DNA of 64,000 bases from Oceanicaulis alexandrii DSM 11625 (GTDB taxonomy: Bacteria > Pseudomonadota > Alphaproteobacteria > Caulobacterales > Maricaulaceae). The translations under genes and the position numbers were made by a program. Each line of letters starts with the position of its first letter. Positions within the stretch are counted from its first letter, which is position 1. The stretch lies in NCBI RefSeq assembly GCF_000420265.1, contig NZ_ATUP01000001.1:1550001-1614000 (forward strand), given 5' to 3'. The notes under the pieces are model-generated. The model did not search any database and was not told where the DNA came from. It saw only the letters and a program-made list of their open reading frames with translations. Below, piece by piece: positions 1 through 64,000 of the stretch.

Positions 1-10
1 CGTGAAGGGA

Positions 11-736
11 TTAGCGCGATGCTTCGTCCCGCAAGTTCCTGACGTTCTCTTCAGCCACGTCCGCGGCTTCCCGACCGCGATCCTCGGCGGTGTTGACGGA
101 TTCCGTGACCACTTCAGACACTGCGTCGAGACCGTACGCCAGGCCGCAGCGCGCATGATAATCCTGGATATGGCCTGAAATCAGTGTCAACGCGCCCTCT
201 CCGTCGCTGGCGAGGATGCGCTGGCTGAGTTCAGTGCGCATCTCGGTGCGGCGCGAGCGTACGGCGCTTTGCAGCGTCCGCGTCGACTGGCTTTCCAGAA
301 TGGTGTCTTCCAGCGTGCTTTGCGCGCCGGTGAAGAAGGTGGAGATGCCCGCCAACAAGTTGGCGCTGCGTTGCGGCGCGGATAGGCCCGCCGCCGTTGA
401 GGTTCCCAGCGCCACCAGGCTGAGCGAGGCGCGTGTGGTGTTCGCGGTGGTGGTGATGGAAGCGAAATACTCGTCACACTGCCGGTCGGATTCCGAAATC
501 AGCAGCATGGCTGTGGCGCGGTCCAGACGATCGTTGCGCGGCGCGCTGGCGCGGGCGGCCAGCACAGCCGACGCCTCCAGCGGTTCGTCGCCGGTATGGT
601 TGATCTGCAGGCTGCGCGCTGTTTCAGCAGAGAGCGTCAAGGGTCGCCATTGCGGCATCCCGTCAACCGCATCGCTGAACGAGCTGCAGCCTGTCAGACA
701 AGCCCCAGCAGCAAGACTGAAAAGAATTCTGATCAT
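11..736 (-). CDS. Hypothetical lipoprotein, 241 aa
   Basis: The protein begins with a short hydrophobic signal and a lipobox (LTGC, Cys17), so it is probably a lipid-anchored envelope protein. After the anchor it is mostly helical, polar and Ala/Ser/Thr-rich, with no enzyme motif that I recognise. Cys87 and Cys196 could form a disulfide. The C-terminal 40 residues are strongly charged (Glu/Arg/Asp) and probably helical. A G-rich stretch (CTGGGGGCG) lies 3-10 bases before the ATG and may serve as a ribosome binding site. The gene appears to be transcribed alone. Its function is unknown; the lipoprotein assignment is the secure part. Confidence 0.75.
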   Translation of the reverse strand: MIRILFSLAAGACLTGCSSFSDAVDGMPQWRPLTLSAETARSLQINHTGDEPLEASAVLAARASAPRNDRLDRATAMLLISESDRQCDEYFASITTTANTTRASLSLVALGTSTAAGLSAPQRSANLLAGISTFFTGAQSTLEDTILESQSTRTLQSAVRSRRTEMRTELSQRILASDGEGALTLISGHIQDYHARCGLAYGLDAVSEVVTESVNTAEDRGREAADVAEENVRNLRDEASR

Positions 737-838
737 GAACGCCCCCAGAGCTGGTTGATGGCCTCACCATATCAACCCATGGGGGAATGTGAATAATAAT
801 AGTACCCGCTTTCAGGCGCGGGTTTGAGTTTGGACGAG

Positions 839-869
839 AAAAAAGGGCGGCTCATCGAGCCGCCCTTTT
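839..869 (-). terminator. Rho-independent terminator of the glycine-zipper lipoprotein gene
   Basis: A perfect 13-bp stem (AAAAGGGCGGCTC pairing with GAGCCGCCCTTTT) has a 3-base loop, ATC. Read on the minus strand it is followed by a run of six T, and it sits just past the stop of the gene at 890-1258. Confidence 0.85.
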
Positions 870-889
870 GCATTAAGTTGTTTGAAGGC

Positions 890-1258
890 CTAGCGGCGCG
901 GGGCGCGGGTGCGCGGCTCGCCATTCGCCCAGAACGTGTCGCCCGTGCGGTAATCGGTGTAATAGGAGCGTCCCGAATACTGATCGTAGATCAGTTCTGA
1001 ATGATTGGGATTGTTGGGGTTGTGGCCGCAGCCGCCCGGACGGGTGCACCCATAGGCCGCGCCAGCTGCAGCGCCGACGCCTGCGCCGATCAGCGCGCCG
1101 GTTTCCGCGTTGCCTGACCCCACATTGTTGCCGATGATCGCGCCAGCGACAGCCCCGACGCCTGCGCCCACACCAGCGCCGCGAACGCCCTGGTTGGTCG
1201 CACAAGCGGTCAGCGCCAGAGGCGCAGCGATCATGATAGCGATAAGACCTTTAGTCAT
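890..1258 (-). CDS. Glycine-zipper 2TM lipoprotein
   Basis: A small outer-membrane-type lipoprotein with signal peptide and lipobox (LTAC), then a Gly/Ala-rich segment built of GxxxG steps (GAGVGAGVGAVAGA and a second similar run). This is the pattern of glycine-zipper domains that pack two membrane helices. The C-terminus is polar, with Asn/Tyr/Arg and a Cys pair around CTRPGGCG. I chose the ATG at 1258 because AAAGGAG lies eight bases upstream; an upstream in-frame ATG at 1312 has no such site and would spoil the signal peptide. A strong terminator follows. Relatives are small envelope lipoproteins of the Rz/SlyB type; the exact role is unknown. Confidence 0.8.
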   Translation of the reverse strand: MTKGLIAIMIAAPLALTACATNQGVRGAGVGAGVGAVAGAIIGNNVGSGNAETGALIGAGVGAAAGAAYGCTRPGGCGHNPNNPNHSELIYDQYSGRSYYTDYRTGDTFWANGEPRTRAPRR

Positions 1259-1366
1259 GGCGCAAACTCCTTTGCTCGCGCCCATTCCCAGCCGGACGCT
1301 CGTGTCGATCATGTCAGGACAAGCTGGGCGGAAACAAGGCCCGGACGTGTCTGTTTGTTGAAATTT

Positions 1367-1984
1367 TCAGGTCACTCGGCGCAGGGTCAGATTGAGCCGT
1401 CCCGGCCGCCAGTCTGGCGGCAGCACCGTCGAGCTGCCTGCATAAATCCGGTCCACGCCATGATGAAAGCGGCGGCTTTCCCCGCCAAGCACCACCACAT
1501 CACCGGAATTGAGGCGCAGCGAGCGCGTCGCCCCCTTGCGGGTCGGCCCTCCAAGACGAAAACGGGCCGAATCTCCCAAGGATACCGACACCACCGGCGC
1601 GGTCTTCGCGTCTTCATCCGCATCCACATGAAGGCCCATGCGCGCATCGGGCCCATACCAGTTCACCAGACAGGCCTGGGGCGGATCGGGCCAGCCTGAA
1701 ACGGCGTCCCACAAGGCGAGCAGTGTTTCGGGAATGTCGGGCCAGGGCTGATCTGTGACCGGATGACGGCTCTGATAGCGATAACCGCCCTGCTTGTCGG
1801 TCATCCAGCCCAGCGGACCCAGATTGGTCATTTTCACGCTCAAGGGCTTGCCGGTGCGCGGCATGGCGGGCTGATACAGCGGTGAGCGCGCGACACGCTC
1901 TAAAATCTCAAGCGCCAGCGCGTCTTGCGCGTCGCGATCAAACCAGCCCGTGTGAAGGGCGAAACCGTCTGATGTCTCGATCAT
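1367..1984 (-). CDS. alkB: AlkB-type 2-oxoglutarate/Fe(II) dioxygenase (DNA/RNA alkylation repair)
   Basis: Oxidative demethylase of the AlkB family, which removes methyl groups from 1-methyladenine and 3-methylcytosine using 2-oxoglutarate, iron and oxygen. The iron triad is present: His119 and Asp121 (HVDADE) and His175 (in RRFHHG). The 2-oxoglutarate arginines are at 196 and 202 (RLNLTLR). The GGESR motif before the last His and the length (205 aa) match E. coli AlkB (216 aa). It is divergent from the flavoprotein gene at 2078 and shares a short promoter region with it. No LexA or Ada site is visible upstream. It belongs to a different branch from the second AlkB at 22974. Confidence 0.9.
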   Translation of the reverse strand: MIETSDGFALHTGWFDRDAQDALALEILERVARSPLYQPAMPRTGKPLSVKMTNLGPLGWMTDKQGGYRYQSRHPVTDQPWPDIPETLLALWDAVSGWPDPPQACLVNWYGPDARMGLHVDADEDAKTAPVVSVSLGDSARFRLGGPTRKGATRSLRLNSGDVVVLGGESRRFHHGVDRIYAGSSTVLPPDWRPGRLNLTLRRVT

Positions 1985-2077
1985 GGCGTGATCACGTCCC
2001 TGTCACGACTCCGCCAGCATGGTTCAGCTTTGCGGCCCGCCGGTCTAGGCTGGATCAGCTTTATTGCGGGGGAAGAC

Positions 2078-3577
2078 ATGATACCGTCCTGGGTGCTGGA
2101 TGTTCTGGGGGTGATGGCGCAGCTCTTCATCGTTCTGGTCGGGGCCGTGGCTGCTCTGATCGTATTGTTCTGGCTTATTGATTCCAATCAACGCGCCGAC
2201 GCGGTGCGCCGCAATTATCCGGTTGTGGGCCGGTTCCGTTCGCTGTTCATCCGGCTGGGCGAGTTTTTCCGAACCTATATGTTTGCGCTCGACCGTGAGG
2301 AATTGCCCTTCAACCGCGCCGAACGTGAAGCGGTGAACCGGATGAGCCAGGGGCATGGCAATATCATCCCGTTCGGCTCGACCAAATTGCTGACGCCTGT
2401 AGGTACGGTGCTGTTCGTCAATTGTGCTTATCCCGTGCTGGAACAGGATGTGGCGCAAACCCAGCCCTGCGAGTTCGGCCCCTACGCTGACACGCCTTAT
2501 CGGGCGCCCTCTGTCTTCAATATATCCGGCATGAGCTATGGCGCTTTGTCAAAACCTGCGGTGCGCGCGCTGTCGCTGGGCGCGGCTAAGGCCGGAATCT
2601 GGATGAATACCGGCGAAGGCGGGCTCAGTCCCATGCATCTGGAAGGCGGGGGCGACATCGTTTTCCAGATCGGCACGGCCAAATACGGCGTGCGCGACAA
2701 GGATGGGCTGATGTCGGACGACAAGCTGCGCGAGATCGCCGCCCACGACACCGTGCGGATGTTTGAGGTCAAGCTCGCGCAGGGCGCCAAGCCGGGCAAG
2801 GGCGGCCTGTTGCCCGGCGAGAAGGTCAACAAAGAAATTGCGAAGATCCGTGGCATCGAACCGTTCAAGGATTCCGTCTCGCCCAATCGTCATCCTGAAA
2901 TCTTCGATAATGGCTCGCTGCTCGATTTCATCGCCCATGTGCGCAGCGTCACCGGCAAACCGACAGGCATAAAGACGGTGATCGGCGCCTATGGATGGCT
3001 GGAGGAGCTGTGTGATCTGATCTGGGAGCGCGGGATTGAGAGCGCGCCCGATTTCATCACCATTGATTCAGGCGATGGCGGCACTGGCGCAGCGCCCATG
3101 CCGCTGATGGACAATGTGGGGCTGACCGTGCGTGAAGCCTTGCCGCTGGTCTGCGACATCCTCATCCGCAAAGGGCTCAAGGACCGGATCCGAATTGTGG
3201 TCTCCGGCAAGATGATCACCCCGTCCGGGGTCGCCTGGGCCCTGGCGGTGGGGGCGGATGCGGTGGTCTCCGCGCGCGGTTTCATGTTCTCGATCGGCTG
3301 CATCCAGTCGCTCAAATGCGACAAGAATACCTGCCCGACCGGTGTGACCACGCACAAGAAATCGCTTCAGCGCGGGCTTCAGCCCAAGCAAAAATCGGTG
3401 AAGGCGGCGGAATACGCCAAGGCGATGATCAAGGATGTGGAGATGATCGCCCATTCATGCGGCGTGCCCGAGCCGCGCGCCCTCAAACGCAAGCATGTGC
3501 GTGTGGTGGGCGCGGACGGGACGACCCGGCCGCTTGATGAGATCATGCCCTATCCAGAGGTGGAGCCGAGATCCTGA
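2078..3577 (+). CDS. FMN-binding glutamate synthase family protein
   Basis: The 499-aa protein has one N-terminal membrane helix (residues about 5-30) and then a domain like the FMN/synthase barrel of GltB. Characteristic stretches are NISGMSYGALS, GEGGLSPMH, DSGDGGTGAAP and the cluster motif CDKNTCPTGV, equivalent to the 3Fe-4S-binding loop of glutamate synthase. It lacks the glutaminase domain, so it cannot be a complete glutamate synthase; family members are usually annotated as GltB-like and the physiological reaction is not settled. The ATG at 2078 follows GGGGGAAG. A small membrane-protein gene follows 25 bases downstream and may be co-transcribed. Confidence 0.85.
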   Translation: MIPSWVLDVLGVMAQLFIVLVGAVAALIVLFWLIDSNQRADAVRRNYPVVGRFRSLFIRLGEFFRTYMFALDREELPFNRAEREAVNRMSQGHGNIIPFGSTKLLTPVGTVLFVNCAYPVLEQDVAQTQPCEFGPYADTPYRAPSVFNISGMSYGALSKPAVRALSLGAAKAGIWMNTGEGGLSPMHLEGGGDIVFQIGTAKYGVRDKDGLMSDDKLREIAAHDTVRMFEVKLAQGAKPGKGGLLPGEKVNKEIAKIRGIEPFKDSVSPNRHPEIFDNGSLLDFIAHVRSVTGKPTGIKTVIGAYGWLEELCDLIWERGIESAPDFITIDSGDGGTGAAPMPLMDNVGLTVREALPLVCDILIRKGLKDRIRIVVSGKMITPSGVAWALAVGADAVVSARGFMFSIGCIQSLKCDKNTCPTGVTTHKKSLQRGLQPKQKSVKAAEYAKAMIKDVEMIAHSCGVPEPRALKRKHVRVVGADGTTRPLDEIMPYPEVEPRS

Positions 3578-3602
3578 GGTTTGCTGAAAGGGAGCGCCCG
3601 CG

Positions 3603-3953
3603 ATGATTGTTCTGATCCAGCTTGCGCATTCCCTGATCTATGTGCTGGTGGTGCTGTGCATCATCGGCGTGTGGGTGTTTGCGCTGACCGGGCGGGCGCG
3701 CAAGCTGTTGATTGTCACGCTGGGCGGGCCGATCCTGATCGGACTGGGCCTGATCCTGAACGATGGCGAATGCGTCTTTCAAAGCTGGGCCCGCGCCCTG
3801 ACGGACACGCCGGAGGGCGTGTGGAGCCGGGACCTTCTGTTTCTGCCTGAAGCGGTGGCGCGCAATACGCCCTGGATCTTCACACCCATTTTCCTCCTCG
3901 GCGCCGGACTGGCGCTGTATCGGATAGGGCGACATAACCGCCTGAATGCGTAA
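3603..3953 (+). CDS. Small membrane protein, 116 aa
   Basis: I do not recognise the family. The sequence predicts three membrane segments: residues about 5-27, 34-52 and 90-108. The loop between helices 2 and 3 (NDGECVFQSWARAL) is likely outside the cytoplasm. A GGGAGC site lies upstream of the ATG. Its position directly after the FMN-binding GltB-like gene suggests a shared transcript. It resembles, in size and topology only, DUF2784-type small membrane proteins; I do not assign it there. Confidence 0.65.
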   Translation: MIVLIQLAHSLIYVLVVLCIIGVWVFALTGRARKLLIVTLGGPILIGLGLILNDGECVFQSWARALTDTPEGVWSRDLLFLPEAVARNTPWIFTPIFLLGAGLALYRIGRHNRLNA

Positions 3954-3959
3954 GCAGCC

Positions 3960-3991
3960 CTTGCGCCCCCGCGCCCGCCTTCCTAAATCGC
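3960..3991 (+). promoter_or_regulatory. Candidate heat-shock (RpoH) promoter of dnaK
   Basis: CTTG at 3960-3963 is followed after 18 bases by CCTAAATCG at 3982-3990. This resembles the alphaproteobacterial sigma-32 pattern (CTTG, then CYTATNT). It would give a leader of nearly 190 bases before dnaK. No CIRCE element is visible. It is a pattern match only. Confidence 0.4.
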
Positions 3992-4186
3992 CCCATGACA
4001 CGCATGGCTTTTCACAAAGCCGTGACAGTGAAGACCATCAAAGCGGTCCAAGAGCAGTCGCTTGAGGACCAAGTTGTTGAAAATTTGAACGCGAGCAAAT
4101 AGGGGGGCGGCTCCGGCGAGAGGGAAGCGCTTCGGGCTTCTCACCACCCCGCCCCGCCCCGCCGCTAAACAGGAGAGACGCACGCG

Positions 4187-6103
<1,917 letters not shown>

Positions 6104-6121
6104 GTCTGATCCAGACGCGGC

Positions 6122-6157
6122 GCGCGGCCCCGTCCCGCACCCGGGGCGGGGCCGCGC
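6122..6157 (+). terminator. Intercistronic GC-rich hairpin between dnaK and dnaJ
   Basis: An 11-bp perfect stem (GCGCGGCCCCG with CGGGGCCGCGC) can be extended inward by about four pairs. Only a weak pyrimidine tract (TGCTTCTGTCT) follows. It may partly terminate transcription or stabilise the dnaK message so that dnaJ is made at a lower level. Confidence 0.5.
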
Positions 6158-6194
6158 TGCTTCTGTCTAAACGTCAAGCAAGCGGACCCTACGC

Positions 6195-7382
6195 ATGAGC
6201 AAACGCGATTATTACGAGGTTCTGGGCGTCGCCAAGGACGCGGACGCGAAAGCGATCAAGTCGGCTTATCGCAAGCTGGCGATGAAATACCATCCCGACC
6301 AGAACCCGGATGACGCCGAAGCCGAAGCCAAGTTCAAGGAAGTGGGCGAGGCTTACGCCATCCTGTCGGATGCGGACAAGCGCGCCGCCTATGACCGCAT
6401 GGGCCACGCGGCGTTTCAGCAAGGCGGCGCAGGCGGCGGCCATCCGTTCGGCGGCGGCGCCGGATCGGCGGACTTCGCCGATATTTTCGAACAGGTGTTT
6501 GGCGACGCCTTTGGCATGGGCGGCGGACGCCGCGGTGGCGGCGGACGCCGGTCTGGTCCCGCCCGCGGCTCGGATCTGCGCTATGACATGCAGATCAGCC
6601 TGGAAGAAGCCTATCACGGCAAGGACGCCAATATCCGCGTGCCCACCACCGTGACCTGTGAACGTTGCGAAGGCGATGGCGCCGAGCAGGGTACGGGCGT
6701 CACCACGTGTGAAACCTGTGGGGGCGCGGGCCGGATCCGCCGCACCCAGGGCTTTTTCACCATGGAGCAGAGCTGTCCCACCTGCGGCGGGCGTGGTTCG
6801 TACGTCGAAACGCCGTGTCAGGAATGCGACGGGGCGGGCCGGGTACGCAAAACCCGCGATCTGCGCGTCCAGATTCCGGCGGGTGTTGAAGACGGCATGC
6901 GCATTCGTCTGGCGGGAGAAGGCGAAGCGGGCGCCCGCGGCGGCCCCAAGGGCGATCTGTACATCTTCGTCTCTGTCGGCGCGCATGACTTGTTCGAGCG
7001 GGACGGCCCCAATCTGTATTGCCGCGCGCCCGTGTCCATGGTGACCGCTGCGCTGGGCGGCGAGATTGACGCGCCGACCATTGATGGCGGCAAGGTCAAG
7101 ATCCGCATCCCCGAAGGCGCCCAGACCGGCGAACGCATGCGCTTGCGCAACAAGGGCATGGTCAAGCTCAATGGTGGCGGCGCTCGCGGCGACATGTATG
7201 TGGAGCTGTTTGTGGAGACCCCGCGCAAAATGACTGAGCGGCAAAAAGAAATCCTGCGTGAGTTTTGCGAGATTTCCGGCGATGGCTGCAATCCTGAGAG
7301 CGACGGGTTTTTTAACAAGGTTCGGCGTTTCTGGGACGATCTGAACGGCGAGGACGAGCACGGCCAGCGCCCCGAGGCGTAA
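6195..7382 (+). CDS. dnaJ: Co-chaperone DnaJ (Hsp40)
   Basis: Stimulates DnaK ATPase and delivers substrates. The J domain (residues 1-70) carries the HPD motif (YHPDQNP). A Gly-rich linker follows, with GGG repeats to about residue 125. The zinc-binding domain has four CxxCxGxG-type repeats ([32 protein letters not shown]). Two beta-barrel substrate domains complete a 395-aa type I DnaJ. It is in tandem with dnaK and probably shares its heat-shock transcript. Confidence 0.97.
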
Positions 7383-7457
7383 TCTTTCAGCTGTTGGGGC
7401 GTTACGCTTTCTTCACGCAAACGCGCGATGACCAATCGTCAGGTTGTGAGGGGCGTC

Positions 7458-8276
7458 ATGTCAGGATCCAGCATTCATATCGCCGTCACCGGCATTTCAG
7501 GTCGATTGGGCCGCGCCATCGCGACAGAAGTGATCCGCGCCAACGATCTGTCGCTGGTGGGCGGCATGGTCAGCTCGGACTCTCCCAATCTGGGCGCCGA
7601 TCTGGGGGAGATGTGCGCGTCTGGCTTCATGGGGATCGACGCTGTCGTCTCTTTGGAACAGGCTGCGGATCAGGCCGATGTCCTGATCGACGCGTCTTTG
7701 CCCAAGGTGACAAGTGCGATTGCGCCGCGACTGGCGTCCATGGGCCATCGCGCCCTGGTCACCGGCGTGACTGGGCTGGATGACGAGCAGCAGGCGGCTC
7801 TGCATCAGGCCGCCGAGGTCATCCCTGTCCTTCAGGCGAGCAATTTCTCTCTCGGCGTGGCGCTGGTCGAACGTCTGCTCGCACAGGCCGCGAAAGCGCT
7901 GACGGCTGAACATTTTGATATCGAGATCATCGAAGCGCATCACAAACGCAAGGCCGATGCGCCTTCGGGGACGGCGTTGAGTCTGGGTGAAACGGCGGCC
8001 AATGCGCGCGGCGTGGCGCTTGAGGACGTCGCCCAGTTCAACAGGCCGCGCCATGACGGGCATCGCCCGATGGGCGCCATCGGTTTCTCCGCCATTCGCG
8101 GCGGCGGCGTCGTGGGCGAGCATGAAGCGCGCTTCCTCTCGGCGTTTGAGGAAGTCAGCATTTCTCACAAGGCCTATGACCGGTTCATCTTCGCCCAGGG
8201 CGCGCTGGAGGCGGCGCGCTGGATAAAGGGCAAGGCGCCGGGGCTTTATTCCATGCAGGACGTTCTGGGTGACTGA
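7458..8276 (+). CDS. dapB: 4-hydroxy-tetrahydrodipicolinate reductase
   Basis: Reduces 4-hydroxy-tetrahydrodipicolinate with NAD(P)H in the diaminopimelate/lysine pathway, which supplies peptidoglycan. The N-terminal Rossmann motif reads VTGISGRLGRAI, and the catalytic signature EAHHKRKADAPSGTA is intact. I chose the ATG at 7458 because GAGGGG precedes it closely; an in-frame ATG at 7428 has no site and would add ten residues. The resulting 272 aa match E. coli DapB (273 aa). The stop overlaps the GTG of the next gene by 8 bases, so the two are probably translationally coupled. Confidence 0.95.
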   Translation: MSGSSIHIAVTGISGRLGRAIATEVIRANDLSLVGGMVSSDSPNLGADLGEMCASGFMGIDAVVSLEQAADQADVLIDASLPKVTSAIAPRLASMGHRALVTGVTGLDDEQQAALHQAAEVIPVLQASNFSLGVALVERLLAQAAKALTAEHFDIEIIEAHHKRKADAPSGTALSLGETAANARGVALEDVAQFNRPRHDGHRPMGAIGFSAIRGGGVVGEHEARFLSAFEEVSISHKAYDRFIFAQGALEAARWIKGKAPGLYSMQDVLGD

Positions 8277-9312
8277 GACGGCTGACACGCTGCGCGGACC
8301 CTATCTCGAGGTCCGACTGCACCAGATGTCGCCTTTTCCGCCCGTGCTGAACGGGGTGTTGGTGAGCGCCTGTCTGTATGGCTTGTATCTGTTGCTCTCT
8401 ATGCAAGTGGGCCAGCCGATCATCGAGCCTGCGGCTCAGGGCGTGCGGTTTAACCCGGCGGCCTGGGCGGCGCTTGTCGTCTGTTTGATCTTTGGCGTGG
8501 CCACAACCATGCCGGCGATTACGCAAGCGCAATGGCGCGCCTCCTTGCCTCAGTTGCACACGGTTCTGGACGCCGAGGGGCAGGGTAAAGCTGAACAGAT
8601 CGCCATTGGGCCGACACGGCGTCAGTCGCGGACGTCTCTATTGGCCTTCGTGATCGGGGCGATTGTCGGTTTGTTGGTCAATATCTGGCTTTTGAACCCG
8701 CCCAACATGCCGTGGCGAGACTACTGGACGTCCATATCGCCATTCTTCGCCATCATGAACACGGTTGTGTTCGGGCTCGCAGCGCGGGGCGGTTATATGG
8801 TGCGGTATGAAGACCGCGAGATGAAGCGCCTGGTGGAAAACCATCTTCAGGTTGATCTGGCGCATCTGGAGCGCAATCAGGTGTTTGGGCGGCTGGCCCT
8901 GCGCGGGGCGTTGGCCTGGCTGGTGATGACAGCAGTCATCTTGCTGTTTTTTGTGGAATCGACGCCCGCTCTGATTTCAGCGACGGCGTTAGGGTTTGCG
9001 CTGTTGGCAGCGGTTTACGCCTTCGCGAGCACGATAGGGCCTGTGGTGCGAAAATGCTCTGACGTGCGCGATGAAACGCTAAAAGCGGTGCGCGAGCGCA
9101 TTCAGGCCCGCGCCAGCGCCATGATGGGTGAGAGATCGGACGAAGCGTCGCCTGTGTCAGAGCTGATCGCTTATGAAGCCTGGCTGGAGAAACTGCCCGT
9201 TTGGCCGATCTCCGCGCCTGTGACCCGGCGTCTGGCGCTCTATGGTTTCATTCCGGTGTTGGCCTGGTTCGGCTCGGCGGCGGCTGAACTTGTTCTCAAC
9301 CGCTTCTCCTGA
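8269..9312 (+). CDS. Polytopic membrane protein, 347 aa, coupled to dapB
   Basis: I do not recognise the family. Six membrane segments are predicted, near residues 24-44, 62-82, 124-144, 156-172, 213-233 and 235-258, with another hydrophobic stretch at the C-terminus (325-342). A charged region (residues 260-310) probably lies in the cytoplasm. The start is GTG inside dapB (8-base overlap). It ends convergently with the next minus-strand gene; both stop codons lie inside a 12-bp palindrome (CCTGAATTCAGG). The coupling to dapB may simply reflect gene packing. Confidence 0.7.
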   Translation: MTETADTLRGPYLEVRLHQMSPFPPVLNGVLVSACLYGLYLLLSMQVGQPIIEPAAQGVRFNPAAWAALVVCLIFGVATTMPAITQAQWRASLPQLHTVLDAEGQGKAEQIAIGPTRRQSRTSLLAFVIGAIVGLLVNIWLLNPPNMPWRDYWTSISPFFAIMNTVVFGLAARGGYMVRYEDREMKRLVENHLQVDLAHLERNQVFGRLALRGALAWLVMTAVILLFFVESTPALISATALGFALLAAVYAFASTIGPVVRKCSDVRDETLKAVRERIQARASAMMGERSDEASPVSELIAYEAWLEKLPVWPISAPVTRRLALYGFIPVLAWFGSAAAELVLNRFS

Positions 9313-9314
9313 AT

Positions 9315-9620
9315 TCAGGCGTGACCGAACAAATCCGGCTGGCGCGTCAGGGTTTCAAAGTCCAGACGCTGCGACGGTCGCCTCAGGCGGGTCAGTGTTC
9401 GGCTGGGCGGCGGCGCCACCATGGGTGCGGGGGATTTGAGCGTCAGGCCAAGCGCGACGGCCTTGGCGCGTATGGCGCTGTCGGGGCGGCCCAGTTTCAG
9501 GCTGATCAGACGCAGGCTGGCGCCCTGGCGCGCAAGCGCCTTGAGCAATTTCACATCCTCGCCGCGCCAGCGCTTGCCGGCGTTGCGGGCATACCCTGCG
9601 GACTTGGTTGCATAGGCCAT
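9315..9620 (-). CDS. Small SANT/helix-turn-helix-like protein under a LexA box
   Basis: The 101-aa basic protein contains a Trp-led three-helix segment at residues about 15-60 (KRWRGEDVKLLKALARQG, then SLRLISLKLGRPDSAIRAKA). This resembles SANT/Myb or resolvase-type DNA-binding helices seen in many small alphaproteobacterial proteins. The tail is Pro/Arg-rich and ends in FETLTRQPDLFG. The ATG at 9620 is set by AAGGAGTG eight bases upstream; a longer open frame upstream would run through the operator and terminator and is not credible. An exact LexA box lies 22-36 bases upstream, so the gene should be induced by DNA damage. Function unknown. Confidence 0.75.
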   Translation of the reverse strand: MAYATKSAGYARNAGKRWRGEDVKLLKALARQGASLRLISLKLGRPDSAIRAKAVALGLTLKSPAPMVAPPPSRTLTRLRRPSQRLDFETLTRQPDLFGHA

Positions 9621-9641
9621 TGTTCCACTCCTTATAGAGTA

Positions 9642-9656
9642 GAACATAAGCGGAAC
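9642..9656 (-). promoter_or_regulatory. LexA (SOS) box, GTTC-N7-GTTC
   Basis: The minus strand reads GTTCCGCTTATGTTC, an exact match to the direct-repeat operator of alphaproteobacterial LexA. It lies just upstream of the ribosome binding site of the gene at 9315-9620. A third GTTC half-site (9663-9666) follows at a spacing of six rather than seven. Confidence 0.8.
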
Positions 9657-9680
9657 ATCCTGGAACGTCAAGAGGGCTGC

Positions 9681-9709
9681 AAAAAGGCCCGCCTTGCGGG
9701 CGGGCCTTT
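9681..9709 (-). terminator. Terminator of glyoxalase I gene
   Basis: A 10-bp stem (AAAGGCCCGC with GCGGGCCTTT) is followed on the minus strand by a T run. It separates gloA from the LexA-boxed gene, so the latter needs its own promoter. Confidence 0.85.
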
Positions 9710-9723
9710 GAGCGCTGACAATC

Positions 9724-10188
9724 TTACCAGCTGCCGGTGTTTTCCATGCTGGCCCAGGGCTCTGAGGCTTCCAGTGCCTCGCCTTGCTGCAGCAGCTCCA
9801 CCGAAATGCCGTCCGGGCTTTTGACAAACGCCATACGGCCGTCCCGCGGCGGGCGGTGGATCACATAACCCATGGCGGCGAGGCGTGCGCACAGGGCGTA
9901 GATGTCTTTCACTTCATAGGCCAGATGGCCGAAATTGCGGCCGCCGGAATAGGGTTCAGGGTCCCAGTTATAGGTCAGCTCGATCATCGGCGCGCCTTTG
10001 GGCAGAAGCTTTGAGTCTGCGTTGACGCCGGATTTGGCGATATCGTCGGGGCTGGCCAGAAAGACGAGGGTGAAACGGCCCGCTTCGTTCTCGCTTCGGC
10101 GCACTTCCTTGAGACCCAGGCCGTCGCAATAGAATTTCAGTGAGGCGTCAATATCGGTGACGCGCACCATGGAATGCAGAAAGTGCAT
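9724..10188 (-). CDS. gloA: Lactoylglutathione lyase (glyoxalase I)
   Basis: Converts the hemithioacetal of methylglyoxal and glutathione to S-lactoylglutathione, the first step of methylglyoxal removal. The four metal ligands fit the family: His5, Glu70 (in PMIELTYNW), His88 (in FGHLAYEV) and Glu131 (in ISVELLQQ). The pattern FYCDGLGLKEVRR is typical of the N-terminal module. The 154-aa length with no long insertion between the modules suggests a Ni-type bacterial enzyme like E. coli GlxI. It ends at a clear terminator. Confidence 0.95.
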   Translation of the reverse strand: MHFLHSMVRVTDIDASLKFYCDGLGLKEVRRSENEAGRFTLVFLASPDDIAKSGVNADSKLLPKGAPMIELTYNWDPEPYSGGRNFGHLAYEVKDIYALCARLAAMGYVIHRPPRDGRMAFVKSPDGISVELLQQGEALEASEPWASMENTGSW

Positions 10189-10208
10189 TTAAGGCTCCTT
10201 TGAGAGGC

Positions 10209-10766
10209 TTAGCTATCGGTCTCTGTATCGGTGGTGTCGATCTTGATCTTGCGCGCCCATTTGGGTCGCGGACGCCATCCGGTGTCTTCAATCGGTTCGC
10301 CGCGCGCCCGCGCCAGGGCGTGGTTGAACGGTTCCGGCGCTCGCAGATGATGCAGGCGGGCGATGAAGGCCGCCAGCGCCGCCCAGATGAACACCACGCC
10401 GAAGAAGAGCGAGAACATGAAGACATAGCCTGTGCGTCCGCCCCAGTCCGGCGCCCCATTGGCGCGCCAGATCACATCATAGAGCGCCGGCACAGCCAGA
10501 AGTGCTGCGGGGCTGACCACGATGGCGGTCGCAGCCGCGGCGGCGGCGTACAGCGTCCAGCGCGGTTGAAAGCTCGTGACGAACAGGCGAACGAATTCGT
10601 CCTGGCTCACGCCGCGCACGCTGGCGGGCTTTTCCGCGCAGCGGGTCTGGTATTCCTCTGTCGCTTCCTGGGTCAGTCCGCGCACGGCGATCGCCCAGCG
10701 GCTGAGGCTGGCGAGGATGAAAAGGACGAAAACGCCCCCGAGAATGTATAGCGACAGATCAAACAT
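10209..10766 (-). CDS. Inner-membrane protein with three predicted helices
   Basis: Unrecognised 185-aa protein. Hydrophobic segments lie near residues 5-22, 70-92 and 114-136, and the C-terminus is basic (RPRPKWARKIKI). I chose the ATG at 10766, which starts directly at the first helix; an in-frame ATG at 10796 would overlap the ada-like gene. No good ribosome binding site is seen for either, so translation may be coupled to the gene just upstream, whose stop is only 10 bases away. Confidence 0.65.
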   Translation of the reverse strand: MFDLSLYILGGVFVLFILASLSRWAIAVRGLTQEATEEYQTRCAEKPASVRGVSQDEFVRLFVTSFQPRWTLYAAAAAATAIVVSPAALLAVPALYDVIWRANGAPDWGGRTGYVFMFSLFFGVVFIWAALAAFIARLHHLRAPEPFNHALARARGEPIEDTGWRPRPKWARKIKIDTTDTETDS

Positions 10767-10776
10767 GGGACGGGTT

Positions 10777-11649
10777 TTAACTGGTTGCGGTCTCATAGGC
10801 GAGCATTGCGCGCTTACGATCGAGTCCCCAATGGTAACCGGTCAACCGGCCGTCCGTCGCCAGAACCCGGTGACAAGGGATCAACCAGCTGATCGGGTTC
10901 GCGCCGACCGCTGCGCCGGCGGCTCTCGCCGCCTTGTCGCGCCCGGTTGCGCGGGCGATATCGCCATAGCTGACCGTGCGGGCAGGCGGGATATTCAACA
11001 GCGCCCGCCAGACCTGCCGACGGAACGGCGCGCCATAGAGCGCCAGCGGCAGACGGGCTTCACCGGCTGCGGCGTCAAATATACGGCCCGCCCAGTCGCG
11101 CGCTATCGCGTCATCACGCAGAAAGCGCGCTTCGGGAAAGCGCTGGGCGAGATCGTCAAACGCAGCCGCTTCTTCTCCGCGATTGCAGAAGGCGAGACCG
11201 GACAGGCCGCGCGGCGCGATCAGGAACACCGCGACTCCAAAGGGTGAGGGCGCGAAGCCATAGATGAAATCAAGCCCGGACCCTCCGGTTTTCACCTCGC
11301 CAGGGCTGGCGGCTTCCTCGGCGATGAAGATGTCGTGCAGGCGAGACGGGCCTGACAGGCCGGTCTCCAGCGCTGCGTCCAGAACGCTCGCCCCGTCCAC
11401 CAGCAATTTGCGGGCGCTGGCGTGGGTGAGGGCCTGCACCAGTTTCTTGGGACTGGCGCCGGTCCATCGCGTGAAAACGCGCTGGAAATGATGTGGCGAT
11501 AGACCTGCGGCGCGGGCGGCGGCGGCGAGGTCGGGCTGATCACGCCAGTGCGTGGACAGAAACTCAAGCGCCGCGGTGACACGCTCATAATCCGCTGCGC
11601 GGGTCTGAAGGCTGTCGAGATCGGCGGGAAGGGTCAAATCAGTCGTCAT
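10777..11649 (-). CDS. Ada-like protein: AraC-type HTH plus O6-methylguanine methyltransferase
   Basis: The protein transfers the alkyl group from O6-methylguanine to its own cysteine. The C-terminal methyltransferase domain contains the PCHRV active-site motif (Cys259 of 290) and NPISWLIPCHR context. The N-terminal part has an AraC-type helix-turn-helix (AAAARAAGLSPHHFQRVFTR). The Ada N-terminal zinc domain (with the Cys that senses phosphotriesters) is missing, so it is a two-domain form and may not act as the classical Ada switch. I chose the ATG at 11649 because the N-terminal extension beyond it overlaps the gene upstream. Confidence 0.9.
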   Translation of the reverse strand: MTTDLTLPADLDSLQTRAADYERVTAALEFLSTHWRDQPDLAAAARAAGLSPHHFQRVFTRWTGASPKKLVQALTHASARKLLVDGASVLDAALETGLSGPSRLHDIFIAEEAASPGEVKTGGSGLDFIYGFAPSPFGVAVFLIAPRGLSGLAFCNRGEEAAAFDDLAQRFPEARFLRDDAIARDWAGRIFDAAAGEARLPLALYGAPFRRQVWRALLNIPPARTVSYGDIARATGRDKAARAAGAAVGANPISWLIPCHRVLATDGRLTGYHWGLDRKRAMLAYETATS

Positions 11650-11671
11650 GAGCGCACAGTGCCGGGCGCGT

Positions 11672-12238
11672 TCAGGCGCCGCCACCTGATTCTTGCGCCA
11701 GCTGCGGGCCGCGTGCGCGACGCGCGTCGTCCAGAGCGGTGCGAACCGCGTCCGCCAGGCTCTCGCGCTCCTTGGGCGACAACCAGCTGCCAATGATCAG
11801 GCTTTTTCCCATGGCGCTCAACCGCGCCTGTACATCGGGCTCGCCCTCGCCTTCCACGCTCACTCGGGTCCAGGCGCTGGGCAGCACGAACTGGGTGTGG
11901 TGGCCGGTGGGATAGCGCCGTGTGATGCGGATTTCACGGCGCGTGATCTTGATCGTCTCCAGGCGTCGCCCGTCGCGATAGGAAAGCCTGAAGCCCAGCC
12001 AGATCAGAAAGACATCGAGACCGAAAAAGCCCAGGACAGGCCAGGCGCCCATCAGCATGAAGCCGATGCCGGCGGAAAAGCTGATCACCCCCATGGCGAT
12101 CATCAGCGCGATGAAACCGGGATTGGGCAAGGACCGGTTGGGCCGGACCTGCGCATCCATAAATAGCGCTTCGTCTTCAGCCAGCGGCGGGGCTGAAGGG
12201 TCTGCAGGCCAGGTTTCATAGATCCGGCGACGTTCCAT
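11672..12238 (-). CDS. DUF2244 domain membrane protein
   Basis: A 188-aa protein with the DUF2244 pattern: NRSLPNPGFIALM, two adjacent membrane helices (residues about 42-62 and 66-86, with GAWPVLGFFGLDVFLIWLGF between them), and a soluble C-terminal half. Members sit in the inner membrane near cytochrome oxidase or repair genes; the function is unknown. I chose the ATG at 12238; the longer frame adds 19 residues with no binding site. It lies 22 bases upstream of the ada-like gene and is likely in the same transcript. Confidence 0.85.
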   Translation of the reverse strand: MERRRIYETWPADPSAPPLAEDEALFMDAQVRPNRSLPNPGFIALMIAMGVISFSAGIGFMLMGAWPVLGFFGLDVFLIWLGFRLSYRDGRRLETIKITRREIRITRRYPTGHHTQFVLPSAWTRVSVEGEGEPDVQARLSAMGKSLIIGSWLSPKERESLADAVRTALDDARRARGPQLAQESGGGA

Positions 12239-12298
12239 ACCCGGCAAAATAGGGCGCGGGGTCACCCTTGGCCAGTTGGTGGCGAAGAGAGCCAAAAC

Positions 12299-13087
12299 TC
12301 AGGCAAACACCGTGACCATCTGCCGACCTTTGGCGACGCACGCCCCGTCCGTGTTCCAGATCGTCATGTCCTGGCTCGACAGCCCGCCGCGCACATGATC
12401 GGCGCGGCATTCCAGAAGCCACCAGCCATCGCGGGTCTCAGGCGCATCGGTCAGAACATCCATCATCCAGGTCATTGACGACAGCGGGGTGGGTTTGTTG
12501 AGCATCGGGGTCAATGCGGGCGGCAGCACGTCGCCGATGCACATCAGGCTCAGCGGATGATCGCGGGACGCGCTGTCTTTATGGCGCGCCCACATGCGCA
12601 CCACCGCCTTGCCCGAGTTCAGGAACGGCACGCCGCCACCCGCCCAGATGAAATCAAAATTGCGGGTAAAGCCGGGCGCGCCATTGGGGAACGTCAGAAG
12701 TTCGCTGGCCTCGGTCGGCGCTGTGGCGCGCTCGGGCATGGGCGCCGGGTCGAACGACAGCGCAGACTCGCGTTCGCCACAGAAGGTGAAGACGGTTTCA
12801 AGCCCGATCCCCGCCTGGCTGGTGAGCCGGCTGCGCACCGAACACGCCGTACGGCCTTCGCGCAATTTCTCCGCCGTCACTTCCACTTCGCCCTCACTGG
12901 GGCCGACAAAGCTGATCTGCGCGCTGCGCAGCGGGCGTTCGCCCGCATGGGACAGCGCCCCGTGAAGACAGAGCGCTGCGGACATCCCGCCATAGACCGT
13001 GCGCCCCTGCTTCCAGCTGTCAGGCACGTCCAGCTTGAACCCGGCCTTGGTGGGGCGGGCCGCGGTCATCATTTCAGCAAGGGACAT
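12299..13087 (-). CDS. Acyl-CoA thioesterase family protein (TesB-like double hotdog)
   Basis: Predicted to hydrolyse acyl-CoA thioesters. Two hotdog repeats are suggested by the first-half motif GRTVYGGMSAALCLHGAL and the second-half pattern ending in WWLLECRADHVRGGLSSQDM, typical of the TesB-like family (PaaI/YbgC-unrelated). The C-terminus reads DGACVAKGRQMVTVF, a usual TesB-like ending. Start choice is uncertain: the ATG at 13087 begins at the conserved region, while in-frame ATGs exist at 13132 and 13159. Substrate unknown. Confidence 0.8.
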   Translation of the reverse strand: MSLAEMMTAARPTKAGFKLDVPDSWKQGRTVYGGMSAALCLHGALSHAGERPLRSAQISFVGPSEGEVEVTAEKLREGRTACSVRSRLTSQAGIGLETVFTFCGERESALSFDPAPMPERATAPTEASELLTFPNGAPGFTRNFDFIWAGGGVPFLNSGKAVVRMWARHKDSASRDHPLSLMCIGDVLPPALTPMLNKPTPLSSMTWMMDVLTDAPETRDGWWLLECRADHVRGGLSSQDMTIWNTDGACVAKGRQMVTVFA

Positions 13088-13235
13088 GGGCGGGATCCTG
13101 TCGTCGTGAACGCCGTTCAATCGGGGCGGCATAAGACCGGGTTCCGTCAGGGCGTGCAAGCAGGCCGCTGATGTCTGACGTGAATCTGAACGCTCCGGCC
13201 TTTCTCACGCCTAATTCAGGGTCTAGACAAAGGGT

Positions 13236-13979
13236 ATGAACACGACCGCACTTCTCCTCTCCGCCGCGCTGAGCCTGTTCACAGGCGCTCAAGCGACCGA
13301 AGCCCCTGTCGACGCTGCTGCAGACGCGCCAACGGATGCGCCCGTCGCCGTTGAAGAGGCGCTACCCGAACCGCAAGCGGTCGAGGCCGCGCCGGGCCAG
13401 ATCAGCTCTGCAGCGGGCGCCGCGCGCGCTCAGGCCTGGCTGGAAGGGCTCGACACCCTGCGCGCCCGGTTTGACCAGATCGCAGCGGACAATTCTGAAA
13501 CCTCTGGCGTGCTTGAGATCGACCGACCCGGCCGCGCCCGGTTTGATTACGACGATCCCAATCCGATCCTTGTGGTCGCGGACGGGTCGACGGTGGCGAT
13601 TGCTGATTTTGATCTTGAAACCATTGATCGCGCGCCCATCGGTGCGACGCCTTTGCGGTTTCTGCTCGAAGAGAGCCTTGATCTTGCTGGCTCCGGCGTT
13701 GTTCAGGACGCGGGCCGTTATGATGGGCGGCTCTATGTGACGCTGGAAGACCCAAATGGCGAGATTCAGGGCCGTTTGACTTTGGTGTTTGAGGATGCAG
13801 ACCCGGACGCCGCCCCCAACGCGATGATGCTGGCGGGCTGGTACACGGTTGACGCCATGGGCGGCATGACCGAAGTGCGCCTCAGCGAGATCGAAACCGG
13901 CGTACGCATCAGCCCGCGCCAGTTCATCCTTGATGATGAAGACGTGATGGGCGGGGATCGCCGCCGACGGGGCCGCTAG
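13236..13979 (+). CDS. LolA-like outer-membrane lipoprotein carrier
   Basis: Periplasmic chaperone family that carries lipoproteins from the LolCDE transporter to the outer membrane. A signal peptide (residues 1-21) is followed by a low-complexity Ala/Asp/Pro/Glu spacer to about residue 65. The LolA-like fold then begins with LDTLRARFDQI and contains RPGRARFDYDDPNP and LRFLLEESLDL. The spacer is longer than usual. It ends convergently 4 bases from uppP. Whether it is the main LolA or a paralogue cannot be told from this window. Confidence 0.85.
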   Translation: MNTTALLLSAALSLFTGAQATEAPVDAAADAPTDAPVAVEEALPEPQAVEAAPGQISSAAGAARAQAWLEGLDTLRARFDQIAADNSETSGVLEIDRPGRARFDYDDPNPILVVADGSTVAIADFDLETIDRAPIGATPLRFLLEESLDLAGSGVVQDAGRYDGRLYVTLEDPNGEIQGRLTLVFEDADPDAAPNAMMLAGWYTVDAMGGMTEVRLSEIETGVRISPRQFILDDEDVMGGDRRRRGR

Positions 13980-13982
13980 GCG

Positions 13983-14783
13983 CTAAAGCGCCCACCAGAA
14001 CAGCAAGGCCGCCAGTCCCAGCCGGTAGATCACGAACGGCAGGAAACCCAACCGGTCCACCACCCGCATCAGCACCGCGATAGACGCGAGCGCGGCGAAG
14101 AAGGACAGAACGGCCACGATCAGGCCATCGCTCAGCGAGTGGGCGGTGTCCGCCCCGCGCGCCAGCTCGATCACAGCAAGCAGGCCGAATGCGGCGATCA
14201 CCGGCACCGCCATCAACATGGAAAAGCGCGCCGCCTCGCTGCGGGTCATGCCCAGGGCGCGAGCCGCTGTCATGGTCACGCCCGAGCGGCTGGAGCCGGG
14301 AATCAGGGCGAACATCTGCGCCAGCCCGATCAGGATGGCGCCGCGCCAGCTCAGGGTTTCCGTCGTCACGGTCTGTTTGCCGAAATGATCGGCCAGCCAG
14401 AGCGGCAGCGCCAGAATCAGCGTCGCCCAGGCGATCACCAGTGGCGAACGCAAAGCATCCGCCATGCCGGAGACATAAAGACCGCCGCCCGCGATCAGCA
14501 CGGGGGGTGTGGCGATGGCGATGAGCAAGGCCAGCTTGCCGCCGGGGGTCATACGGCCTTGCAGCAAGGCCATCTTTCCAGTGACTACGTTCGCCACATC
14601 GTAGCGGAAGTACACCAGCACAGCGAACAGCGTGCCCAGATGTGCCATCACGTCGATCAGCGGGCCCTGATCAGCGTCGCCGAGCACCTGGGGCGCCAGG
14701 ATCAGATGGGCTGAGGATGAGATGGGGAGAAACTCGGTGATCCCTTGGACGATCGCCAGAATAATGAGATGTAGAAGGCCCAT
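13983..14783 (-). CDS. uppP: Undecaprenyl-diphosphate phosphatase
   Basis: Recycles the lipid carrier of cell-wall synthesis by removing one phosphate from undecaprenyl diphosphate; overproduction confers bacitracin resistance in known members. Both signature regions are present: QGITEFLPISSSAHL near the N-terminus and the second motif ALIPGSSRSGVTMTAA. The 266-aa protein has about eight membrane segments. I chose the ATG at 14783 because GAGGGGAAAG precedes it; the open frame extends further upstream but lacks any binding site and overlaps the divergent CDF gene. Confidence 0.95.
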   Translation of the reverse strand: MGLLHLIILAIVQGITEFLPISSSAHLILAPQVLGDADQGPLIDVMAHLGTLFAVLVYFRYDVANVVTGKMALLQGRMTPGGKLALLIAIATPPVLIAGGGLYVSGMADALRSPLVIAWATLILALPLWLADHFGKQTVTTETLSWRGAILIGLAQMFALIPGSSRSGVTMTAARALGMTRSEAARFSMLMAVPVIAAFGLLAVIELARGADTAHSLSDGLIVAVLSFFAALASIAVLMRVVDRLGFLPFVIYRLGLAALLFWWAL

Positions 14784-14883
14784 CGCGTGTCTTTCCCCTC
14801 GGTCTTTGCGGGGCAGAGTGCGCGCGATTGAACAGATCGCCAAGAGCAAATTCCTCTTGGAAAACAGATAAGGACAGACCGCC

Positions 14884-15864
14884 ATGGCGCATGACGCGCT
14901 GGATGCAGGCCCGGGCAAGATGGCGCCCGCCGAGGCCCGGAAGATCACCGGTCAGGTCACGCGGCTATCAGTGATGGTGGCGGCGACGCTGGTGATCGCC
15001 AAGCTGATCGCCTGGATCGCGTCTGGCTCGGTGGCGATGCTGGCCTCACTGGCGGATTCAGGTCTCGACCTGGTGGCGTCCCTGACGACCTTTTTCGCCG
15101 TGCGCTATGCGGCGAGTCCGGCGGACAAGGAACATCGCTATGGTCATGGCAAGGCTGAAGCCCTCGCCAGCTTGCTGCAAGCGCTCCTGGTGGCGTTGTC
15201 AGCGGGCTATCTGATCCATGAGTCGTGGAACCGTTTCCAGGACCCTCAGCCGATTGAGGCGGGGCCCTTGGCGCTGGGGGTGATGGGGCTGTCCATCGTG
15301 CTCACGCTGGGTCTGGTCTACATGCAGACCCGCGCCGTCAAGCAGACCGGCTCCTTGGCCGTGTCGGGCGACCGCGCGCACTATTTCGCCGATCTGGGCT
15401 CGAACGTGGTGGTCATTGGCGGCCTTGGACTGGCGCTGGCGGGCTGGGAGCGGGCGGACCCGATCATGGGGTTCATCGTCGTGCTGTGGTTGTTCTGGAC
15501 CGCCTATGAGGTCGGTCGCGATGCGATCGGCTCCCTGATGGACCATGAATTGCCTGATGAAGAGCGCGAGCACATCATCGCGCTCGCCGGCGATGACGCC
15601 CGGGTTCTGGGCGTGCACAATCTGCGCACCCGCGCGTCCGGCCCCTTCATCCATATCCAGATGCATATGGAGCTCGACCCCGATCTCACCCTCACTCAGG
15701 CGCATGCGATTCTGGTGGCGGCGGAAGCGCGGGTGATGGTCGCCTATCCGGCGGCGGACGTGTTGATCCATCCAGATCCCAAGGGCCGCGCCGCTCCCCA
15801 TGGAAACGCTTATTTTGATGACGCCGATCAGCCGAGTGCAGGTCCAGCCGATGAACCGGCTTAA
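14884..15864 (+). CDS. Cation diffusion facilitator (FieF-like metal/proton antiporter)
   Basis: Exports divalent metals (Zn, Fe or similar) from the cytoplasm in exchange for protons. Six membrane helices are predicted between residues 25 and 225. The metal-site residues match FieF: Asp58 and Asp62 (ADSGLD) in helix 2, and His166 and Asp170 (HYFAD) in helix 5. HRYGHGKAEALASL is a family signature. The C-terminal domain (from about 225) has the His-rich metal-binding strand HIQMHMELDPD. It starts 100 bases from divergent uppP. The exact metal is not predictable. Confidence 0.92.
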   Translation: MAHDALDAGPGKMAPAEARKITGQVTRLSVMVAATLVIAKLIAWIASGSVAMLASLADSGLDLVASLTTFFAVRYAASPADKEHRYGHGKAEALASLLQALLVALSAGYLIHESWNRFQDPQPIEAGPLALGVMGLSIVLTLGLVYMQTRAVKQTGSLAVSGDRAHYFADLGSNVVVIGGLGLALAGWERADPIMGFIVVLWLFWTAYEVGRDAIGSLMDHELPDEEREHIIALAGDDARVLGVHNLRTRASGPFIHIQMHMELDPDLTLTQAHAILVAAEARVMVAYPAADVLIHPDPKGRAAPHGNAYFDDADQPSAGPADEPA

Positions 15865-15895
15865 GCCATATCGCGAACCGCGTTAGGGTGGCGTC

Positions 15896-16573
15896 ATGCG
15901 TATTTTGCACCATTGGCCCCTCGACCCCTGGTCCCGACAGGTCCGCCTCGCGCTGGCGGAGAAGAAGCTCGATTTCGAGACCGAGTACCAACGTTTCTGG
16001 GATGCGCCGGACGACTTGCTGGCGCTCAACCCCACAGGCCTGCCGCCCGTTCTGGTCGAAGAGACCGAGAAGGGCCGCACCGCCCTATGCGAGAGCCGGG
16101 CGATCCTGGAATATCTGGAAGAAACCCATCCCGAGCCGCCGCTCTTGCCGGGCGGCCCTGCGGACCGCGCCGAGGCGCGGCGGCTCGCGGCGTGGTTTGA
16201 TGTGAAGTTCTCCGCTGAGGTGAACGCCTATCTGCTGCACGAAAAGCTCGAAAAGCGGGTGCAGTCGCTCGGCGCGCCGGATATGGAGGCGATCCGCATC
16301 GGGCGGGACGCCCTGCGCTGGCACCTGGACTATATGTGCGGGCTGCTGGACCAGCGCGACGGTCTGGCCGGGCCGCGCTACACGCTGGCCGATCTCGTCG
16401 CTGCGGCGCATCTGTCCTGCGTGGATTATCTGGGCGATGTGCCGTGGGATGATTTTCCCGCCGCCAAGGCCTGGTATCAGCGCATCAAGTGCCGCCCCGC
16501 TTTTCGCGCCATTCTGGCGGATCGCCTGCCCGGCTGTCCGCCGGTGGACGGCTATCAGGATCTGGATTTCTAG
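15896..16573 (+). CDS. Glutathione S-transferase family protein
   Basis: The N-terminal thioredoxin-like domain (residues 1-80) has HHWPLDPWSRQVRLALAEK, with the serine of PWSRQVR at the usual catalytic position, and the ESRAILEYLEE glutathione-binding motif. The C-terminal helical domain contains YTLADLVAAAHLSCVDYLG, the typical N-capping region. Length (225 aa) is normal. The gene ends 2 bases before the start of queG, so they share a transcript. Substrate not predictable; the family often serves detoxification. Confidence 0.92.
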   Translation: MRILHHWPLDPWSRQVRLALAEKKLDFETEYQRFWDAPDDLLALNPTGLPPVLVEETEKGRTALCESRAILEYLEETHPEPPLLPGGPADRAEARRLAAWFDVKFSAEVNAYLLHEKLEKRVQSLGAPDMEAIRIGRDALRWHLDYMCGLLDQRDGLAGPRYTLADLVAAAHLSCVDYLGDVPWDDFPAAKAWYQRIKCRPAFRAILADRLPGCPPVDGYQDLDF

Positions 16574-16575
16574 AG

Positions 16576-17694
16576 ATGTCGGCGCCTGAAGATCAGGCCG
16601 AGCGGGTCAAGGCGCTGGCGCTGGAGGCGGGCTTCTCGGTCGTGCGCGTCACCCGCGCCGACGAACCCTGGGAGGCGGGCGCGCGCTTGCGCGAATTCGT
16701 CGAGGACGGGCGCCATGGCGAGATGGCGTGGATGGAAGACACGCTGGAGCGGCGCAGCCATCCCACGGCCATGTGGCCGGGTGCAAAATCGGCGGTCGTC
16801 GTCGGGCTTGATTACGGGCCCGAGCATGATCCGCTGGAGATCCTTGAGCGCACGGATGAAGCCGCGATCAGCGTTTATGCGCAGAACAAGGATTATCACG
16901 ACGTCCTGAAAAAGCGCCTTAAGCGGTTCGCCGGCGCGTTTCACCGCGAAACCGCGGCGGAGGTGAAGGTGTTTGTGGACACCGCGCCCTTGATGGAAAA
17001 ACCGCTGGCGCAAAAATCCGGGCTCGGCTGGCAGGGTAAACACACCAACCTCGTGAGCCGTACTCATGGCAGCTGGCTGTTTCTGGGGGTCATGCTGACC
17101 GCCGCCGAGCTGACGCCCGATGAGCCGGAAACCGATCATTGCGGTTCGTGCCGGGCGTGTCTCGATGTCTGCCCGACGAAGGCCTTTCCCGCGCCCTATC
17201 AGATCGATGCGCGGCGCTGCATCTCCTATCTCACGATCGAGCACAAAGACCCGATCCCTAAAGAGTTTCGCGCCGCCCTGGGCAACCGGATCTATGGCTG
17301 TGACGATTGTCTGGCGGTCTGTCCGTGGAACAAGTTCGCGCAGGCCAGTTCCGAGGCCGCGTTTCATCCGCGCGAGGCCCTGACCGGCCCCAAGCTCGCA
17401 GAGCTGGTTCAGCTTGATGATCCCGGGTTTCGGGAATTCTTCAGAGGGTCGCCGATCAAGCGGATCGGCCGGGATCGATTTGTTCGCAACGTTTTGATCG
17501 CACTTGGGAACTCGGGCGATCCAGCGCTGGCTGAGCGGGCCGCTGTCTTGCTCGACGATCCGTCAGAGCTGGTGCGCGGCGCGGCGATCTGGGCGCTGGG
17601 GCGATTGGACGCCGAACGCTTCGCGACTGAGAAGGCGCAGCGCAGCGATGCGGAGACGGATCCGCGCGTCGCCGCGGAATGGATGCAGGTCTAG
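16576..17694 (+). CDS. queG: Epoxyqueuosine reductase
   Basis: Performs the last step of queuosine synthesis on tRNA, reducing epoxyqueuosine with a cobalamin cofactor and two 4Fe-4S clusters. Cluster cysteines are clear: CGSCRACLDVCP (Cys189, 192, 195, 199) and CDDCLAVCP (Cys242, 245, 249). Asp135 (VFVDTAPLMEK) is the likely catalytic acid. The C-terminal region has HEAT-like repeats (LLDDPSELVRGAAIWALGRL). I chose the ATG at 16576, just after the GST stop; an earlier start would overlap GST by nearly 90 bases. The stop shares a CTAG with the stop of the convergent gene. Confidence 0.95.
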   Translation: MSAPEDQAERVKALALEAGFSVVRVTRADEPWEAGARLREFVEDGRHGEMAWMEDTLERRSHPTAMWPGAKSAVVVGLDYGPEHDPLEILERTDEAAISVYAQNKDYHDVLKKRLKRFAGAFHRETAAEVKVFVDTAPLMEKPLAQKSGLGWQGKHTNLVSRTHGSWLFLGVMLTAAELTPDEPETDHCGSCRACLDVCPTKAFPAPYQIDARRCISYLTIEHKDPIPKEFRAALGNRIYGCDDCLAVCPWNKFAQASSEAAFHPREALTGPKLAELVQLDDPGFREFFRGSPIKRIGRDRFVRNVLIALGNSGDPALAERAAVLLDDPSELVRGAAIWALGRLDAERFATEKAQRSDAETDPRVAAEWMQV

Positions 17695-17963
17695 ACTTCG
17701 CCGATGCGCGGCGGGCCGCCCTTGTCTGCTTCGCTGGGACCAAAGGCGCGGTTCAGAAGCTGGGTTGAATCCTGCGCCAGTTCGATGGCTTCAGTGAGGT
17801 GCTCCAGCACTTTCACATTATTGGCCAGAACGTGGAGGGCTTCGGGGCGTTCATCGCTGGAGATCTTGGTGCAGCGAATGAGAACGTCCGCCCGCAACTC
17901 CATCAGGATGTCTTCCAGCTTTCGACCGGTCGGATTTTCGTGCGACACCAGATAGCGCGTCAT
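17691..17963 (-). CDS. Conserved small protein, 90 aa, unknown function
   Basis: Starts MTRYLVSHENPTGRKLED and is predicted to be mainly helical and soluble, with no membrane segment. Cys31 is the only cysteine. GGAGG lies six bases upstream of the ATG at 17963, a strong binding site that sets the start. It is divergent from the pterin dehydratase gene at 18099 and convergent with queG, sharing the CTAG that contains both stop codons. I recognise no family with a known role. Confidence 0.7.
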   Translation of the reverse strand: MTRYLVSHENPTGRKLEDILMELRADVLIRCTKISSDERPEALHVLANNVKVLEHLTEAIELAQDSTQLLNRAFGPSEADKGGPPRIGEV

Positions 17964-17996
17964 GTCCGCCTCCGTGAATTGCAATCAGGAGGTTAA

Positions 17997-18029
17997 GTTT
18001 ACGCCCTGACCCCCTCATTTTTCGTAAAC
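17997..18029. promoter_or_regulatory. Inverted repeat in a divergent promoter region
   Basis: GTTTACG (17997-18003) and CGTAAAC (18023-18029) form a 7-bp dyad spaced by 19 bases, midway between the two divergent genes. The spacing fits a dimeric regulator contacting two turns of DNA. No family-specific operator is recognised. Confidence 0.3.
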
Positions 18030-18098
18030 GCAGGGTCTGGCCCTTGAAGCGCGGAGCAATTGCGGCCAGCTTGCCCCTCAACAGTTTAGGAGGACATC

Positions 18099-18392
18099 AT
18101 GGCGGACAAGATCGGCGCAGACGCTTTTCTCAGACAGTTTGACGGCTGGACGGCGGTGGACGATCGCGACGCCGTGCGCAAGGTCTTCAAGTTTTCAGAC
18201 TTTAAAAGCGCTTTTGCGCTGATGACCCAGGTCGCGATGAAGGCCGAGCAGATGGACCATCATCCAGAATGGTTCAATGTCTACAACACTGTGGATGTAA
18301 CGCTGTCCACGCATGACGCCGATGGCGTCACCGAACTGGATGTGGAGCTGGCGCGGTTTATCGAAGAGCGCGCGGCGATCCTGAACGCCTGA
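18099..18392 (+). CDS. phhB: 4a-hydroxytetrahydrobiopterin dehydratase (PCD/DCoH)
   Basis: Dehydrates 4a-hydroxytetrahydrobiopterin made by aromatic amino acid hydroxylases, allowing the cofactor to be recycled. The 97-aa size and the motif [20 protein letters not shown] are characteristic; the His pair (HHPEW) and the downstream histidine of STHDADG serve catalysis. Binding site AGGAGG is eight bases from the ATG. No phenylalanine hydroxylase is present in the window. Proteins of this family in other bacteria also act in molybdopterin-related pathways. Confidence 0.93.
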
Positions 18393-18409
18393 GACTGACG
18401 CCCAGGCGA

Positions 18410-18868
18410 TCAGTTGGCGTGAATGATCACGGTGTCGAGCACGACAGTCGCCTGTCCCGGCCCGATCAGGCGGTCGGTTTCCGCTTGCAGCAGGCGGGCG
18501 ATGGCGTCTGCGTCGGGAATGTCGCCCCAGCGATACATGCGGCCTGAATACATCAGCATGGCTTGCGAATACGCGTCGCGCAGCCAGAGCTGACGTTCGG
18601 CGATGGTTTGACGTGTGCGGCTGTGCGGCGCATCGAGCGCCAGGCCGACCTGCAACAGGCCACGCATGCGATAATCGGCTTGCACCGAAGCCCGGATCGG
18701 CTCGATTCGCACATAGCTGTTCGCATGGCTGAGCGAGCGGCCGAGCGCTTGCTCGGGCGCCGCCTCTGGGGCAGGCGCTGCAGGAGCGCCGCCCAGGGCA
18801 TGGGCGGGCGCAGCGCAGAGCAGGGCGCACACAGCAAACAGACGCAGGATATGATCCAGAGCTTTCAT
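18410..18868 (-). CDS. Small exported protein, 152 aa
   Basis: A signal peptide (residues 1-25, ending ALCAAPAHA) is followed by an Ala/Pro-rich spacer and a soluble domain. The C-terminal sequence (LLQAETDRLIGPGQATVVLD, then a few residues) loosely recalls FliL-type domains, but the similarity is too weak to name it. The ATG at 18868 starts the signal peptide; a longer frame upstream has no binding site and would bury the signal. It is divergent from the MipA/OmpV gene at 18971. Confidence 0.65.
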   Translation of the reverse strand: MKALDHILRLFAVCALLCAAPAHALGGAPAAPAPEAAPEQALGRSLSHANSYVRIEPIRASVQADYRMRGLLQVGLALDAPHSRTRQTIAERQLWLRDAYSQAMLMYSGRMYRWGDIPDADAIARLLQAETDRLIGPGQATVVLDTVIIHAN

Positions 18869-18970
18869 GGCTTCGTAATGACATATCGAGGTAAAGAAAC
18901 AGTATGGTTGTATGAGTTGGCGTGGCATGCCGTCCGAGTTGTGTGCGCTCACGCCCTGAGGGGGAATGGA

Positions 18971-19789
18971 ATGAAAAAAAATATCTCATCAGCGCTGGTT
19001 CTGGGCGCGCTGGCACTGGCCGGAACGAGCGCGGCTCAGGCTCAGATTGCGGAAGGCTCGCAAGCCAGCCCTGTGCCGACCAATTATATCGCCGCCGGTG
19101 CAGCGATGCTGCCTGATTACGCTGGCTCTGACGATTATCGCGTCATCCCCTTTGGCGCGGCGCGGTTTGAACTGGGCGGGATTTCTTTCCGCACGCAGGG
19201 GCCGGGTCTGGCGGCGAATCTTTATGAGACCGGACCTTGGGAATTTGGCGCCTATGTGCGCTGGTCGGGCGGCCGCGATGATGTGGAAGACGAAATCGTC
19301 GACCGCATGCGCGATGTGGACTCCTCCCTGATTGCAGGCGGCTATGCGCGCCTCACCGTGGCGGAAGGCGTTCTGACCGAACGGGACCGGTTTGGCCTCG
19401 GCGTGGATCTGGGTGTAGACGCGCTGGGCAATTTTGACGGCCTCGCCTGGAGCGCCTCGGCCGATTACGGCGTCATGGTGTCTCGCGGCGTGTTTGCAGC
19501 TCTGTCGCTGTCCGCCAGCGGTTTCTCCGATGATTACGCCGACACCCTGTTCTCGGTGGATGCAGTGGACGCGGCTGCGACTGGCCTGTCTTTGTATTCA
19601 GCCGAAGGCGGCGTGCGTGATGTGGGTCTGACCGCGATTGTGGACGTCTCGGTCTCCCGCAACTGGTCTGTGACGGGCGTTGCAGGCTATTCGAGGCTCC
19701 TGGGCGATTACGCCGACAGCCCTATCGTCACTGAACGCGGCAGCGAAGATCAGGTCTTCCTCGGCCTGGCGCTGGGACGACGGTTCTAG
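18971..19789 (+). CDS. MipA/OmpV family outer membrane protein
   Basis: A 24-residue signal peptide ends in SAAQAQ. The mature part is a predicted beta-barrel with alternating amphipathic strands and a terminal phenylalanine (LGLALGRRF), the signal for outer-membrane insertion. Early motif PDYAGSDDYRVIPFGAARF is characteristic of MipA/OmpV proteins, which are MltA-interacting scaffolds or porin-like proteins. I chose the ATG at 18971 (GAGGGGGAATGGA upstream) over a much longer frame that has no signal peptide. It ends at a clear terminator. Confidence 0.9.
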   Translation: MKKNISSALVLGALALAGTSAAQAQIAEGSQASPVPTNYIAAGAAMLPDYAGSDDYRVIPFGAARFELGGISFRTQGPGLAANLYETGPWEFGAYVRWSGGRDDVEDEIVDRMRDVDSSLIAGGYARLTVAEGVLTERDRFGLGVDLGVDALGNFDGLAWSASADYGVMVSRGVFAALSLSASGFSDDYADTLFSVDAVDAAATGLSLYSAEGGVRDVGLTAIVDVSVSRNWSVTGVAGYSRLLGDYADSPIVTERGSEDQVFLGLALGRRF

Positions 19790-19812
19790 AAACAGGCTTC
19801 AGACAGTCTGAC

Positions 19813-19846
19813 ACGCCCCTGCAGATTCATCTGCGGGGGCGTTTTC
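19813..19846 (+). terminator. Terminator of the MipA/OmpV gene
   Basis: A long near-perfect stem (ACGCCCCTGCAGA with TCTGCGGGGGCGT) has a TTCA loop and is followed by TTTTCGTTT. It isolates the hydrogenase gene downstream from read-through. Confidence 0.85.
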
Positions 19847-19946
19847 GTTTGTCGAATGATTGGGCGTCTATCAGAGACGGGCATGGTGCAGCGGGCCACA
19901 ATCCCGTACACTGAAAAGGGTTTTATCACGCCGTCCCGGGACCCTT

Positions 19947-22019
19947 ATGATCCGACTGACCATTAATGGACGTGCCGTTGAACTTGAAGCGGGCGCGACT
20001 GTGCTTGAAGCGGCGCATGCGGCGGGTGTTTCAGTCCCGACGCTGTGTTGGTATCCAGGCTTGCCCGCCCATGCCGTCTGCCGCATGTGTCTAGTTGAAA
20101 TCAACGGCGATCCCAGGCCACAGCCCGCGTGCGCGACTGTGGTGAAAGACGGCGACAGCATCGAAACAGAAACGGACGCCTTGCGCGTATTTCGTCAGAC
20201 CAATGCCGAATGGTTGTTGGCGCGCCATCCTAATGACTGCCTGCATTGCGAGGTGAACGGCGGTTGCCAGTTCCAGCGTCTGGTGCGCGAGCATGAATGG
20301 GAAACGCATTGGCCTGAATCTTCTGGCCGGGCGCCTGACGCGCATGATCCAGACCTGACCGACCACACCTCGCCGAGCATCTGGCGCGATGTGTCCAAAT
20401 GTATTGAGTGCGGTCTGTGCGCGGAGGCGTGCGGCGAACCGGGGCAGCAACTGAATGTGATCGGGTTCGCCGATCGGGGTGAGGACCGTCGCCCGGTCAC
20501 CGTTTTTGATCAGCCTTTAAGCGAGACCGATTGCATTTCGTGCGGTCAGTGCACGCTTGTATGCCCGGTCGGGGCGCTGATCGAGGCGCCGCAATGGCAT
20601 GAGGTGCTCAGTCGGCTTGATTCCCGACATCAGGTGTCTGTGGTTCAGGTGGCGCCCGCGACGCGGATCGCGATCAGCGAAGAGTTTGGCTTCAAGCCGG
20701 GGACAGTCAGCACCGGCCGCCTGATCAACGCTTTGCGGCAATTGGGATTTGACTATGTCTTTGACACCAATTTCGCGGCGGATCTGACGATCATGGAAGA
20801 GGGTTCAGAGCTTCTGGCCAGGGTGAAGGCCGAGACGGACCTGCCATTATTCACGTCGTGCTGTCCGGGCTGGGTGAACTGGGTGGAATTGCACCGGCCA
20901 GACTTGCTGCCGCATCTGAGCACCACGAAATCGCCGCAGCAGATGCATGGCGCCCTGTCCAAGCGCAGCCGGTTCGCGCGGTCTTTAGGCCCCGAATACG
21001 CTGAGGGCGCCAAAGAGCCCTATGTGGTCAGCGTCATGCCCTGCACGGCCAAGAAAGACGAAGCGGCTCGACCCGGTCAGTCTGAAGATGTGGATCATGT
21101 GCTGACCACGCGCGAGCTGGCCCGGATGATCCGCTCGCGCGGCATCGCCTTCGGCGCCCTGGACGAGGACGGCGTGTTCGACAACCCGCTGGGTGAGAGC
21201 ACTGGCGCTGCGCAAATCTTCGGCGCTTCAGGCGGTGTGATGGAGGCGATGGCGCGCACGGCTGCGCATCTTGTGGATCCAGACGGTGCGCCAACACTGG
21301 AATGGCGGGCGCTGCGCGGCGTGAACGCCGGCGTGAAGACCACCCAAGTTCCCGGCGTCGGCGCTGTCGCCGTCTGCAACGGCATCGCCGCCGCGCAGCG
21401 CATGCTGCAAACACAGGACTGGCGGACACACTATGTGGCGATTGAGGTGATGGCGTGCGTCGGCGGCTGCCTGGGCGGCGGCGGCGAGCCAAAATCCATG
21501 GACCCGGACGTACTCAAAAAGCGCGCGGAGGCGGTCTATGCGGTGGATGGAGCGGCGCCGCGTCGCCGGTCTTTCGAAAACCCTGACGTCCAGGCGCTGT
21601 ATGCATCCGAGCTGGGGCGCCCAAATTCAGCTGCAGCCCATGCCCTGCTCCACACCCGGTATGCCGGACGACGCTCAAACCGGGCGCTTTTGATGCAGTT
21701 TCTGGACTGCGTCGACCGGCGGGACGGACGCGCGGCGGCGGCGCTTTTTCATCCCGACGGGGTTTGGTCCACAGCGTCTCACTTCGGTGATGTTCAGGGC
21801 GCTGAGCGTATTGAAGCGCTTGTCAGCACGCAGTTGCCGCCGCGTAAACACGGTCCGGCGTTTGTGCGCCATCAGATGGCCTCAGCGGCGGATGGCGATG
21901 ACCTCACGGTCATTCTGCCGGATGGTCAACGCTGCCGGTTTGAAATCGCGCTTGAGACGGCCCAACGGGAGGGACAAGACACGACGTTGATCAAGTCGCT
22001 GGTGCGGCGCGTCGAATAA
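19947..22019 (+). CDS. hydA: [FeFe]-hydrogenase with C-terminal NTF2/SnoaL-like extension
   Basis: A 690-aa protein with the full Clostridium CpI-type layout. Residues 1-75: plant-type 2Fe-2S domain (Cys34, 45, 48, 61). Residues 94-107: His-ligated cluster (His94, Cys98, Cys101, Cys107). Two 4Fe-4S sets: Cys152/155/158/162 and Cys196/199/202/206. The H-cluster motifs are all intact: TSCCPGW (Cys305, proton-relay; Cys306, ligand), MPCTAKKDE (Cys366) and VMACVGGCLGGGG (Cys504, Cys508). The small-subunit-like ending (LYASELGRP, HALLHTRY) is normal, but about 113 extra residues follow (577-690) that look like an NTF2/SnoaL fold (LDCVDRRDGRAAAALFHPDG). Known family reaction: reversible proton reduction/H2 oxidation. 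Maturation genes hydEFG are absent here. I chose the ATG at 19947 at the start of the ferredoxin domain. Confidence 0.92.
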   Translation: MIRLTINGRAVELEAGATVLEAAHAAGVSVPTLCWYPGLPAHAVCRMCLVEINGDPRPQPACATVVKDGDSIETETDALRVFRQTNAEWLLARHPNDCLHCEVNGGCQFQRLVREHEWETHWPESSGRAPDAHDPDLTDHTSPSIWRDVSKCIECGLCAEACGEPGQQLNVIGFADRGEDRRPVTVFDQPLSETDCISCGQCTLVCPVGALIEAPQWHEVLSRLDSRHQVSVVQVAPATRIAISEEFGFKPGTVSTGRLINALRQLGFDYVFDTNFAADLTIMEEGSELLARVKAETDLPLFTSCCPGWVNWVELHRPDLLPHLSTTKSPQQMHGALSKRSRFARSLGPEYAEGAKEPYVVSVMPCTAKKDEAARPGQSEDVDHVLTTRELARMIRSRGIAFGALDEDGVFDNPLGESTGAAQIFGASGGVMEAMARTAAHLVDPDGAPTLEWRALRGVNAGVKTTQVPGVGAVAVCNGIAAAQRMLQTQDWRTHYVAIEVMACVGGCLGGGGEPKSMDPDVLKKRAEAVYAVDGAAPRRRSFENPDVQALYASELGRPNSAAAHALLHTRYAGRRSNRALLMQFLDCVDRRDGRAAAALFHPDGVWSTASHFGDVQGAERIEALVSTQLPPRKHGPAFVRHQMASAADGDDLTVILPDGQRCRFEIALETAQREGQDTTLIKSLVRRVE

Positions 22020-22021
22020 GA

Positions 22022-22177
22022 GTGTTTGGGATAAATGTGGCGGACTTAAGGGGATGGTTCTCGAACCCCGAAGCGCTGATTGAGGTGCTGGAGGAGATGG
22101 AGGAAGTGCTCACCGGATCGGCCGGCCGCGAAAATGATGGGACTATAAAAAAGGCCTTGGAGTGTGATCCCAACTGA
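22022..22177 (+). CDS. Possible small gene or gene remnant, 51 aa
   Basis: A GTG two bases past the hydrogenase stop opens a 51-codon frame with an acidic helical centre (ALIEVLEEMEEVLTG) and an ending TIKKALECDPN. It is not recognisable. The closeness to the hydrogenase stop would allow coupling, but there is no clear binding site and the frame may be a remnant. The remaining stretch to 22273 shows nothing coding; it is less GC-rich than the surroundings. Confidence 0.3.
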   Translation: MFGINVADLRGWFSNPEALIEVLEEMEEVLTGSAGRENDGTIKKALECDPN

Positions 22178-22273
22178 TGACTGTGCCGCCGGCGGATTCG
22201 CCGCAAAGAAATCCGCCCCCACTGCTTCCCGAGGGAAAATGCCGACTTCGTTTGCATTCACGCGAGGTCGAAT

Positions 22274-22972
22274 ATGGCTGCTTTGCCAACCGTTGAAAAT
22301 CGTCAACTTAATGCTACGGAAGACGCGGAAGCCGCCTTTGAGCGCCTTGTCGTCCTTCTCGAGCAGAAGCGGCGACCGTTCGATTTCGCGGCTATGACTC
22401 GAATTGGTAAATGCGTTTTTGTAGGTGAAGGCGATCTGAGCTTCGCACGTGCTTTGGCGCGCGACGCGAAAAGCTGCGCTGGGCATATCATAGCGACAAC
22501 CTTTGAAGCTGAGCGCAGCGTTTGTCCGGCGGGAAGGAGAAACGCCCGATCACTGAGCGATCTAGGCGCCAAGGTTTTACACGGCGTCGACGCCCGACAC
22601 CTAGATGATCGAAACTTGCCAGCAATGGCGGAGCTGATCGCGTTTCAGTTCCCGAACACGGGCACGCGAAGGTCGGTCCACGGTCGTACAGAAAATCATA
22701 TTCTGTTGCGCCGGTTCCTCCGGGCGGCGGCCTCGCGACTTAAGTTGACCGGTCGGATCGCAGTTACGCTTGTAAATAGCCCGCATCATCTGGGCGTATT
22801 TGATCCGCCTTCGGCGGCGGAATGGGCGGGCTGCGAAGTAGTGGAGGTGCTTCCATTTTATCGGTCTGCCTGGTCGGGCTATGGTCACGTCAACACCAAC
22901 GATGCGAGCGAGAGCGCTTTGTCGAAATACCGGTCTTGTAGTACCTGGCTTTTTAAACCGGTGAGGCGATAG
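22274..22972 (+). CDS. BMT5-like Rossmann protein (DUF2431), putative rRNA/RNA methyltransferase
   Basis: From residue 45 the protein follows the DUF2431/BMT5-like pattern: CVFVGEGDLSFARALA (GEGDLSF at 51-57, the nucleotide-binding loop), IIATTFEAE, LHGVDARHL, LIAFQFPNTG, then HGRTENHILLRRFLRAA. In yeast, Bmt5 methylates 25S rRNA uridine N3; bacterial relatives have no defined substrate. Codon use (many A/T-ending codons) differs from the neighbours, which suggests later acquisition. The ATG at 22274 follows a weak GAGGT; an in-frame ATG at 22394 is an alternative start at the domain edge. One base separates its stop from the AlkB-like gene. Confidence 0.8.
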   Translation: MAALPTVENRQLNATEDAEAAFERLVVLLEQKRRPFDFAAMTRIGKCVFVGEGDLSFARALARDAKSCAGHIIATTFEAERSVCPAGRRNARSLSDLGAKVLHGVDARHLDDRNLPAMAELIAFQFPNTGTRRSVHGRTENHILLRRFLRAAASRLKLTGRIAVTLVNSPHHLGVFDPPSAAEWAGCEVVEVLPFYRSAWSGYGHVNTNDASESALSKYRSCSTWLFKPVRR

Positions 22973-22973
22973 G

Positions 22974-23543
22974 ATGACGGACACGGTGAGCTTACCGCCC
23001 GGCGCATGCCTCATTCGCGACTTCGTGTCGGAGCAAGCCGTGGGACGCCTGCTCGCGGCGATTGACGCAACGGACTGGCGTGCAGATCTGAAACGACGCG
23101 TGCAGCATTACGGCTGGCGGTACGACTATCGCGAGCGGCGCGTGACGGAAGAGATGCGGCTTGGCCCGCTGCCGGACTGGCTTCTTCCCGCCGCCGAGGC
23201 TGTTGGAGACCTGCCGGAGTTTAATCGGCGACCCGATCAGGTGATCGTGAACGAGTATCTTCCAGGTCAGGGCATATCCGCGCATGTCGATTGCGAACCG
23301 TGCTTTGGGCCGGCGATCGCCTCGCTCAGCCTTGGAGGCGAGGTCGAGATGGTCTTCAAAAAGCGCTCAACTGGCGAATGCCACAGCGTCATACTTGAGC
23401 CCGCAAACCTCCTGATCCTGTCTGGTGAGGCGCGCTATGACTGGAGCCACGAAATTCCGGCGCGTAAATCCGATGTGATCAAGGGCGTGCGCCAGCCCAG
23501 AACTCGCCGCGTGTCGCTGACCTTGCGGACAGTGACCCTTTAG
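22974..23543 (+). CDS. ALKBH8-like 2-oxoglutarate/Fe(II) dioxygenase
   Basis: An AlkB-superfamily oxygenase, 189 aa. [16 protein letters not shown] and [15 protein letters not shown] are typical of the ALKBH8/ABH-like group rather than of E. coli AlkB. Iron ligands: His104, Asp106 and His159 (DWSHEIPAR); 2-oxoglutarate arginines 179 and 185 (RVSLTLR). [12 protein letters not shown] replaces the GGESR motif of the other AlkB in this window. It is translationally coupled to the BMT5-like gene upstream, which points to a joint role in RNA modification or repair. It ends 18 bases from the 3' end of tRNA-Ala. Confidence 0.88.
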
Positions 23544-23561
23544 GCTCGTGGGTTATGGAAA

Positions 23562-23637
<76 letters not shown>

Positions 23638-23653
23638 GTTCCAGAGGATGGCT

Positions 23654-23682
23654 GACGTAAGAAGCTCGACTGAAGTTGTCAA
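23654..23682 (-). promoter_or_regulatory. Promoter of tRNA-Ala
   Basis: On the minus strand, a perfect TTGACA (23677-23682) is followed after 17 bases by TACGTC, a weak -10, placing transcription start about ten bases before the tRNA. Confidence 0.55.
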
Positions 23683-23707
23683 GGATTGCGACAAAGGTCG
23701 CGGATGA

Positions 23708-23738
23708 TTGACGTTTGCGTAAACGGAACTTCGTTATA
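23708..23738 (+). promoter_or_regulatory. Candidate promoter of the histidine kinase gene
   Basis: TTGACG at 23708-23713 with an AT-rich GTTATA at 23733-23738 (spacing 19, slightly long) lies directly upstream of the kinase start codon. Confidence 0.35.
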
Positions 23739-23749
23739 AAACATGCGTC

Positions 23750-24856
23750 ATGGGTGAGGGGACAGGAATTGCCGGTGAAGCGCCGCTTCACCAGTTCGGT
23801 ATGGGAGATGGCGCGGAGCCGTTTATCTTCCACATGCTGACTCACGCCCTGGTTTTCAGCGCCTATGCGCTGATTGCAGGAACGCTGATCTGGCAAATGC
23901 AGCGGAACAAGAAGCTGCTGCGCCTGAAAATGGTGCGTATCGTTATCGTTCTGGCGTCTCTGGCCGGGCTGGCGCACCTGGCGGGCCTTCTGTCAGTGGG
24001 CATGCCGCATCCGCGTCTTGACGCTGTGGTTCATCTGCTCAGCGCAGCGTTTGGTTTGTGCGGCGCCATTCTGCTTTGGTACTGGCTGCCGCAAATGCTG
24101 GCGCTGGCCCAGGAACGCCGATTGACCCCGGTCAACATGGTCAGCCGATCCGATTATCAGGCTTTGCAAGCCAAGCTCGACAATACCCATGCGGGTCTGC
24201 AGCGTTTCGCGACGGCTGCGTCGCATGATCTCAGAGCGCCCTTGCGCCATATCTCGGTCTTCGCCGGACTGATCGAGCGTGAGGAAGGCGATCAGCTGAG
24301 CCATGCCGGCCGTGACTATCTGGGCCGGTTGAACACCTCAGTGGCGCGGATGCAGGACCTGACTGAGGCTCTTGTAGAATATGTGCGCGCCATCAGCATG
24401 ATGCACGAGCCGACGCGACTGGAACTCCGCGATGTGCTCGCTGGGGTCCGCAAGGATCTGGCGGTTGAAATCGAAAGTCAGAACGCGGTGATCGAGATTG
24501 CGCCCATGCCGGCCGTCTGGGCGGATGACACGCTCGTGGCTCTCGTTCTTCATCATCTGATCGACAATGCGCTGAAGTTCGCCAAGGACCCGCCTGTCCT
24601 CAGGCTTTATGCGCGGGAGGCCAAGGCGGGATGGGTGGAGATCGTCGTCGAGGATGAAGGCCCCGGTATCGACCCGCGCCAGAGCGAAATGGTGTTCGAC
24701 GTTCTGTTTCGCATGTCGACAGGTCCGGTAGAAGGCGTCGGGCTGGGCCTGGCCTTGTGTCGGCAGATTATTGAGGCTGCGGGGGGCCGAATCTGGCACG
24801 ACGTTGAGTATGACGCCGGGGCGCGTTTCGTCTTCACCCTGCCCGCTGCGCCGTGA
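23750..24856 (+). CDS. Membrane sensor histidine kinase
   Basis: Three to four membrane helices lie in the first 120 residues (about 28-48, 62-82 and 95-116) with almost no periplasmic loop, so it likely senses a membrane or internal signal. A DHp domain follows with phospho-accepting His159 (ASHDLRAPLRHI) and then an HATPase domain (LIDNALKFA, VEDEGPGIDPR, GVGLGLALCRQII). The DLRAPLRHI motif is typical of phytochrome-like kinases of the HWE-unrelated HisKA type. The start ATG is uncertain (another in-frame ATG at 23801). No response regulator is adjacent. Confidence 0.85.
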   Translation: MGEGTGIAGEAPLHQFGMGDGAEPFIFHMLTHALVFSAYALIAGTLIWQMQRNKKLLRLKMVRIVIVLASLAGLAHLAGLLSVGMPHPRLDAVVHLLSAAFGLCGAILLWYWLPQMLALAQERRLTPVNMVSRSDYQALQAKLDNTHAGLQRFATAASHDLRAPLRHISVFAGLIEREEGDQLSHAGRDYLGRLNTSVARMQDLTEALVEYVRAISMMHEPTRLELRDVLAGVRKDLAVEIESQNAVIEIAPMPAVWADDTLVALVLHHLIDNALKFAKDPPVLRLYAREAKAGWVEIVVEDEGPGIDPRQSEMVFDVLFRMSTGPVEGVGLGLALCRQIIEAAGGRIWHDVEYDAGARFVFTLPAAP

Positions 24857-24944
24857 TTGCGACCGAAGCTGCTTGTCAGCGCCCGTCGGTGAGGGCTAGA
24901 CCAGCACGCAGTGAAGTGAATTCTGAACGAGAGCGCTGATACCC

Positions 24945-25259
24945 ATGGAACACATGTCTCTGGCGCAGGTCCTGGTTTACCTGTTCCTGCTGATCCCGCT
25001 GCAATTGCTGGTCTATGTCATTTTTGTGGGGGTCATCCTGAGTTGGCTCATCTCGTTTAATGTCGTCAATGCGCACAACCAGCTCGTCAGCACGATCTGG
25101 CGCCTGACCAGCACGATCACCGAGCCTCTGCTGCGCCCGCTGCGCAATTTCCTGCCGCCTCTGGGCGGTCTGGACCTGTCGCCGCTGGTATTGCTCTTGT
25201 TGATCATGTTCGTGCGCAACTGGCTGATCCTTGGACAAATCTTCCCCCGTCTCGGCTAA
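24945..25259 (+). CDS. YggT family membrane protein
   Basis: A 104-aa inner-membrane protein with two YggT helices (residues about 8-36 and 82-100) and the signatures GVILSWLISFN and LRPLRNFLPPLGGLDLSP. Family members (Ycf19-like) influence envelope or osmotic behaviour; the mechanism is not known. Its end overlaps the next gene by 29 bases, and folD follows, a compact operon. Confidence 0.9.
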   Translation: MEHMSLAQVLVYLFLLIPLQLLVYVIFVGVILSWLISFNVVNAHNQLVSTIWRLTSTITEPLLRPLRNFLPPLGGLDLSPLVLLLLIMFVRNWLILGQIFPRLG

Positions 25260-25584
25260 CGTCCTGCCCGCGCAGGCCGCCGATGGCGGTCTGCGGTTGT
25301 TCGTCAGGGTCCAGCCCAAAGCCTCGCGCGCCGGCATAGGCGGTGTGCGCACGGGCGCTGACGGGCGGGTGCGTCTGACCGCGAAAGTGCGCGCCGCGCC
25401 TGACAAGGGCGCCGCCAATACAGAACTCTGCGCGTTGGTCGCCAGAGCTCTGGGGGCGCCCAAGTCCACGGTCAGCGTGATCAGTGGCGCGACCCAGCGC
25501 GAGAAAACCCTGTGGGTCGTCTCCGATGACGTCCAGGGCCTGCTTGACGCCGTCACGGCCTTGCTCCATGACCCCGCCCCATGA
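25231..25584 (+). CDS. DUF167/YggU family protein
   Basis: A 117-aa soluble protein with the DUF167 core: [35 protein letters not shown] and [15 protein letters not shown]. The start codon is TTG inside the yggT-like gene, supported by the N-terminal length of relatives. Its stop overlaps the ATG of folD (ATGA), so the three genes are translated as a unit. Function unknown. Confidence 0.88.
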
Positions 25585-26513
25585 CCGAGATCATCACGTC
25601 CTCCCGCGCGACCGCCAAGCTGATTGACGGCAAGGCCGCCGCCGCCGCCGTTGACGCCGCCGCTGCTGAGGGCGCGCGTCAGCTCGAAGCTGCCCTGGGC
25701 CGACCGCCCTGCCTGGCCGTTGTGCTTGTGGGCGATGACCCCGCCAGCCAGGTCTATGTGCGCAATAAGGGCCGCCGAACCGAAGCCGCCGGCATGCGCT
25801 CGGTGGAGCATCGTCTGCCCGCTGACGCCAGGCAGAGCGATGTAGTGGCCTTGGTGCAGACGCTGAACGCGGATGATGGCGTGGACGGAATTCTGGTCCA
25901 GCTCCCATTGCCCGAAGGTCTTGATGAAACCGAAGTCGTCCAGACCATCCGTCCGGACAAGGATGTAGATGGACTGACGGCGCAAAGCGCCGGAGCCCTG
26001 GTTCTGGGGGCGCCTGGCATGCGGCCCTGCACGCCGTCCGGCAGCGTGTTCCTCGCCAAACAAGCGCTCGGTGATCTGACGGGCAAGTCCGTGGTGGTGA
26101 TCGGTCGATCGATCCTGGTGGGAAAACCGGCTGCGCTGTTGTTTCTGGCGGAAAACTGCACAGTCACTCTGGCCCATTCACGCACGCAGGACCTGCCCGC
26201 AGTCTGCCGTCAGGCCGACATTGTAATCGCCGCGGTCGGGCGTCCCAATCTTGTTAAAGGCGATTGGATAAAGCCTGGCGCTTGCGTCATTGATGTGGGT
26301 ATCAATCGCGTCGAAGGAGAGTCCGGGAAATCCCGCCTTGTCGGGGATGTGGATTTTGACCAGGCTATTGAAACTGCAGGTTTCATTACGCCTGTTCCTG
26401 GCGGAGTGGGGCCGATGACCATCGCCATGCTGCTTGCGAACACAGTCGCCGCTGCAGCCAGACGGGCTAACGTATCTGTGCCAGACAGCGTCAAGGATGT
26501 TTTGCCGGGTTAA
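25581..26513 (+). CDS. folD: Bifunctional methylenetetrahydrofolate dehydrogenase/cyclohydrolase
   Basis: Interconverts 5,10-methylene- and 10-formyl-tetrahydrofolate for purine and fMet synthesis. Signatures: [17 protein letters not shown] with the catalytic Lys, [19 protein letters not shown] and [17 protein letters not shown] of the NADP-binding site, and [19 protein letters not shown]. Length is normal (310 aa). An ATGA overlap joins it to the upstream gene. Confidence 0.97.
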
Positions 26514-26563
26514 AACCTGCTTAAGCATGCATCCAGTAGTTTAGCGCCTAGCAGGAGAGAGTG

Positions 26564-27007
26564 ATGCCGCAGCCCTTGTCGGTTCTTCATGTCGAAGATG
26601 ACTTCGCTGATGCGATGTTGCTCCAGCACGCGCTATGCGATGCGGGCGGCTATGACATGGAGCTTCAGGTCGTCCGAACATTGCGGGATGCGCGTTTCAA
26701 GCTGTCTCGCAATTCTTATGACCTGATCATCGCTGATTTGCGCCTGCCTGACTCCACTCAGCCCAATGAGACGGTCAGTTTGCTCGAGCAGCAGGCTCGG
26801 GGCACGCCGATTCTGGTGCTGAGCGGGTCAGCGGGTGTGGACTCCCACCGCACCGGCGATCAGGTGAAGTTTCTCGATAAGAATGATTTCCTGAACAAGA
26901 ACCTGGACGAGAAAAGCCAGGAATTGCTGTTCTGGGTCAAAAGCACGGCGCAGGGCCAAGGCGAAGGCGTTGTTCTTGATGATTCATCAGGAACCTACGA
27001 AATCTAA
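26564..27007 (+). CDS. Stand-alone response regulator receiver protein
   Basis: A single receiver domain without an output domain. The acidic pocket is Glu11/Asp12/Asp13 (VEDDFADA), the phospho-accepting residue is likely Asp58 (LIIADLRLP), and LVLSGSAG holds the conserved Thr/Ser. A lysine follows in KFLDKNDFLNK. The pattern resembles receivers that pass phosphate on to another kinase. Both GTG (26561) and ATG (26564) are possible; AGGAGAG favours the ATG. It stands alone, so its partner kinase is unknown. Confidence 0.82.
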   Translation: MPQPLSVLHVEDDFADAMLLQHALCDAGGYDMELQVVRTLRDARFKLSRNSYDLIIADLRLPDSTQPNETVSLLEQQARGTPILVLSGSAGVDSHRTGDQVKFLDKNDFLNKNLDEKSQELLFWVKSTAQGQGEGVVLDDSSGTYEI

Positions 27008-27055
27008 CCTGAAGGTGAGCTGGACGCAGAAGGCGCGCAGCCTATCTGCGGGTTC

Positions 27056-27811
27056 ATGACTGATTTAGCGACGTTTCCAGACGGGTTTCGGGCCTTGATC
27101 GTGGGCGCCTCCGGCGGCGTCGGCGAGGCCTTGACCACCCAGCTTGTGGATCACCCTCGATGTGCACAGGTTCACGCAGCCAGCCGCTCTGCCAAAGCTG
27201 TCTCCGGCGCCCAGGCCTTGTCCCTGGACTTTGACGATCCCCAGTCAGTCGAGGCTGCGGTCGAGGCCGCCGCTGAAGCGGGCCCGCTTCATCTGGTGAT
27301 CGTCGCCAGCGGGGTTTTGGTGGATGGCGAAGGGCGTGGACCGGAAAAGTCCTGGCGACAGATTGACGCCGGGTACATGACTGAGGTTTTCAAGGTCAAC
27401 ACGATCGGCCCGGCTCTGGTGGCGCGCTCGGCTCTGGACAAGCTGGCGAGAGGTCAGAAAGACGCGCCGCAAAAGGCTGTGTTCGCGGCCCTGTCTGCGC
27501 GCGTCGGCTCGATTTCAGACAACCGGCTGGGCGGTTGGCATAGTTATCGGGCCTCCAAGGCGGCGTTGAATCAGATCCTCAAAACCTGCGCCATCGAGTT
27601 GGCGCGCAAACGCCCTCATGCTGTCTGTATGGGGCTGCATCCTGGAACCGTGGACACAGCCCTCTCCAGCCCGTTTCAGGGCAATGTGCCCGACGGCAAG
27701 CTGTTTACGCCCGACTATAGCGCGGCGCGCTTGTTGGACGTTGTGGATCAGGTGACAGCGGACCAGTCAGGCTGCGTTTTTGACTGGGCCGGTAAGATTA
27801 TAGACCCTTAA
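27056..27811 (+). CDS. Short-chain dehydrogenase/reductase (SDR)
   Basis: NAD(P)-dependent oxidoreductase of the CsgA/C-factor-like branch. Gly-rich cofactor loop: VGASGGVGEAL (residues 16-26). The active-site region has Ser in ALSARVGSISDN and the YxxxK pair in SYRASKAALNQ. HPGTVDTALSSPF is a common SDR sequence after the active site. Length (251 aa) fits. Substrate not predictable. Starts 48 bases after the receiver gene. Confidence 0.9.
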   Translation: MTDLATFPDGFRALIVGASGGVGEALTTQLVDHPRCAQVHAASRSAKAVSGAQALSLDFDDPQSVEAAVEAAAEAGPLHLVIVASGVLVDGEGRGPEKSWRQIDAGYMTEVFKVNTIGPALVARSALDKLARGQKDAPQKAVFAALSARVGSISDNRLGGWHSYRASKAALNQILKTCAIELARKRPHAVCMGLHPGTVDTALSSPFQGNVPDGKLFTPDYSAARLLDVVDQVTADQSGCVFDWAGKIIDP

Positions 27812-27872
27812 GCACTTGAGCTTTTTAGCCGGAGAGGTTTTCCTACCTGAAGCTGACTTCAAGGAGGACATC

Positions 27873-28292
27873 ATGACCGGCCATATCGATCCTGCGCGAG
27901 ATGCGTTCGCGCTGTTCAAGGATTTGCCGCGAGACCAGCCGATCCAGATGCTCAACCTTCTGCGCTTGCGAGAAAAAGCGGCCTACCCCGATGGTCGAGA
28001 CGTGAGCGGCTTCGAAGCATACAAAACGTATGGCAAGACGTCCGGGCCGATTTTCCGTCGCGTGGGCGGGTCGATCGTCTGGCGTGGCGCGCCGCAACTC
28101 ACCTTGATCGGTCCGGCTGAGGAGAGTTGGCATTTGTCTTTTGTCGCAGCCTACCCCAGCGCCGCCGCCTTTCTGGAGATGGTCACGGACCCGGTATACC
28201 AGAGCGAGGCCGTGCCGCATCGGCAGGCCGCTGTGCTGGATAGCCGTCTTGTGCGCCATGCGCCGCTGGAGCTGACCTCGGAATTCAGCTGA
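27873..28292 (+). CDS. DUF1330 domain protein
   Basis: A 139-aa protein with the DUF1330 (dimeric alpha/beta barrel) pattern: PIQMLNLLRLREKAAY, GFEAYKTYGK, LIGPAEESWHLSFVAAYPS and AFLEMVTDPVYQ. Members may be small-molecule-binding or enzymatic; no role is known. The AAGGAGG site four bases before the ATG at 27873 is strong and decides the start. It ends convergently with the FixJ-like gene. Confidence 0.85.
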   Translation: MTGHIDPARDAFALFKDLPRDQPIQMLNLLRLREKAAYPDGRDVSGFEAYKTYGKTSGPIFRRVGGSIVWRGAPQLTLIGPAEESWHLSFVAAYPSAAAFLEMVTDPVYQSEAVPHRQAAVLDSRLVRHAPLELTSEFS

Positions 28293-28294
28293 GT

Positions 28295-28915
28295 TTATTC
28301 TGACAGCAAATTGAGCTGCATCGCCATCCGCACCAGATGGGACAGGCTGCGCGCCTGCATCTTTTCGACCACCCGGGCGCGGTGGATTTCCACTGTGCGG
28401 GCGCTGATGCCCAGCTTGTGCGCGACGACCTTGTTGGGGTGACCTGCGGCCACTTCAACCAGCACTTCGCGTTCACGCGGGGTCAGGTTTTCAAACCGTT
28501 CCCTCAGAGACGTCAGCGCCTGGCTGGCCTCAGCCTGTTGCTGACCGGCCTGCAACGCCAGCTCGACGCTTTCAAACAGGCGTTCTTCTTCATAGGGTTT
28601 CTCGATGAAATCGAGCGCGCCAGCCTGCATGGCGCGGACCGCCATGGGCAAATCGCCATGACCGGTCACGATGATGACAGGCAGGGTCGCGTTGCGGGTG
28701 CTCAGCTCCTCCTGAACTTGCAGCCCGGACAGCCCCGGCATTCGCACATCCAGCACCGCGCAGCCCGCCCAGTCTGGCGCATATTCGGCCAGAAAGGCTT
28801 CGCCGCTGTCAAAGGTCTTCACCTCATGACCGGCTGAGAGCAACAGCGCCTCCAAGGATTCGCGGGCGGCGGCGTCATCATCAACGACGTACACGAGGGG
28901 GGCTATGTCGGTCAT
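28295..28915 (-). CDS. FixJ-type response regulator
   Basis: Two-domain regulator of the FixJ/NarL kind. Receiver: VVDDDAAARESL with acidic cluster, phospho-acceptor Asp56 (AVLDVRMPGLSG), VTGHGDLPMAV and Lys in FIEKPYEEE. C-terminal LuxR-type helix-turn-helix: ENLTPREREVLVEVAAG, then NKVVAHKLGISARTVEIHRARV. Its ATG overlaps the stop of the kinase gene upstream (ATGA), so kinase and regulator form one unit. Similar proteins are named FixJ or TtrR-like. The target genes are not evident. Confidence 0.93.
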   Translation of the reverse strand: MTDIAPLVYVVDDDAAARESLEALLLSAGHEVKTFDSGEAFLAEYAPDWAGCAVLDVRMPGLSGLQVQEELSTRNATLPVIIVTGHGDLPMAVRAMQAGALDFIEKPYEEERLFESVELALQAGQQQAEASQALTSLRERFENLTPREREVLVEVAAGHPNKVVAHKLGISARTVEIHRARVVEKMQARSLSHLVRMAMQLNLLSE

Positions 28916-30438
28916 GCTCTGTCTCCTGGCGTAATGACGGGCAGGCAGAAGCGAAAGACCGCACCGCCATCGGGGCGGTTCTCTGCGCAGATCTCGCCGT
29001 CATGGTCTGAAATGATGGAATGGCAGATCGACAGACCCACGCCCATGCCATCGGATTTACTGGTGTTGAAGGGCTGAAACAGTTTCGCCTGCTGGGCTTG
29101 CGACAGGCCGGGGCCCTGGTCGGCGACTTCGACCCAGATCTGATCATTACTGCTCCAGCACGCCACATTGATGACGCCCTGCGCTTGTTCGCCCATGGCT
29201 TCCGCGGCGTTGCGGATGAGATTAAGCAATACCTGTTGGATGTTGACCCGCTGCAACAAGGTGTGCGGCGCATCCGGATCCAGCTCGCAAGACAAGGACA
29301 AACCGGCCGCGGCGACCGCCGGCTCGATCAGCGGCAGCGTGTCATGGATCACGTCATAGGGGCTGGCGAACTCGGTTTCTGATTCCCCCTTGTCGAGGAA
29401 GGTGCGCAAGGAGCGGATGATTTCACCGGCTCGGGACGCCTGCGAGATCGCCTTCTCGACCATTTGAATGGTGCGGGACTCGCCATCAAACTCTGTCCTG
29501 GAAAGCCGGCGGGCTGCAGCGAGATAGTTCATCACAGCGGACAAAGGCTGGTTCAGCTCATGCGCCATCGCCGAGGCCATCTCCCCCATGGCGCTGACGC
29601 GGGAGACATGGTGGAGCTCGCTTTGCAGGGCCCGCGCTCGCGCTTCAATTTCACGACGCACGCTCAGATCAGTGGCCAGCACCAGCAGACCGGTGCGATT
29701 GGCGTAGCGGATGCGGCTGGCGGACAGGCGCACCGGAATGCGCTCGCCCTCGGCGGTGACAGCGAAGGGCGTTTCTGTTTCCGCCGCGCCCTCGCGTTGC
29801 ACCTTTCGCCAGAACGCCGGGATTTCACCGGGGGCGCCGACAAAGAGGTCTTCCGCGCGCAACAGGCGTAATTGCGCCTCGCTATAGCCGAACAGCTCGC
29901 AGGTGCGCTTGTTCTCGTCGAGAACGAAACACGTTTCGGCGTCAATCAGGAAACCAGCAGCGTTCGAACCGTCGAACATGGCCCGATAGCGCTGCTCGCT
30001 GTCGCGCAATTCCTGCTCGGCGCGTTTGCGCTCGGTGATGTCGCGGAAGGACACCACAGCCCCCGCGATCCGACCGTCATCCCAGATGGGCGTGCTGACA
30101 TACTCTACCGGGAAAGACGTGCCGTCCTTGCGCCAGAACACATCGTCATAGATCCGGTGTATCTTGCCGTCGCGCGTGGCTTCATGAATGGGACATTCCA
30201 CGCTGGGGAAGTGCCGTCCGTCGGCATGAGAATGGTGAACCAGCTCATGCAGGTTCCGCCCCAGCATCTCTTCCACCGAATAGCCTGACATGCGCGCCGC
30301 CGCGGGGTTCACAAAGGTTGAGATCCCTCGGTCGTCAATGCCGTAAATGCCATCACCTGACGCCATCAGGATCAGATCGCGCTGGCGCCGGAACAGGTCA
30401 GCCGGATTCTCGCCTTTGCTCGGGTCTGTGTCTGACAT
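28912..30438 (-). CDS. PAS-domain sensor histidine kinase, FixL-like
   Basis: The 508-aa soluble kinase contains two PAS domains (residues about 20-140 and 150-265), the first with the motif HHSHADGRHFP and the second with RYRAMFDGSNAAGF. Neither shows the heme-ligand context of rhizobial FixL, so oxygen sensing is doubtful. His293 (AMAHELNQPLSAV) lies in the FixL-type DHp domain; the ATPase has LNLIRNAAEAM and DQGPGLSQ. No membrane segment. The overlap with the regulator gene makes them cognate partners. Confidence 0.93.
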   Translation of the reverse strand: MSDTDPSKGENPADLFRRQRDLILMASGDGIYGIDDRGISTFVNPAAARMSGYSVEEMLGRNLHELVHHSHADGRHFPSVECPIHEATRDGKIHRIYDDVFWRKDGTSFPVEYVSTPIWDDGRIAGAVVSFRDITERKRAEQELRDSEQRYRAMFDGSNAAGFLIDAETCFVLDENKRTCELFGYSEAQLRLLRAEDLFVGAPGEIPAFWRKVQREGAAETETPFAVTAEGERIPVRLSASRIRYANRTGLLVLATDLSVRREIEARARALQSELHHVSRVSAMGEMASAMAHELNQPLSAVMNYLAAARRLSRTEFDGESRTIQMVEKAISQASRAGEIIRSLRTFLDKGESETEFASPYDVIHDTLPLIEPAVAAAGLSLSCELDPDAPHTLLQRVNIQQVLLNLIRNAAEAMGEQAQGVINVACWSSNDQIWVEVADQGPGLSQAQQAKLFQPFNTSKSDGMGVGLSICHSIISDHDGEICAENRPDGGAVFRFCLPVITPGDRA

Positions 30439-30467
30439 GCGCGATCCTTTCCCCTCAGTCGACAGTT

Positions 30468-31817
30468 CTAGACCAGAAACTTCAGGTCTGACGAGAAGGT
30501 TGGGTACGCATAGGTCATCGTCGCCAGCTCCGAGGCGGTCATCCCGGTCTTCATGGCGAGCGTGAACACATGGATCACCTCTTCCGCGCCATGTCCGGCC
30601 AGATGCGCGCCCAGGACCAGATCGGTCTCCGGATCAATCAGTACTTTGGCGAAGGCGACGGCTTCGGCGTAGGTCTTGGCGGAACGCCAGTCGCGCAAAT
30701 CGTTGACTTTTATGACCGGATCAAAGCCCGCCGCCTTGGCGGCGGTTTCATCCAGACCGACGCTGGCGATGGCGGGGACCGTGTAAACAGCTGACGGGAT
30801 GGTGGTGTAATCTGGTGTGGAGCCTGCGCCCAGAATGGCGTTCTCGCCTGCGATGCGGCCTTCATAGCTGGCGACCGGGCTGAGCTGCGGCGATGTGGCC
30901 AGCGCATCGCCCGCCACATAGACGGAAGGGTTCGAGAGGCTGCACAAATTGGCGTCCACTTTGATCTGGCCGCGGTCTGAAGTAATGCCGCCAGCTTCCA
31001 GGTCGAGCGCCTCGACCGCGGGACGACGCCCGGCGCCATTGACCACCAGATCCGCGCTCAGGGACATGATCTCATCGCCGATGACGACATCGACCGTAAA
31101 GGAGTCCTCTTCTCGGGAGATGGACTGGACGCTGACGCCGGTATGGATTTTCACGCCCAAGCTGCGCGTATAGTCCACCAGCGTGTCCACCATGTCCGGA
31201 TCGAGGCGCGGCAGTACGCGCGGCGCGGCTTCCAGGATTGTCACCCGTGCGCCGGCGCGGATCAGGACATGGGCGAATTCAAGCGCGATCACGCCGCCGC
31301 CGATAAAGACGACTTCGTCCGGCAGGGTCTCAAGGGTCAGAAGATCGTCACTGGTCCGTGTATGCGACCAGCCTTTGATCGGCAGGGTTGCGGGTTCGGA
31401 TCCGGTGGCGATGACGATCTTGTCAGCCGTATAGGTTTCGCTGTCCACTTCGACGGCGTTCGGGCCGATGAACACCGCCTGGCCCGTGACCAGCGTCATG
31501 CCGCGATTGAGGATCGAGGATTTGAACATGTCGGGCACGCCGTCCACGAAGGTGCGTTCACGGCGGATCAGGGCGGGCCAGTCGAGCTGAACCTCGCCAG
31601 TGGTGATCGCGTGCTCGCCAGCGCGGGCGATGACATCCAGACTGGCGGCGGCGGCGACCAGCACTTTCTTGGGGACGCAGCCGCGAATGGCGCAGGTGCC
31701 GCCCACATCGCGCGATTCAACCAAGGTGACGGACTTGCCTTCGCGATGTGCGATTCCGGCGGCGGCCATGCCGGCGTTTCCAGTGCCGAGAACCAGAAGG
31801 TCTGAGTGATGGGTCAT
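30468..31817 (-). CDS. Glutathione reductase-like FAD/NAD(P) disulfide oxidoreductase
   Basis: Class I pyridine nucleotide-disulfide reductase fold. FAD loop: LGTGNAGMAAAG; redox disulfide Cys42/Cys47 (GGTCAIRGCVPKK); NAD(P)-binding GGGVIALEFAHVL; second FAD motif NPSVYVAGD. The C-terminal catalytic HxxxxHPTxxE is replaced: the sequence reads MTYAYPTFSSD with Tyr438 where His is expected and Asp for Glu. It therefore may not reduce glutathione as GR does. Length 449 aa. A membrane-protein gene lies 27 bases upstream on the same strand. Confidence 0.88.
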   Translation of the reverse strand: MTHHSDLLVLGTGNAGMAAAGIAHREGKSVTLVESRDVGGTCAIRGCVPKKVLVAAAASLDVIARAGEHAITTGEVQLDWPALIRRERTFVDGVPDMFKSSILNRGMTLVTGQAVFIGPNAVEVDSETYTADKIVIATGSEPATLPIKGWSHTRTSDDLLTLETLPDEVVFIGGGVIALEFAHVLIRAGARVTILEAAPRVLPRLDPDMVDTLVDYTRSLGVKIHTGVSVQSISREEDSFTVDVVIGDEIMSLSADLVVNGAGRRPAVEALDLEAGGITSDRGQIKVDANLCSLSNPSVYVAGDALATSPQLSPVASYEGRIAGENAILGAGSTPDYTTIPSAVYTVPAIASVGLDETAAKAAGFDPVIKVNDLRDWRSAKTYAEAVAFAKVLIDPETDLVLGAHLAGHGAEEVIHVFTLAMKTGMTASELATMTYAYPTFSSDLKFLV

Positions 31818-31844
31818 GGGTCAGTCTCGCAATGTGTGTGGGGG

Positions 31845-32507
31845 TCAGGCCGAGCTGCGCACGCCGGCGCGACGCAGGGCTTTGACTTCGGACAGCAGAT
31901 CCAGAAGCCGGGTTTGCAAAATGTCGGTGGGGTCGAAGTTCCGGTCGGTGAAGCAGTGGTAGCGCATCACGCTGCGCGCCAGCGCGAAGCCCGCGCCCGC
32001 GGACGCCAGGGTCAGAAGGCAGAAGGGCGCGATATTCACCCAGCCCCAGACCCGGATCAGGCCGGCGCTTAGCGCCAGTCCGGCGGCCAGGCTGAACAGG
32101 TTGAGGGCGGCCAGAGACAGGCCTGCCCAATCCCGGTCACGCTGGATCACTTCCACATGACGCCATTCAAACACCACGTCCTGAACGCCTTCGATGACAT
32201 ATTGATCTTCATCCCGGGCCAGGCGCTCCGCCGCGATGGAGGCGCGCATGTTCACCCGGCGAAACAACCGGTCGAGCCCGTTATGGGTCTCAAGCCAGAC
32301 CGCGCCTTCCGCCAGAGCCAGTCCCAGAGCTCCAACGCCCGCAGCGCTCAGGACAGCGGCGCGTATCTCGACGCCCAGAGCGTACAGCGCGACCAGCACA
32401 AGGGCGTACAGCGCGCCTGAGACAGGCAGGGTCAGACCGTGCATCAGCATCCAGCGCCGATAGGTGCGCTCGAACTCAGTGTCTGACGGGCGGGCGGGGC
32501 GGGTCAT
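31845..32507 (-). CDS. Membrane protein with four predicted helices, 220 aa
   Basis: Unrecognised. Hydrophobic segments lie near residues 26-46, 50-70, 132-152 and 158-178; the charged middle stretch (residues 70-125, with many Arg/Glu) and both ends are likely cytoplasmic. Possible weak similarity of topology to SLATT-type membrane proteins, but I cannot support it. The ATG at 32507 is the only good start. It sits 27 bases upstream of the reductase gene, so they are probably co-transcribed. Confidence 0.65.
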   Translation of the reverse strand: MTRPARPSDTEFERTYRRWMLMHGLTLPVSGALYALVLVALYALGVEIRAAVLSAAGVGALGLALAEGAVWLETHNGLDRLFRRVNMRASIAAERLARDEDQYVIEGVQDVVFEWRHVEVIQRDRDWAGLSLAALNLFSLAAGLALSAGLIRVWGWVNIAPFCLLTLASAGAGFALARSVMRYHCFTDRNFDPTDILQTRLLDLLSEVKALRRAGVRSSA

Positions 32508-32538
32508 GATCTACTCCCGGAAACGGGGGAGGCGGGGG

Positions 32539-32949
32539 CTAGAGCCGCCGCTCTTCCTCCTTGATCGCAATATCGTTGACGCTGGATTCGCGGCGGCGCA
32601 TCAGGCCGTCCGTGTCGAATTCCCATTGTTCATTGCCGTGCGAGCGGAACCATTGGCCGGTCTCGACCTGTTTCCACTCGTAAAAGAACGCGACAGAGAT
32701 GCGGTTGCCGGTGAAGGCCCACAGTTCTTTTTTGAGTTTGTAATGATCCTCAGCGGACCATTTTTCGCGCAGGAAGGCCTTGATGGCGGCGCGTCCCTTG
32801 AAGAATTGATCGCGATTGCGCCATTCGGAGTCTTCAGAATAGGCCAGCGCGACGCGTTCAGGGTCGCGGCTGTTCCAGGCGTCTTCAGCAAATTGCACTT
32901 TGGCGCGAGCGGTCTCTTCGGTGAACGGGGGGAGAAGTTGGGTGGCCAT
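32539..32949 (-). CDS. DUF1348/NTF2-like protein
   Basis: A 136-aa soluble protein with the DUF1348 pattern: [20 protein letters not shown], then [40 protein letters not shown] and [19 protein letters not shown]. The NTF2 cone fold binds small ligands; the role is unknown. It is unrelated to the NTF2-like tail of the hydrogenase. A strong terminator from the upstream gene separates it from the exported hydrolase. Confidence 0.9.
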
Positions 32950-32983
32950 TTTCTTATCTGTTCTTGTGTATTAGAGCCAAAAC

Positions 32984-33021
32984 GAGGGTCCGGCGGAGAT
33001 GGGGACGACCGCCGGACCCTC
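32984..33021 (-). terminator. Terminator of the isochorismatase-like gene
   Basis: A perfect 13-bp stem (GAGGGTCCGGCGG with CCGCCGGACCCTC) with a 12-base loop is followed on the minus strand by GTTTTGG. It lies 50 bases past the stop of the gene at 33071. Confidence 0.8.
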
Positions 33022-33070
33022 TTAGGACCCGTCCCTCGTGGAGGGGCAGACATTCAGGACGGGGATCGGG

Positions 33071-33832
33071 TTAGCGGCTGTAGGCCGCAGTGATGGCGCT
33101 GACCGTTTCATCGGTGTCGCCCACATGGTTGGCGATCATGCGGAAATTGGTCACGGCTGCGGCGTAGCCGTCATAGCCTGGCACCTGGGCGGCGGCGGTG
33201 GCGTCGGTGACGACCAGCACTTCAAAGCCTTGCTCGATCAGCTCGCGCATATGGGATTCGGTGCACAGGTTGGCGGACATGCCCGCCAGGATGACGCGGT
33301 CCACGTTCTGCTTGCGCAATTGCAGGACCAGATCGTTGGTTTCCGGGCCATAGACCTTGTGCGGCGAGGTCACCACGGTGTGGTCATGCTCGATATGCGG
33401 GCGATACTCTTCCAGCCAGTCAGCGCCCGAGCCTTCAAAGCCTTCAAGGTCAAGCGGGCCGGCGCGATCGAACATGCCGATCGAATGCATCAGCGCTTCC
33501 AGAGCGCCTTCAAAGCGCCATTCATGGTCATGTTCGTAGTAATAGTGCGGTGAGACGAAGACCGGCATGCCGACCTCGTGGGCGGTCTCGAACAGGCGGC
33601 CGATATTCTCCACCGTGCCGTTCTCGGTGACGTTCTGACCCACGACGCCCCAGGTAACGCCGTCCGGGCTGAGAAAGTCATTCTGCGGGTCGGTGACGAC
33701 CAGGGCGGTGACGCCGCGCTCGATCTGCATGCCCGGATCGGGCAGTTGCGCGAGCGCCTGGCCGGTGAAAAGCGCGACGCCGGCGGCGGCGCCAGTCAGC
33801 ACGGTGCGGGAGAAGGTTTTATAAGCACGCAT
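33071..33832 (-). CDS. Exported isochorismatase-family cysteine hydrolase
   Basis: A signal peptide (residues 1-29, ending QALAQ) directs a cysteine hydrolase to the periplasm, which is unusual for this family. Catalytic triad: Asp48 (TDPQNDF), Lys159 (SPHKVYGP) and Cys190 (MSANLCTES). AGMSANLCTESHMRELIEQG and VVTDATAA fit the cysteine hydrolase subgroup (nicotinamidase, ureidoacrylate or carbamoylsarcosine-type). The ATG at 33832 follows AAGGA; an upstream frame has no site. It is divergent from the hybrid kinase. Substrate unknown. Confidence 0.88.
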   Translation of the reverse strand: MRAYKTFSRTVLTGAAAGVALFTGQALAQLPDPGMQIERGVTALVVTDPQNDFLSPDGVTWGVVGQNVTENGTVENIGRLFETAHEVGMPVFVSPHYYYEHDHEWRFEGALEALMHSIGMFDRAGPLDLEGFEGSGADWLEEYRPHIEHDHTVVTSPHKVYGPETNDLVLQLRKQNVDRVILAGMSANLCTESHMRELIEQGFEVLVVTDATAAAQVPGYDGYAAAVTNFRMIANHVGDTDETVSAITAAYSR

Positions 33833-34058
33833 GGTCCGTATCCTTTGTCTGTGAGCAAGGAAGTCTCCGGGGGGAGGAGGATGATTGCTCTGGGACAAGA
33901 GATACGCAGCTGACGCCGCTCGCATAATTCGTTTTTGTGCGTAAGGGGAATTCCCTAGACCTGATGCAGGATGGCGCGTCTTGCTGTGCTTTCAGGAGAG
34001 ATCGACAACCCGATCTTTACCTCGATTTGCTCGAATACCCGTATTACGGAGGGGACGC

Positions 34059-36113
34059 GTGAGCGGTCTATTTGAAATCCTGATCGCCATAACCAGCCTG
34101 TCGGCGGGTGCGATCCTGTTTTTGAATCTGCGTCACATGGCGCGACTGAGGCGGGGCAGTCAGCTCATCGTTGGCGGATTGCTGGTGATCGGCGTTTCGG
34201 CCCTCATTGATTCCTCAAACGGTTTCGTGCCGTATTCGCCAGGCCAGCTTGAACCGGTGCACGACTGGATCGAGGGCGTGTCTTATATCTGCGACGCTCT
34301 GGGGTTGTTTCTCATCAGCGTCGGTTTTTTCCGGTGGCTGCCGCTCTTGCGCCGGATCGACACCGAGATCTCTGCGCGCATGGAAGCCGAGAAGAGCCTG
34401 CAGCGAACTCTGGATCGCTCGCGCGAAATGAACCAGCTCAAACGCGAACTCGCGCAGGACCATCTCAACAAGGGGTGGGATTACGACCATATGACGCGCC
34501 AGGTGGTTCAGAGGCTCGCTGTCGCTCTGGATGTGGATGAAGCAGGTTTGTGGCTGTTTTCAGAGGATCACAGCGCCTTGCGCCCTCATTGCGTCTGGAG
34601 CCCGACTGAGGGTGAAATTTTCAATGCGCCCCGACTGACCGAGCATAAGGCGCCTGAGGCCTTTCGGTTCGCCAGCCAGGGCGCCTATATCGATGCGGTC
34701 GAGATCAGCGCCGCTCACGAGGACGCCCGATCATTGGGCCAGGCGCTCCACAATGTCTCAAAAGGCGCTGTGCTCGCCGCCCCTATCTTGCAAGAACACA
34801 GCGTCAGCGGCGTTTTGAGCATTTGCAAGAAGGGCGAGCGCCATGAGTGGACGCCTGAAGAACAGGCGCTGATCTATGCGCTCGCCAATTACATCGTCGT
34901 TGCCGAACTGGTGCTCAACGCCCGCACTTTGACGCGGAGCGCTCGAGATGCGCAAAGCGCTGCGGAGCGGGCCAGCGAGGCGAAAACCGAGTTCGTCGCC
35001 AATGTCAGCCATGAATTACGCACGCCACTGAACGGCATGCTGGGGCTGGTGCGGGTTCTGTCGGAAGCGGAGCTTGAGCCCGGTCTGCATGACAAAGTCG
35101 AGCTGCTTCAAGTGACGGGCGACCAGCTCTTGCGAGTTCTCAATGATCTCCTGGATCTGTCGCGTCTGGAGGCGGGCCGGTTTCAGCTTGAACCCGAGGC
35201 CATGGACCCGACACGCTTGCTGAAAGAGGTCAGCATGCTGTTCCGGCCGAGCGCTGAGGAGAAGGGCCTCACCCTGGACGAAGAGATCCTCGCTTTGCCC
35301 GCCAGCGTGGAGCTGGATCAGACGCGCTTTCGCCAGTGTGTATTCAATCTTTTATCCAACGCGATCAAATTCACGCAAACAGGCGGCGTCAGCTTGCATG
35401 CCTATGCCCAGCCTGTGTCTCAGGGCCAGTGCCGCATCACCGTCTCGGTTAAGGATACAGGTCCCGGTCTTGAACCGGCTGAGGTGAACAAGCTGTTTAA
35501 CCGGTTCGAGCAGGGCGACGGGGATGCGGGTTCGTCAAAGAGCGTGGGATCAGGCCTGGGTCTGGTGATCACCCGCGAGCTGGCGCGGCGGATGGGCGGC
35601 GATGTGACGATTGAGAGCCAGCCTGGCGACGGGGCGTGTTTCACGCTGACCTTGATGGCTGGCATGCACGCAGATGAACCGATCATCGCGTCGCATGCCG
35701 ACGCATCCCATCCTGGTGCGGCCACGCTTGCAGGGGCGCGCATCCTGTTGGTGGATGACAATGACATCAACCGTATGGTTGCCCGTTATATGGTGGAGCC
35801 GACAGGCGCTGAAGTCACCGAAGCCGCTTCCGGGGCTGCTGCGCTGCGTTTGTTCTCAGACGAGCCCTATGATCTGGTGCTGCTCGACGCCAGCATGCCG
35901 GTCATGTCGGGAGAAGAAACGCTCAGCCGTTTGCGCGCCATGAACGAGGCGGGGGCGCAGGTGCCCGTCATCGCGTTGACGGCCCATGCGGGACAGGGCG
36001 AGCGTGAGCGGTTTCTCGCCATGGGCATGGATGATTACATCCCCAAACCCATTGTCGAGGATGAGCTGATCGCCGCCTGTGAGCGTTGCCTGAAACAGTC
36101 ACACCCCGCCTGA
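34059..36113 (+). CDS. Hybrid sensor histidine kinase/response regulator
   Basis: The start is a GTG preceded by GGAGGGG, preferred over an upstream TTG. Two to three membrane helices occupy residues 1-95, a coiled linker follows, then a GAF domain (about 125-285), a DHp domain with His318 (NVSHELRTPLNGML), an ATPase domain (NLLSNAIKFTQTGG, KDTGPGLEP, GSGLGLVITRELA) and a C-terminal receiver with Asp610 (LVLLDASMPVMSG). Total 684 aa. A histidine phosphotransferase would be needed to pass phosphate onward; none lies nearby. Confidence 0.92.
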   Translation: MSGLFEILIAITSLSAGAILFLNLRHMARLRRGSQLIVGGLLVIGVSALIDSSNGFVPYSPGQLEPVHDWIEGVSYICDALGLFLISVGFFRWLPLLRRIDTEISARMEAEKSLQRTLDRSREMNQLKRELAQDHLNKGWDYDHMTRQVVQRLAVALDVDEAGLWLFSEDHSALRPHCVWSPTEGEIFNAPRLTEHKAPEAFRFASQGAYIDAVEISAAHEDARSLGQALHNVSKGAVLAAPILQEHSVSGVLSICKKGERHEWTPEEQALIYALANYIVVAELVLNARTLTRSARDAQSAAERASEAKTEFVANVSHELRTPLNGMLGLVRVLSEAELEPGLHDKVELLQVTGDQLLRVLNDLLDLSRLEAGRFQLEPEAMDPTRLLKEVSMLFRPSAEEKGLTLDEEILALPASVELDQTRFRQCVFNLLSNAIKFTQTGGVSLHAYAQPVSQGQCRITVSVKDTGPGLEPAEVNKLFNRFEQGDGDAGSSKSVGSGLGLVITRELARRMGGDVTIESQPGDGACFTLTLMAGMHADEPIIASHADASHPGAATLAGARILLVDDNDINRMVARYMVEPTGAEVTEAASGAAALRLFSDEPYDLVLLDASMPVMSGEETLSRLRAMNEAGAQVPVIALTAHAGQGERERFLAMGMDDYIPKPIVEDELIAACERCLKQSHPA

Positions 36114-36117
36114 CCGC

Positions 36118-36367
36118 GAACCTTCAGGTTCGCAAGGCCAACGGCCGCCCGCAGCTTCAGCGAGGATCGACCGAGGGGAGGCGAGGGAGAGCAGGCGTCG
36201 CGCCAGAACCTTCAGGTTCGCAAGGCCAACGGCCGCCCGCAGCTTCAGCGAGGATCGACCGAGCGGAGGCGAGGGAGAACAGGCGTCGCGCCAGAACCTT
36301 CAGGTTCGCAAGGCCAACGGCCGCCCGCAGCTTTAGCGAGGATCGACCGAGCGGAGGCGAGGGAGAA
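36118..36367. repeat. Tandem 88-bp repeat, 2.8 copies
   Basis: Three near-identical units start at 36118, 36206 and 36294. Each opens with the dyad GAACCTTCAGGTTC, then a GC-rich core ending in GGAGGCGAGGGAGA. Differences are single bases (GGGGAGG in copy 1, CTTTAG in copy 3). The unit length, 88, is not divisible by 3, so open frames crossing the array are artefacts. The array fills the gap between the hybrid kinase and tRNA-Thr. I see no genes in it. Confidence 0.95.
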
Positions 36368-36378
36368 TAAGTAAGAAG

Positions 36379-36454
36379 TGGTGCCGCATAGGTGACTCGA
36401 ACACCTGACCCCATCATTACGAATGATGTGCTCTACCAACTGAGCTAATGCGGC
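36379..36454 (-). tRNA. tRNA-Thr (anticodon CGT)
   Basis: A 76-base cloverleaf with encoded CCA. The anticodon loop TTCGTAA gives CGT, which reads ACG. Acceptor stem GCCGCAT pairs with ATGCGGC; T arm is AGGTGTTCGAGTCACCT. Immediately beside the tandem repeat. Confidence 0.97.
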
Positions 36455-36491
36455 GCCGGAACCAGGCGAAAGCCTGCCTCGGAGGGCGCGG

Positions 36492-36520
36492 AAACTAGCC
36501 TTGAACGGCGATGGGGGCAA
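36492..36520 (-). promoter_or_regulatory. Promoter of tRNA-Thr
   Basis: On the minus strand TTGCCC (36515-36520) is followed after exactly 17 bases by TAGTTT (36492-36497), 38 bases before the tRNA. A small hairpin (CAGGC-TTTC-GCCTG) sits in the leader. Confidence 0.5.
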
Positions 36521-36550
36521 GACGGTTTTGCCAGCTGGAATGAGTCTGGC

Positions 36551-37222
36551 TCAGGCTTTGCCGAAGTCTTTGACCTTGTCGACGATGGGCGCGGCCAGGG
36601 TGTCGAAAAAACTGCTCAGATGATCGGCCGGCCGGGCGGCCGCCGCGTCATTGCGGATCAGGATATCGGCGTATTCCTTGTTGGGCGACGTCCATTCATG
36701 ATGCATGGGCCGAACGGTGCGCAAATACTGGTGGACGACAGAATGCGAGGTGCGTCCCCGCTCGTTCACATCACGCAGGAGGCGGCGAGCCAGGCGGATA
36801 TCGTCGGGCGCTGACACATAGACCTTCAAATCCAGGCAATCGCGTACGGCTTCATCGCAGAACAGATGGATGCCTTCCACGATGATCACATCCGCTGGCG
36901 CGATGGTGCGTGTGTCGCTGCGGCGGCGGTGAATGGTGAAGTCGTAGATCGGACCCTTGATGCTCTTGCCGGTTTTCAGCGCGGCCAGATGCTTGGCCAG
37001 CAAAGCATGGTCACGCGCCTGAGGATGGTCGAAATTGAAGTCTGAGGGGTCAAAATCGGGCTTCGAGCCGTGATCGGCGTAATAATCATCTTCTGACAGG
37101 ACCAGAGCGCTCAGCGGGTTTGCAGCACGGGCGGCGGAGCGCGCGATTTCGGTCTTGCCTGAGGCTGAGCCTCCGGTCACGCCGATGATCAGGCGCGGGC
37201 GAGCTGAAGCAGATGCGGTCAT
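36551..37222 (-). CDS. udk: Uridine kinase family protein
   Basis: A P-loop kinase of the uridine kinase/phosphoribulokinase group, 223 aa. Walker A GGSASGKT lies at residues 16-23. SEDDYYADHG and NFDHPQA are the uridine kinase pattern, followed by VIIVEGIHLF. LLRDVNERGRT corresponds to the lid region. Predicted to phosphorylate uridine/cytidine to the monophosphates; other nucleoside-like substrates are possible in this alphaproteobacterial subgroup. It starts 16 bases downstream of hemY. Confidence 0.88.
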   Translation of the reverse strand: MTASASARPRLIIGVTGGSASGKTEIARSAARAANPLSALVLSEDDYYADHGSKPDFDPSDFNFDHPQARDHALLAKHLAALKTGKSIKGPIYDFTIHRRRSDTRTIAPADVIIVEGIHLFCDEAVRDCLDLKVYVSAPDDIRLARRLLRDVNERGRTSHSVVHQYLRTVRPMHHEWTSPNKEYADILIRNDAAAARPADHLSSFFDTLAAPIVDKVKDFGKA

Positions 37223-37237
37223 GAGCGTTGAGAAACC

Positions 37238-38701
37238 CTAGATGTCGCCATCGGATGCGCCGGGATCGTCCGGCGCGGGACCGGGTACATAGAAGCTCGG
37301 ACCGGATTTGTCCTCGCCCGCACTGCGCTTGCTTGCATCGTTTGCAGTGGGGCGTGCTTCGATCAGCATGGCTTCAGGCGCGGCCGCAGCGGCGATTTCA
37401 TAGCGCTCATGACGCGGATGGATCAGCACGGCGTGACGGCCCCAGCTGTCCACCATCCGCTTCCAGTCGGCGTCAGTATAAAGAAACGCCTGACCATCCT
37501 CGTTAATGTCGGACCAGTCGGCTTCAGCGGGCGCATGGGAGGCGCGCGCCATCCAGCGCTGGGCCTCCGCATCTTGATCTTCGAGCTTTGCGAGGCGTGC
37601 GGCGAGGGCGCAGGCGCGGGCTGAAACCGGCCCGGTTTCCAGCACGGGCGTCAGAGCGGCGTGCGCGGCTTCGCGATTGCCCTGATCAAGCGCGGTCTCC
37701 AGCAGCAGCAACTGGCTCTCGCGATGATCAGGATTGCGCGCCGCCAGCTCACGCAGGCGTTCAGCGCGTTTGGCCTTGGTGTCAGAGCGTCTGAGATTGG
37801 CGAAGGCCCGCGCCAGCGCGGGGTGCGGCGCATGCTCCCAGGCGGTTTCCAGAAGATCTGCGGCCCGGCGGTGGCGTCGTTGTTCGGCGAGCAATCGGCC
37901 TGCCAGCTCGGCGGCGGGCGCAAAGCCCGGCGAAGCCGTCGCGGCGCGATCCGCGAGTTTTGCGGCCAGCTCAGGGTCCGTGGCTTCGATCCGGCGCGCT
38001 TCGGCGGTCAAAAGCACCGCGCGCATCCGGGCGGCTTCAGTGCGATCAACATGGCCGCGGCGTTCGCCTTCGCTCAGCGTAGTTTCCGCCTTCGCCCATT
38101 GGGCGGCGTTCACCTGGGCTTCAAACAAGGCGTCAAACGCCCAGCGGGCCTGCCCGGCCTGATCGAACGCGTCCGCAGCGTGTGTGAGCAGGGCTTGAGA
38201 ATCAGACCGGCTCTGGGCGATGCCCACCAGCCCGCGCTGGGCGACCAGCCGGGTTTTGGCGTCGCTGAGCATGGCTTCGTAATGAATTTGCGCGCTTTCC
38301 AGATCGCCAGCGGCTTCTGCGGCGCGGGCCGCCAAGAGGCGTGACAGGGCGGGTCGGTCCAACAGCGCTTCGGCGCGAGAGGCTTGCCGGACGGCCAGAT
38401 CGCCCTGACCGGCGGCGGAGGCGATCAGCGCGCGTTCAAGCGCGTCAAAGCCCTGATCGCGGCGTCGGCGCAGGGAGAAGCGTTTCCAGGCGTCGGGCGC
38501 AGCCCAAAGCTTGGCGATGACCCACCAGGCGACAACCAGCAGGAACGTCGCGACCAGCAGCGCGCCCAGAGCGAGCGCGAAGGGCGCCTGGGCGTTCATG
38601 CCCAGAAAGTCGATGGTCACCACGCCGGGATTGAGCGTCAGGAAGACCGCCAGCATGGCGGTCAGCACGCACAGGATGACGGTTAGGATCAGGCGGATCA
38701 T
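37238..38701 (-). CDS. hemY: HemY-type TPR membrane protein
   Basis: This is the HemY of the porphyrin operon (unrelated to the Bacillus oxidase with that name). Two N-terminal membrane helices (residues about 3-22 and 40-64) precede a long TPR-like helical region from about residue 85 to 400. VVTIDFLGMNAQAPFALALG is the conserved inter-helix segment. The C-terminal tail is disordered and acidic. It lies 3 bases downstream of the mitofilin-like gene. Function: possibly a scaffold in heme synthesis or membrane organisation. Confidence 0.9.
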   Translation of the reverse strand: MIRLILTVILCVLTAMLAVFLTLNPGVVTIDFLGMNAQAPFALALGALLVATFLLVVAWWVIAKLWAAPDAWKRFSLRRRRDQGFDALERALIASAAGQGDLAVRQASRAEALLDRPALSRLLAARAAEAAGDLESAQIHYEAMLSDAKTRLVAQRGLVGIAQSRSDSQALLTHAADAFDQAGQARWAFDALFEAQVNAAQWAKAETTLSEGERRGHVDRTEAARMRAVLLTAEARRIEATDPELAAKLADRAATASPGFAPAAELAGRLLAEQRRHRRAADLLETAWEHAPHPALARAFANLRRSDTKAKRAERLRELAARNPDHRESQLLLLETALDQGNREAAHAALTPVLETGPVSARACALAARLAKLEDQDAEAQRWMARASHAPAEADWSDINEDGQAFLYTDADWKRMVDSWGRHAVLIHPRHERYEIAAAAAPEAMLIEARPTANDASKRSAGEDKSGPSFYVPGPAPDDPGASDGDI

Positions 38702-38704
38702 GGC

Positions 38705-39970
38705 TTATCGCGCTCCGTCTTGCTCGGCCTGCCGGTTCAGGGCGGCGCGCATATCATCCAGCACAGCGTTCAGGGCTTCGCGTTTGCGCGCCTCGGTCAG
38801 CCAGCTCTCCAGCGGGACTTGCGCCGCCTCGGCGTCAAGCGCTTCGGTCTCCCGGATCGCCTGGCTCAGCGCGCCTTGCTCCAGCAGGCTCACAATCCGG
38901 TCGGCGGCGCCGTGATCATCGCCAGCGCGGCGCACTTCGATCACGCCCCAAAAGCGCTGGGTCTGGCCCAGGGCTTCACGCACCGCTTGGGCCGGGAAGC
39001 TGTCGGTGAGATCGTCCAGAGTGGGCGCGCCGGTGCGCGCAGGCTCTGTCAGCGCGATCAGATGGGCGCGATTGGGCCAGATCTGGCTCAGCATGGCGTA
39101 TTCCATGGCGAAGGGCTGGGCCTGGGCCGCCGCTTCGGCAAGGTCTGAAAAGGCCAGCGCCTGTCGCGCCAGAGAGACCGAGGCGGTCTGGGTCTGGCCG
39201 GTTTGCGTTTCAAGCCCTTCAATCAGGCTTTCCAGCGCATCCATCCGCGCCGACAAAGCCTGCGTATCGCCCGCTCCGGCTTGCAGGTCGCGCACAGCGC
39301 TTTGAAGGGCTGCAAGATCAAAACGGAGCGCGGACAGGGCGTCCGAGGAAACACCGGTTGTCTGGGGCGCCGCCCGGTCATCAGGTTGAGCGAGCGCTTG
39401 TTGCAGGGCCGATTGCGCGGTCTGGGCGGCGGCGAGCGCCGTCTGCGCGTCGTCAGCGGTGGTGTTGAGCTGGCGTTCAAGGCTCTCCAGACGCGTATTG
39501 ATCTGATCGCTGAGACCCGCGCCGCCCTCGGCGCTCGGCTCGAGCGCTTCAAGGTCGGTGCGCAGGGCCGCCACGTCGCGGATCAGCTGCTCAAAAGCGT
39601 CGGTGCGCAGCGGTGCGCCGGCGGTCTCTTCCTCGATGGTTTCCAGTCGGTTTTGAAACGCAGCGAGCTGGTCCGCTGAAGCGGTCTGAGCTTCCAGCGT
39701 TTCGATCCGGCTGATCAGGGCAGGGTCAGTGGCGCCTTCACCGGGCGCTGGCAGATACCGGCCCAGAACCCAGCCTGCGCCGCCCCCTATGCCCGCAGCC
39801 AGCACGGTCAGGCCGAGAAAAGCGAGGACAGGCGTTTTGCCGCCGCCCGACTTGGCGGCTTTTGGCTTTTTGGTCTTGGATTTTCCGCGTGAGCCGCCGC
39901 TATCCGGCGCGGGCTCGAACTCGGCGTCGACCGGTTCTGCAGCGTCTGGGCGGGGAGTGTCGGCGCTCAT
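38705..39970 (-). CDS. Mitofilin (Mic60)-like membrane protein
   Basis: An acidic Pro/Ser-rich N-terminus is followed by a basic stretch (KSKTKKPKAAKSGG), one membrane helix (residues about 47-68), and a long coiled-coil (about 80-260) with repeated LEALE/AAL heptads. The C-terminal domain (about 300-420) resembles the mitofilin signature region. In alphaproteobacteria Mic60 homologues sit between hemD and hemY, as here, and can shape intracytoplasmic membranes. I chose the ATG at 39970; an upstream in-frame ATG would overlap hemD. Confidence 0.85.
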   Translation of the reverse strand: MSADTPRPDAAEPVDAEFEPAPDSGGSRGKSKTKKPKAAKSGGGKTPVLAFLGLTVLAAGIGGGAGWVLGRYLPAPGEGATDPALISRIETLEAQTASADQLAAFQNRLETIEEETAGAPLRTDAFEQLIRDVAALRTDLEALEPSAEGGAGLSDQINTRLESLERQLNTTADDAQTALAAAQTAQSALQQALAQPDDRAAPQTTGVSSDALSALRFDLAALQSAVRDLQAGAGDTQALSARMDALESLIEGLETQTGQTQTASVSLARQALAFSDLAEAAAQAQPFAMEYAMLSQIWPNRAHLIALTEPARTGAPTLDDLTDSFPAQAVREALGQTQRFWGVIEVRRAGDDHGAADRIVSLLEQGALSQAIRETEALDAEAAQVPLESWLTEARKREALNAVLDDMRAALNRQAEQDGAR

Positions 39971-40043
39971 GATGTCCTCGGGGGCGCGGGGCCACTTGTT
40001 ACGTGTCGGCAAGTCTAGGCTGCGTCGTGTCGTGACGCCACCA

Positions 40044-40769
40044 TCACCGCGTTTCGCCGCACTGCTTTTCCAGCGCGTCAAACAGCGCGCTTTCATCGGG
40101 GCGCGCGGCGATGCTCAACCTTGAAACGCCGTGACGGCGTAAAGGTTCAGCCGCGGCCTCTGAGATCGCGATGACAGGCGCAGCGCGCAGCGTGTCTATT
40201 TGGCCCGCTGTCTGCGCCAGCGACCAGAACCGTTCCGCGCCTTTTGCGGAATGGATCAGCAAGCACGCCCGGGTTTCAAGAGCGTTCCAGACCGTGTCCG
40301 GCAGCGCGGCTACAGGCTCGGCGGCGTAGAGGATTTCAGAGCGGGCGCTCAGGCCGTGCGCGTTAAGCTCAGTGCTCAGATCACCGGTCTGATCGAACCC
40401 GCGCACATGCAGGACCTCGCCTTGCGGCGGATGCTTGCGGATCATCGCCAGCAGGTCGCGAGCGTCGCCACTTGCGTTTGTGACGTGCTCAAAGCCAGCG
40501 TCTGACAGACGCGCCGCCGTTACGTCGCCGACAGCGATCACGGGCGTGCTGCGATCAGATGTGGCGTTCGCCAGACAGGTTGCGCCAAACGGGCTGGTGA
40601 TCGCGATCAGGCCAACGCCTTCAAGGTCCAGCGTGACAGGGTGCGCCGTCAGATGGGCGGTGGCGGCGTTGATCGCCTCAAAACCGCGCTCGCTCAGCGC
40701 CGCGCAGGTGCGCGCCGCGCCGGGTTCTGCGCGGGTGACGAGCACACAGGGTCTGGACGCCGCGCTCAT
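40044..40769 (-). CDS. hemD: Uroporphyrinogen-III synthase
   Basis: Closes hydroxymethylbilane to uroporphyrinogen III with inversion of ring D. The sequence is typical of the divergent family: VLVTRAEPGAARTCAALSER at the start, LIAITSPFGATCL, VIAVGDVTAARLSDAGF, and VLHVRGFDQTG in the second domain. The 241-aa length fits. It starts 3 bases after hemC stops, so both steps are co-expressed. Confidence 0.93.
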   Translation of the reverse strand: MSAASRPCVLVTRAEPGAARTCAALSERGFEAINAATAHLTAHPVTLDLEGVGLIAITSPFGATCLANATSDRSTPVIAVGDVTAARLSDAGFEHVTNASGDARDLLAMIRKHPPQGEVLHVRGFDQTGDLSTELNAHGLSARSEILYAAEPVAALPDTVWNALETRACLLIHSAKGAERFWSLAQTAGQIDTLRAAPVIAISEAAAEPLRRHGVSRLSIAARPDESALFDALEKQCGETR

Positions 40770-40771
40770 GA

Positions 40772-41734
40772 TCAGCCCGTCTCGGCGACGATCCGCGCCA
40801 GCGCATCCCCGCCCGCGCGTTTCACCTCAAGACCCAGCTCATAGCCCAGCAAGCGCGCCGCGCCGGGATCAAGCTCAGGCAGTTGCGTGCGGGTTTCATT
40901 GGCCCAGCGTTTGGAGCCGTCCGGGGTTAGCGCTTCGCCACGCAAATGAATTTCCAGGTCGTCGAGCGTGGCATGGGCGGCGATGGGAGTGCGGCACGAC
41001 CCGTCCAGCGCCTGCAGGAAACCGCGTTCAGCCGCGATGCAGATCTGGGTGGTTAGATGATTGAGCGGCTCCAGCGCGCGCCGCGCCTCGTCGTCGTCTG
41101 AACAGATCTCGATTCCGACCGCGCCTTGCGCCGGGGCCGGGATGACGGCTGACAGCTCCAGCGGCGGCAGCTCGCCCTGTTCACGACCGAGGCGCCGCAA
41201 TCCGGCGCGCGCCAGGAAAGTGGCGTCCATCTCGCCCGAGCGCAGCTTTTCAAGCCGGGTGTCCACATTGCCGCGAAGCAGCACGATGTTCAGGTCCGGG
41301 CGTAGCGCCAGCGCTTGCGATTGCCGCCGGATCGAGGCGGTGCCCAGCGTCGCGCCTTCAGGCAGGTCTTCGATCCGGCTGATCCCGTCGCGGGTCAAAA
41401 GCACGTCGCGCGGATCCTCGCGCTCCAGCACACAAGCGATCTCAAGGCCTTCGGGCAGGGTGGTCGGCACGTCTTTCATGGAGTGCACGGCGAAACGCGC
41501 CTTGCCGTCCAGCAAGGCGCGCTCAAGCTCCTTGGTGAACAGGCCTTTGCCGCCCGCCAGCAGCAATGCGCGGTCGGTAATCTTGTCGCCCGTGGTGGTC
41601 AGCCCCAGAATCGGGAAGCTCTCTTCGGGCTCTTTTTCGCCATGGGCGCGGGCGAGCCGGGCCTGAACATCGCGGGTTTGCGCCAGAGCCAGGGGCGAGG
41701 TGCGGGTCGCAATCGGCATATTGAACAGGTTCAC
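40772..41734 (-). CDS. hemC: Hydroxymethylbilane synthase (porphobilinogen deaminase)
   Basis: Polymerises four porphobilinogens on a dipyrromethane cofactor. The cofactor-binding cysteine is Cys247 (LDGSCRTPIAAHA). Other signatures: ATRTSPLALAQ near the N-terminus, GKGLFTKELE, VHSMKDVPT and ASIRRQSQAL. The best start is a GTG at 41734, served by AAGGAGT; an in-frame ATG at 41719 is an alternative. It is divergent from tsaD with 87 bases between, and it opens the hemC-hemD-mitofilin-hemY operon. Confidence 0.97.
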   Translation of the reverse strand: MNLFNMPIATRTSPLALAQTRDVQARLARAHGEKEPEESFPILGLTTTGDKITDRALLLAGGKGLFTKELERALLDGKARFAVHSMKDVPTTLPEGLEIACVLEREDPRDVLLTRDGISRIEDLPEGATLGTASIRRQSQALALRPDLNIVLLRGNVDTRLEKLRSGEMDATFLARAGLRRLGREQGELPPLELSAVIPAPAQGAVGIEICSDDDEARRALEPLNHLTTQICIAAERGFLQALDGSCRTPIAAHATLDDLEIHLRGEALTPDGSKRWANETRTQLPELDPGAARLLGYELGLEVKRAGGDALARIVAETG

Positions 41735-41821
41735 GACAGACGCACTCCTTCACGCGCTTCAAGATCTCGCCAGCAGAGGCTGATGATTGCGCCGAAACGC
41801 CAGCGAGGGTACTGCAAGGTC

Positions 41822-42973
41822 ATGGCGTTATCCCATGATCAAGTCCACCCGCAACCGGGCGCGGCGCCGCAGGGCGCTTTAACCGTGCTCGGTCTTGAAT
41901 CGAGCTGCGATGATACCGCAGCCGCCGTGCTGCGCCGTCATGGCGATGGCCGCATCGAGGTTCTGGCCGAAGCGGTGGTGGGACAAAACAGCGCCCATGC
42001 GCCATTTGGCGGCGTGGTGCCCGAGATCGCCGCCCGCGCCCATGCCGAGCGTATGGACGGTCTGGCTGCAGGCGTGCTGAACGAGGCGGGGCTGAGCCCG
42101 TTTGATCTCGATGGCGTCGCGGCGACCGCCGGGCCGGGGCTGATCGGCGGGGTGATGGCCGCGCTGATGACCGCCAAGGGCATTGCACTGGGCGCAAGTC
42201 TGCCTTTGCTGGCGGTGAACCATCTTGAAGGTCACGCCCTGTCGCCGCGGCTGACCCACGCTCTGGCCTTTCCCTATCTTCTGCTTCTGGTCTCGGGCGG
42301 GCATACCCAGCTGGTGATCGTGGAAGGCGTGGGCCGGATGACGCGGCTCGGCTCCACCCTTGATGATGCGGCGGGCGAAGCGTTCGACAAGACTGCCAAG
42401 GTCATGGGCTTGGGATTTCCAGGCGGCCCGGCGGTTGAGCGTTTTGCGCAAGACGCCGAAGCGCCGGACCGCTTTCCCCTGCCGATGATGCTGGCGCGGG
42501 ACGCATCGTGCAATTTTTCGTTCGCGGGCCTGAAGACTGCGGCGCGTCGACACTGGGACGGGCTGGATGCGCCCAATGATCAGGACCGCGCCGACCTCGC
42601 CGCGTCCATGCAGGCCGCAATCGCGCGTCATCTGGCGCAGCGGGCGGGTCGGGCGATGAGCATTTTCAAGTCCCGCTTTGAGGCTCTGGATAGCCCACTG
42701 CCGCTGGTTGCGGCGGGCGGTGTGGCGTCCAACACCGCCGTGCGTGAGGCGCTTCAGGCCGAAGCGCAGCGCCATGGGTTCGAGCTGATTGCGCCGCCGC
42801 TGAAATACTGCACCGATAACGCGGCGATGATCGCGCTGGCGGGCGCTGAGCGACTGGCGTTAGGTCTGACAGACGGGCTCGACGCCGCCGCGCGGCCACG
42901 CTGGCCGCTGGATCAGGACGCCGCCGCACACGATCCCGCCAGCGGGTCGGGCCGAAAAGGGCCAAAAGCGTAA
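41822..42973 (+). CDS. tsaD: tRNA N6-adenosine threonylcarbamoyltransferase TsaD
   Basis: Transfers the threonylcarbamoyl group to A37 of tRNAs reading ANN codons, with TsaB and TsaE. N-terminal motif [16 protein letters not shown]; metal-binding histidines 134 and 138 (NHLEGHAL); VSGGHTQLV phosphate loop; C-terminal [13 protein letters not shown]. The 383 aa is longer than E. coli (337 aa) because of a 20-residue N-terminal lead and a tail. The ATG at 41822 lies 87 bases from divergent hemC. Next gene gpsA follows directly. Confidence 0.96.
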
Positions 42974-42996
42974 GCGCGCGAATGAAGGGGACGGAC

Positions 42997-43998
42997 ATGG
43001 CGAGTTATCAAACCATCGGCGTGATCGGCGCGGGCGCCTGGGGCACCGCGCTCGCCCAGTCCGCGGCGCAGGCGGGCCGCTCTGTGAAGATCTGGGCGTA
43101 TGAGGCGGAGGTGGTCGAGGCGATCAACACCGCGCATGAAAACACGGTCTTCCTGCCCGGCGCGCCGCTCAATCCCGCCATCACCGCCAGTTCCGATCCG
43201 TCAGACCTGTCTGACTGCGACGCCTTTTTGATGGTCGCCCCCGCCCAGCACGCGCGCGGCATCCTCACGCGGTTTGCCCCGCACATTGCTCAAGGCGCGC
43301 CGGTTTTGCTGTGCGCCAAGGGATTTGAGCGCGAAAGCCTGGCTTTGATGACGGATGTCTTGCGAGAGACCGTCCCGCACGCAATTCCCGCCGTGTTGTC
43401 TGGTCCCAGCTTTGCGATTGATGTGGCGAAAGGCCTGCCGACGGCGGTGACTTTGGCGTGCGAGGATCGCGACACGGGTGAAGCGCTGATGGAGGCTGTG
43501 GGGTCGCAAACCTTCCGCCCCTATTGGTCGGGCGACCTTGTGGGCGCGGAAGTCGGGGGTTCGGTCAAGAACGTGCTCGCCATCGCCGCCGGCATCGTGG
43601 AAGGCCGGGCCTTGGGCAAATCCGCCCATGCGGCGCTGATCGCCCGCGGCTTTGCAGAAATGACCCGCCTTGGGCTGGCTCTGGGGGCGAAACGCGAAAC
43701 CTTGACCGGCTTGTGCGGCCTTGGGGATCTGGTGCTGACCTGTTCTTCGCCGCAATCGCGCAACATGTCGTGCGGACTGGCGCTCGGGCAGGGCCAGACG
43801 CTCGAAAGCGTTCTGGGCGCGCGCAAGGCGGTCACTGAAGGCGTCGCGACGGCGCCCGCCGTGGTGGCGCTGGCGAAGACCCAAGGCGTCGACATGCCCA
43901 TATGCGCCGCCGTAGACGCGGTGCTGGCGGGCCGCATCAGCGTCGATGACGCGATACAGGCGCTGCTCAATCGCCCGTTCGGGCCTGAAACTGACTGA
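42997..43998 (+). CDS. gpsA: Glycerol-3-phosphate dehydrogenase [NAD(P)+]
   Basis: Makes sn-glycerol-3-phosphate from dihydroxyacetone phosphate for phospholipids. NAD(P) motif [12 protein letters not shown]; active-site context [16 protein letters not shown] with Lys; [12 protein letters not shown] and [10 protein letters not shown] are family signatures. Two in-frame ATGs exist (42982 and 42997); AAGGGGACGG before the second favours it. Length 333 aa is normal. Followed at short distance by the YciI-like and Rieske genes. Confidence 0.96.
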
Positions 43999-44012
43999 TC
44001 AGGGAAAGACTT

Positions 44013-44303
44013 ATGCTGTTTGCCGTCACTTGCACCGACCGACTGGGCGCACTTGATATGCGTCTGAAACACCGCTCCGAGCATTTGCTCTGGGCCTCTG
44101 CGGAGGACTCCCCCGTCAAGATGGCGGGGCCTTTGCTGAGCGCGGAGGGGGATCCAGTCGGCTCGCTTCTGATCGTCGAGGCCGAAGACGAAGCGGCGTT
44201 GCGCGATATTCTGGCGACCGACCCCTACGCCAAGGCGGATCTGTTTTCAGACGTGTTCTGGATTCCGTTCAAATGGACCGTGAAGGCGCCGGAGGGACTT
44301 TAG
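44013..44303 (+). CDS. YciI-like protein
   Basis: A 96-aa protein of the YciI/DGPF family, with a dimeric ferredoxin-like fold. Features: MLFAVTCTDRLGALDMRLKHR with the conserved His and Asp pair, AGPLLSAEGDPVGSLLIVEA, and ATDPYAKADLFSDV, where the DPYxxAxL segment is diagnostic. Its stop touches the ATG of the Rieske gene. Some members have hydrolase or dehalogenase activity; the role here is unknown. Confidence 0.9.
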   Translation: MLFAVTCTDRLGALDMRLKHRSEHLLWASAEDSPVKMAGPLLSAEGDPVGSLLIVEAEDEAALRDILATDPYAKADLFSDVFWIPFKWTVKAPEGL

Positions 44304-44654
44304 ATGTCCGACGAGACCGAAACAGTTCTCCCGGAACCGGGCACGGTGCTCAAAACGCTGAGCGAGATTCCCGATCCGGGCGGGTTGCCAGCGGATTTCG
44401 AACCGACGCCGATCGTCATCCTGCGCACGGGTGAAACGGTCACGGCGTATCTCAATGTCTGCCCGCATGCGGGCCGTCCGTTTTCGTTGCCTTCGGGCAA
44501 GACTTTGGTCAGCGAAGGCCGGTATCTCGTCTGCCCGTTTCATGGCGCGAGCTTTGACGTGGCGACCGGCGCCTGCGTCGGCGGGCCCGCGGGCAAGTCC
44601 GTCCTGAAGCCGGTTGCGGTGACAGTGGTGGATGGTCAGGTGGTGGCGGCGTGA
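44304..44654 (+). CDS. Rieske 2Fe-2S protein
   Basis: A small soluble Rieske ferredoxin. The cluster ligands are Cys53 and His55 (NVCPHAGRPF) and Cys77 and His80 (VCPFHGASF). No signal peptide or membrane helix, so it is cytoplasmic, unlike the Rieske subunit of bc1. It begins directly after the YciI-like gene stop, in the gpsA operon. Likely an electron donor for an oxygenase or a reductase elsewhere; no oxygenase gene is nearby. Confidence 0.92.
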   Translation: MSDETETVLPEPGTVLKTLSEIPDPGGLPADFEPTPIVILRTGETVTAYLNVCPHAGRPFSLPSGKTLVSEGRYLVCPFHGASFDVATGACVGGPAGKSVLKPVAVTVVDGQVVAA

Positions 44655-44669
44655 ACGCGCCAGCTGCGG

Positions 44670-45407
44670 TTAGCGGCTGAAGAACGCCGTCACATCCTGG
44701 ATCACCGCCTTGCGCGCCGCCTGAACGATGGTCGCGCCCTTCTCAGGCGTCGCCTGGGCGGGGTCTGAGCCGATCCGGCCGTCGGGGAAGGTCTTGCGGT
44801 AATTATCCGCATCGGTGAAGCGCCCGTTAGGGGCGATCTTCGGGCTCATCACCACGTCTTTGACGTGTTCGGGATAGGCGTAATACGTCACCGACACTTC
44901 AGACGCAGTGGCGTGACTGCCCTCGCCCACCGGAAACAGCGAGCGGCACACATCCATGACGCCGGGCAGATCCCACCAATTGCGCTGCATCAGCTCATAG
45001 GGGCAGGCTTCACCGTCAAACGACCAATTGGAATAGCTTTCTGCAAACGCTGCGCCGATGGTTGCGATATTGCCGCCATGGCCATTGAGGAAATAGATCT
45101 TCTCAAAGCCGTGCCGGGCGAGAGAGTCGATCCAGTCGTTGAGCGCGGCGATCATGGTGGTCGGCCGCAAGGTCATCGAGCCGGGAAAGCCCAGATGATG
45201 CTGGGCGACGCCCACATTGAAGGTGGGGCCCACCAGGACGCCAGCCTCGTCGCCGGCTTCGCGCGCAATCACCTCCGGGCAAATCGCATCCGTGCCGATC
45301 AGCCCGTTCGGACCATGCTGTTCTGTGGAGCCGATGGGAATGATGATGCCGGTGCTGGTTTTCAGATAGGCTTCGATTTCAGGCCAGGCGGCGGTGTGCA
45401 ACAACAT
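44670..45407 (-). CDS. Creatininase family amidohydrolase
   Basis: Metal-dependent amidohydrolase fold of 245 aa. Metal site: Glu29, His31 and Asp40 (STEQHGPNGLIGTDA). The second site includes NGHGGNIATIG and GSHATASEVS. LGFPGSMTLRPTTM is a creatininase-family sequence; relatives act on creatinine, formamides in riboflavin/F420 synthesis or mycofactocin. GGAGC precedes the ATG at 45407. A longer frame would read through an unlikely hydrophobic N-terminus. Substrate unknown. Confidence 0.9.
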   Translation of the reverse strand: MLLHTAAWPEIEAYLKTSTGIIIPIGSTEQHGPNGLIGTDAICPEVIAREAGDEAGVLVGPTFNVGVAQHHLGFPGSMTLRPTTMIAALNDWIDSLARHGFEKIYFLNGHGGNIATIGAAFAESYSNWSFDGEACPYELMQRNWWDLPGVMDVCRSLFPVGEGSHATASEVSVTYYAYPEHVKDVVMSPKIAPNGRFTDADNYRKTFPDGRIGSDPAQATPEKGATIVQAARKAVIQDVTAFFSR

Positions 45408-45557
45408 GAAGCAGGCTCCGGACAAGACGACGATCACAGGACTGGATACCAGACGCCGTCCGTTCACAAGCGCGCGTAACACGTTCGTCTGTCTTGCGAG
45501 GACGCGGCGCGTGGCGCACATCTAGGCAAAATAATAAGCCCGAGGGAGGAGCAGACC

Positions 45558-47510
<1,953 letters not shown>

Positions 47511-47547
47511 AATGCGGTCGCGACGCCTCATCTGGAGGTTATGGTTT

Positions 47548-47591
47548 GTGGGGTTATGGGGCGGGTTCATTGCCCCATAACCCCACTTTTT
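47548..47591 (+). terminator. Terminator of acsA
   Basis: A perfect 15-bp stem (GTGGGGTTATGGGGC with GCCCCATAACCCCAC) with a 9-base loop is followed by TTTTTG. It lies 38 bases after the acsA stop. Confidence 0.92.
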
Positions 47592-47673
47592 GTAAGCGCG
47601 CCGGGGTCGCATCCCGCCGCGGTCGTCCTGCGTTTAGATACAGCGCATCAAAACCATAAGAACGGACGACCTC

Positions 47674-48339
47674 ATGCGATATCTCCCCTATTGGGCTGGC
47701 GGCTTCATGCTGCTGCCCTTCGTGCTCTGGGCCGGTCTTTTCATGGCCTTTCCCGGCGACAAACCCGGCATCACCGATGCGCCGCTGACCGTGTCTCTGG
47801 TGGCGGTGTCCGTGCCGTTGGTGCTGTTTCACTACATTGCCGGTTTGGGCTTTGTGGCCAACTCCATGGGCGGACGCGCAGGGGAGGTCCTGCCGGTCTG
47901 GGGCCCGGCGCGCTGGGTGCAGCGGGCCATGGCGCCGCTGACGGTGGTGCTGTCTGTGCTGGCGGTCGCCTTTCTCCGGCAGGCGGGTGAAGGCTGGATC
48001 ACGGCGCTGGCCGTGGGTCTGGGCGGTCTTGTGATGGCGGGCGTGATGGTTGCGGCGCGCCGTCCCACGCGCTCAGCGGTGCTGCATGTCCGGCCTGCCG
48101 AGTGGCTTGATGCAGCTGTGTCGGGCTTTGCCCGTCTGTTGCTTCATGTTCCGGTTCTGGGTGGTTTATTGCGCGAAGCGGGGCGCGATCCCCATCGCGG
48201 CGTGCCGCTTCTTATGCTGAACCTGGCGCTTTTGTTGGGGGTTCTGGTGGCGGTGTTCGGTTTCACCGTGCTGGTGATCCCTGCGCTCCTGGCCCTGCCG
48301 TTTGTGTTTTATGTGCTGCTCGTGCTGGCGTCCGGCTAG
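47674..48339 (+). CDS. Membrane protein, 221 aa, unknown
   Basis: Six hydrophobic segments are predicted, near residues 6-28, 38-60, 86-104, 110-128, 150-165 and 178-210. Loops are short and rich in Arg/Ala/Gly. No characteristic motif is seen, and I do not recognise the family. It follows the acsA terminator, so it has its own promoter, and ends 7 bases from the convergent TetR gene. Confidence 0.6.
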   Translation: MRYLPYWAGGFMLLPFVLWAGLFMAFPGDKPGITDAPLTVSLVAVSVPLVLFHYIAGLGFVANSMGGRAGEVLPVWGPARWVQRAMAPLTVVLSVLAVAFLRQAGEGWITALAVGLGGLVMAGVMVAARRPTRSAVLHVRPAEWLDAAVSGFARLLLHVPVLGGLLREAGRDPHRGVPLLMLNLALLLGVLVAVFGFTVLVIPALLALPFVFYVLLVLASG

Positions 48340-48345
48340 GCGAGG

Positions 48346-49053
48346 CTAGTCCGCCGGGCGCCCGTCAGGCCCCGGCGGAACCTTGTTGAGGTAGAGCGAC
48401 AGATACGCCTCGAGCGCCTTCACCAGCTCGACGAACATTTCATCGACGCCTGATGGATCGCGCATCTGGGCGCACCGCGTCTCGATGGACATGAAGATCT
48501 CGACGGTGAACCGGCCGACGAGTTTGGGATCTCCGCCGGAAAATCCGTCCATTCCCTGCGCCCAGCGATCACTCAGCATGCCGGCGACCTGGTCGATCAT
48601 GGCGGCCTTGGCGTCGCGCAATTGCTGGCTGGATTGCATCACCAGCAAGAGTTTCCAATAACTGGGATTGTCCACCAGGAAGCCATGCAGCCGTGTGATG
48701 ATCGACCCGGTCACCTCGCGCCAGTCATCCCATCCCGGTTGTGACTTGGCGAGGGCGTCCTCGATGACGGCGATGATTTCCTCGTTCAGGTCTTCAAACA
48801 GATAGGCGAAGACCGCCGAGACATTCTTGAAATAGCGATACACCGAGCTGACGGGTACGCCGGCGCGATCGGCGATCAGATTTGTGGTGATCGCCTCCGC
48901 CTCCATCTCTTCCACCAGCGCTTCAGCGGCGGTCAGTATGGCGTCAAGCCGCTGGCGCGCACGGCGCTGCTGGGGTTTGTCGCGCAACCGGGTTTGTCGC
49001 GGCGCTGCGTCATTGGCGGGTGTTCCGGGCACGAGATGATCCTTGCTGTCCAA
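48346..49053 (-). CDS. TetR-family transcriptional regulator
   Basis: The N-terminal helix-turn-helix spans residues about 35-80 (AILTAAEALVEEMEAE, then TTNLIADRAGVPVSSVYRYF, which is the recognition helix). The C-terminal part binds an unknown ligand. An unusually long basic lead of about 30 residues precedes the domain. It is divergent from the TonB receptor operon, which it probably controls; a perfect 13-bp palindrome lies in the shared intergenic region. Confidence 0.9.
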   Translation of the reverse strand: MDSKDHLVPGTPANDAAPRQTRLRDKPQQRRARQRLDAILTAAEALVEEMEAEAITTNLIADRAGVPVSSVYRYFKNVSAVFAYLFEDLNEEIIAVIEDALAKSQPGWDDWREVTGSIITRLHGFLVDNPSYWKLLLVMQSSQQLRDAKAAMIDQVAGMLSDRWAQGMDGFSGGDPKLVGRFTVEIFMSIETRCAQMRDPSGVDEMFVELVKALEAYLSLYLNKVPPGPDGRPAD

Positions 49054-49072
49054 CGCCAGTAACTAGTGTGGC

Positions 49073-49116
49073 TTGATCCGTTTTGCAAAATGAGAATAGT
49101 ATTCTGTTTCCGAAAC
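49073..49116 (+). promoter_or_regulatory. Candidate promoter and TetR operator of the TonB operon
   Basis: TTGATC (49073-49078) and TAGTAT (49097-49102, spacing 18) form a plausible promoter. The -10 is embedded in the perfect palindrome AGAATA-G-TATTCT (49093-49105), a likely operator. A second short dyad GTTTC-C-GAAAC (49106-49116) follows directly. Confidence 0.5.
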
Positions 49117-49162
49117 CGGACAGAGGGCGAAGCCCCGTTGGTTTCAAGGGGGAGGAATACTC

Positions 49163-51586
49163 ATGAAACATGCGCTCTTTTTCAGCGTATCCGCCAGTGT
49201 GCTCGCTTTGTCGACGCCTCTGGCGCCGGCTCTGGCTCAGGAGGGCGTGTCCAATACAGGCGTGGACACGATCACCGTCACGGCCCAGCGACGCACCCAG
49301 GACATTCAGGACGTTCCGCTGGCCATCGAGGTGGTGACGGCGGAAAATATCGACGCCATCGCCGCAACCAATCTCAGCGATCTGGATCAGTTCGTTCCCG
49401 GGCTGAATGTGGGCGGCGGCAGTCCGACCCAGCCGCGCTTCGCCATTCGCGGCGTCTCCACATCTGATTTCGGCGTCGGCACGGATCCGGCAGTCGGCGT
49501 CTATGTGGACGGCATTTATGCGGCGCGCTCCGGCGCGTCCCTGCTGGCGTTCAACGATGTCAGCCGGGTCGAGGTGATCAAGGGACCGCAGGGGACCTTG
49601 TTTGGTCGCAACTCGGCGGCCGGCGCTATTTCGATCACCTCAAATGCGCCTTCGGAGGACGTGGAGGCCGAGCTGGCCTTGCGGATGGGCGAGAACAAGC
49701 TGCGGCGCTTTGAAGGGCTGGTGAACATCCCCTTCGCCGAGGATTTCGCCCTGCGCATGAACATGGTGGTCAACAAGCGCGACGGCCTTCTGACCGACGC
49801 CGTGACTGGCGAAGACTATGACCGTCAGGACAATTGGGCGGTGCGCGCGGCGGTCGGCTGGACGCCGGGCGAGATGACCGATGTGGTGTTCCGCTTCACC
49901 CGTGAAAAGCTCGATGAAGACGGCCGCGCCGCCATCGGCATCACGCCCTTGCCAGCGGCGCCCGGACGTCCGCCGGTGCCGGTGGATGTCACCGCGCTTC
50001 TCAACCCGTTCGACACCCCCATCACCAATGATGTGCGGGGCAATATCGAACAGCGCGATCTGGATGAAGCCTCCTTGCATGTGACCCATGATTTCGGGGC
50101 CTTCACCCTGCAATCCATCTCCGCCTTCCGGTATTTCGAGACCTCCAACCGTCAGGACGAGGACGGCACCAACCGGATCGAGCTCTATTTTGACACCAAC
50201 AATATCGAGCAGAACCAGAGCTGGTATCAGGAGTTCCGCCTGTCCGGCGCGAATGACCGTTTCGACTGGGTCGCGGGCGTCAGCTATTATGATGAAAACG
50301 CCACCCAGATCAGCGAAACCGGCGCGTTCACCAATTCGATCGAAACCGCCTTGTTCAATCTGGGGGTCGGCACGCCGTTCAGTGATCTTGAGAACGGCTT
50401 GTTGATCCCGTTTGGTCTGCAGCAGCGCCTGCTGGGCCATGAATGGACCGAGTCCATGTACAATCGCGGTGATTTCTCGGCCTTCGCCGCTTTTGCGGAT
50501 GTGGAGTGGCGACTGACCGACCGATTCTCGCTGATTGGCGGCGCGCGCTATACGCGCGATGAAAAGACCTTCTCCTGGCTCAACGGGCCGCGAATGGCGC
50601 CGGATCTGGATCAGGCGCTGGCCGAGCTGGACGCCTTGGGCGTGCTCGGACTGGCGGGCGTCAGCCCGGCCGATTTCGGGTTTGACATCGTGTTTGATCT
50701 GTCCGGCGTGGCGGGCCTTGCCTGTGACAACGGCGTGACCGTGGCTGAAGGGGTTCTGTGCGAACGGTCTGACAGCTGGGATGATATCAGCCCGCGTCTG
50801 GTGGCGAACTTCAACGCCATGGACAATCTGCTGCTCTTTGCCTCCTACACTCAAGGCTACAAGGCGGGCGGCTATAACAGCGTCGAGGTCGGCTCGCGCT
50901 TTGAAAATGAAGATGTAGACAATTTCGAAGCGGGTCTGAAATGGACGGCGCCGGATCGCTCCATGCGTATCGCCGCCTCGATCTTCCATTATCTGTACAA
51001 GGACAAACAGGCTGTACGGCTGGTCGCCAATGTGGGCGGATCCGGCGTGCCGCAATATGTGGTGGAGACCAGCGATGAGACGGGAACCGGCGTGGACTTC
51101 CAGATCGACTGGGCGCCGCTTGCGGGCTTTGAGGCCTATCTGAACCTGCAATATATCGACGTCACCTTTGACGAGCGGATCACCCGATCGGGCCTTGATC
51201 TGTCCGGACAGCCGACCGGCACGCCGGAATGGTCACTCTCGACAGGGGCCAGCCAAACCTGGGCGCTGCCGAACGGCTCAGAGTTCGAAGTCCTGGGCGC
51301 TTACGCCTACACCAGCGAGAACCGCTGCAATGAGGAAGCGCGCCAGCAGCTTGGCTGCGCGGTGATCGCCGGCATTCAGAATGGCGAAGCCCAACACCGG
51401 CTCGATCTGCGGGCCTATTGGCGTGACAGCGCCGATCGGTTCCAGCTTGGCGCCTACGTCAACAACGTCTTTGATGAGCAATATCTCGACGGCGTGGGCA
51501 GTCTGACCGCGGACACCTTCGGCACGACGCACGCCCAGATCACTCCGCCGCGCATGTGGGGCGTGGATCTGCGGATCCGCTACTAG
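49163..51586 (+). CDS. TonB-dependent receptor
   Basis: Outer-membrane active-uptake receptor, 807 aa. Signal peptide 1-27; plug domain from about 35 to 150 (TITVTAQRRTQDIQDVPLAI, RFAIRGVSTSDFG, EVIKGPQGTLFGRNSAAGAI); then a 22-strand barrel ending in the aromatic RMWGVDLRIRY. It belongs to the large CirA/FecA-like class for bulky or hydrophobic ligands common in Sphingomonadales and Maricaulales. Next genes: beta-helix lipoprotein and diheme cytochrome. Ligand not predictable. Confidence 0.95.
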   Translation: MKHALFFSVSASVLALSTPLAPALAQEGVSNTGVDTITVTAQRRTQDIQDVPLAIEVVTAENIDAIAATNLSDLDQFVPGLNVGGGSPTQPRFAIRGVSTSDFGVGTDPAVGVYVDGIYAARSGASLLAFNDVSRVEVIKGPQGTLFGRNSAAGAISITSNAPSEDVEAELALRMGENKLRRFEGLVNIPFAEDFALRMNMVVNKRDGLLTDAVTGEDYDRQDNWAVRAAVGWTPGEMTDVVFRFTREKLDEDGRAAIGITPLPAAPGRPPVPVDVTALLNPFDTPITNDVRGNIEQRDLDEASLHVTHDFGAFTLQSISAFRYFETSNRQDEDGTNRIELYFDTNNIEQNQSWYQEFRLSGANDRFDWVAGVSYYDENATQISETGAFTNSIETALFNLGVGTPFSDLENGLLIPFGLQQRLLGHEWTESMYNRGDFSAFAAFADVEWRLTDRFSLIGGARYTRDEKTFSWLNGPRMAPDLDQALAELDALGVLGLAGVSPADFGFDIVFDLSGVAGLACDNGVTVAEGVLCERSDSWDDISPRLVANFNAMDNLLLFASYTQGYKAGGYNSVEVGSRFENEDVDNFEAGLKWTAPDRSMRIAASIFHYLYKDKQAVRLVANVGGSGVPQYVVETSDETGTGVDFQIDWAPLAGFEAYLNLQYIDVTFDERITRSGLDLSGQPTGTPEWSLSTGASQTWALPNGSEFEVLGAYAYTSENRCNEEARQQLGCAVIAGIQNGEAQHRLDLRAYWRDSADRFQLGAYVNNVFDEQYLDGVGSLTADTFGTTHAQITPPRMWGVDLRIRY

Positions 51587-51606
51587 ACCTTTTAAAGGAT
51601 GAGACC

Positions 51607-52839
51607 ATGAAACATTTCAAAGCAGTCCTGATCGCGACGAGCGTTCTCACCCTTGCGGCGTGCGGCGGCCCGGAGGAAAGCCGCGATGTCACAGGCTTTG
51701 ATCGCGAGTATCAGAGCGTCTTGATGAACGCGCTTCTGGACGCCCAGCCTGGCGACGTCATCGACATTCCGGCGGGCGAATTCATCATCGAGCGCGGTCT
51801 GTCGCTGACCGTGGACAATGTGACTTTGCGCGGCGCGGGCATGGACGAGACGGTGCTGTCCTTCGCCGAGCAGCGCCAGGGGGCTGAAGGCCTACTGGTG
51901 TCTGGCGTGGACGGGTTCACGCTGGAAAATCTCGCCTTTGAGGACACGGTCGGGGATTCCGTGAAGATTTCTGACTCCTCAGATGTGGTGATCCGCAGTG
52001 TGCGCGTGGAATGGACTAATGGTCCGTCTACGGACAATGGCGCGTATGGCCTGTATCCCGTCCAGTCGACCAATGTGCTGATCGATGGCGCGGTGGCGAT
52101 CGGAGCGTCGGATGCGGGCATCTATGTGGGCCAGTCTGAAAACGTCATCGTTCGCAATTCGCGCGCCGAATACAATGTCGCCGGCATCGAGATCGAGAAC
52201 TGCAACAATGCCGATGTCTACGGCAATGTGGCGACGAACAACACCGGCGGCATCCTGATCTTCAACATGCCCAACCTGCCGCGTCCGGGCGCCGGCACGC
52301 GGGTGTTTGACAATGACGTTTATGAGAACAACACCGCCAATTTCGGCCATGCCGGCACGCCGGTGGCCAGCGTTCCGGCCGGTTCGGGAATCTTGATCAA
52401 CTCCAACGATGATGTGGAGATTTTCAACAATCGGCTGCGCGACAATCGCACCGCCCATGTGATCATCTCTTCGCTTTATACCTCTGGCTATGAAGATCTG
52501 GGCGTCACCGAAGGCTTTGACCCCTACCCAGAGACCATCCACATCCATTCCAATTCGTATGAAGGCGGCGGCGGCAATCCTGACGGCCTGGAGCTGCAGG
52601 CCCTGCGCATCGCCTTGTTTGGCCCGACCGGTCGCATGCCCGGCGTGCTGTGGGACGGCTATGTGGATCAGGACAAGATGGTGGACGGCTCGCTGCCGGA
52701 CGATCTGCGCCTGTGCGTGAGAGACGCAGAGGTGCTCAATGCGGACGCGCCGAACGGTTTCTCCAGCCCGCAGATGGCGGACGCCGCCTTGTTTGACTGC
52801 AGCCATGATCCGCGCCCCGCAGTGGAGCTTGATCTGTGA
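51607..52839 (+). CDS. Parallel beta-helix repeat lipoprotein
   Basis: A lipobox (LTLAAC, Cys19) anchors a right-handed parallel beta-helix of about 300 residues made of short repeats such as NVIVRNSRAEYNVAGIEIEN and VYENNTANFGHAG. Such proteins often bind or cleave polysaccharides, but no lyase site is evident. The family is conserved next to a diheme cytochrome of the SO2930/HNE_0200 type, as here. I chose the ATG at 51607 at the signal peptide. The stop overlaps the GTG of the next gene by four bases (GTGA). Confidence 0.88.
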   Translation: MKHFKAVLIATSVLTLAACGGPEESRDVTGFDREYQSVLMNALLDAQPGDVIDIPAGEFIIERGLSLTVDNVTLRGAGMDETVLSFAEQRQGAEGLLVSGVDGFTLENLAFEDTVGDSVKISDSSDVVIRSVRVEWTNGPSTDNGAYGLYPVQSTNVLIDGAVAIGASDAGIYVGQSENVIVRNSRAEYNVAGIEIENCNNADVYGNVATNNTGGILIFNMPNLPRPGAGTRVFDNDVYENNTANFGHAGTPVASVPAGSGILINSNDDVEIFNNRLRDNRTAHVIISSLYTSGYEDLGVTEGFDPYPETIHIHSNSYEGGGGNPDGLELQALRIALFGPTGRMPGVLWDGYVDQDKMVDGSLPDDLRLCVRDAEVLNADAPNGFSSPQMADAALFDCSHDPRPAVELDL

Positions 52840-53990
52840 TCAGACGCATCGTCATGAGCCTGTGCGTGAGCGTCCTGCTGGCCGCTTGCGCGCAGGAGGC
52901 GCCGCCCGCGCCGCCTCAACCAAGCTTTATCGCCGAGGGACGCCCTGAAACGCTGTCGGACTGGGGTCAACTCGCCGTGGGCGGCGGTGTGCTGGTGCTG
53001 GGCGACCAGGTGACGCCGTATACGCTCGCCACGGGACTCTTTACTGATTACGCCCAGAAATTGCGCACGGTGTGGATTCCCGCCAGCGCGGGCCCGGCCG
53101 GATATGATCCGGACGTCGCGTTTGACTTCCCCGTGGGCACAGTCATCACCAAGACCTTTTACTATCCGCGCGCGGCAGGCGGATTTGACCGTGTTCTCAA
53201 GGCGGAATCAGGCATGGCGCATTATACGGATCGCCAGCTGGATCTGGACGCCGTGCGCCTGATCGAGACCCGGGTGCTGGTGCATCGGGAGACGGGCTGG
53301 GAGACTTTGCCCTATGTCTGGAATGACGAGCAGACCGAGGCGCGCCTGTCGCGCGCCGGGGCGTTTGTCGACCTGACCCTGGTGTCTGAGGCGGGCGAGC
53401 AGGCTCTGGGCTATCTGGTGCCGAATGTGAACCAGTGCGCAGGGTGCCATGAGACCGATACCACTGACGGCGTCGGCGCGCGTCCCATCGGACCTCGAGC
53501 GCGGCATATGAACACCGATTTTGAGTATTTTGACGGTGTGGCGAACCAGATCGACCATTGGTCCGAGCTGGGCTTGCTGGCGGATGCGCCGGCGTCAGAA
53601 GACGCGCCGCGCAATGCGTCGTGGAACGGCGAATTGCCGCTGGCGGGCGTCGCGCTGGATGACGCAGCCCGCGCCTATCTCGACATCAATTGCGCCCATT
53701 GCCATTCCCGGACGGGACCGGGCGATACGTCCGGTCTGTATCTGGAGGCGTCTGAACCCGTGGGACCGCATCTTGGCATTTGCAAATTGCCGATCGCGGC
53801 GGGACGCGGCACGGGCGACCGGCGCTATGACATCGTGCCGGGATCCTCAGAGGACTCCATCCTCTCCTATCGTCTGGCGAGCGTGCAGTCTGATGTGATG
53901 ATGCCCGAGCTCGGCCGCGCCCTCAGCCATGACGAAGGCGTTGCGCTTATCGCGGCCTGGATTGACGCGATGAGCGGCGGTTGTAGCTAA
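52836..53990 (+). CDS. SO2930/HNE_0200-family diheme c-type cytochrome
   Basis: A lipoprotein (Cys18 in LLAAC) of 384 aa with two heme c motifs, CAGCH (Cys201-His205) and CAHCH (Cys286-His290). No assigned enzyme; relatives in Hyphomonas, Shewanella and Caulobacter-like genomes are adjacent to a parallel beta-helix protein. Translation starts with GTG overlapping the stop of that gene; an internal ATG at 52854 is an alternative. It likely takes part in periplasmic electron transfer or oxidation of the compound taken up by the TonB receptor. Confidence 0.88.
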   Translation: MIRRIVMSLCVSVLLAACAQEAPPAPPQPSFIAEGRPETLSDWGQLAVGGGVLVLGDQVTPYTLATGLFTDYAQKLRTVWIPASAGPAGYDPDVAFDFPVGTVITKTFYYPRAAGGFDRVLKAESGMAHYTDRQLDLDAVRLIETRVLVHRETGWETLPYVWNDEQTEARLSRAGAFVDLTLVSEAGEQALGYLVPNVNQCAGCHETDTTDGVGARPIGPRARHMNTDFEYFDGVANQIDHWSELGLLADAPASEDAPRNASWNGELPLAGVALDDAARAYLDINCAHCHSRTGPGDTSGLYLEASEPVGPHLGICKLPIAAGRGTGDRRYDIVPGSSEDSILSYRLASVQSDVMMPELGRALSHDEGVALIAAWIDAMSGGCS

Positions 53991-54071
53991 GCGCTCAGGG
54001 TTTAGGGCTTGGCGGGCGAGGCGGCATTGGGCAGAGTGGCTGAAGTTTCACCGCCTGCTCCGGAGCCGCCC

Positions 54072-54560
54072 ATGATCATCCGTTCGCTTGTCCTGTGCGC
54101 CGCGTCCGGCCTCGCCCTGACCGCCTGCGCCACCTCCGAACCGGTGTGTCGCCCGGCGGAGATGAGTGAACGGGCCGTCTTCGGCGCCCTGGTCGCTCAT
54201 GACGAAGCGCGTCTGGCGCAAATGATGGCGCAAGGCCCTGGGGCGGATCGGGTGCGGTCTCTCGACCCTCGCGTGGAAGCGCAGATTTTCGGCGTTCGCA
54301 TGGGCGATGCCGCCGTGCGCACCGTGCTGATGCAGCCGCCGCTCTGCGTTGTGGACGGGCCTGAAAGCAATGGCGAGCGGATCAGCTATGTGTTCCCGCA
54401 AGCGCGGTTCCAGGCCTTGCAGAATCCTGACCTTGAGGGGCTGGAGCGCGGTCGGCCGGGACTTGATCATATCGCCTGCCGGTATCAGGACGGGCCAGAC
54501 GGCTGGCGTCTCTCAGACGCTTGCCTTCAGACGTTTGCGCCGGTTGCTTCATCCAGCTGA
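54072..54560 (+). CDS. Hypothetical lipoprotein, 162 aa
   Basis: A signal peptide with lipobox LTAC (Cys17) is followed by a soluble domain without recognised motifs. Three further cysteines (26, 98, 138 or nearby) may form disulfides. I chose the ATG at 54072 at the signal start; a longer frame upstream lacks signal features. It lies 80 bases after the diheme cytochrome stop and may be a separate unit. Confidence 0.7.
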   Translation: MIIRSLVLCAASGLALTACATSEPVCRPAEMSERAVFGALVAHDEARLAQMMAQGPGADRVRSLDPRVEAQIFGVRMGDAAVRTVLMQPPLCVVDGPESNGERISYVFPQARFQALQNPDLEGLERGRPGLDHIACRYQDGPDGWRLSDACLQTFAPVASSS

Positions 54561-54644
54561 TCGGCCCCGCGACTTTTCGCCCGCTGGGCGAGAGGCCTGC
54601 TTTCGATACACTGGTATTCCCATCCTGACAGGGAGGATACACAG

Positions 54645-55136
54645 ATGCCTTTGCACAAAGAGCCGCTCTGGGTGGCCGCTTTCGATGGCGGCAAGGCGAT
54701 GATCTTTGAAAACACCGGCCCTCGCACGGCGCCAGAGTTGGCGTTGCGGGCAGAGTTTGAGATCGACAATCCGCCAGACCGCGATCAGGTCAGTGACGCG
54801 CCGGGACGTCTCGCGGACGGCGCCGGGCGCAGCGGCGGAGCCGGGCTGCCAAAGGGCGTGGCGGTCGGCGCGTCCAGCGTCGAGCATGCCAACGCCCATG
54901 ATCTCGCCGAGACCGAGTTCGTCAGTGACTTTATTCGTCATTTAAACGCTGAGGCTGAGGCGGAGCGTTTTGGGGAGCTGATCATTCTGGCTGCGCCGCG
55001 CGCATTGGGTGTCGCTCGTCCCGTGATGGAGCCGGCGCTGACCGATCGGATTATCGCGCAAGAGCCCAAGGATGTGGTCCGCGAATCCAGTTCTGTGATC
55101 GCCGAGCGGGTCGGCGCGATCCTGTTTCCCGATTGA
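54645..55136 (+). CDS. Host attachment family protein (baeRF-like)
   Basis: A 163-aa member of the family annotated as protein required for attachment to host cells (COG5622), related to the bacterial eRF1-like fold. Features: LWVAAFDGGKAMIFENTG at the start, FVSDFIRHLNAEAEAERF, LIILAAPRALGVARPVM and a C-terminal helix. The name comes from plant-associated bacteria; a host role is not implied here. Start ATG follows GGGAGG. Ends convergently with the GNAT gene. Confidence 0.9.
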   Translation: MPLHKEPLWVAAFDGGKAMIFENTGPRTAPELALRAEFEIDNPPDRDQVSDAPGRLADGAGRSGGAGLPKGVAVGASSVEHANAHDLAETEFVSDFIRHLNAEAEAERFGELIILAAPRALGVARPVMEPALTDRIIAQEPKDVVRESSSVIAERVGAILFPD

Positions 55137-55154
55137 GCAGCCCGACGCAAAGCG

Positions 55155-55724
55155 TCAGCCTGGGCTGGCTTCAGCCTGATCAGGCGTCGTCAGCGGGTCG
55201 CGCCAGGCCATTTCGATAAAGGCCCCGGCGCCGGGAGACCCCTCGCCGGCGAGCCCCTGAGAGATGAAGCCCAGCCTGACGTAAAGCGCACGCGCCGGGT
55301 TGAGCGGATTGACTTGCAAGGTCAGCGGCACGCGTTGTTGAGAAGCGGCGCCGCAGAGCCCGCGAATGACGATTTCACCAATCCCGCGACCGCGATAGGC
55401 GGGCAGGACGTTGATGTCGAGCAGACGGATTTCGTGATCACGAAAGTCGGCGTATACGCGCCCGACCGGGGCGCTGCACCATTCGATCACAGCGTATTTG
55501 GCCAGCGTGAAGGCGTTGAAATAGGCGTCATGTTGCGCGCCGTATTGCTGTTTGTAGACGGTTGCGAGCAAATGGTCGTCCACCTGCCCGCGCAACATTT
55601 CAAACTCCCAGGCCCGGCCCGCATCATGCACCTGGCGTAAAAAGGCTTCGTCCCGGGCCTGAGCGGGGCGCAAGTGAATGTCGAGCGGATTGACATCCGG
55701 TCGTGAGGTTTGGGGCGCAGACAT
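55155..55724 (-). CDS. GNAT-family N-acetyltransferase of the tail-collar cassette
   Basis: The acetyl-CoA-binding motif is LPAYRGRGIGEIVIRGL, followed by NPLNPARALYVRLGF. The N-terminal region (LRPAQARDEAFLRQVHDAG, then YGAQHDAYFNAF) matches the GNAT subgroup commonly found beside tail-collar (microcystin-dependent) and DUF6916 genes. The ATG at 55724 starts close to the domain; an in-frame ATG at 55775 is an alternative. Acceptor unknown. Confidence 0.85.
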   Translation of the reverse strand: MSAPQTSRPDVNPLDIHLRPAQARDEAFLRQVHDAGRAWEFEMLRGQVDDHLLATVYKQQYGAQHDAYFNAFTLAKYAVIEWCSAPVGRVYADFRDHEIRLLDINVLPAYRGRGIGEIVIRGLCGAASQQRVPLTLQVNPLNPARALYVRLGFISQGLAGEGSPGAGAFIEMAWRDPLTTPDQAEASPG

Positions 55725-55793
55725 GGGAATCCTGTGTAGCTCAGGGCGTTGGGATTGCGCCATGGTCCGGCGCAATCCCCGTAATGCACCGAC

Positions 55794-56072
55794 TTAACCG
55801 AAGATGATTTGGAACAGCGGTTCGTCGCTTGGTCCGACCCTATGGATCAGCAGATCGTGCGAGCCGATCGCATCATGGCTCAGCGCATAAGCGCTCATGG
55901 GGTGGAAGTCTTCCGGTCCGCTGAATTCCAGCGTGAACGGCGTCGGCAGGGACGGCGTCGGCGCCTTGCCTTCGGAGACGGTCTTCAGCGTCAGGCTGCG
56001 GCCTTCCATGTCAAAGGTTTCACCCACAAGCGGTTTGAAAATGTCTGCTGTCAGCTTTTCGATCGTGGTCAT
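55794..56072 (-). CDS. DUF6916 domain protein
   Basis: A 92-aa protein with the DUF6916 pattern: TADIFKPLVGETFDM, FTLEFSGPEDFHPMSAYALSH and an ending LFQIIFG. This family is normally found with phage tail-collar proteins, which is the case here (16 bases from the upstream collar gene). It may be a structural partner; no function is known. Confidence 0.85.
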   Translation of the reverse strand: MTTIEKLTADIFKPLVGETFDMEGRSLTLKTVSEGKAPTPSLPTPFTLEFSGPEDFHPMSAYALSHDAIGSHDLLIHRVGPSDEPLFQIIFG

Positions 56073-56088
56073 ATCAGGTCTTTCTTGA

Positions 56089-56685
56089 TTAGCTGCGCGA
56101 CGGATAGAGGCCGTACATGCAGATCTGGAAGTTCACGCCCTGATAGGGCGAGCGGACATAGAGCGGATCTCCATCGCCAGTCGTCCCCGTGATGTTGTTC
56201 ACATTAAATTGCTGGGGAGGGACGGAAATGGGGCCCATTGTTCCGGCTGGGTCGGACATGGTCGTTGCGTAGATCCGGGAGCTCGATGACGTAACGCCCA
56301 GATAGGCGTTGTCAGGCGACGTGCCGAAGGCAGGGTCGCTGGAGACAGGCATCGTCGTTGAAACGCCTGTCGTCTGCCCGGTTGCTTGGAAGCTATGGGC
56401 GTGAGGGGGCATGTCCAGTTGAGTCAGTTGGGTGTCTTCAATCCCGCCCCTTTGTCCCATGAAGACTGGATTCAGCGGCGGCGCCGAGCCGTGATTGACG
56501 GGCTCGCGCCCTCTGAGATCCGGGAGCCCGAAAGAGACTTGGCCATTACCGCCAAACTGTGTGCCGATCAGCGAATAGAGTGTGGAGTTTTGTGCGATTG
56601 CGAGCAGGCCGCCGCCGCAATAGCCCCAGTTGCGGATGATGAACCCGCAGCCGAACGCCGAGATCATCGAAATGAATGTGTTCAT
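56089..56685 (-). CDS. Phage tail collar domain protein (microcystin-dependent type), copy 2
   Basis: A 198-aa protein of the tail-collar family. Typical features: GCGFIIRNWGYCGGG, FGLPDLRGREPVNHG, MGQRGG, PPHAHSF and the shared ending FQICMYGLYPSRS. It is a tandem paralogue of the gene at 56767, with the same layout and conserved C-terminus. These proteins are thought to form extracellular or tail-fibre-like structures. The SD sequence GGGAG is predicted to pair with an upstream CTCCT. Confidence 0.93.
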   Translation of the reverse strand: MNTFISMISAFGCGFIIRNWGYCGGGLLAIAQNSTLYSLIGTQFGGNGQVSFGLPDLRGREPVNHGSAPPLNPVFMGQRGGIEDTQLTQLDMPPHAHSFQATGQTTGVSTTMPVSSDPAFGTSPDNAYLGVTSSSSRIYATTMSDPAGTMGPISVPPQQFNVNNITGTTGDGDPLYVRSPYQGVNFQICMYGLYPSRS

Positions 56686-56766
56686 GGAAGTCTCCCTTCA
56701 CAGGAGTTCGCCTTGCTGTCAGGCGCTATTGAGCCCCGTCAGAAAGGCTGACGGAACGGGTGAGCG

Positions 56767-57363
56767 CTAGCTGCGCGAGGGGTAGATGCCAAACATGCAA
56801 ATCTGGAAGTTCACGCCCTGATACGGGGACCGCACATAAAGATCGTCTCCGAGTCCGGTATTGAACGTGGTGCCGGACACGGAAACAGACTGGGGCGGGA
56901 TATCGATCGGACCCATCTCACCAGGGGGTGAAGAGAGTGTGGTGGCGTAAATCCGGGTGCTTGAGGTGGTCATGCCCAGATAGTTGCCGTTCGGGTCGGT
57001 GCTGAACGCAGGATCTGCCGAAACAGGCAAGGTGGTCACAGCGCCACCCGTAGCGCCCGTAGCGTTGAATGCGTGATTGTGCGGCGGCAGATTAACAGTG
57101 CCGATGCTTGTATATTCCAGACCACCCCTTTGCCCGAGACTGACAGGATTCAAGCCGGGGCCGGTCCCGAAATTTACAGGCGCGCGCCCGCGCAAGTCCG
57201 GCAGGCCAAAAGTCGTGCGCGCATCGCCACCATAGAAATCACTGATCAGTGAAAACAACGCGTTATTCTGACTGATGGCGATAATGCCGCCGGCGCAGGC
57301 GCCCCAATTGCGGATGATGAAATTGCATCCGAACGGGGTGATCATTGAAATGTAGGCGTCCAT
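56767..57363 (-). CDS. Phage tail collar domain protein (microcystin-dependent type), copy 1
   Basis: Tandem paralogue of the next gene, 198 aa: GCNFIIRNWGACAGGIIAIS, FGLPDLRGRAPVNFG, LGQRGG, PPHNHAF and the same end FQICMFGIYPSRS. Upstream the message can fold CTCCCT against the SD AGGGAG with an A/T-rich loop, so translation may be controlled. First gene of the collar-collar-DUF6916-GNAT operon. No phage head or tail genes are near, so it is not an obvious prophage remnant. Confidence 0.93.
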   Translation of the reverse strand: MDAYISMITPFGCNFIIRNWGACAGGIIAISQNNALFSLISDFYGGDARTTFGLPDLRGRAPVNFGTGPGLNPVSLGQRGGLEYTSIGTVNLPPHNHAFNATGATGGAVTTLPVSADPAFSTDPNGNYLGMTTSSTRIYATTLSSPPGEMGPIDIPPQSVSVSGTTFNTGLGDDLYVRSPYQGVNFQICMFGIYPSRS

Positions 57364-57369
57364 ACGTCC

Positions 57370-57389
57370 CTCCCTTTTAATTTAGGGAG
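57370..57389 (-). promoter_or_regulatory. Hairpin covering the ribosome binding site of the first collar gene
   Basis: On the minus strand CTCCCT (57389-57384) pairs perfectly with AGGGAG (57375-57370) across an 8-base A/T loop. The AGGGAGG is the only ribosome binding site of the ATG at 57363, eleven bases away or less. Confidence 0.6.
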
Positions 57390-57417
57390 AGTGACAGACG
57401 GACGCCTCACTGCAACT

Positions 57418-57444
57418 AAAAATTCCCTTATTTGGGGATTTTTT
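57418..57444 (-). terminator. Terminator of the chemoreceptor gene
   Basis: On the minus strand AAAAAATCCCC and GGGAATTTTT form a stem with one mismatch around a 6-7-base A/T-rich loop, and the T run ends it. It lies about 45 bases past the chemoreceptor stop. Confidence 0.55.
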
Positions 57445-57487
57445 CAACACTGCATCTATTCATAAGGGTGTCCCGATCGGGTCTGGA

Positions 57488-58948
57488 TCAGGCCGCTGAA
57501 TCGAGATCCGTGCGGAACTTGCCAAGCTCTTCTGACAAGTGCTGGGCCGCAGACCGCAAACCTTCCGCAGCCTCATCAAACTGACCCGCCGCCTGGTTGG
57601 CGCGCTCAGCGGCTCCGGACACGGCTGTGACCTCATCGCTGACCCGTCCGGTGGACTGGGCGGCGTCCGCCGCCAGTCGCGCGATCTCGTCAGTGGCGCT
57701 GGCTTGCTGGCTGAACGCGTCTCGCGCACTGGAAGAGGCGTCGCGGATATCGCCGATGGTCGAACCAATCTGGTTGAGCGCAGAGCTGGCCGATTCCGCC
57801 GCGCTGCGCATGGCGTTGATCTTTTTGTGGATGTCCTCGGTGGCCTTGCCAGTCTGGTCAGCCAGTTCCTTCACTTCGCTGGCCACGACCGCAAAGCCCT
57901 TGCCCGCTTCACCGGCGCGGGCCGCTTCAATGGTGGCGTTCAGCGCCAACAGATTGGTCTGCTCGGCGATGTCGCTCACCAGCTTGGCGATGTCTTCGAT
58001 TTCGCGTGCGGCGGTATGCAGCTCCTGCATCGAGCCGTCCGCCCGACCCGCTTCAGACTCGGCGCGGACAGAAATCTCATCAGAGGTTTCAAGGGTGCGC
58101 GTCACTTCTGCAATGGACGCGGCCAGCTCCTGGGCGGCTGACGCCACAGCTTCCACATGCCCGCTGGTCTGGTGGGCCTGATCTGACGCGGAACCGGCGC
58201 TGCTCGCCGTGGCGCCTGAATCGGTGCGCAATTGCCCTGCCAGTTCGCTCAACTCACCTGAGGCGGTCTGCAGGCGATCGAGAACATGGCCGACAGTCTG
58301 CTCAAACGTGTTGGCGACGCGCGAAATATTTTCGCGCGATTGCTCGCTTTGCGCCTGGCGTTCCTTGTCCGCTTCGAACAGTTGACGAGCCTGGATATTG
58401 GCGGCCTCAGCTTCGGTGATGGCCTGGTCGGCGTCGGTGAGCGCTTTCGACACGGCGTGCGCCAGCCAGATCAGAACGGCGGTTTCACCCACCACTACGA
58501 CCGCGTGAAAGATGACGCGCAGCACGTCGCCGCCGCCGGGGAAAAGCGCGGACGGCAGGATGAAATTCAGACCAAGGTGGTGCACGGCGGTGACGCCGGC
58601 GGCGGCGACCAGCGCGCGCCAGTCGCATAGCAAGGTGACCATCGCCAGCGCAGCAAAGAAGGTCATGTGCATGTCAATCTGCCACGCTTCTCCGCCCATC
58701 AAATAGGTGAGTGCCGCGGGCAGGCCGACCATGCCCGCTCCTACCACCATGCGGCTGGACGTTTCACGCGGGGTCGTTTTCCAGACGAAGGCGGAGAGGC
58801 CAGCGATCAGGGAGAGCAAGATTGCGCCGAACAACGCCTTGCCCATATCCATGAATAACGCTGTGCCCAGATAGATCGGAATGGCGGCGACCTGAATGCC
58901 GACGAGCGCCATCATCGCCTTTGATTGCAGAGCTTCAAGACGAGTCAT
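57488..58948 (-). CDS. Methyl-accepting chemotaxis protein, polytopic
   Basis: A chemoreceptor with six or so N-terminal membrane helices (residues 10-170) in place of a periplasmic sensor, no clear HAMP, and a C-terminal signalling domain from about 210 to 470. The tip sequence [40 protein letters not shown] is present (here described in pieces: [15 protein letters not shown] and [16 protein letters not shown]), with the methylation helices around it. The start ATG abuts the stop of the small exported protein gene. The membrane-embedded sensor suggests detection of a membrane or respiratory state. Confidence 0.9.
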
Positions 58949-59281
58949 TTAGGTCAGTCCCCCAGTTTGAGATCCGCTGACGGAACATCCGCCAAGAATG
59001 ATCGGATCTGCAATGATCCACGCCCCTGCGGCGCGGAGCGCCTCGGGGCTGGACGTATCGGTGATATTGACAATCAGGGCGCCGGGCGCTGCGCCGAATC
59101 GAACCAGTTCAGCGCCCGCGTCCGCGATGCGCAGCAGCTGTTCAGCCCGGCTCAGGCGCGGATCCAGGAAGACAGCAGCCTGGCCTTGATCCGGGGCGTC
59201 CATAATGGCGCCAGTCACAGGTACAGTCGTGATCAGCGCGACCATCAGGCCCAGACAGATTTGAGGCAGGCGTTTCGCCAT
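58949..59281 (-). CDS. Small exported protein, 110 aa, coupled to the chemoreceptor
   Basis: A signal peptide (residues about 1-26, hydrophobic core CLGLMVALITTVPVTGAI) is followed by a short periplasmic domain with VFLDPRLSRAEQLLRIADAG and a conserved-looking IIADPIILGGCSVSG end. The stop lies directly before the chemoreceptor ATG, so the two are translated together. The single cysteine near the C-terminus is notable. Function unknown; periplasmic partner of the receptor is a hypothesis. I chose the ATG at 59281. Confidence 0.65.
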   Translation of the reverse strand: MAKRLPQICLGLMVALITTVPVTGAIMDAPDQGQAAVFLDPRLSRAEQLLRIADAGAELVRFGAAPGALIVNITDTSSPEALRAAGAWIIADPIILGGCSVSGSQTGGLT

Positions 59282-59356
59282 ATGGACGGATTCCCTGAAT
59301 GATTTCATTCAGGCTTGCGCCAATTTTATTAAGCACTGGTTGAGGACTTGTCCGAT

Positions 59357-60310
59357 TCAACCCCAGGGACCGCCATACTTCCCGCCAGAAGAGGGTTTGT
59401 CTGTTCCCGCGTCGCTCCAGGCGCCGAAATCACCCCAGGGGCCGCTGGTGGAGCGCGGCGCCGCGCCGCCCATCCGGCGCAGCCGCGAGATGCGATTCGC
59501 CGTGGCCGGGTGGGTTGAGAACAGGTTGTCAGCGCCCTGTCCGTTCAAGGGGTTGATGATGAACATATGGGCGGTGGCCGGGTTGCGCTCGGCGGCCACA
59601 TTCATGGTCTGACGCGCTCCGCGTTCGATCTTCTCAAGCGCCGAGGCCAGCCAGAGCGGATCGCCGCAAATCTCGGCGCCGCCCTTGTCTGCGTCATATT
59701 CACGCGCTCGCGAAATCGCCATTTGCACGAGGCCTGCCGCCATGGGCGCCAGGATCGCCAGAGCGAGCGCACCGATAAAGCCGCCACGGTCACGACCGCC
59801 GCCGAAAAACAGCGCGAAATTGGCCAGAAAACCGATGGCGCCCGCCAGCGTCGCAGTGACGGTCATGGTCAGGGTGTCGCGATTGCGCACATGAGCCAGC
59901 TCATGGGCCATGACGCCCATCACTTCCTGCCGGTTCAGCGTCGCCAGTAAGCCCGTCGTCGCCGCGACCGCCGCGTTTTGCGGGTCTCGCCCTGTTGCGA
60001 ACGCGTTGGGTTGATCGGAGTCGATCACATAAACGCGGGGATAGGGCAGGCCGGCGCGATCGGCCATGCCCACCGTATCAGACGCGAACTGGCGCAGGAC
60101 CGGATCGCGTTCATCAGGCGTGATCTCGCGCGCGCCATGCATCCGCAGCACCATCTTGTCCGCATTCCAATAGGCGAACACATTCATCGCGCCGGCCAGC
60201 ACCAGAGCGATCATTGCGCCGGCCGCCCCGCCGATCAGATACCCCACGCCCATGAACAAGGCGCTCAGCGCGGCGAGCAGAACGAAAGTGCGAAGCGTGT
60301 TAGCGGTCAT
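59357..60310 (-). CDS. htpX: Protease HtpX (M48 family)
   Basis: A zinc metalloprotease of the inner membrane that degrades damaged membrane proteins. The zinc motif HELAH (His136, Glu137, His140) lies in [14 protein letters not shown]; the third ligand is likely Glu in [14 protein letters not shown]. Four membrane segments are predicted near residues 5-24, 28-46, 148-168 and 182-202. The C-terminus is Gly/Pro-rich. I chose the ATG at 60310; a GTG at 60322 is an alternative. Confidence 0.93.
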
Positions 60311-60386
60311 TGATGGCGTCACCTGTCTTGGCGGAGCGGCCCCCGCGACTTAGGTAATTGGGCGTAGACAAGAAGGACTGCAAGAG

Positions 60387-60590
60387 ATGAGCGATGCAGA
60401 AACGCCTGAAGAAGAGGCCCCCCGCAAGCCGTTGAGCGAGGCGGCCAAACGCGCCCTGGCCGAAGCCGAGGAGCGTCGCCGCGAGGCGGAGGCGGAGGCC
60501 GAACGCGCCAAAGAACTTGGCGGACCCAAGGGCCCTGAACCCACCCGCTTTGGCGATTGGGAGAAAAAAGGCATCACCTACGATTTCTGA
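60387..60590 (+). CDS. DUF1674 protein (SdhAF4-like succinate dehydrogenase assembly factor)
   Basis: A 67-aa highly charged helical protein with Glu/Arg/Ala repeats (ALAEAEERRREAEAEAERA) and the conserved C-terminal signature GPEPTRFGDWEKKGITYDF. In eukaryotes and alphaproteobacteria this family (SDHAF4/DUF1674) helps insert FAD in the flavoprotein subunit of succinate dehydrogenase. GAGATG-type spacing near the ATG. Adjacent genes are unrelated. Confidence 0.92.
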   Translation: MSDAETPEEEAPRKPLSEAAKRALAEAEERRREAEAEAERAKELGGPKGPEPTRFGDWEKKGITYDF

Positions 60591-60641
60591 GGCGCCGATC
60601 TGGCCGCTTCATCGCTGCGCCCTGTGTGCTATATTGAGACA

Positions 60642-60968
60642 ATGAGCTGTCTTCTCGCCCTCGCCCTGATCGTCAGCGATTCCGCGCCCTTGCTGGGCGG
60701 ACCCGAGGAGGCGCGCGTTCATACCCGCGTCGTTCAGGAACATCATGAGCGCGCTTACACCTATCAGTCTTCAGCCTATGGGCGTCAGACGCGCGCCGTG
60801 ACAGCGCCTGATGACGCCGTTGATCGTGTGAAAGCCGGTGACCCGATCCGGCTGGACGCAGGGTTCTTTTATGGTCCGCTGACCGGCGGCGTCGAGCAAG
60901 CTCCGTCCCGGATCATCGTAGTGCGCACCCATCACCGCCATCACTGGACCGAGCGCCGCGCGTACTAG
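60642..60968 (+). CDS. Small exported His-rich protein, 108 aa
   Basis: A short N-terminal hydrophobic stretch (MSCLLALALIVSDSA) may be a signal peptide. The mature part has many His/Arg/Tyr residues, ending THHRHHWTERRAY; it could bind metal but nothing supports that directly. I prefer the ATG at 60642 over a GTG at 60624. No family recognised. It ends 85 bases before the thermonuclease. Confidence 0.55.
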   Translation: MSCLLALALIVSDSAPLLGGPEEARVHTRVVQEHHERAYTYQSSAYGRQTRAVTAPDDAVDRVKAGDPIRLDAGFFYGPLTGGVEQAPSRIIVVRTHHRHHWTERRAY

Positions 60969-61041
60969 AGCGCCCTGAGTGTTTGAGGGGCTGCTCTCAC
61001 CGAAGGCGGCAGTGTCGCTTTTCCGACTCAGATAATTTTCC

Positions 61042-61047
61042 TATAAT
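61042..61047 (+). promoter_or_regulatory. Perfect -10 hexamer, candidate leaderless promoter
   Basis: TATAAT lies at 61042-61047. The A of the thermonuclease ATG is 7 bases downstream, where transcription normally starts, so the message could begin at the start codon. No good -35 box is seen. Confidence 0.4.
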
Positions 61048-61053
61048 GGCGAT

Positions 61054-61535
61054 ATGATCGGATTTATCGCCCTTACTGCGAGCATGTACGCATCAATACA
61101 CCTTCAGGGGCAGATCGCATCGCCGGGCCAGTCGCTGCGGATGTGGTCGAGGTGATCGATGGCGACACGATCGCTGTGCGCGCACATATCTGGCCGGGGC
61201 ATATCGTGGAGACGCGAGTCCGGCTGGATGGCGTTGATACGCCAGAGACCCGACGACCGGAGTGCGAGGCCGAACGCACGGCGGGTCATGAGGCGACCGC
61301 CTTTACGCGCGCCTGGCTGGTCGCTCATCCGGACATCAGCTTGCATAATGTGCGTTTGGGCAGTTTCGCTGGCCGGGTGATTGCCGACCTGCGCGCACAG
61401 GCGCCGACGGGGGCAGAGCCTGCGGGATTGTCGGACGCCTTGCTGGCGGCGGATTTGGCCGTGCCCTATGGCGAAGACGGCCCCTGGTGCAGCTCGGCCC
61501 CGACGAGTGGGCCAGTGCAATCGCGCCCGCGCTAG
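61054..61535 (+). CDS. Thermonuclease-family (SNase-like) protein with apparent frameshift
   Basis: The main reading frame (from about 61080) has the SNase-like core: VVEVIDGDTIAVRAHIWPG, VRLDGVDTPETRRPECEAER and LGSFAGRVIADL. No normal start codon lies upstream in this frame. Frame one, from the ATG at 61054, encodes a hydrophobic signal-like segment (MIGFIALTASMYASIHLQG). The two frames join if one G is added to the GGGG run at 61107-61110, giving the usual signal, a short spacer (ADRIAGPVAADVVEV) and the nuclease domain. Either the strain carries a frameshift or the sequence has a homopolymer error. A GTG at 61143 could still start a shorter, cytoplasmic product. Confidence 0.75.
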
Positions 61536-61762
61536 ACGCCTGACCGGCTCCAGGCGCGTTCGTGAAACGCGTAGGCAAATGTTTGCACCGCTGGTTCGAT
61601 CAGGCCGATCGCCAGCGCCGCTTTCCAGTTTTGTGTCAACGCATAGGCCACGCTGATCGCGACGATCAGGTGCATGACGCCATAGGTCACCGGTTTGAGC
61701 GCCCGCACAGGCAGGTCAAACGGCAGGGGGGTGCGGGGAATGGATTGCAGGATCTCGGTCAT
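61532..61762 (-). CDS. DUF2061 membrane protein
   Basis: A 76-aa protein with the DUF2061 pattern: a conserved ALKPVTYGVMHLIVAISVAY helix and a second helix that ends in AFHERAW. Two membrane segments. Short proteins of this family are widespread in proteobacteria, sometimes fused or next to sulfate-assimilation genes; the function is unknown. The ATG at 61762 leaves out 19 N-terminal residues with no homologous pattern. Overlaps the end of the thermonuclease by 4 bases. Confidence 0.78.
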   Translation of the reverse strand: MTEILQSIPRTPLPFDLPVRALKPVTYGVMHLIVAISVAYALTQNWKAALAIGLIEPAVQTFAYAFHERAWSRSGV

Positions 61763-61865
61763 CACGGGCTTCCTTATGCGAACTATTCGCAAGAAGGAGG
61801 ATAGGAAGTCGGATTCCATTTGTCATATGAATGCTTCTGATCCTATGGATCGAAAAGTTCTATGA

Positions 61866-63188
61866 CTATCCTGGCGTAGACTGCACCGATCCGCCCTCGC
61901 TGAGGGCCAGCACCTGACCGGCGAGATAGAGCGAGCCGCAGATCACCACGCGCGCGCCGGGATAATCGCTGATGGCGTCGCGCACCGCTTCGGTGAGGTC
62001 AGACGCGGTCTGGGCGGGAAGACCCGCAGTGCGAGCGGCCTCCGCCACAGCGCCGGGGCTCTGCGCGCCGTCGCGCCCGCCCTGGAAATCTATGGCGATG
62101 ACGCGGGCGGCGAGGCCTTCGAAATACGCCAGAAAGCCGGTCGCGTCCTTGTTTTTGGAGAAGGCGCAGATCAGCACCAGCGGACGCTCGCGCCCGGCTT
62201 CCATCTCCCCCAGGCTGGAGGCGAGAGATTCCGCGGCCGAGAGATTATGCCCGCCATCAAGCCAGAGCGCGCCTTCGCCCTCAGACACGATCTCGGCCAG
62301 CTGACCCTCGGTCAGTCGCTGCAGGCGCGCGGGCCAGCGCGCGGTTTCAAGCCCTGTGCTGACCGCTTCAGGGCTGTAGCCGCAGGCGCGCGCCGTGGCG
62401 GCGGCGACGCCCGCATTGATGATCTGGTGCGACCCGGCGAGGCTGGGCGGGTTGAGATCCCACAGCTCGTCTTCAGCCTCAAACACCAGTCGTCCATGTT
62501 CGGTGTAAGCGCGGAAATCCTGTTCCCAGATCGAGAGCGGGGCCTTGAGGCGCTCGGCGGCCCGGCGGATCACAGCCTCGGCGTCAGGCGTTTGAGGTCC
62601 GACGATCACCGTCACGCCTGGCTTGATGATCCCGGCTTTCTCGGCGGCGATGTCTGAGATCGTGTCGCCCAGAAAGTCCTGATGATCGAGGCTGACCGGG
62701 GTGATCACCGTGCATTGGGGTTTGGCCAGCACGTTTGTGGCGTCCACCCGGCCCCCAAGGCCGGTCTCAAGGATTAGGCGTTCGGCGGGCGTTTCGGAAA
62801 ACAGCAAGAAGGCCGCCGCCGTGGTGATTTCGAAAAAAGTGATCTCATGATCGCCATTGGCGGCCTCGCAGCGCGCAAACGCGTCTTCAAGCCGGGCGTC
62901 ATCGACGATCTCGCCCGCCAGCACGATCCGCTCGTTAAAGCGCACCAGATGCGGTGAGGTGTAGACATGGCAGCGCTCGCCGGCGGCCTCTGAAATCGCC
63001 TTCAGAAAGGCGCAGGTCGACCCTTTGCCATTGGTTCCGGCCACATGGATGACGGGCGGCAGACGATCCTGCGGGCGGCCCAGCGCATCAAGCAGGCGTT
63101 CAATCCGGCCCAGCGACAGGTCGATTTTCTTGGGATGCAGGCGCGAGAGGCGTTGCAGCGCCGCCTCAATGGTTTCAGCGGTCGCCAA
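61866..63188 (-). CDS. folC: Bifunctional folylpolyglutamate synthase/dihydrofolate synthase
   Basis: Adds glutamate to dihydropteroate and to folates. The ATP loop is AGTNGKGSTCAFLKA; YTSPHLVRFNERI and TGLGGRVDATNVL are the Mur-ligase-like motifs, followed by TPVSLDHQDFLGDTISDIAAEKAGI, here seen in part (VSLDHQDFLGDT). WLDGGHNLSAA is the C-terminal signature. Length 440 aa is normal. It lies 14 bases downstream of accD, the usual accD-folC arrangement. Confidence 0.96.
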   Translation of the reverse strand: MATAETIEAALQRLSRLHPKKIDLSLGRIERLLDALGRPQDRLPPVIHVAGTNGKGSTCAFLKAISEAAGERCHVYTSPHLVRFNERIVLAGEIVDDARLEDAFARCEAANGDHEITFFEITTAAAFLLFSETPAERLILETGLGGRVDATNVLAKPQCTVITPVSLDHQDFLGDTISDIAAEKAGIIKPGVTVIVGPQTPDAEAVIRRAAERLKAPLSIWEQDFRAYTEHGRLVFEAEDELWDLNPPSLAGSHQIINAGVAAATARACGYSPEAVSTGLETARWPARLQRLTEGQLAEIVSEGEGALWLDGGHNLSAAESLASSLGEMEAGRERPLVLICAFSKNKDATGFLAYFEGLAARVIAIDFQGGRDGAQSPGAVAEAARTAGLPAQTASDLTEAVRDAISDYPGARVVICGSLYLAGQVLALSEGGSVQSTPG

Positions 63189-63202
63189 AATGCTCTCTCC
63201 GC

Positions 63203-64000
63203 TTATTCAGTTCGCGCCGGGGTGTTGTCCGCGGCGGCGGGACGTTTCAGGAGGGTCCGCATCAGATTGCCCAGCACAGTGCGCAGCTCATGACGATGCA
63301 CGACCTTGTCCACCATGCCCTTGTCCAGAAGGTATTCCGCCCGCTGGAAGCCTTCGGGCAGTTTCTCGCGAATGGTCTGCTCGATCACGCGCGGACCGGC
63401 GAAGCCGATCAGGGCGCCCGGTTCCGCGATCTGCACATCGCCCAGCATGGCGTAAGACGCGGTGACGCCGCCCGTGGTCGGGTCAGTCAGGACCACGAGA
63501 TAGGGCAGCTTGGCGTCTTTGAGCATTTGAACGCCCAGCGTGGTGCGCGGCATCTGCATCAGCGACAGCGCGCCTTCCTGCATGCGCGCGCCGCCTGCGG
63601 CGGTGAACACCACCAGCGGGGTGCGGCGCTCGACGGCGGTTTCGCAGGCCTTGAGGAAGCCCTCGCCTGCGCCCATGCCCAGAGACCCGCCCATGAAGGA
63701 GAAGTCCTGAACCAGAACCGTGGTTTCAATGGACTTGATCGAGCCGACGCCGATCGCCATCGCGTCCTCGCGCCCGGTCTTCTTGCGGGCGGCGGCGAGG
63801 CGGCTGGTATAGGGCTTGTCGTCCTTGAACTTCAGCGGGTCCTTGGCGACCTCAGGCAGGTCCACCTCGGTGTAATCGCCGTCAAACGTGTATTTGAAGC
63901 GCAGGGCCGGGCCGATGCGCATATGGTGGCCGGCGGGGGTGACGTGCTGGGAGGCTTCCAGGTCCTTGTTGAAGACCATCTCGCCCGAAATCGGACACTT
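63203..64000 (-). CDS. accD: Acetyl-CoA carboxylase carboxyltransferase subunit beta, 5' end beyond window
   Basis: Partial gene: the frame remains open to the window edge, where KCPISGE precedes MVFNKDL, the region of the zinc ribbon. Transfers the carboxyl group from biotin to acetyl-CoA in fatty-acid synthesis. Visible features: [40 protein letters not shown] and [18 protein letters not shown], which bind acetyl-CoA and biotin. The N-terminal zinc-ribbon cysteines lie mostly outside the window. Neighbour folC matches the usual operon. Confidence 0.96.

Follow-up and report, generated by a model that had tools for sequence, protein, structure and literature searches.

The H-cluster of [FeFe]-hydrogenases is generally considered to depend on the maturases HydE, HydF and HydG (HydEFG). 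The enzymes of protists such as Giardia, S. barkhanus and Entamoeba function without maturases, and some protists have raised the question of a maturase-free [FeFe]-hydrogenase. The hydrogenase-derived Nar1/IOP1 is a maturase-free Fe-S assembly factor reported to have lost the residues holding the diiron unit. One study reports no FeFe-hydrogenase maturases in Giardia species and S. barkhanus (PMC11437800), and a title in the reference list of another describes a recombinant Entamoeba enzyme as active (PMC4967309). The latter, by Degli Esposti et al., also describes a maturase-free [FeFe]-hydrogenase in the alphaproteobacterium R. rubrum, whose likeness to the protein described here rests on the reported absence of maturases from its genome. 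An extra accessory domain is found in the O2-stable hydrogenase CbA5H, where it is of the SLBB type and, according to the abstract of PMC13397568, may not be needed for O2 stability. According to Hansen and Perner (PMC4744846), Greening et al. 2015 assigned proteins from T. chilensis, T. kuenenii, T. pelophila and H. marinus to the A1 [FeFe]-hydrogenases, and biochemical data on them are not available. The same authors report that the three Thiomicrospira species, stated to have such proteins, did not consume H2 under the conditions used, in assays of uptake only and not of evolution.

The gene analyzed here lies in Oceanicaulis alexandrii DSM 11625, within a stretch of 64,000 nucleotides of contig NZ_ATUP01000001.1 (the window), and encodes a [FeFe]-hydrogenase-like protein that continues into an NTF2/SnoaL-like tail. 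Its features are given below in window positions; the denominator 63 denotes the full-length tailed members, window included, with the protein of genome G232 left out of the alignment.

19947..22019, plus strand: tailed [FeFe]-hydrogenase-like gene, 690 amino acids from the ATG, in a frame open from a TTG at 19860
19947..20174, plus strand: N-terminal [2Fe-2S] domain Fer2_4 (PF13510) with C34, C45, C48 and C62; ligands in 63/63
20193..20297, plus strand: NuoG-type His/Cys3 [4Fe-4S] region (PF10588, NADH-G_4Fe-4S_3) with H94, C98, C101 and C107; 63/63
20397..20576, plus strand: two ferredoxin-type [4Fe-4S] sites, C152-C206 (PF12838, PF00037); 63/63
20637..21482, plus strand: H-cluster domain Fe_hyd_lg_C (PF02906, E 2.1e-80)
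20853..20873, plus strand: motif L1 TSCCPGW, residues 303-309, C305/C306 equivalent to CpI C299/C300; 63/63
21036..21062, plus strand: motif L2 MPCTAKKDE, residues 364-372, with M364, C366 and K369 equivalent to CpI M353, C355 and K358
21444..21491, plus strand: motif L3 EVMACVGGCLGGGGEP, residues 500-515, with M502, C504 and C508 equivalent to CpI M497, C499 and C503
21507..21665, plus strand: small-subunit-like C-terminal segment Fe_hyd_SSU (PF02256)
21675..22016, plus strand: NTF2/SnoaL-like tail, residues 577-690, identified by a SnoaL_2 match, a tail model and a fold search

The ATG at 19947 aligns with the start codons of relatives, and the stop codon occupies 22017-22019. The intact accessory-cluster and H-cluster motifs claimed in the original prediction were all recovered in this 690-amino-acid frame, with every ligand and L1, L2 and L3 present. 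Among the NCBIfam models, the protein passed the group A model TIGR02512 (425.2 bits; cut-off, 405.95) and missed the NADH-dependent group A6 model NF040763 (643.5 bits; cut-off, 765). Its nearest solved structures are T. kivui HydA1 and A. woodii HydA1, followed by CpI, and these matches stop near residue 577, where the tail starts. The bifurcating HydA1 proteins (T. kivui 8a6t and A. woodii 7q4v/7q4w; NF040763) are the best solved-structure match at 466 bits and share the Fe-S ligand pattern as well as the domain order over residues 1-577. The tailed protein differs from group A6/HydABC in falling below the cut-off, in having the tail, in being without maturases over cut-off, and in having no HydB/HydC-type partners, none of which was found in the ten open reading frames scanned between 16489 and 27811. 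With the monomeric group A1 enzyme CpI it shares the M3-type layout, and the pocket and proton-path residues of CpI map onto it one to one. Identity to CpI is 34-35% in the fold alignment, and the tailed protein departs from CpI in V505, L509 and E514 of L3, in insertions (relative to the tailless set), in the tail, and in hosts without HydEFG over cut-off. The nearest solved relative is the HydA1 of T. kivui, which belongs to a bifurcating complex, and not the CpI named in the original prediction. In the full-length model, pLDDT was below 50 at residues 35-39, 93-106, 123-188 and 200-212 of the N-terminal Fe-S region. Base composition gave no support to a recent foreign origin of the gene, whose GC (0.61-0.65) is not anomalous against surroundings of 0.57-0.66.

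All 63 full-length members possess an H-domain with L1, L2, L3 and the four H-cluster cysteines. V505, L509 and E514 in L3 are signatures of the tailed clade, which is also characterized by C477-N478 and by short insertions at 341, 351-354 and 409 (relative to the tailless set). The [4Fe-4S] ligands are identical in 63/63 members, as are the equivalents of CpI C299, M353, K358, F417, M497, E279, E282, R286 and E361 (S319 in 62), the residues that in classical enzymes hold the diiron unit or carry protons. Retention of the diiron-holding residues separates the tailed clade from Nar1/IOP1, and a Nar1-like assembly factor was rejected on this ground. Twelve of the 13 pocket and proton-path positions that are invariant in 21 tailless proteins were kept in at least 62/63 tailed members, compared with 56/74 of the other invariant positions (Fisher p 0.28; 6 of the 74 fall on gaps of the canonical rows and were scored as not kept, giving 56/68 when excluded). 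This comparison, like the tree below, included 8/15 of the tailless alphaproteobacterial proteins and omitted the G232 protein. As judged from these alignments, the pocket is not relaxed, yet it is not significantly better conserved than other positions. The dN/dS ratio across residues 1-576 was 0.04-0.19 in 12 pairs, and the tailed gene is under purifying selection. Six tryptophans (W89, W122, W146, W312, W453 and W492) are fixed or nearly so in the tailed clade (61-63/63) and occur in ≤10% of the 21 tailless relatives; an electron-hopping or packing role is possible for them.

The C-terminal domain of about 114 residues was recognized by Pfam as NTF2/SnoaL-like, as had been predicted, with SnoaL_2 (PF12680; E 2.2e-7; 31.8 bits against a 27-bit cut-off) and SnoaL_4 (PF13577; 27.6 bits against 24) both above cut-off. 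When the tails of the window protein and 46 relatives were scanned singly, 46/47 matched SnoaL_2 at E ≤0.01. An AlphaFold2 model built from the 47-row tail alignment reached a pLDDT of 87.9 and a pTM of 0.83, and its top Foldseek matches in the PDB were ketosteroid isomerases and other NTF2-like proteins, with modest scores (E of about 3e-5, TM of about 0.5, rmsd mostly 5-7 Å). The cone fold anticipated for the tail is therefore borne out at the level of a predicted structure, in that NTF2-like folds lead the matches at this TM. The tail sequence alone had no significant match among PDB sequences (best E, 0.13). W607, G618, R641-H642 and F665 are among the invariant or nearly invariant residues of the tail. 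Evolution is faster in the tail than elsewhere in the protein: dN/dS is 0.12-0.32 in 10/12 pairs, and the two closest pairs, in which few sites differ, gave 0.51 and 0.88. The accessory domain of CbA5H differs from this NTF2-like tail in both type and placement.

A scan of 84,980 species genomes returned 281 candidates, and among the best 80, which were examined, we found at least 67 related loci (L012-L077 and L079) at 64-74% identity; the other 13 are Thermotogota proteins ending near residue 580. The search for relatives with a C-terminal extension was thereby successful, and the notion of a singleton architecture was overturned, some members having already been filed as group A1. The hosts are alpha-, beta- and gammaproteobacteria and a Mariprofundus, with examples in Thioclava, Hyphomonas, Janthinobacterium, Gallionella and Thiomicrorhabdus, and many of them presumably live with oxygen. 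T. chilensis (L076) is the only one of the four A1-grouped species named above in which we observed the tailed protein. The tail is present in 62/62 full-length relatives among the 67 loci; it is also visible in the front-cut L066, L069 and L075, and L065 and L067 end before it. Because the tailed set was defined by length (>660 amino acids), L065 and L066, both truncated at contig ends, were placed in the short group, and L067, L069 and L075 were excluded. The presence of the tail in every full-length relative rules out chance as the origin of the fusion, and likewise the sequencing join that the original prediction had named as a danger. The claim of an undescribed architecture survives in part: no paper naming an [FeFe]-hydrogenase with an NTF2/SnoaL tail was found among those listed from one open-access library, and excerpts of the Morra review do not mention the tailed protein (PMC8924675), but members had been classed before as group A1 [FeFe]-hydrogenases. 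HydA without maturases is already known; their absence across the whole tailed clade, and its combination with the tail, were not found in print in that library.

A maximum likelihood tree with 87 rows places the 66 from the family on one side of a single branch (SH-aLRT, 100), and the tailed clade sits on a long stem, the method being a quick one and the outgroups flagged for long branches and uneven composition. Tailed members are sparse, occurring in 3/398 sampled genomes of the phylum (window's own included), in 2 of a class sample of 385 genomes (15 of which have tailless ones) and in 2 of 81 relatives. The gene is absent from 14/14 other genomes of the genus and from 34/34 further genomes of the family to which the genus belongs. 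A plasmid collection, from which the window's own genome was possibly excluded, gave 348 matching records, none at ≥60% identity. This patchy presence is consistent with a gene that functions and is transferred on its own; repeated loss could also explain it.

None of the 68 family genomes searched (the window's own, 45 and a further 22) encodes HydG (TIGR03955) over cut-off, and a weak match in G450 (E 3e-4) is far under it. HydF and HydE were over cut-off in 0/46 family genomes each (the window's own and 45 of the 66 locus genomes), with weak matches of the GTPase part of HydF in the window's genome and weak sub-cut-off matches to HydE in 11/45. G232 lies outside both of these counts, the L057 genome outside the locus-genome set, and G473 outside all maturase counts. 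All three maturases were present in four Thermotogota controls. Among the genomes of tailless relatives, HydG exceeded the cut-off in 18/28 (4/4 controls, 8/15 alphaproteobacteria and 6/9 Thermotogota), a ninth alphaproteobacterial genome has HydG in two pieces, and several of the HydG-negative ones (10/28) are fragmented. HypD, of the [NiFe] route, was over cut-off in 8/46 family genomes and missing in 38/46, including the window's own (46 of the 69 family genomes, G473 included). With HydEFG and HypD missing, most hosts tested have neither of the two pathways known to supply CO and cyanide ligands to iron. The working hydrogenase assumed at first is therefore doubtful. That maturases were simply missed in incomplete genomes, or that the gene is an inactive relic, is very improbable. 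The HydG-negative genomes of tailless relatives do show that single HydG misses are common in drafts, but they do not explain 0/68; both the window's genome and G232 have completeness ratings of 100%, dN/dS is far below 1, and the tailed genes of G000, G232 and G473 have no internal stops.

Four small alphaproteobacterial genomes of 1.2-1.6 Mb (G087, G139, G215 and G250, with loci L103, L101, L106 and L102), three of them 98-100% complete, encode a tailless HydA and have no HydG match, possibly representing maturase-free HydA outside the tailed clade. L114 (G726), in a genome related at the level of phylum only, encodes a different HydA-like protein with 47% identity over residues 192-516.

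The absence of maturases, the spread as a single gene and the negative H2 uptake favor an enzyme without a classical H-cluster, and we hypothesize, at about even chances, that the protein is a maturase-independent Fe-S redox enzyme and not a classical hydrogenase. It would be a solitary enzyme, derived from a group A [FeFe]-hydrogenase, taken to be cytoplasmic and working without HydEFG. The conserved Fe-S ligands imply the path of electron entry, through the four N-terminal Fe-S sites to a [4Fe-4S] cube in the position of the former H-cluster; this cube would be built by the general Fe-S machinery. The retained pocket and proton path could then support proton-coupled turnover of a small substrate, by reduction (or oxidation); alternatively, the pocket may hold a simpler iron unit in place of the CO/CN diiron unit. 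The NTF2-like tail would act as an obligate extra domain, most likely in small-ligand binding or dimer contact; the tuning of oxygen tolerance and the substrate channel put forward in the original prediction are further candidate roles.

Nothing should have kept a cube-only enzyme from losing the equivalents of C299, K358, M353 and M497, so their retention counts against a cube-only center, and retention of the pocket favors an enzyme that needs something very like the classical H-cluster. The main rival to a non-classical redox enzyme, which we consider the less probable of the two, is accordingly a genuine [FeFe]-hydrogenase that acquires its H-cluster by a new route independent of HydEFG and is perhaps active under hypoxia only, with a tail that protects or regulates it. 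In its favor, the protein has kept the catalytic pocket together with the proton path and the electron chain, it passes the TIGR02512 cut-off, and Giardia, S. barkhanus and Entamoeba offer the precedents cited above. This reading has to contend with the three Thiomicrospira species that took up no H2, with the HypD route missing in 38/46 family genomes, and with the lack of any conserved neighbor across the 67 loci that could be a candidate maturase. It might imply, as a tentative proposal, that these Proteobacteria, many of them aerobic, make on this protein a functional H-cluster, or a diiron center much like it, without HydEFG and mostly without Hyp, carried by a single transferable and self-sufficient gene with an NTF2 module. 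Being a conserved bacterial family that has kept the pocket, with HydG over cut-off in 0/68 genomes, the tailed proteins make the question of a maturase-free [FeFe]-hydrogenase testable in cultured bacteria. Should they prove not to be hydrogenases, the hydrogenase fold would have been put to a new use in them, and inventories that score these genes as H2 enzymes would mislead.

Apart from the gene itself, no neighbor cluster is common to more than 8/67 loci. Clusters of Hsp20-like and Fnr-like genes each occur near the tailed gene in 4/67 loci and look, from their sequences, like hypoxia or stress genes. They would suit a redox or gas sensor, in which the Fe-S chain and the tail signal redox state and there is no turnover, as would the single gene, its patchy distribution and the small-molecule type of the tail. 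We regard such a sensor as improbable, given that the Pfam matches include no kinase, PAS or DNA-binding domain, that no partner gene is conserved, and that the retained proton path suggests catalysis. An FNR box was considered as a family feature and dropped: scores of at least 8/10 occur in 18/65 upstream regions, compared with about 16% of randomly chosen positions and about 11% of shuffled sequences; a few lineages have good sites, and the best site in the window scores 6/10.

The genes flanking the tailed gene in the window include those of a MipA-like protein, a BMT5-like protein and a 2OG-Fe(II) oxygenase. The BMT5-like gene (PF10354; 22274-22972), of a family named for a eukaryotic rRNA methyltransferase, is followed directly by the oxygenase gene (PF13532; 22974-23543), and the two possibly form a two-gene unit. 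A histidine kinase with an ETR1_N-like (ethylene-receptor-type) N-terminal segment is encoded at 23750-24856. At another locus (L073:13102-15198), a second protein matches the query only in the N-terminal Fe-S part (33% over residues 1-215) and is, from this match, probably a NuoG-like protein encoded near the hydrogenase gene.
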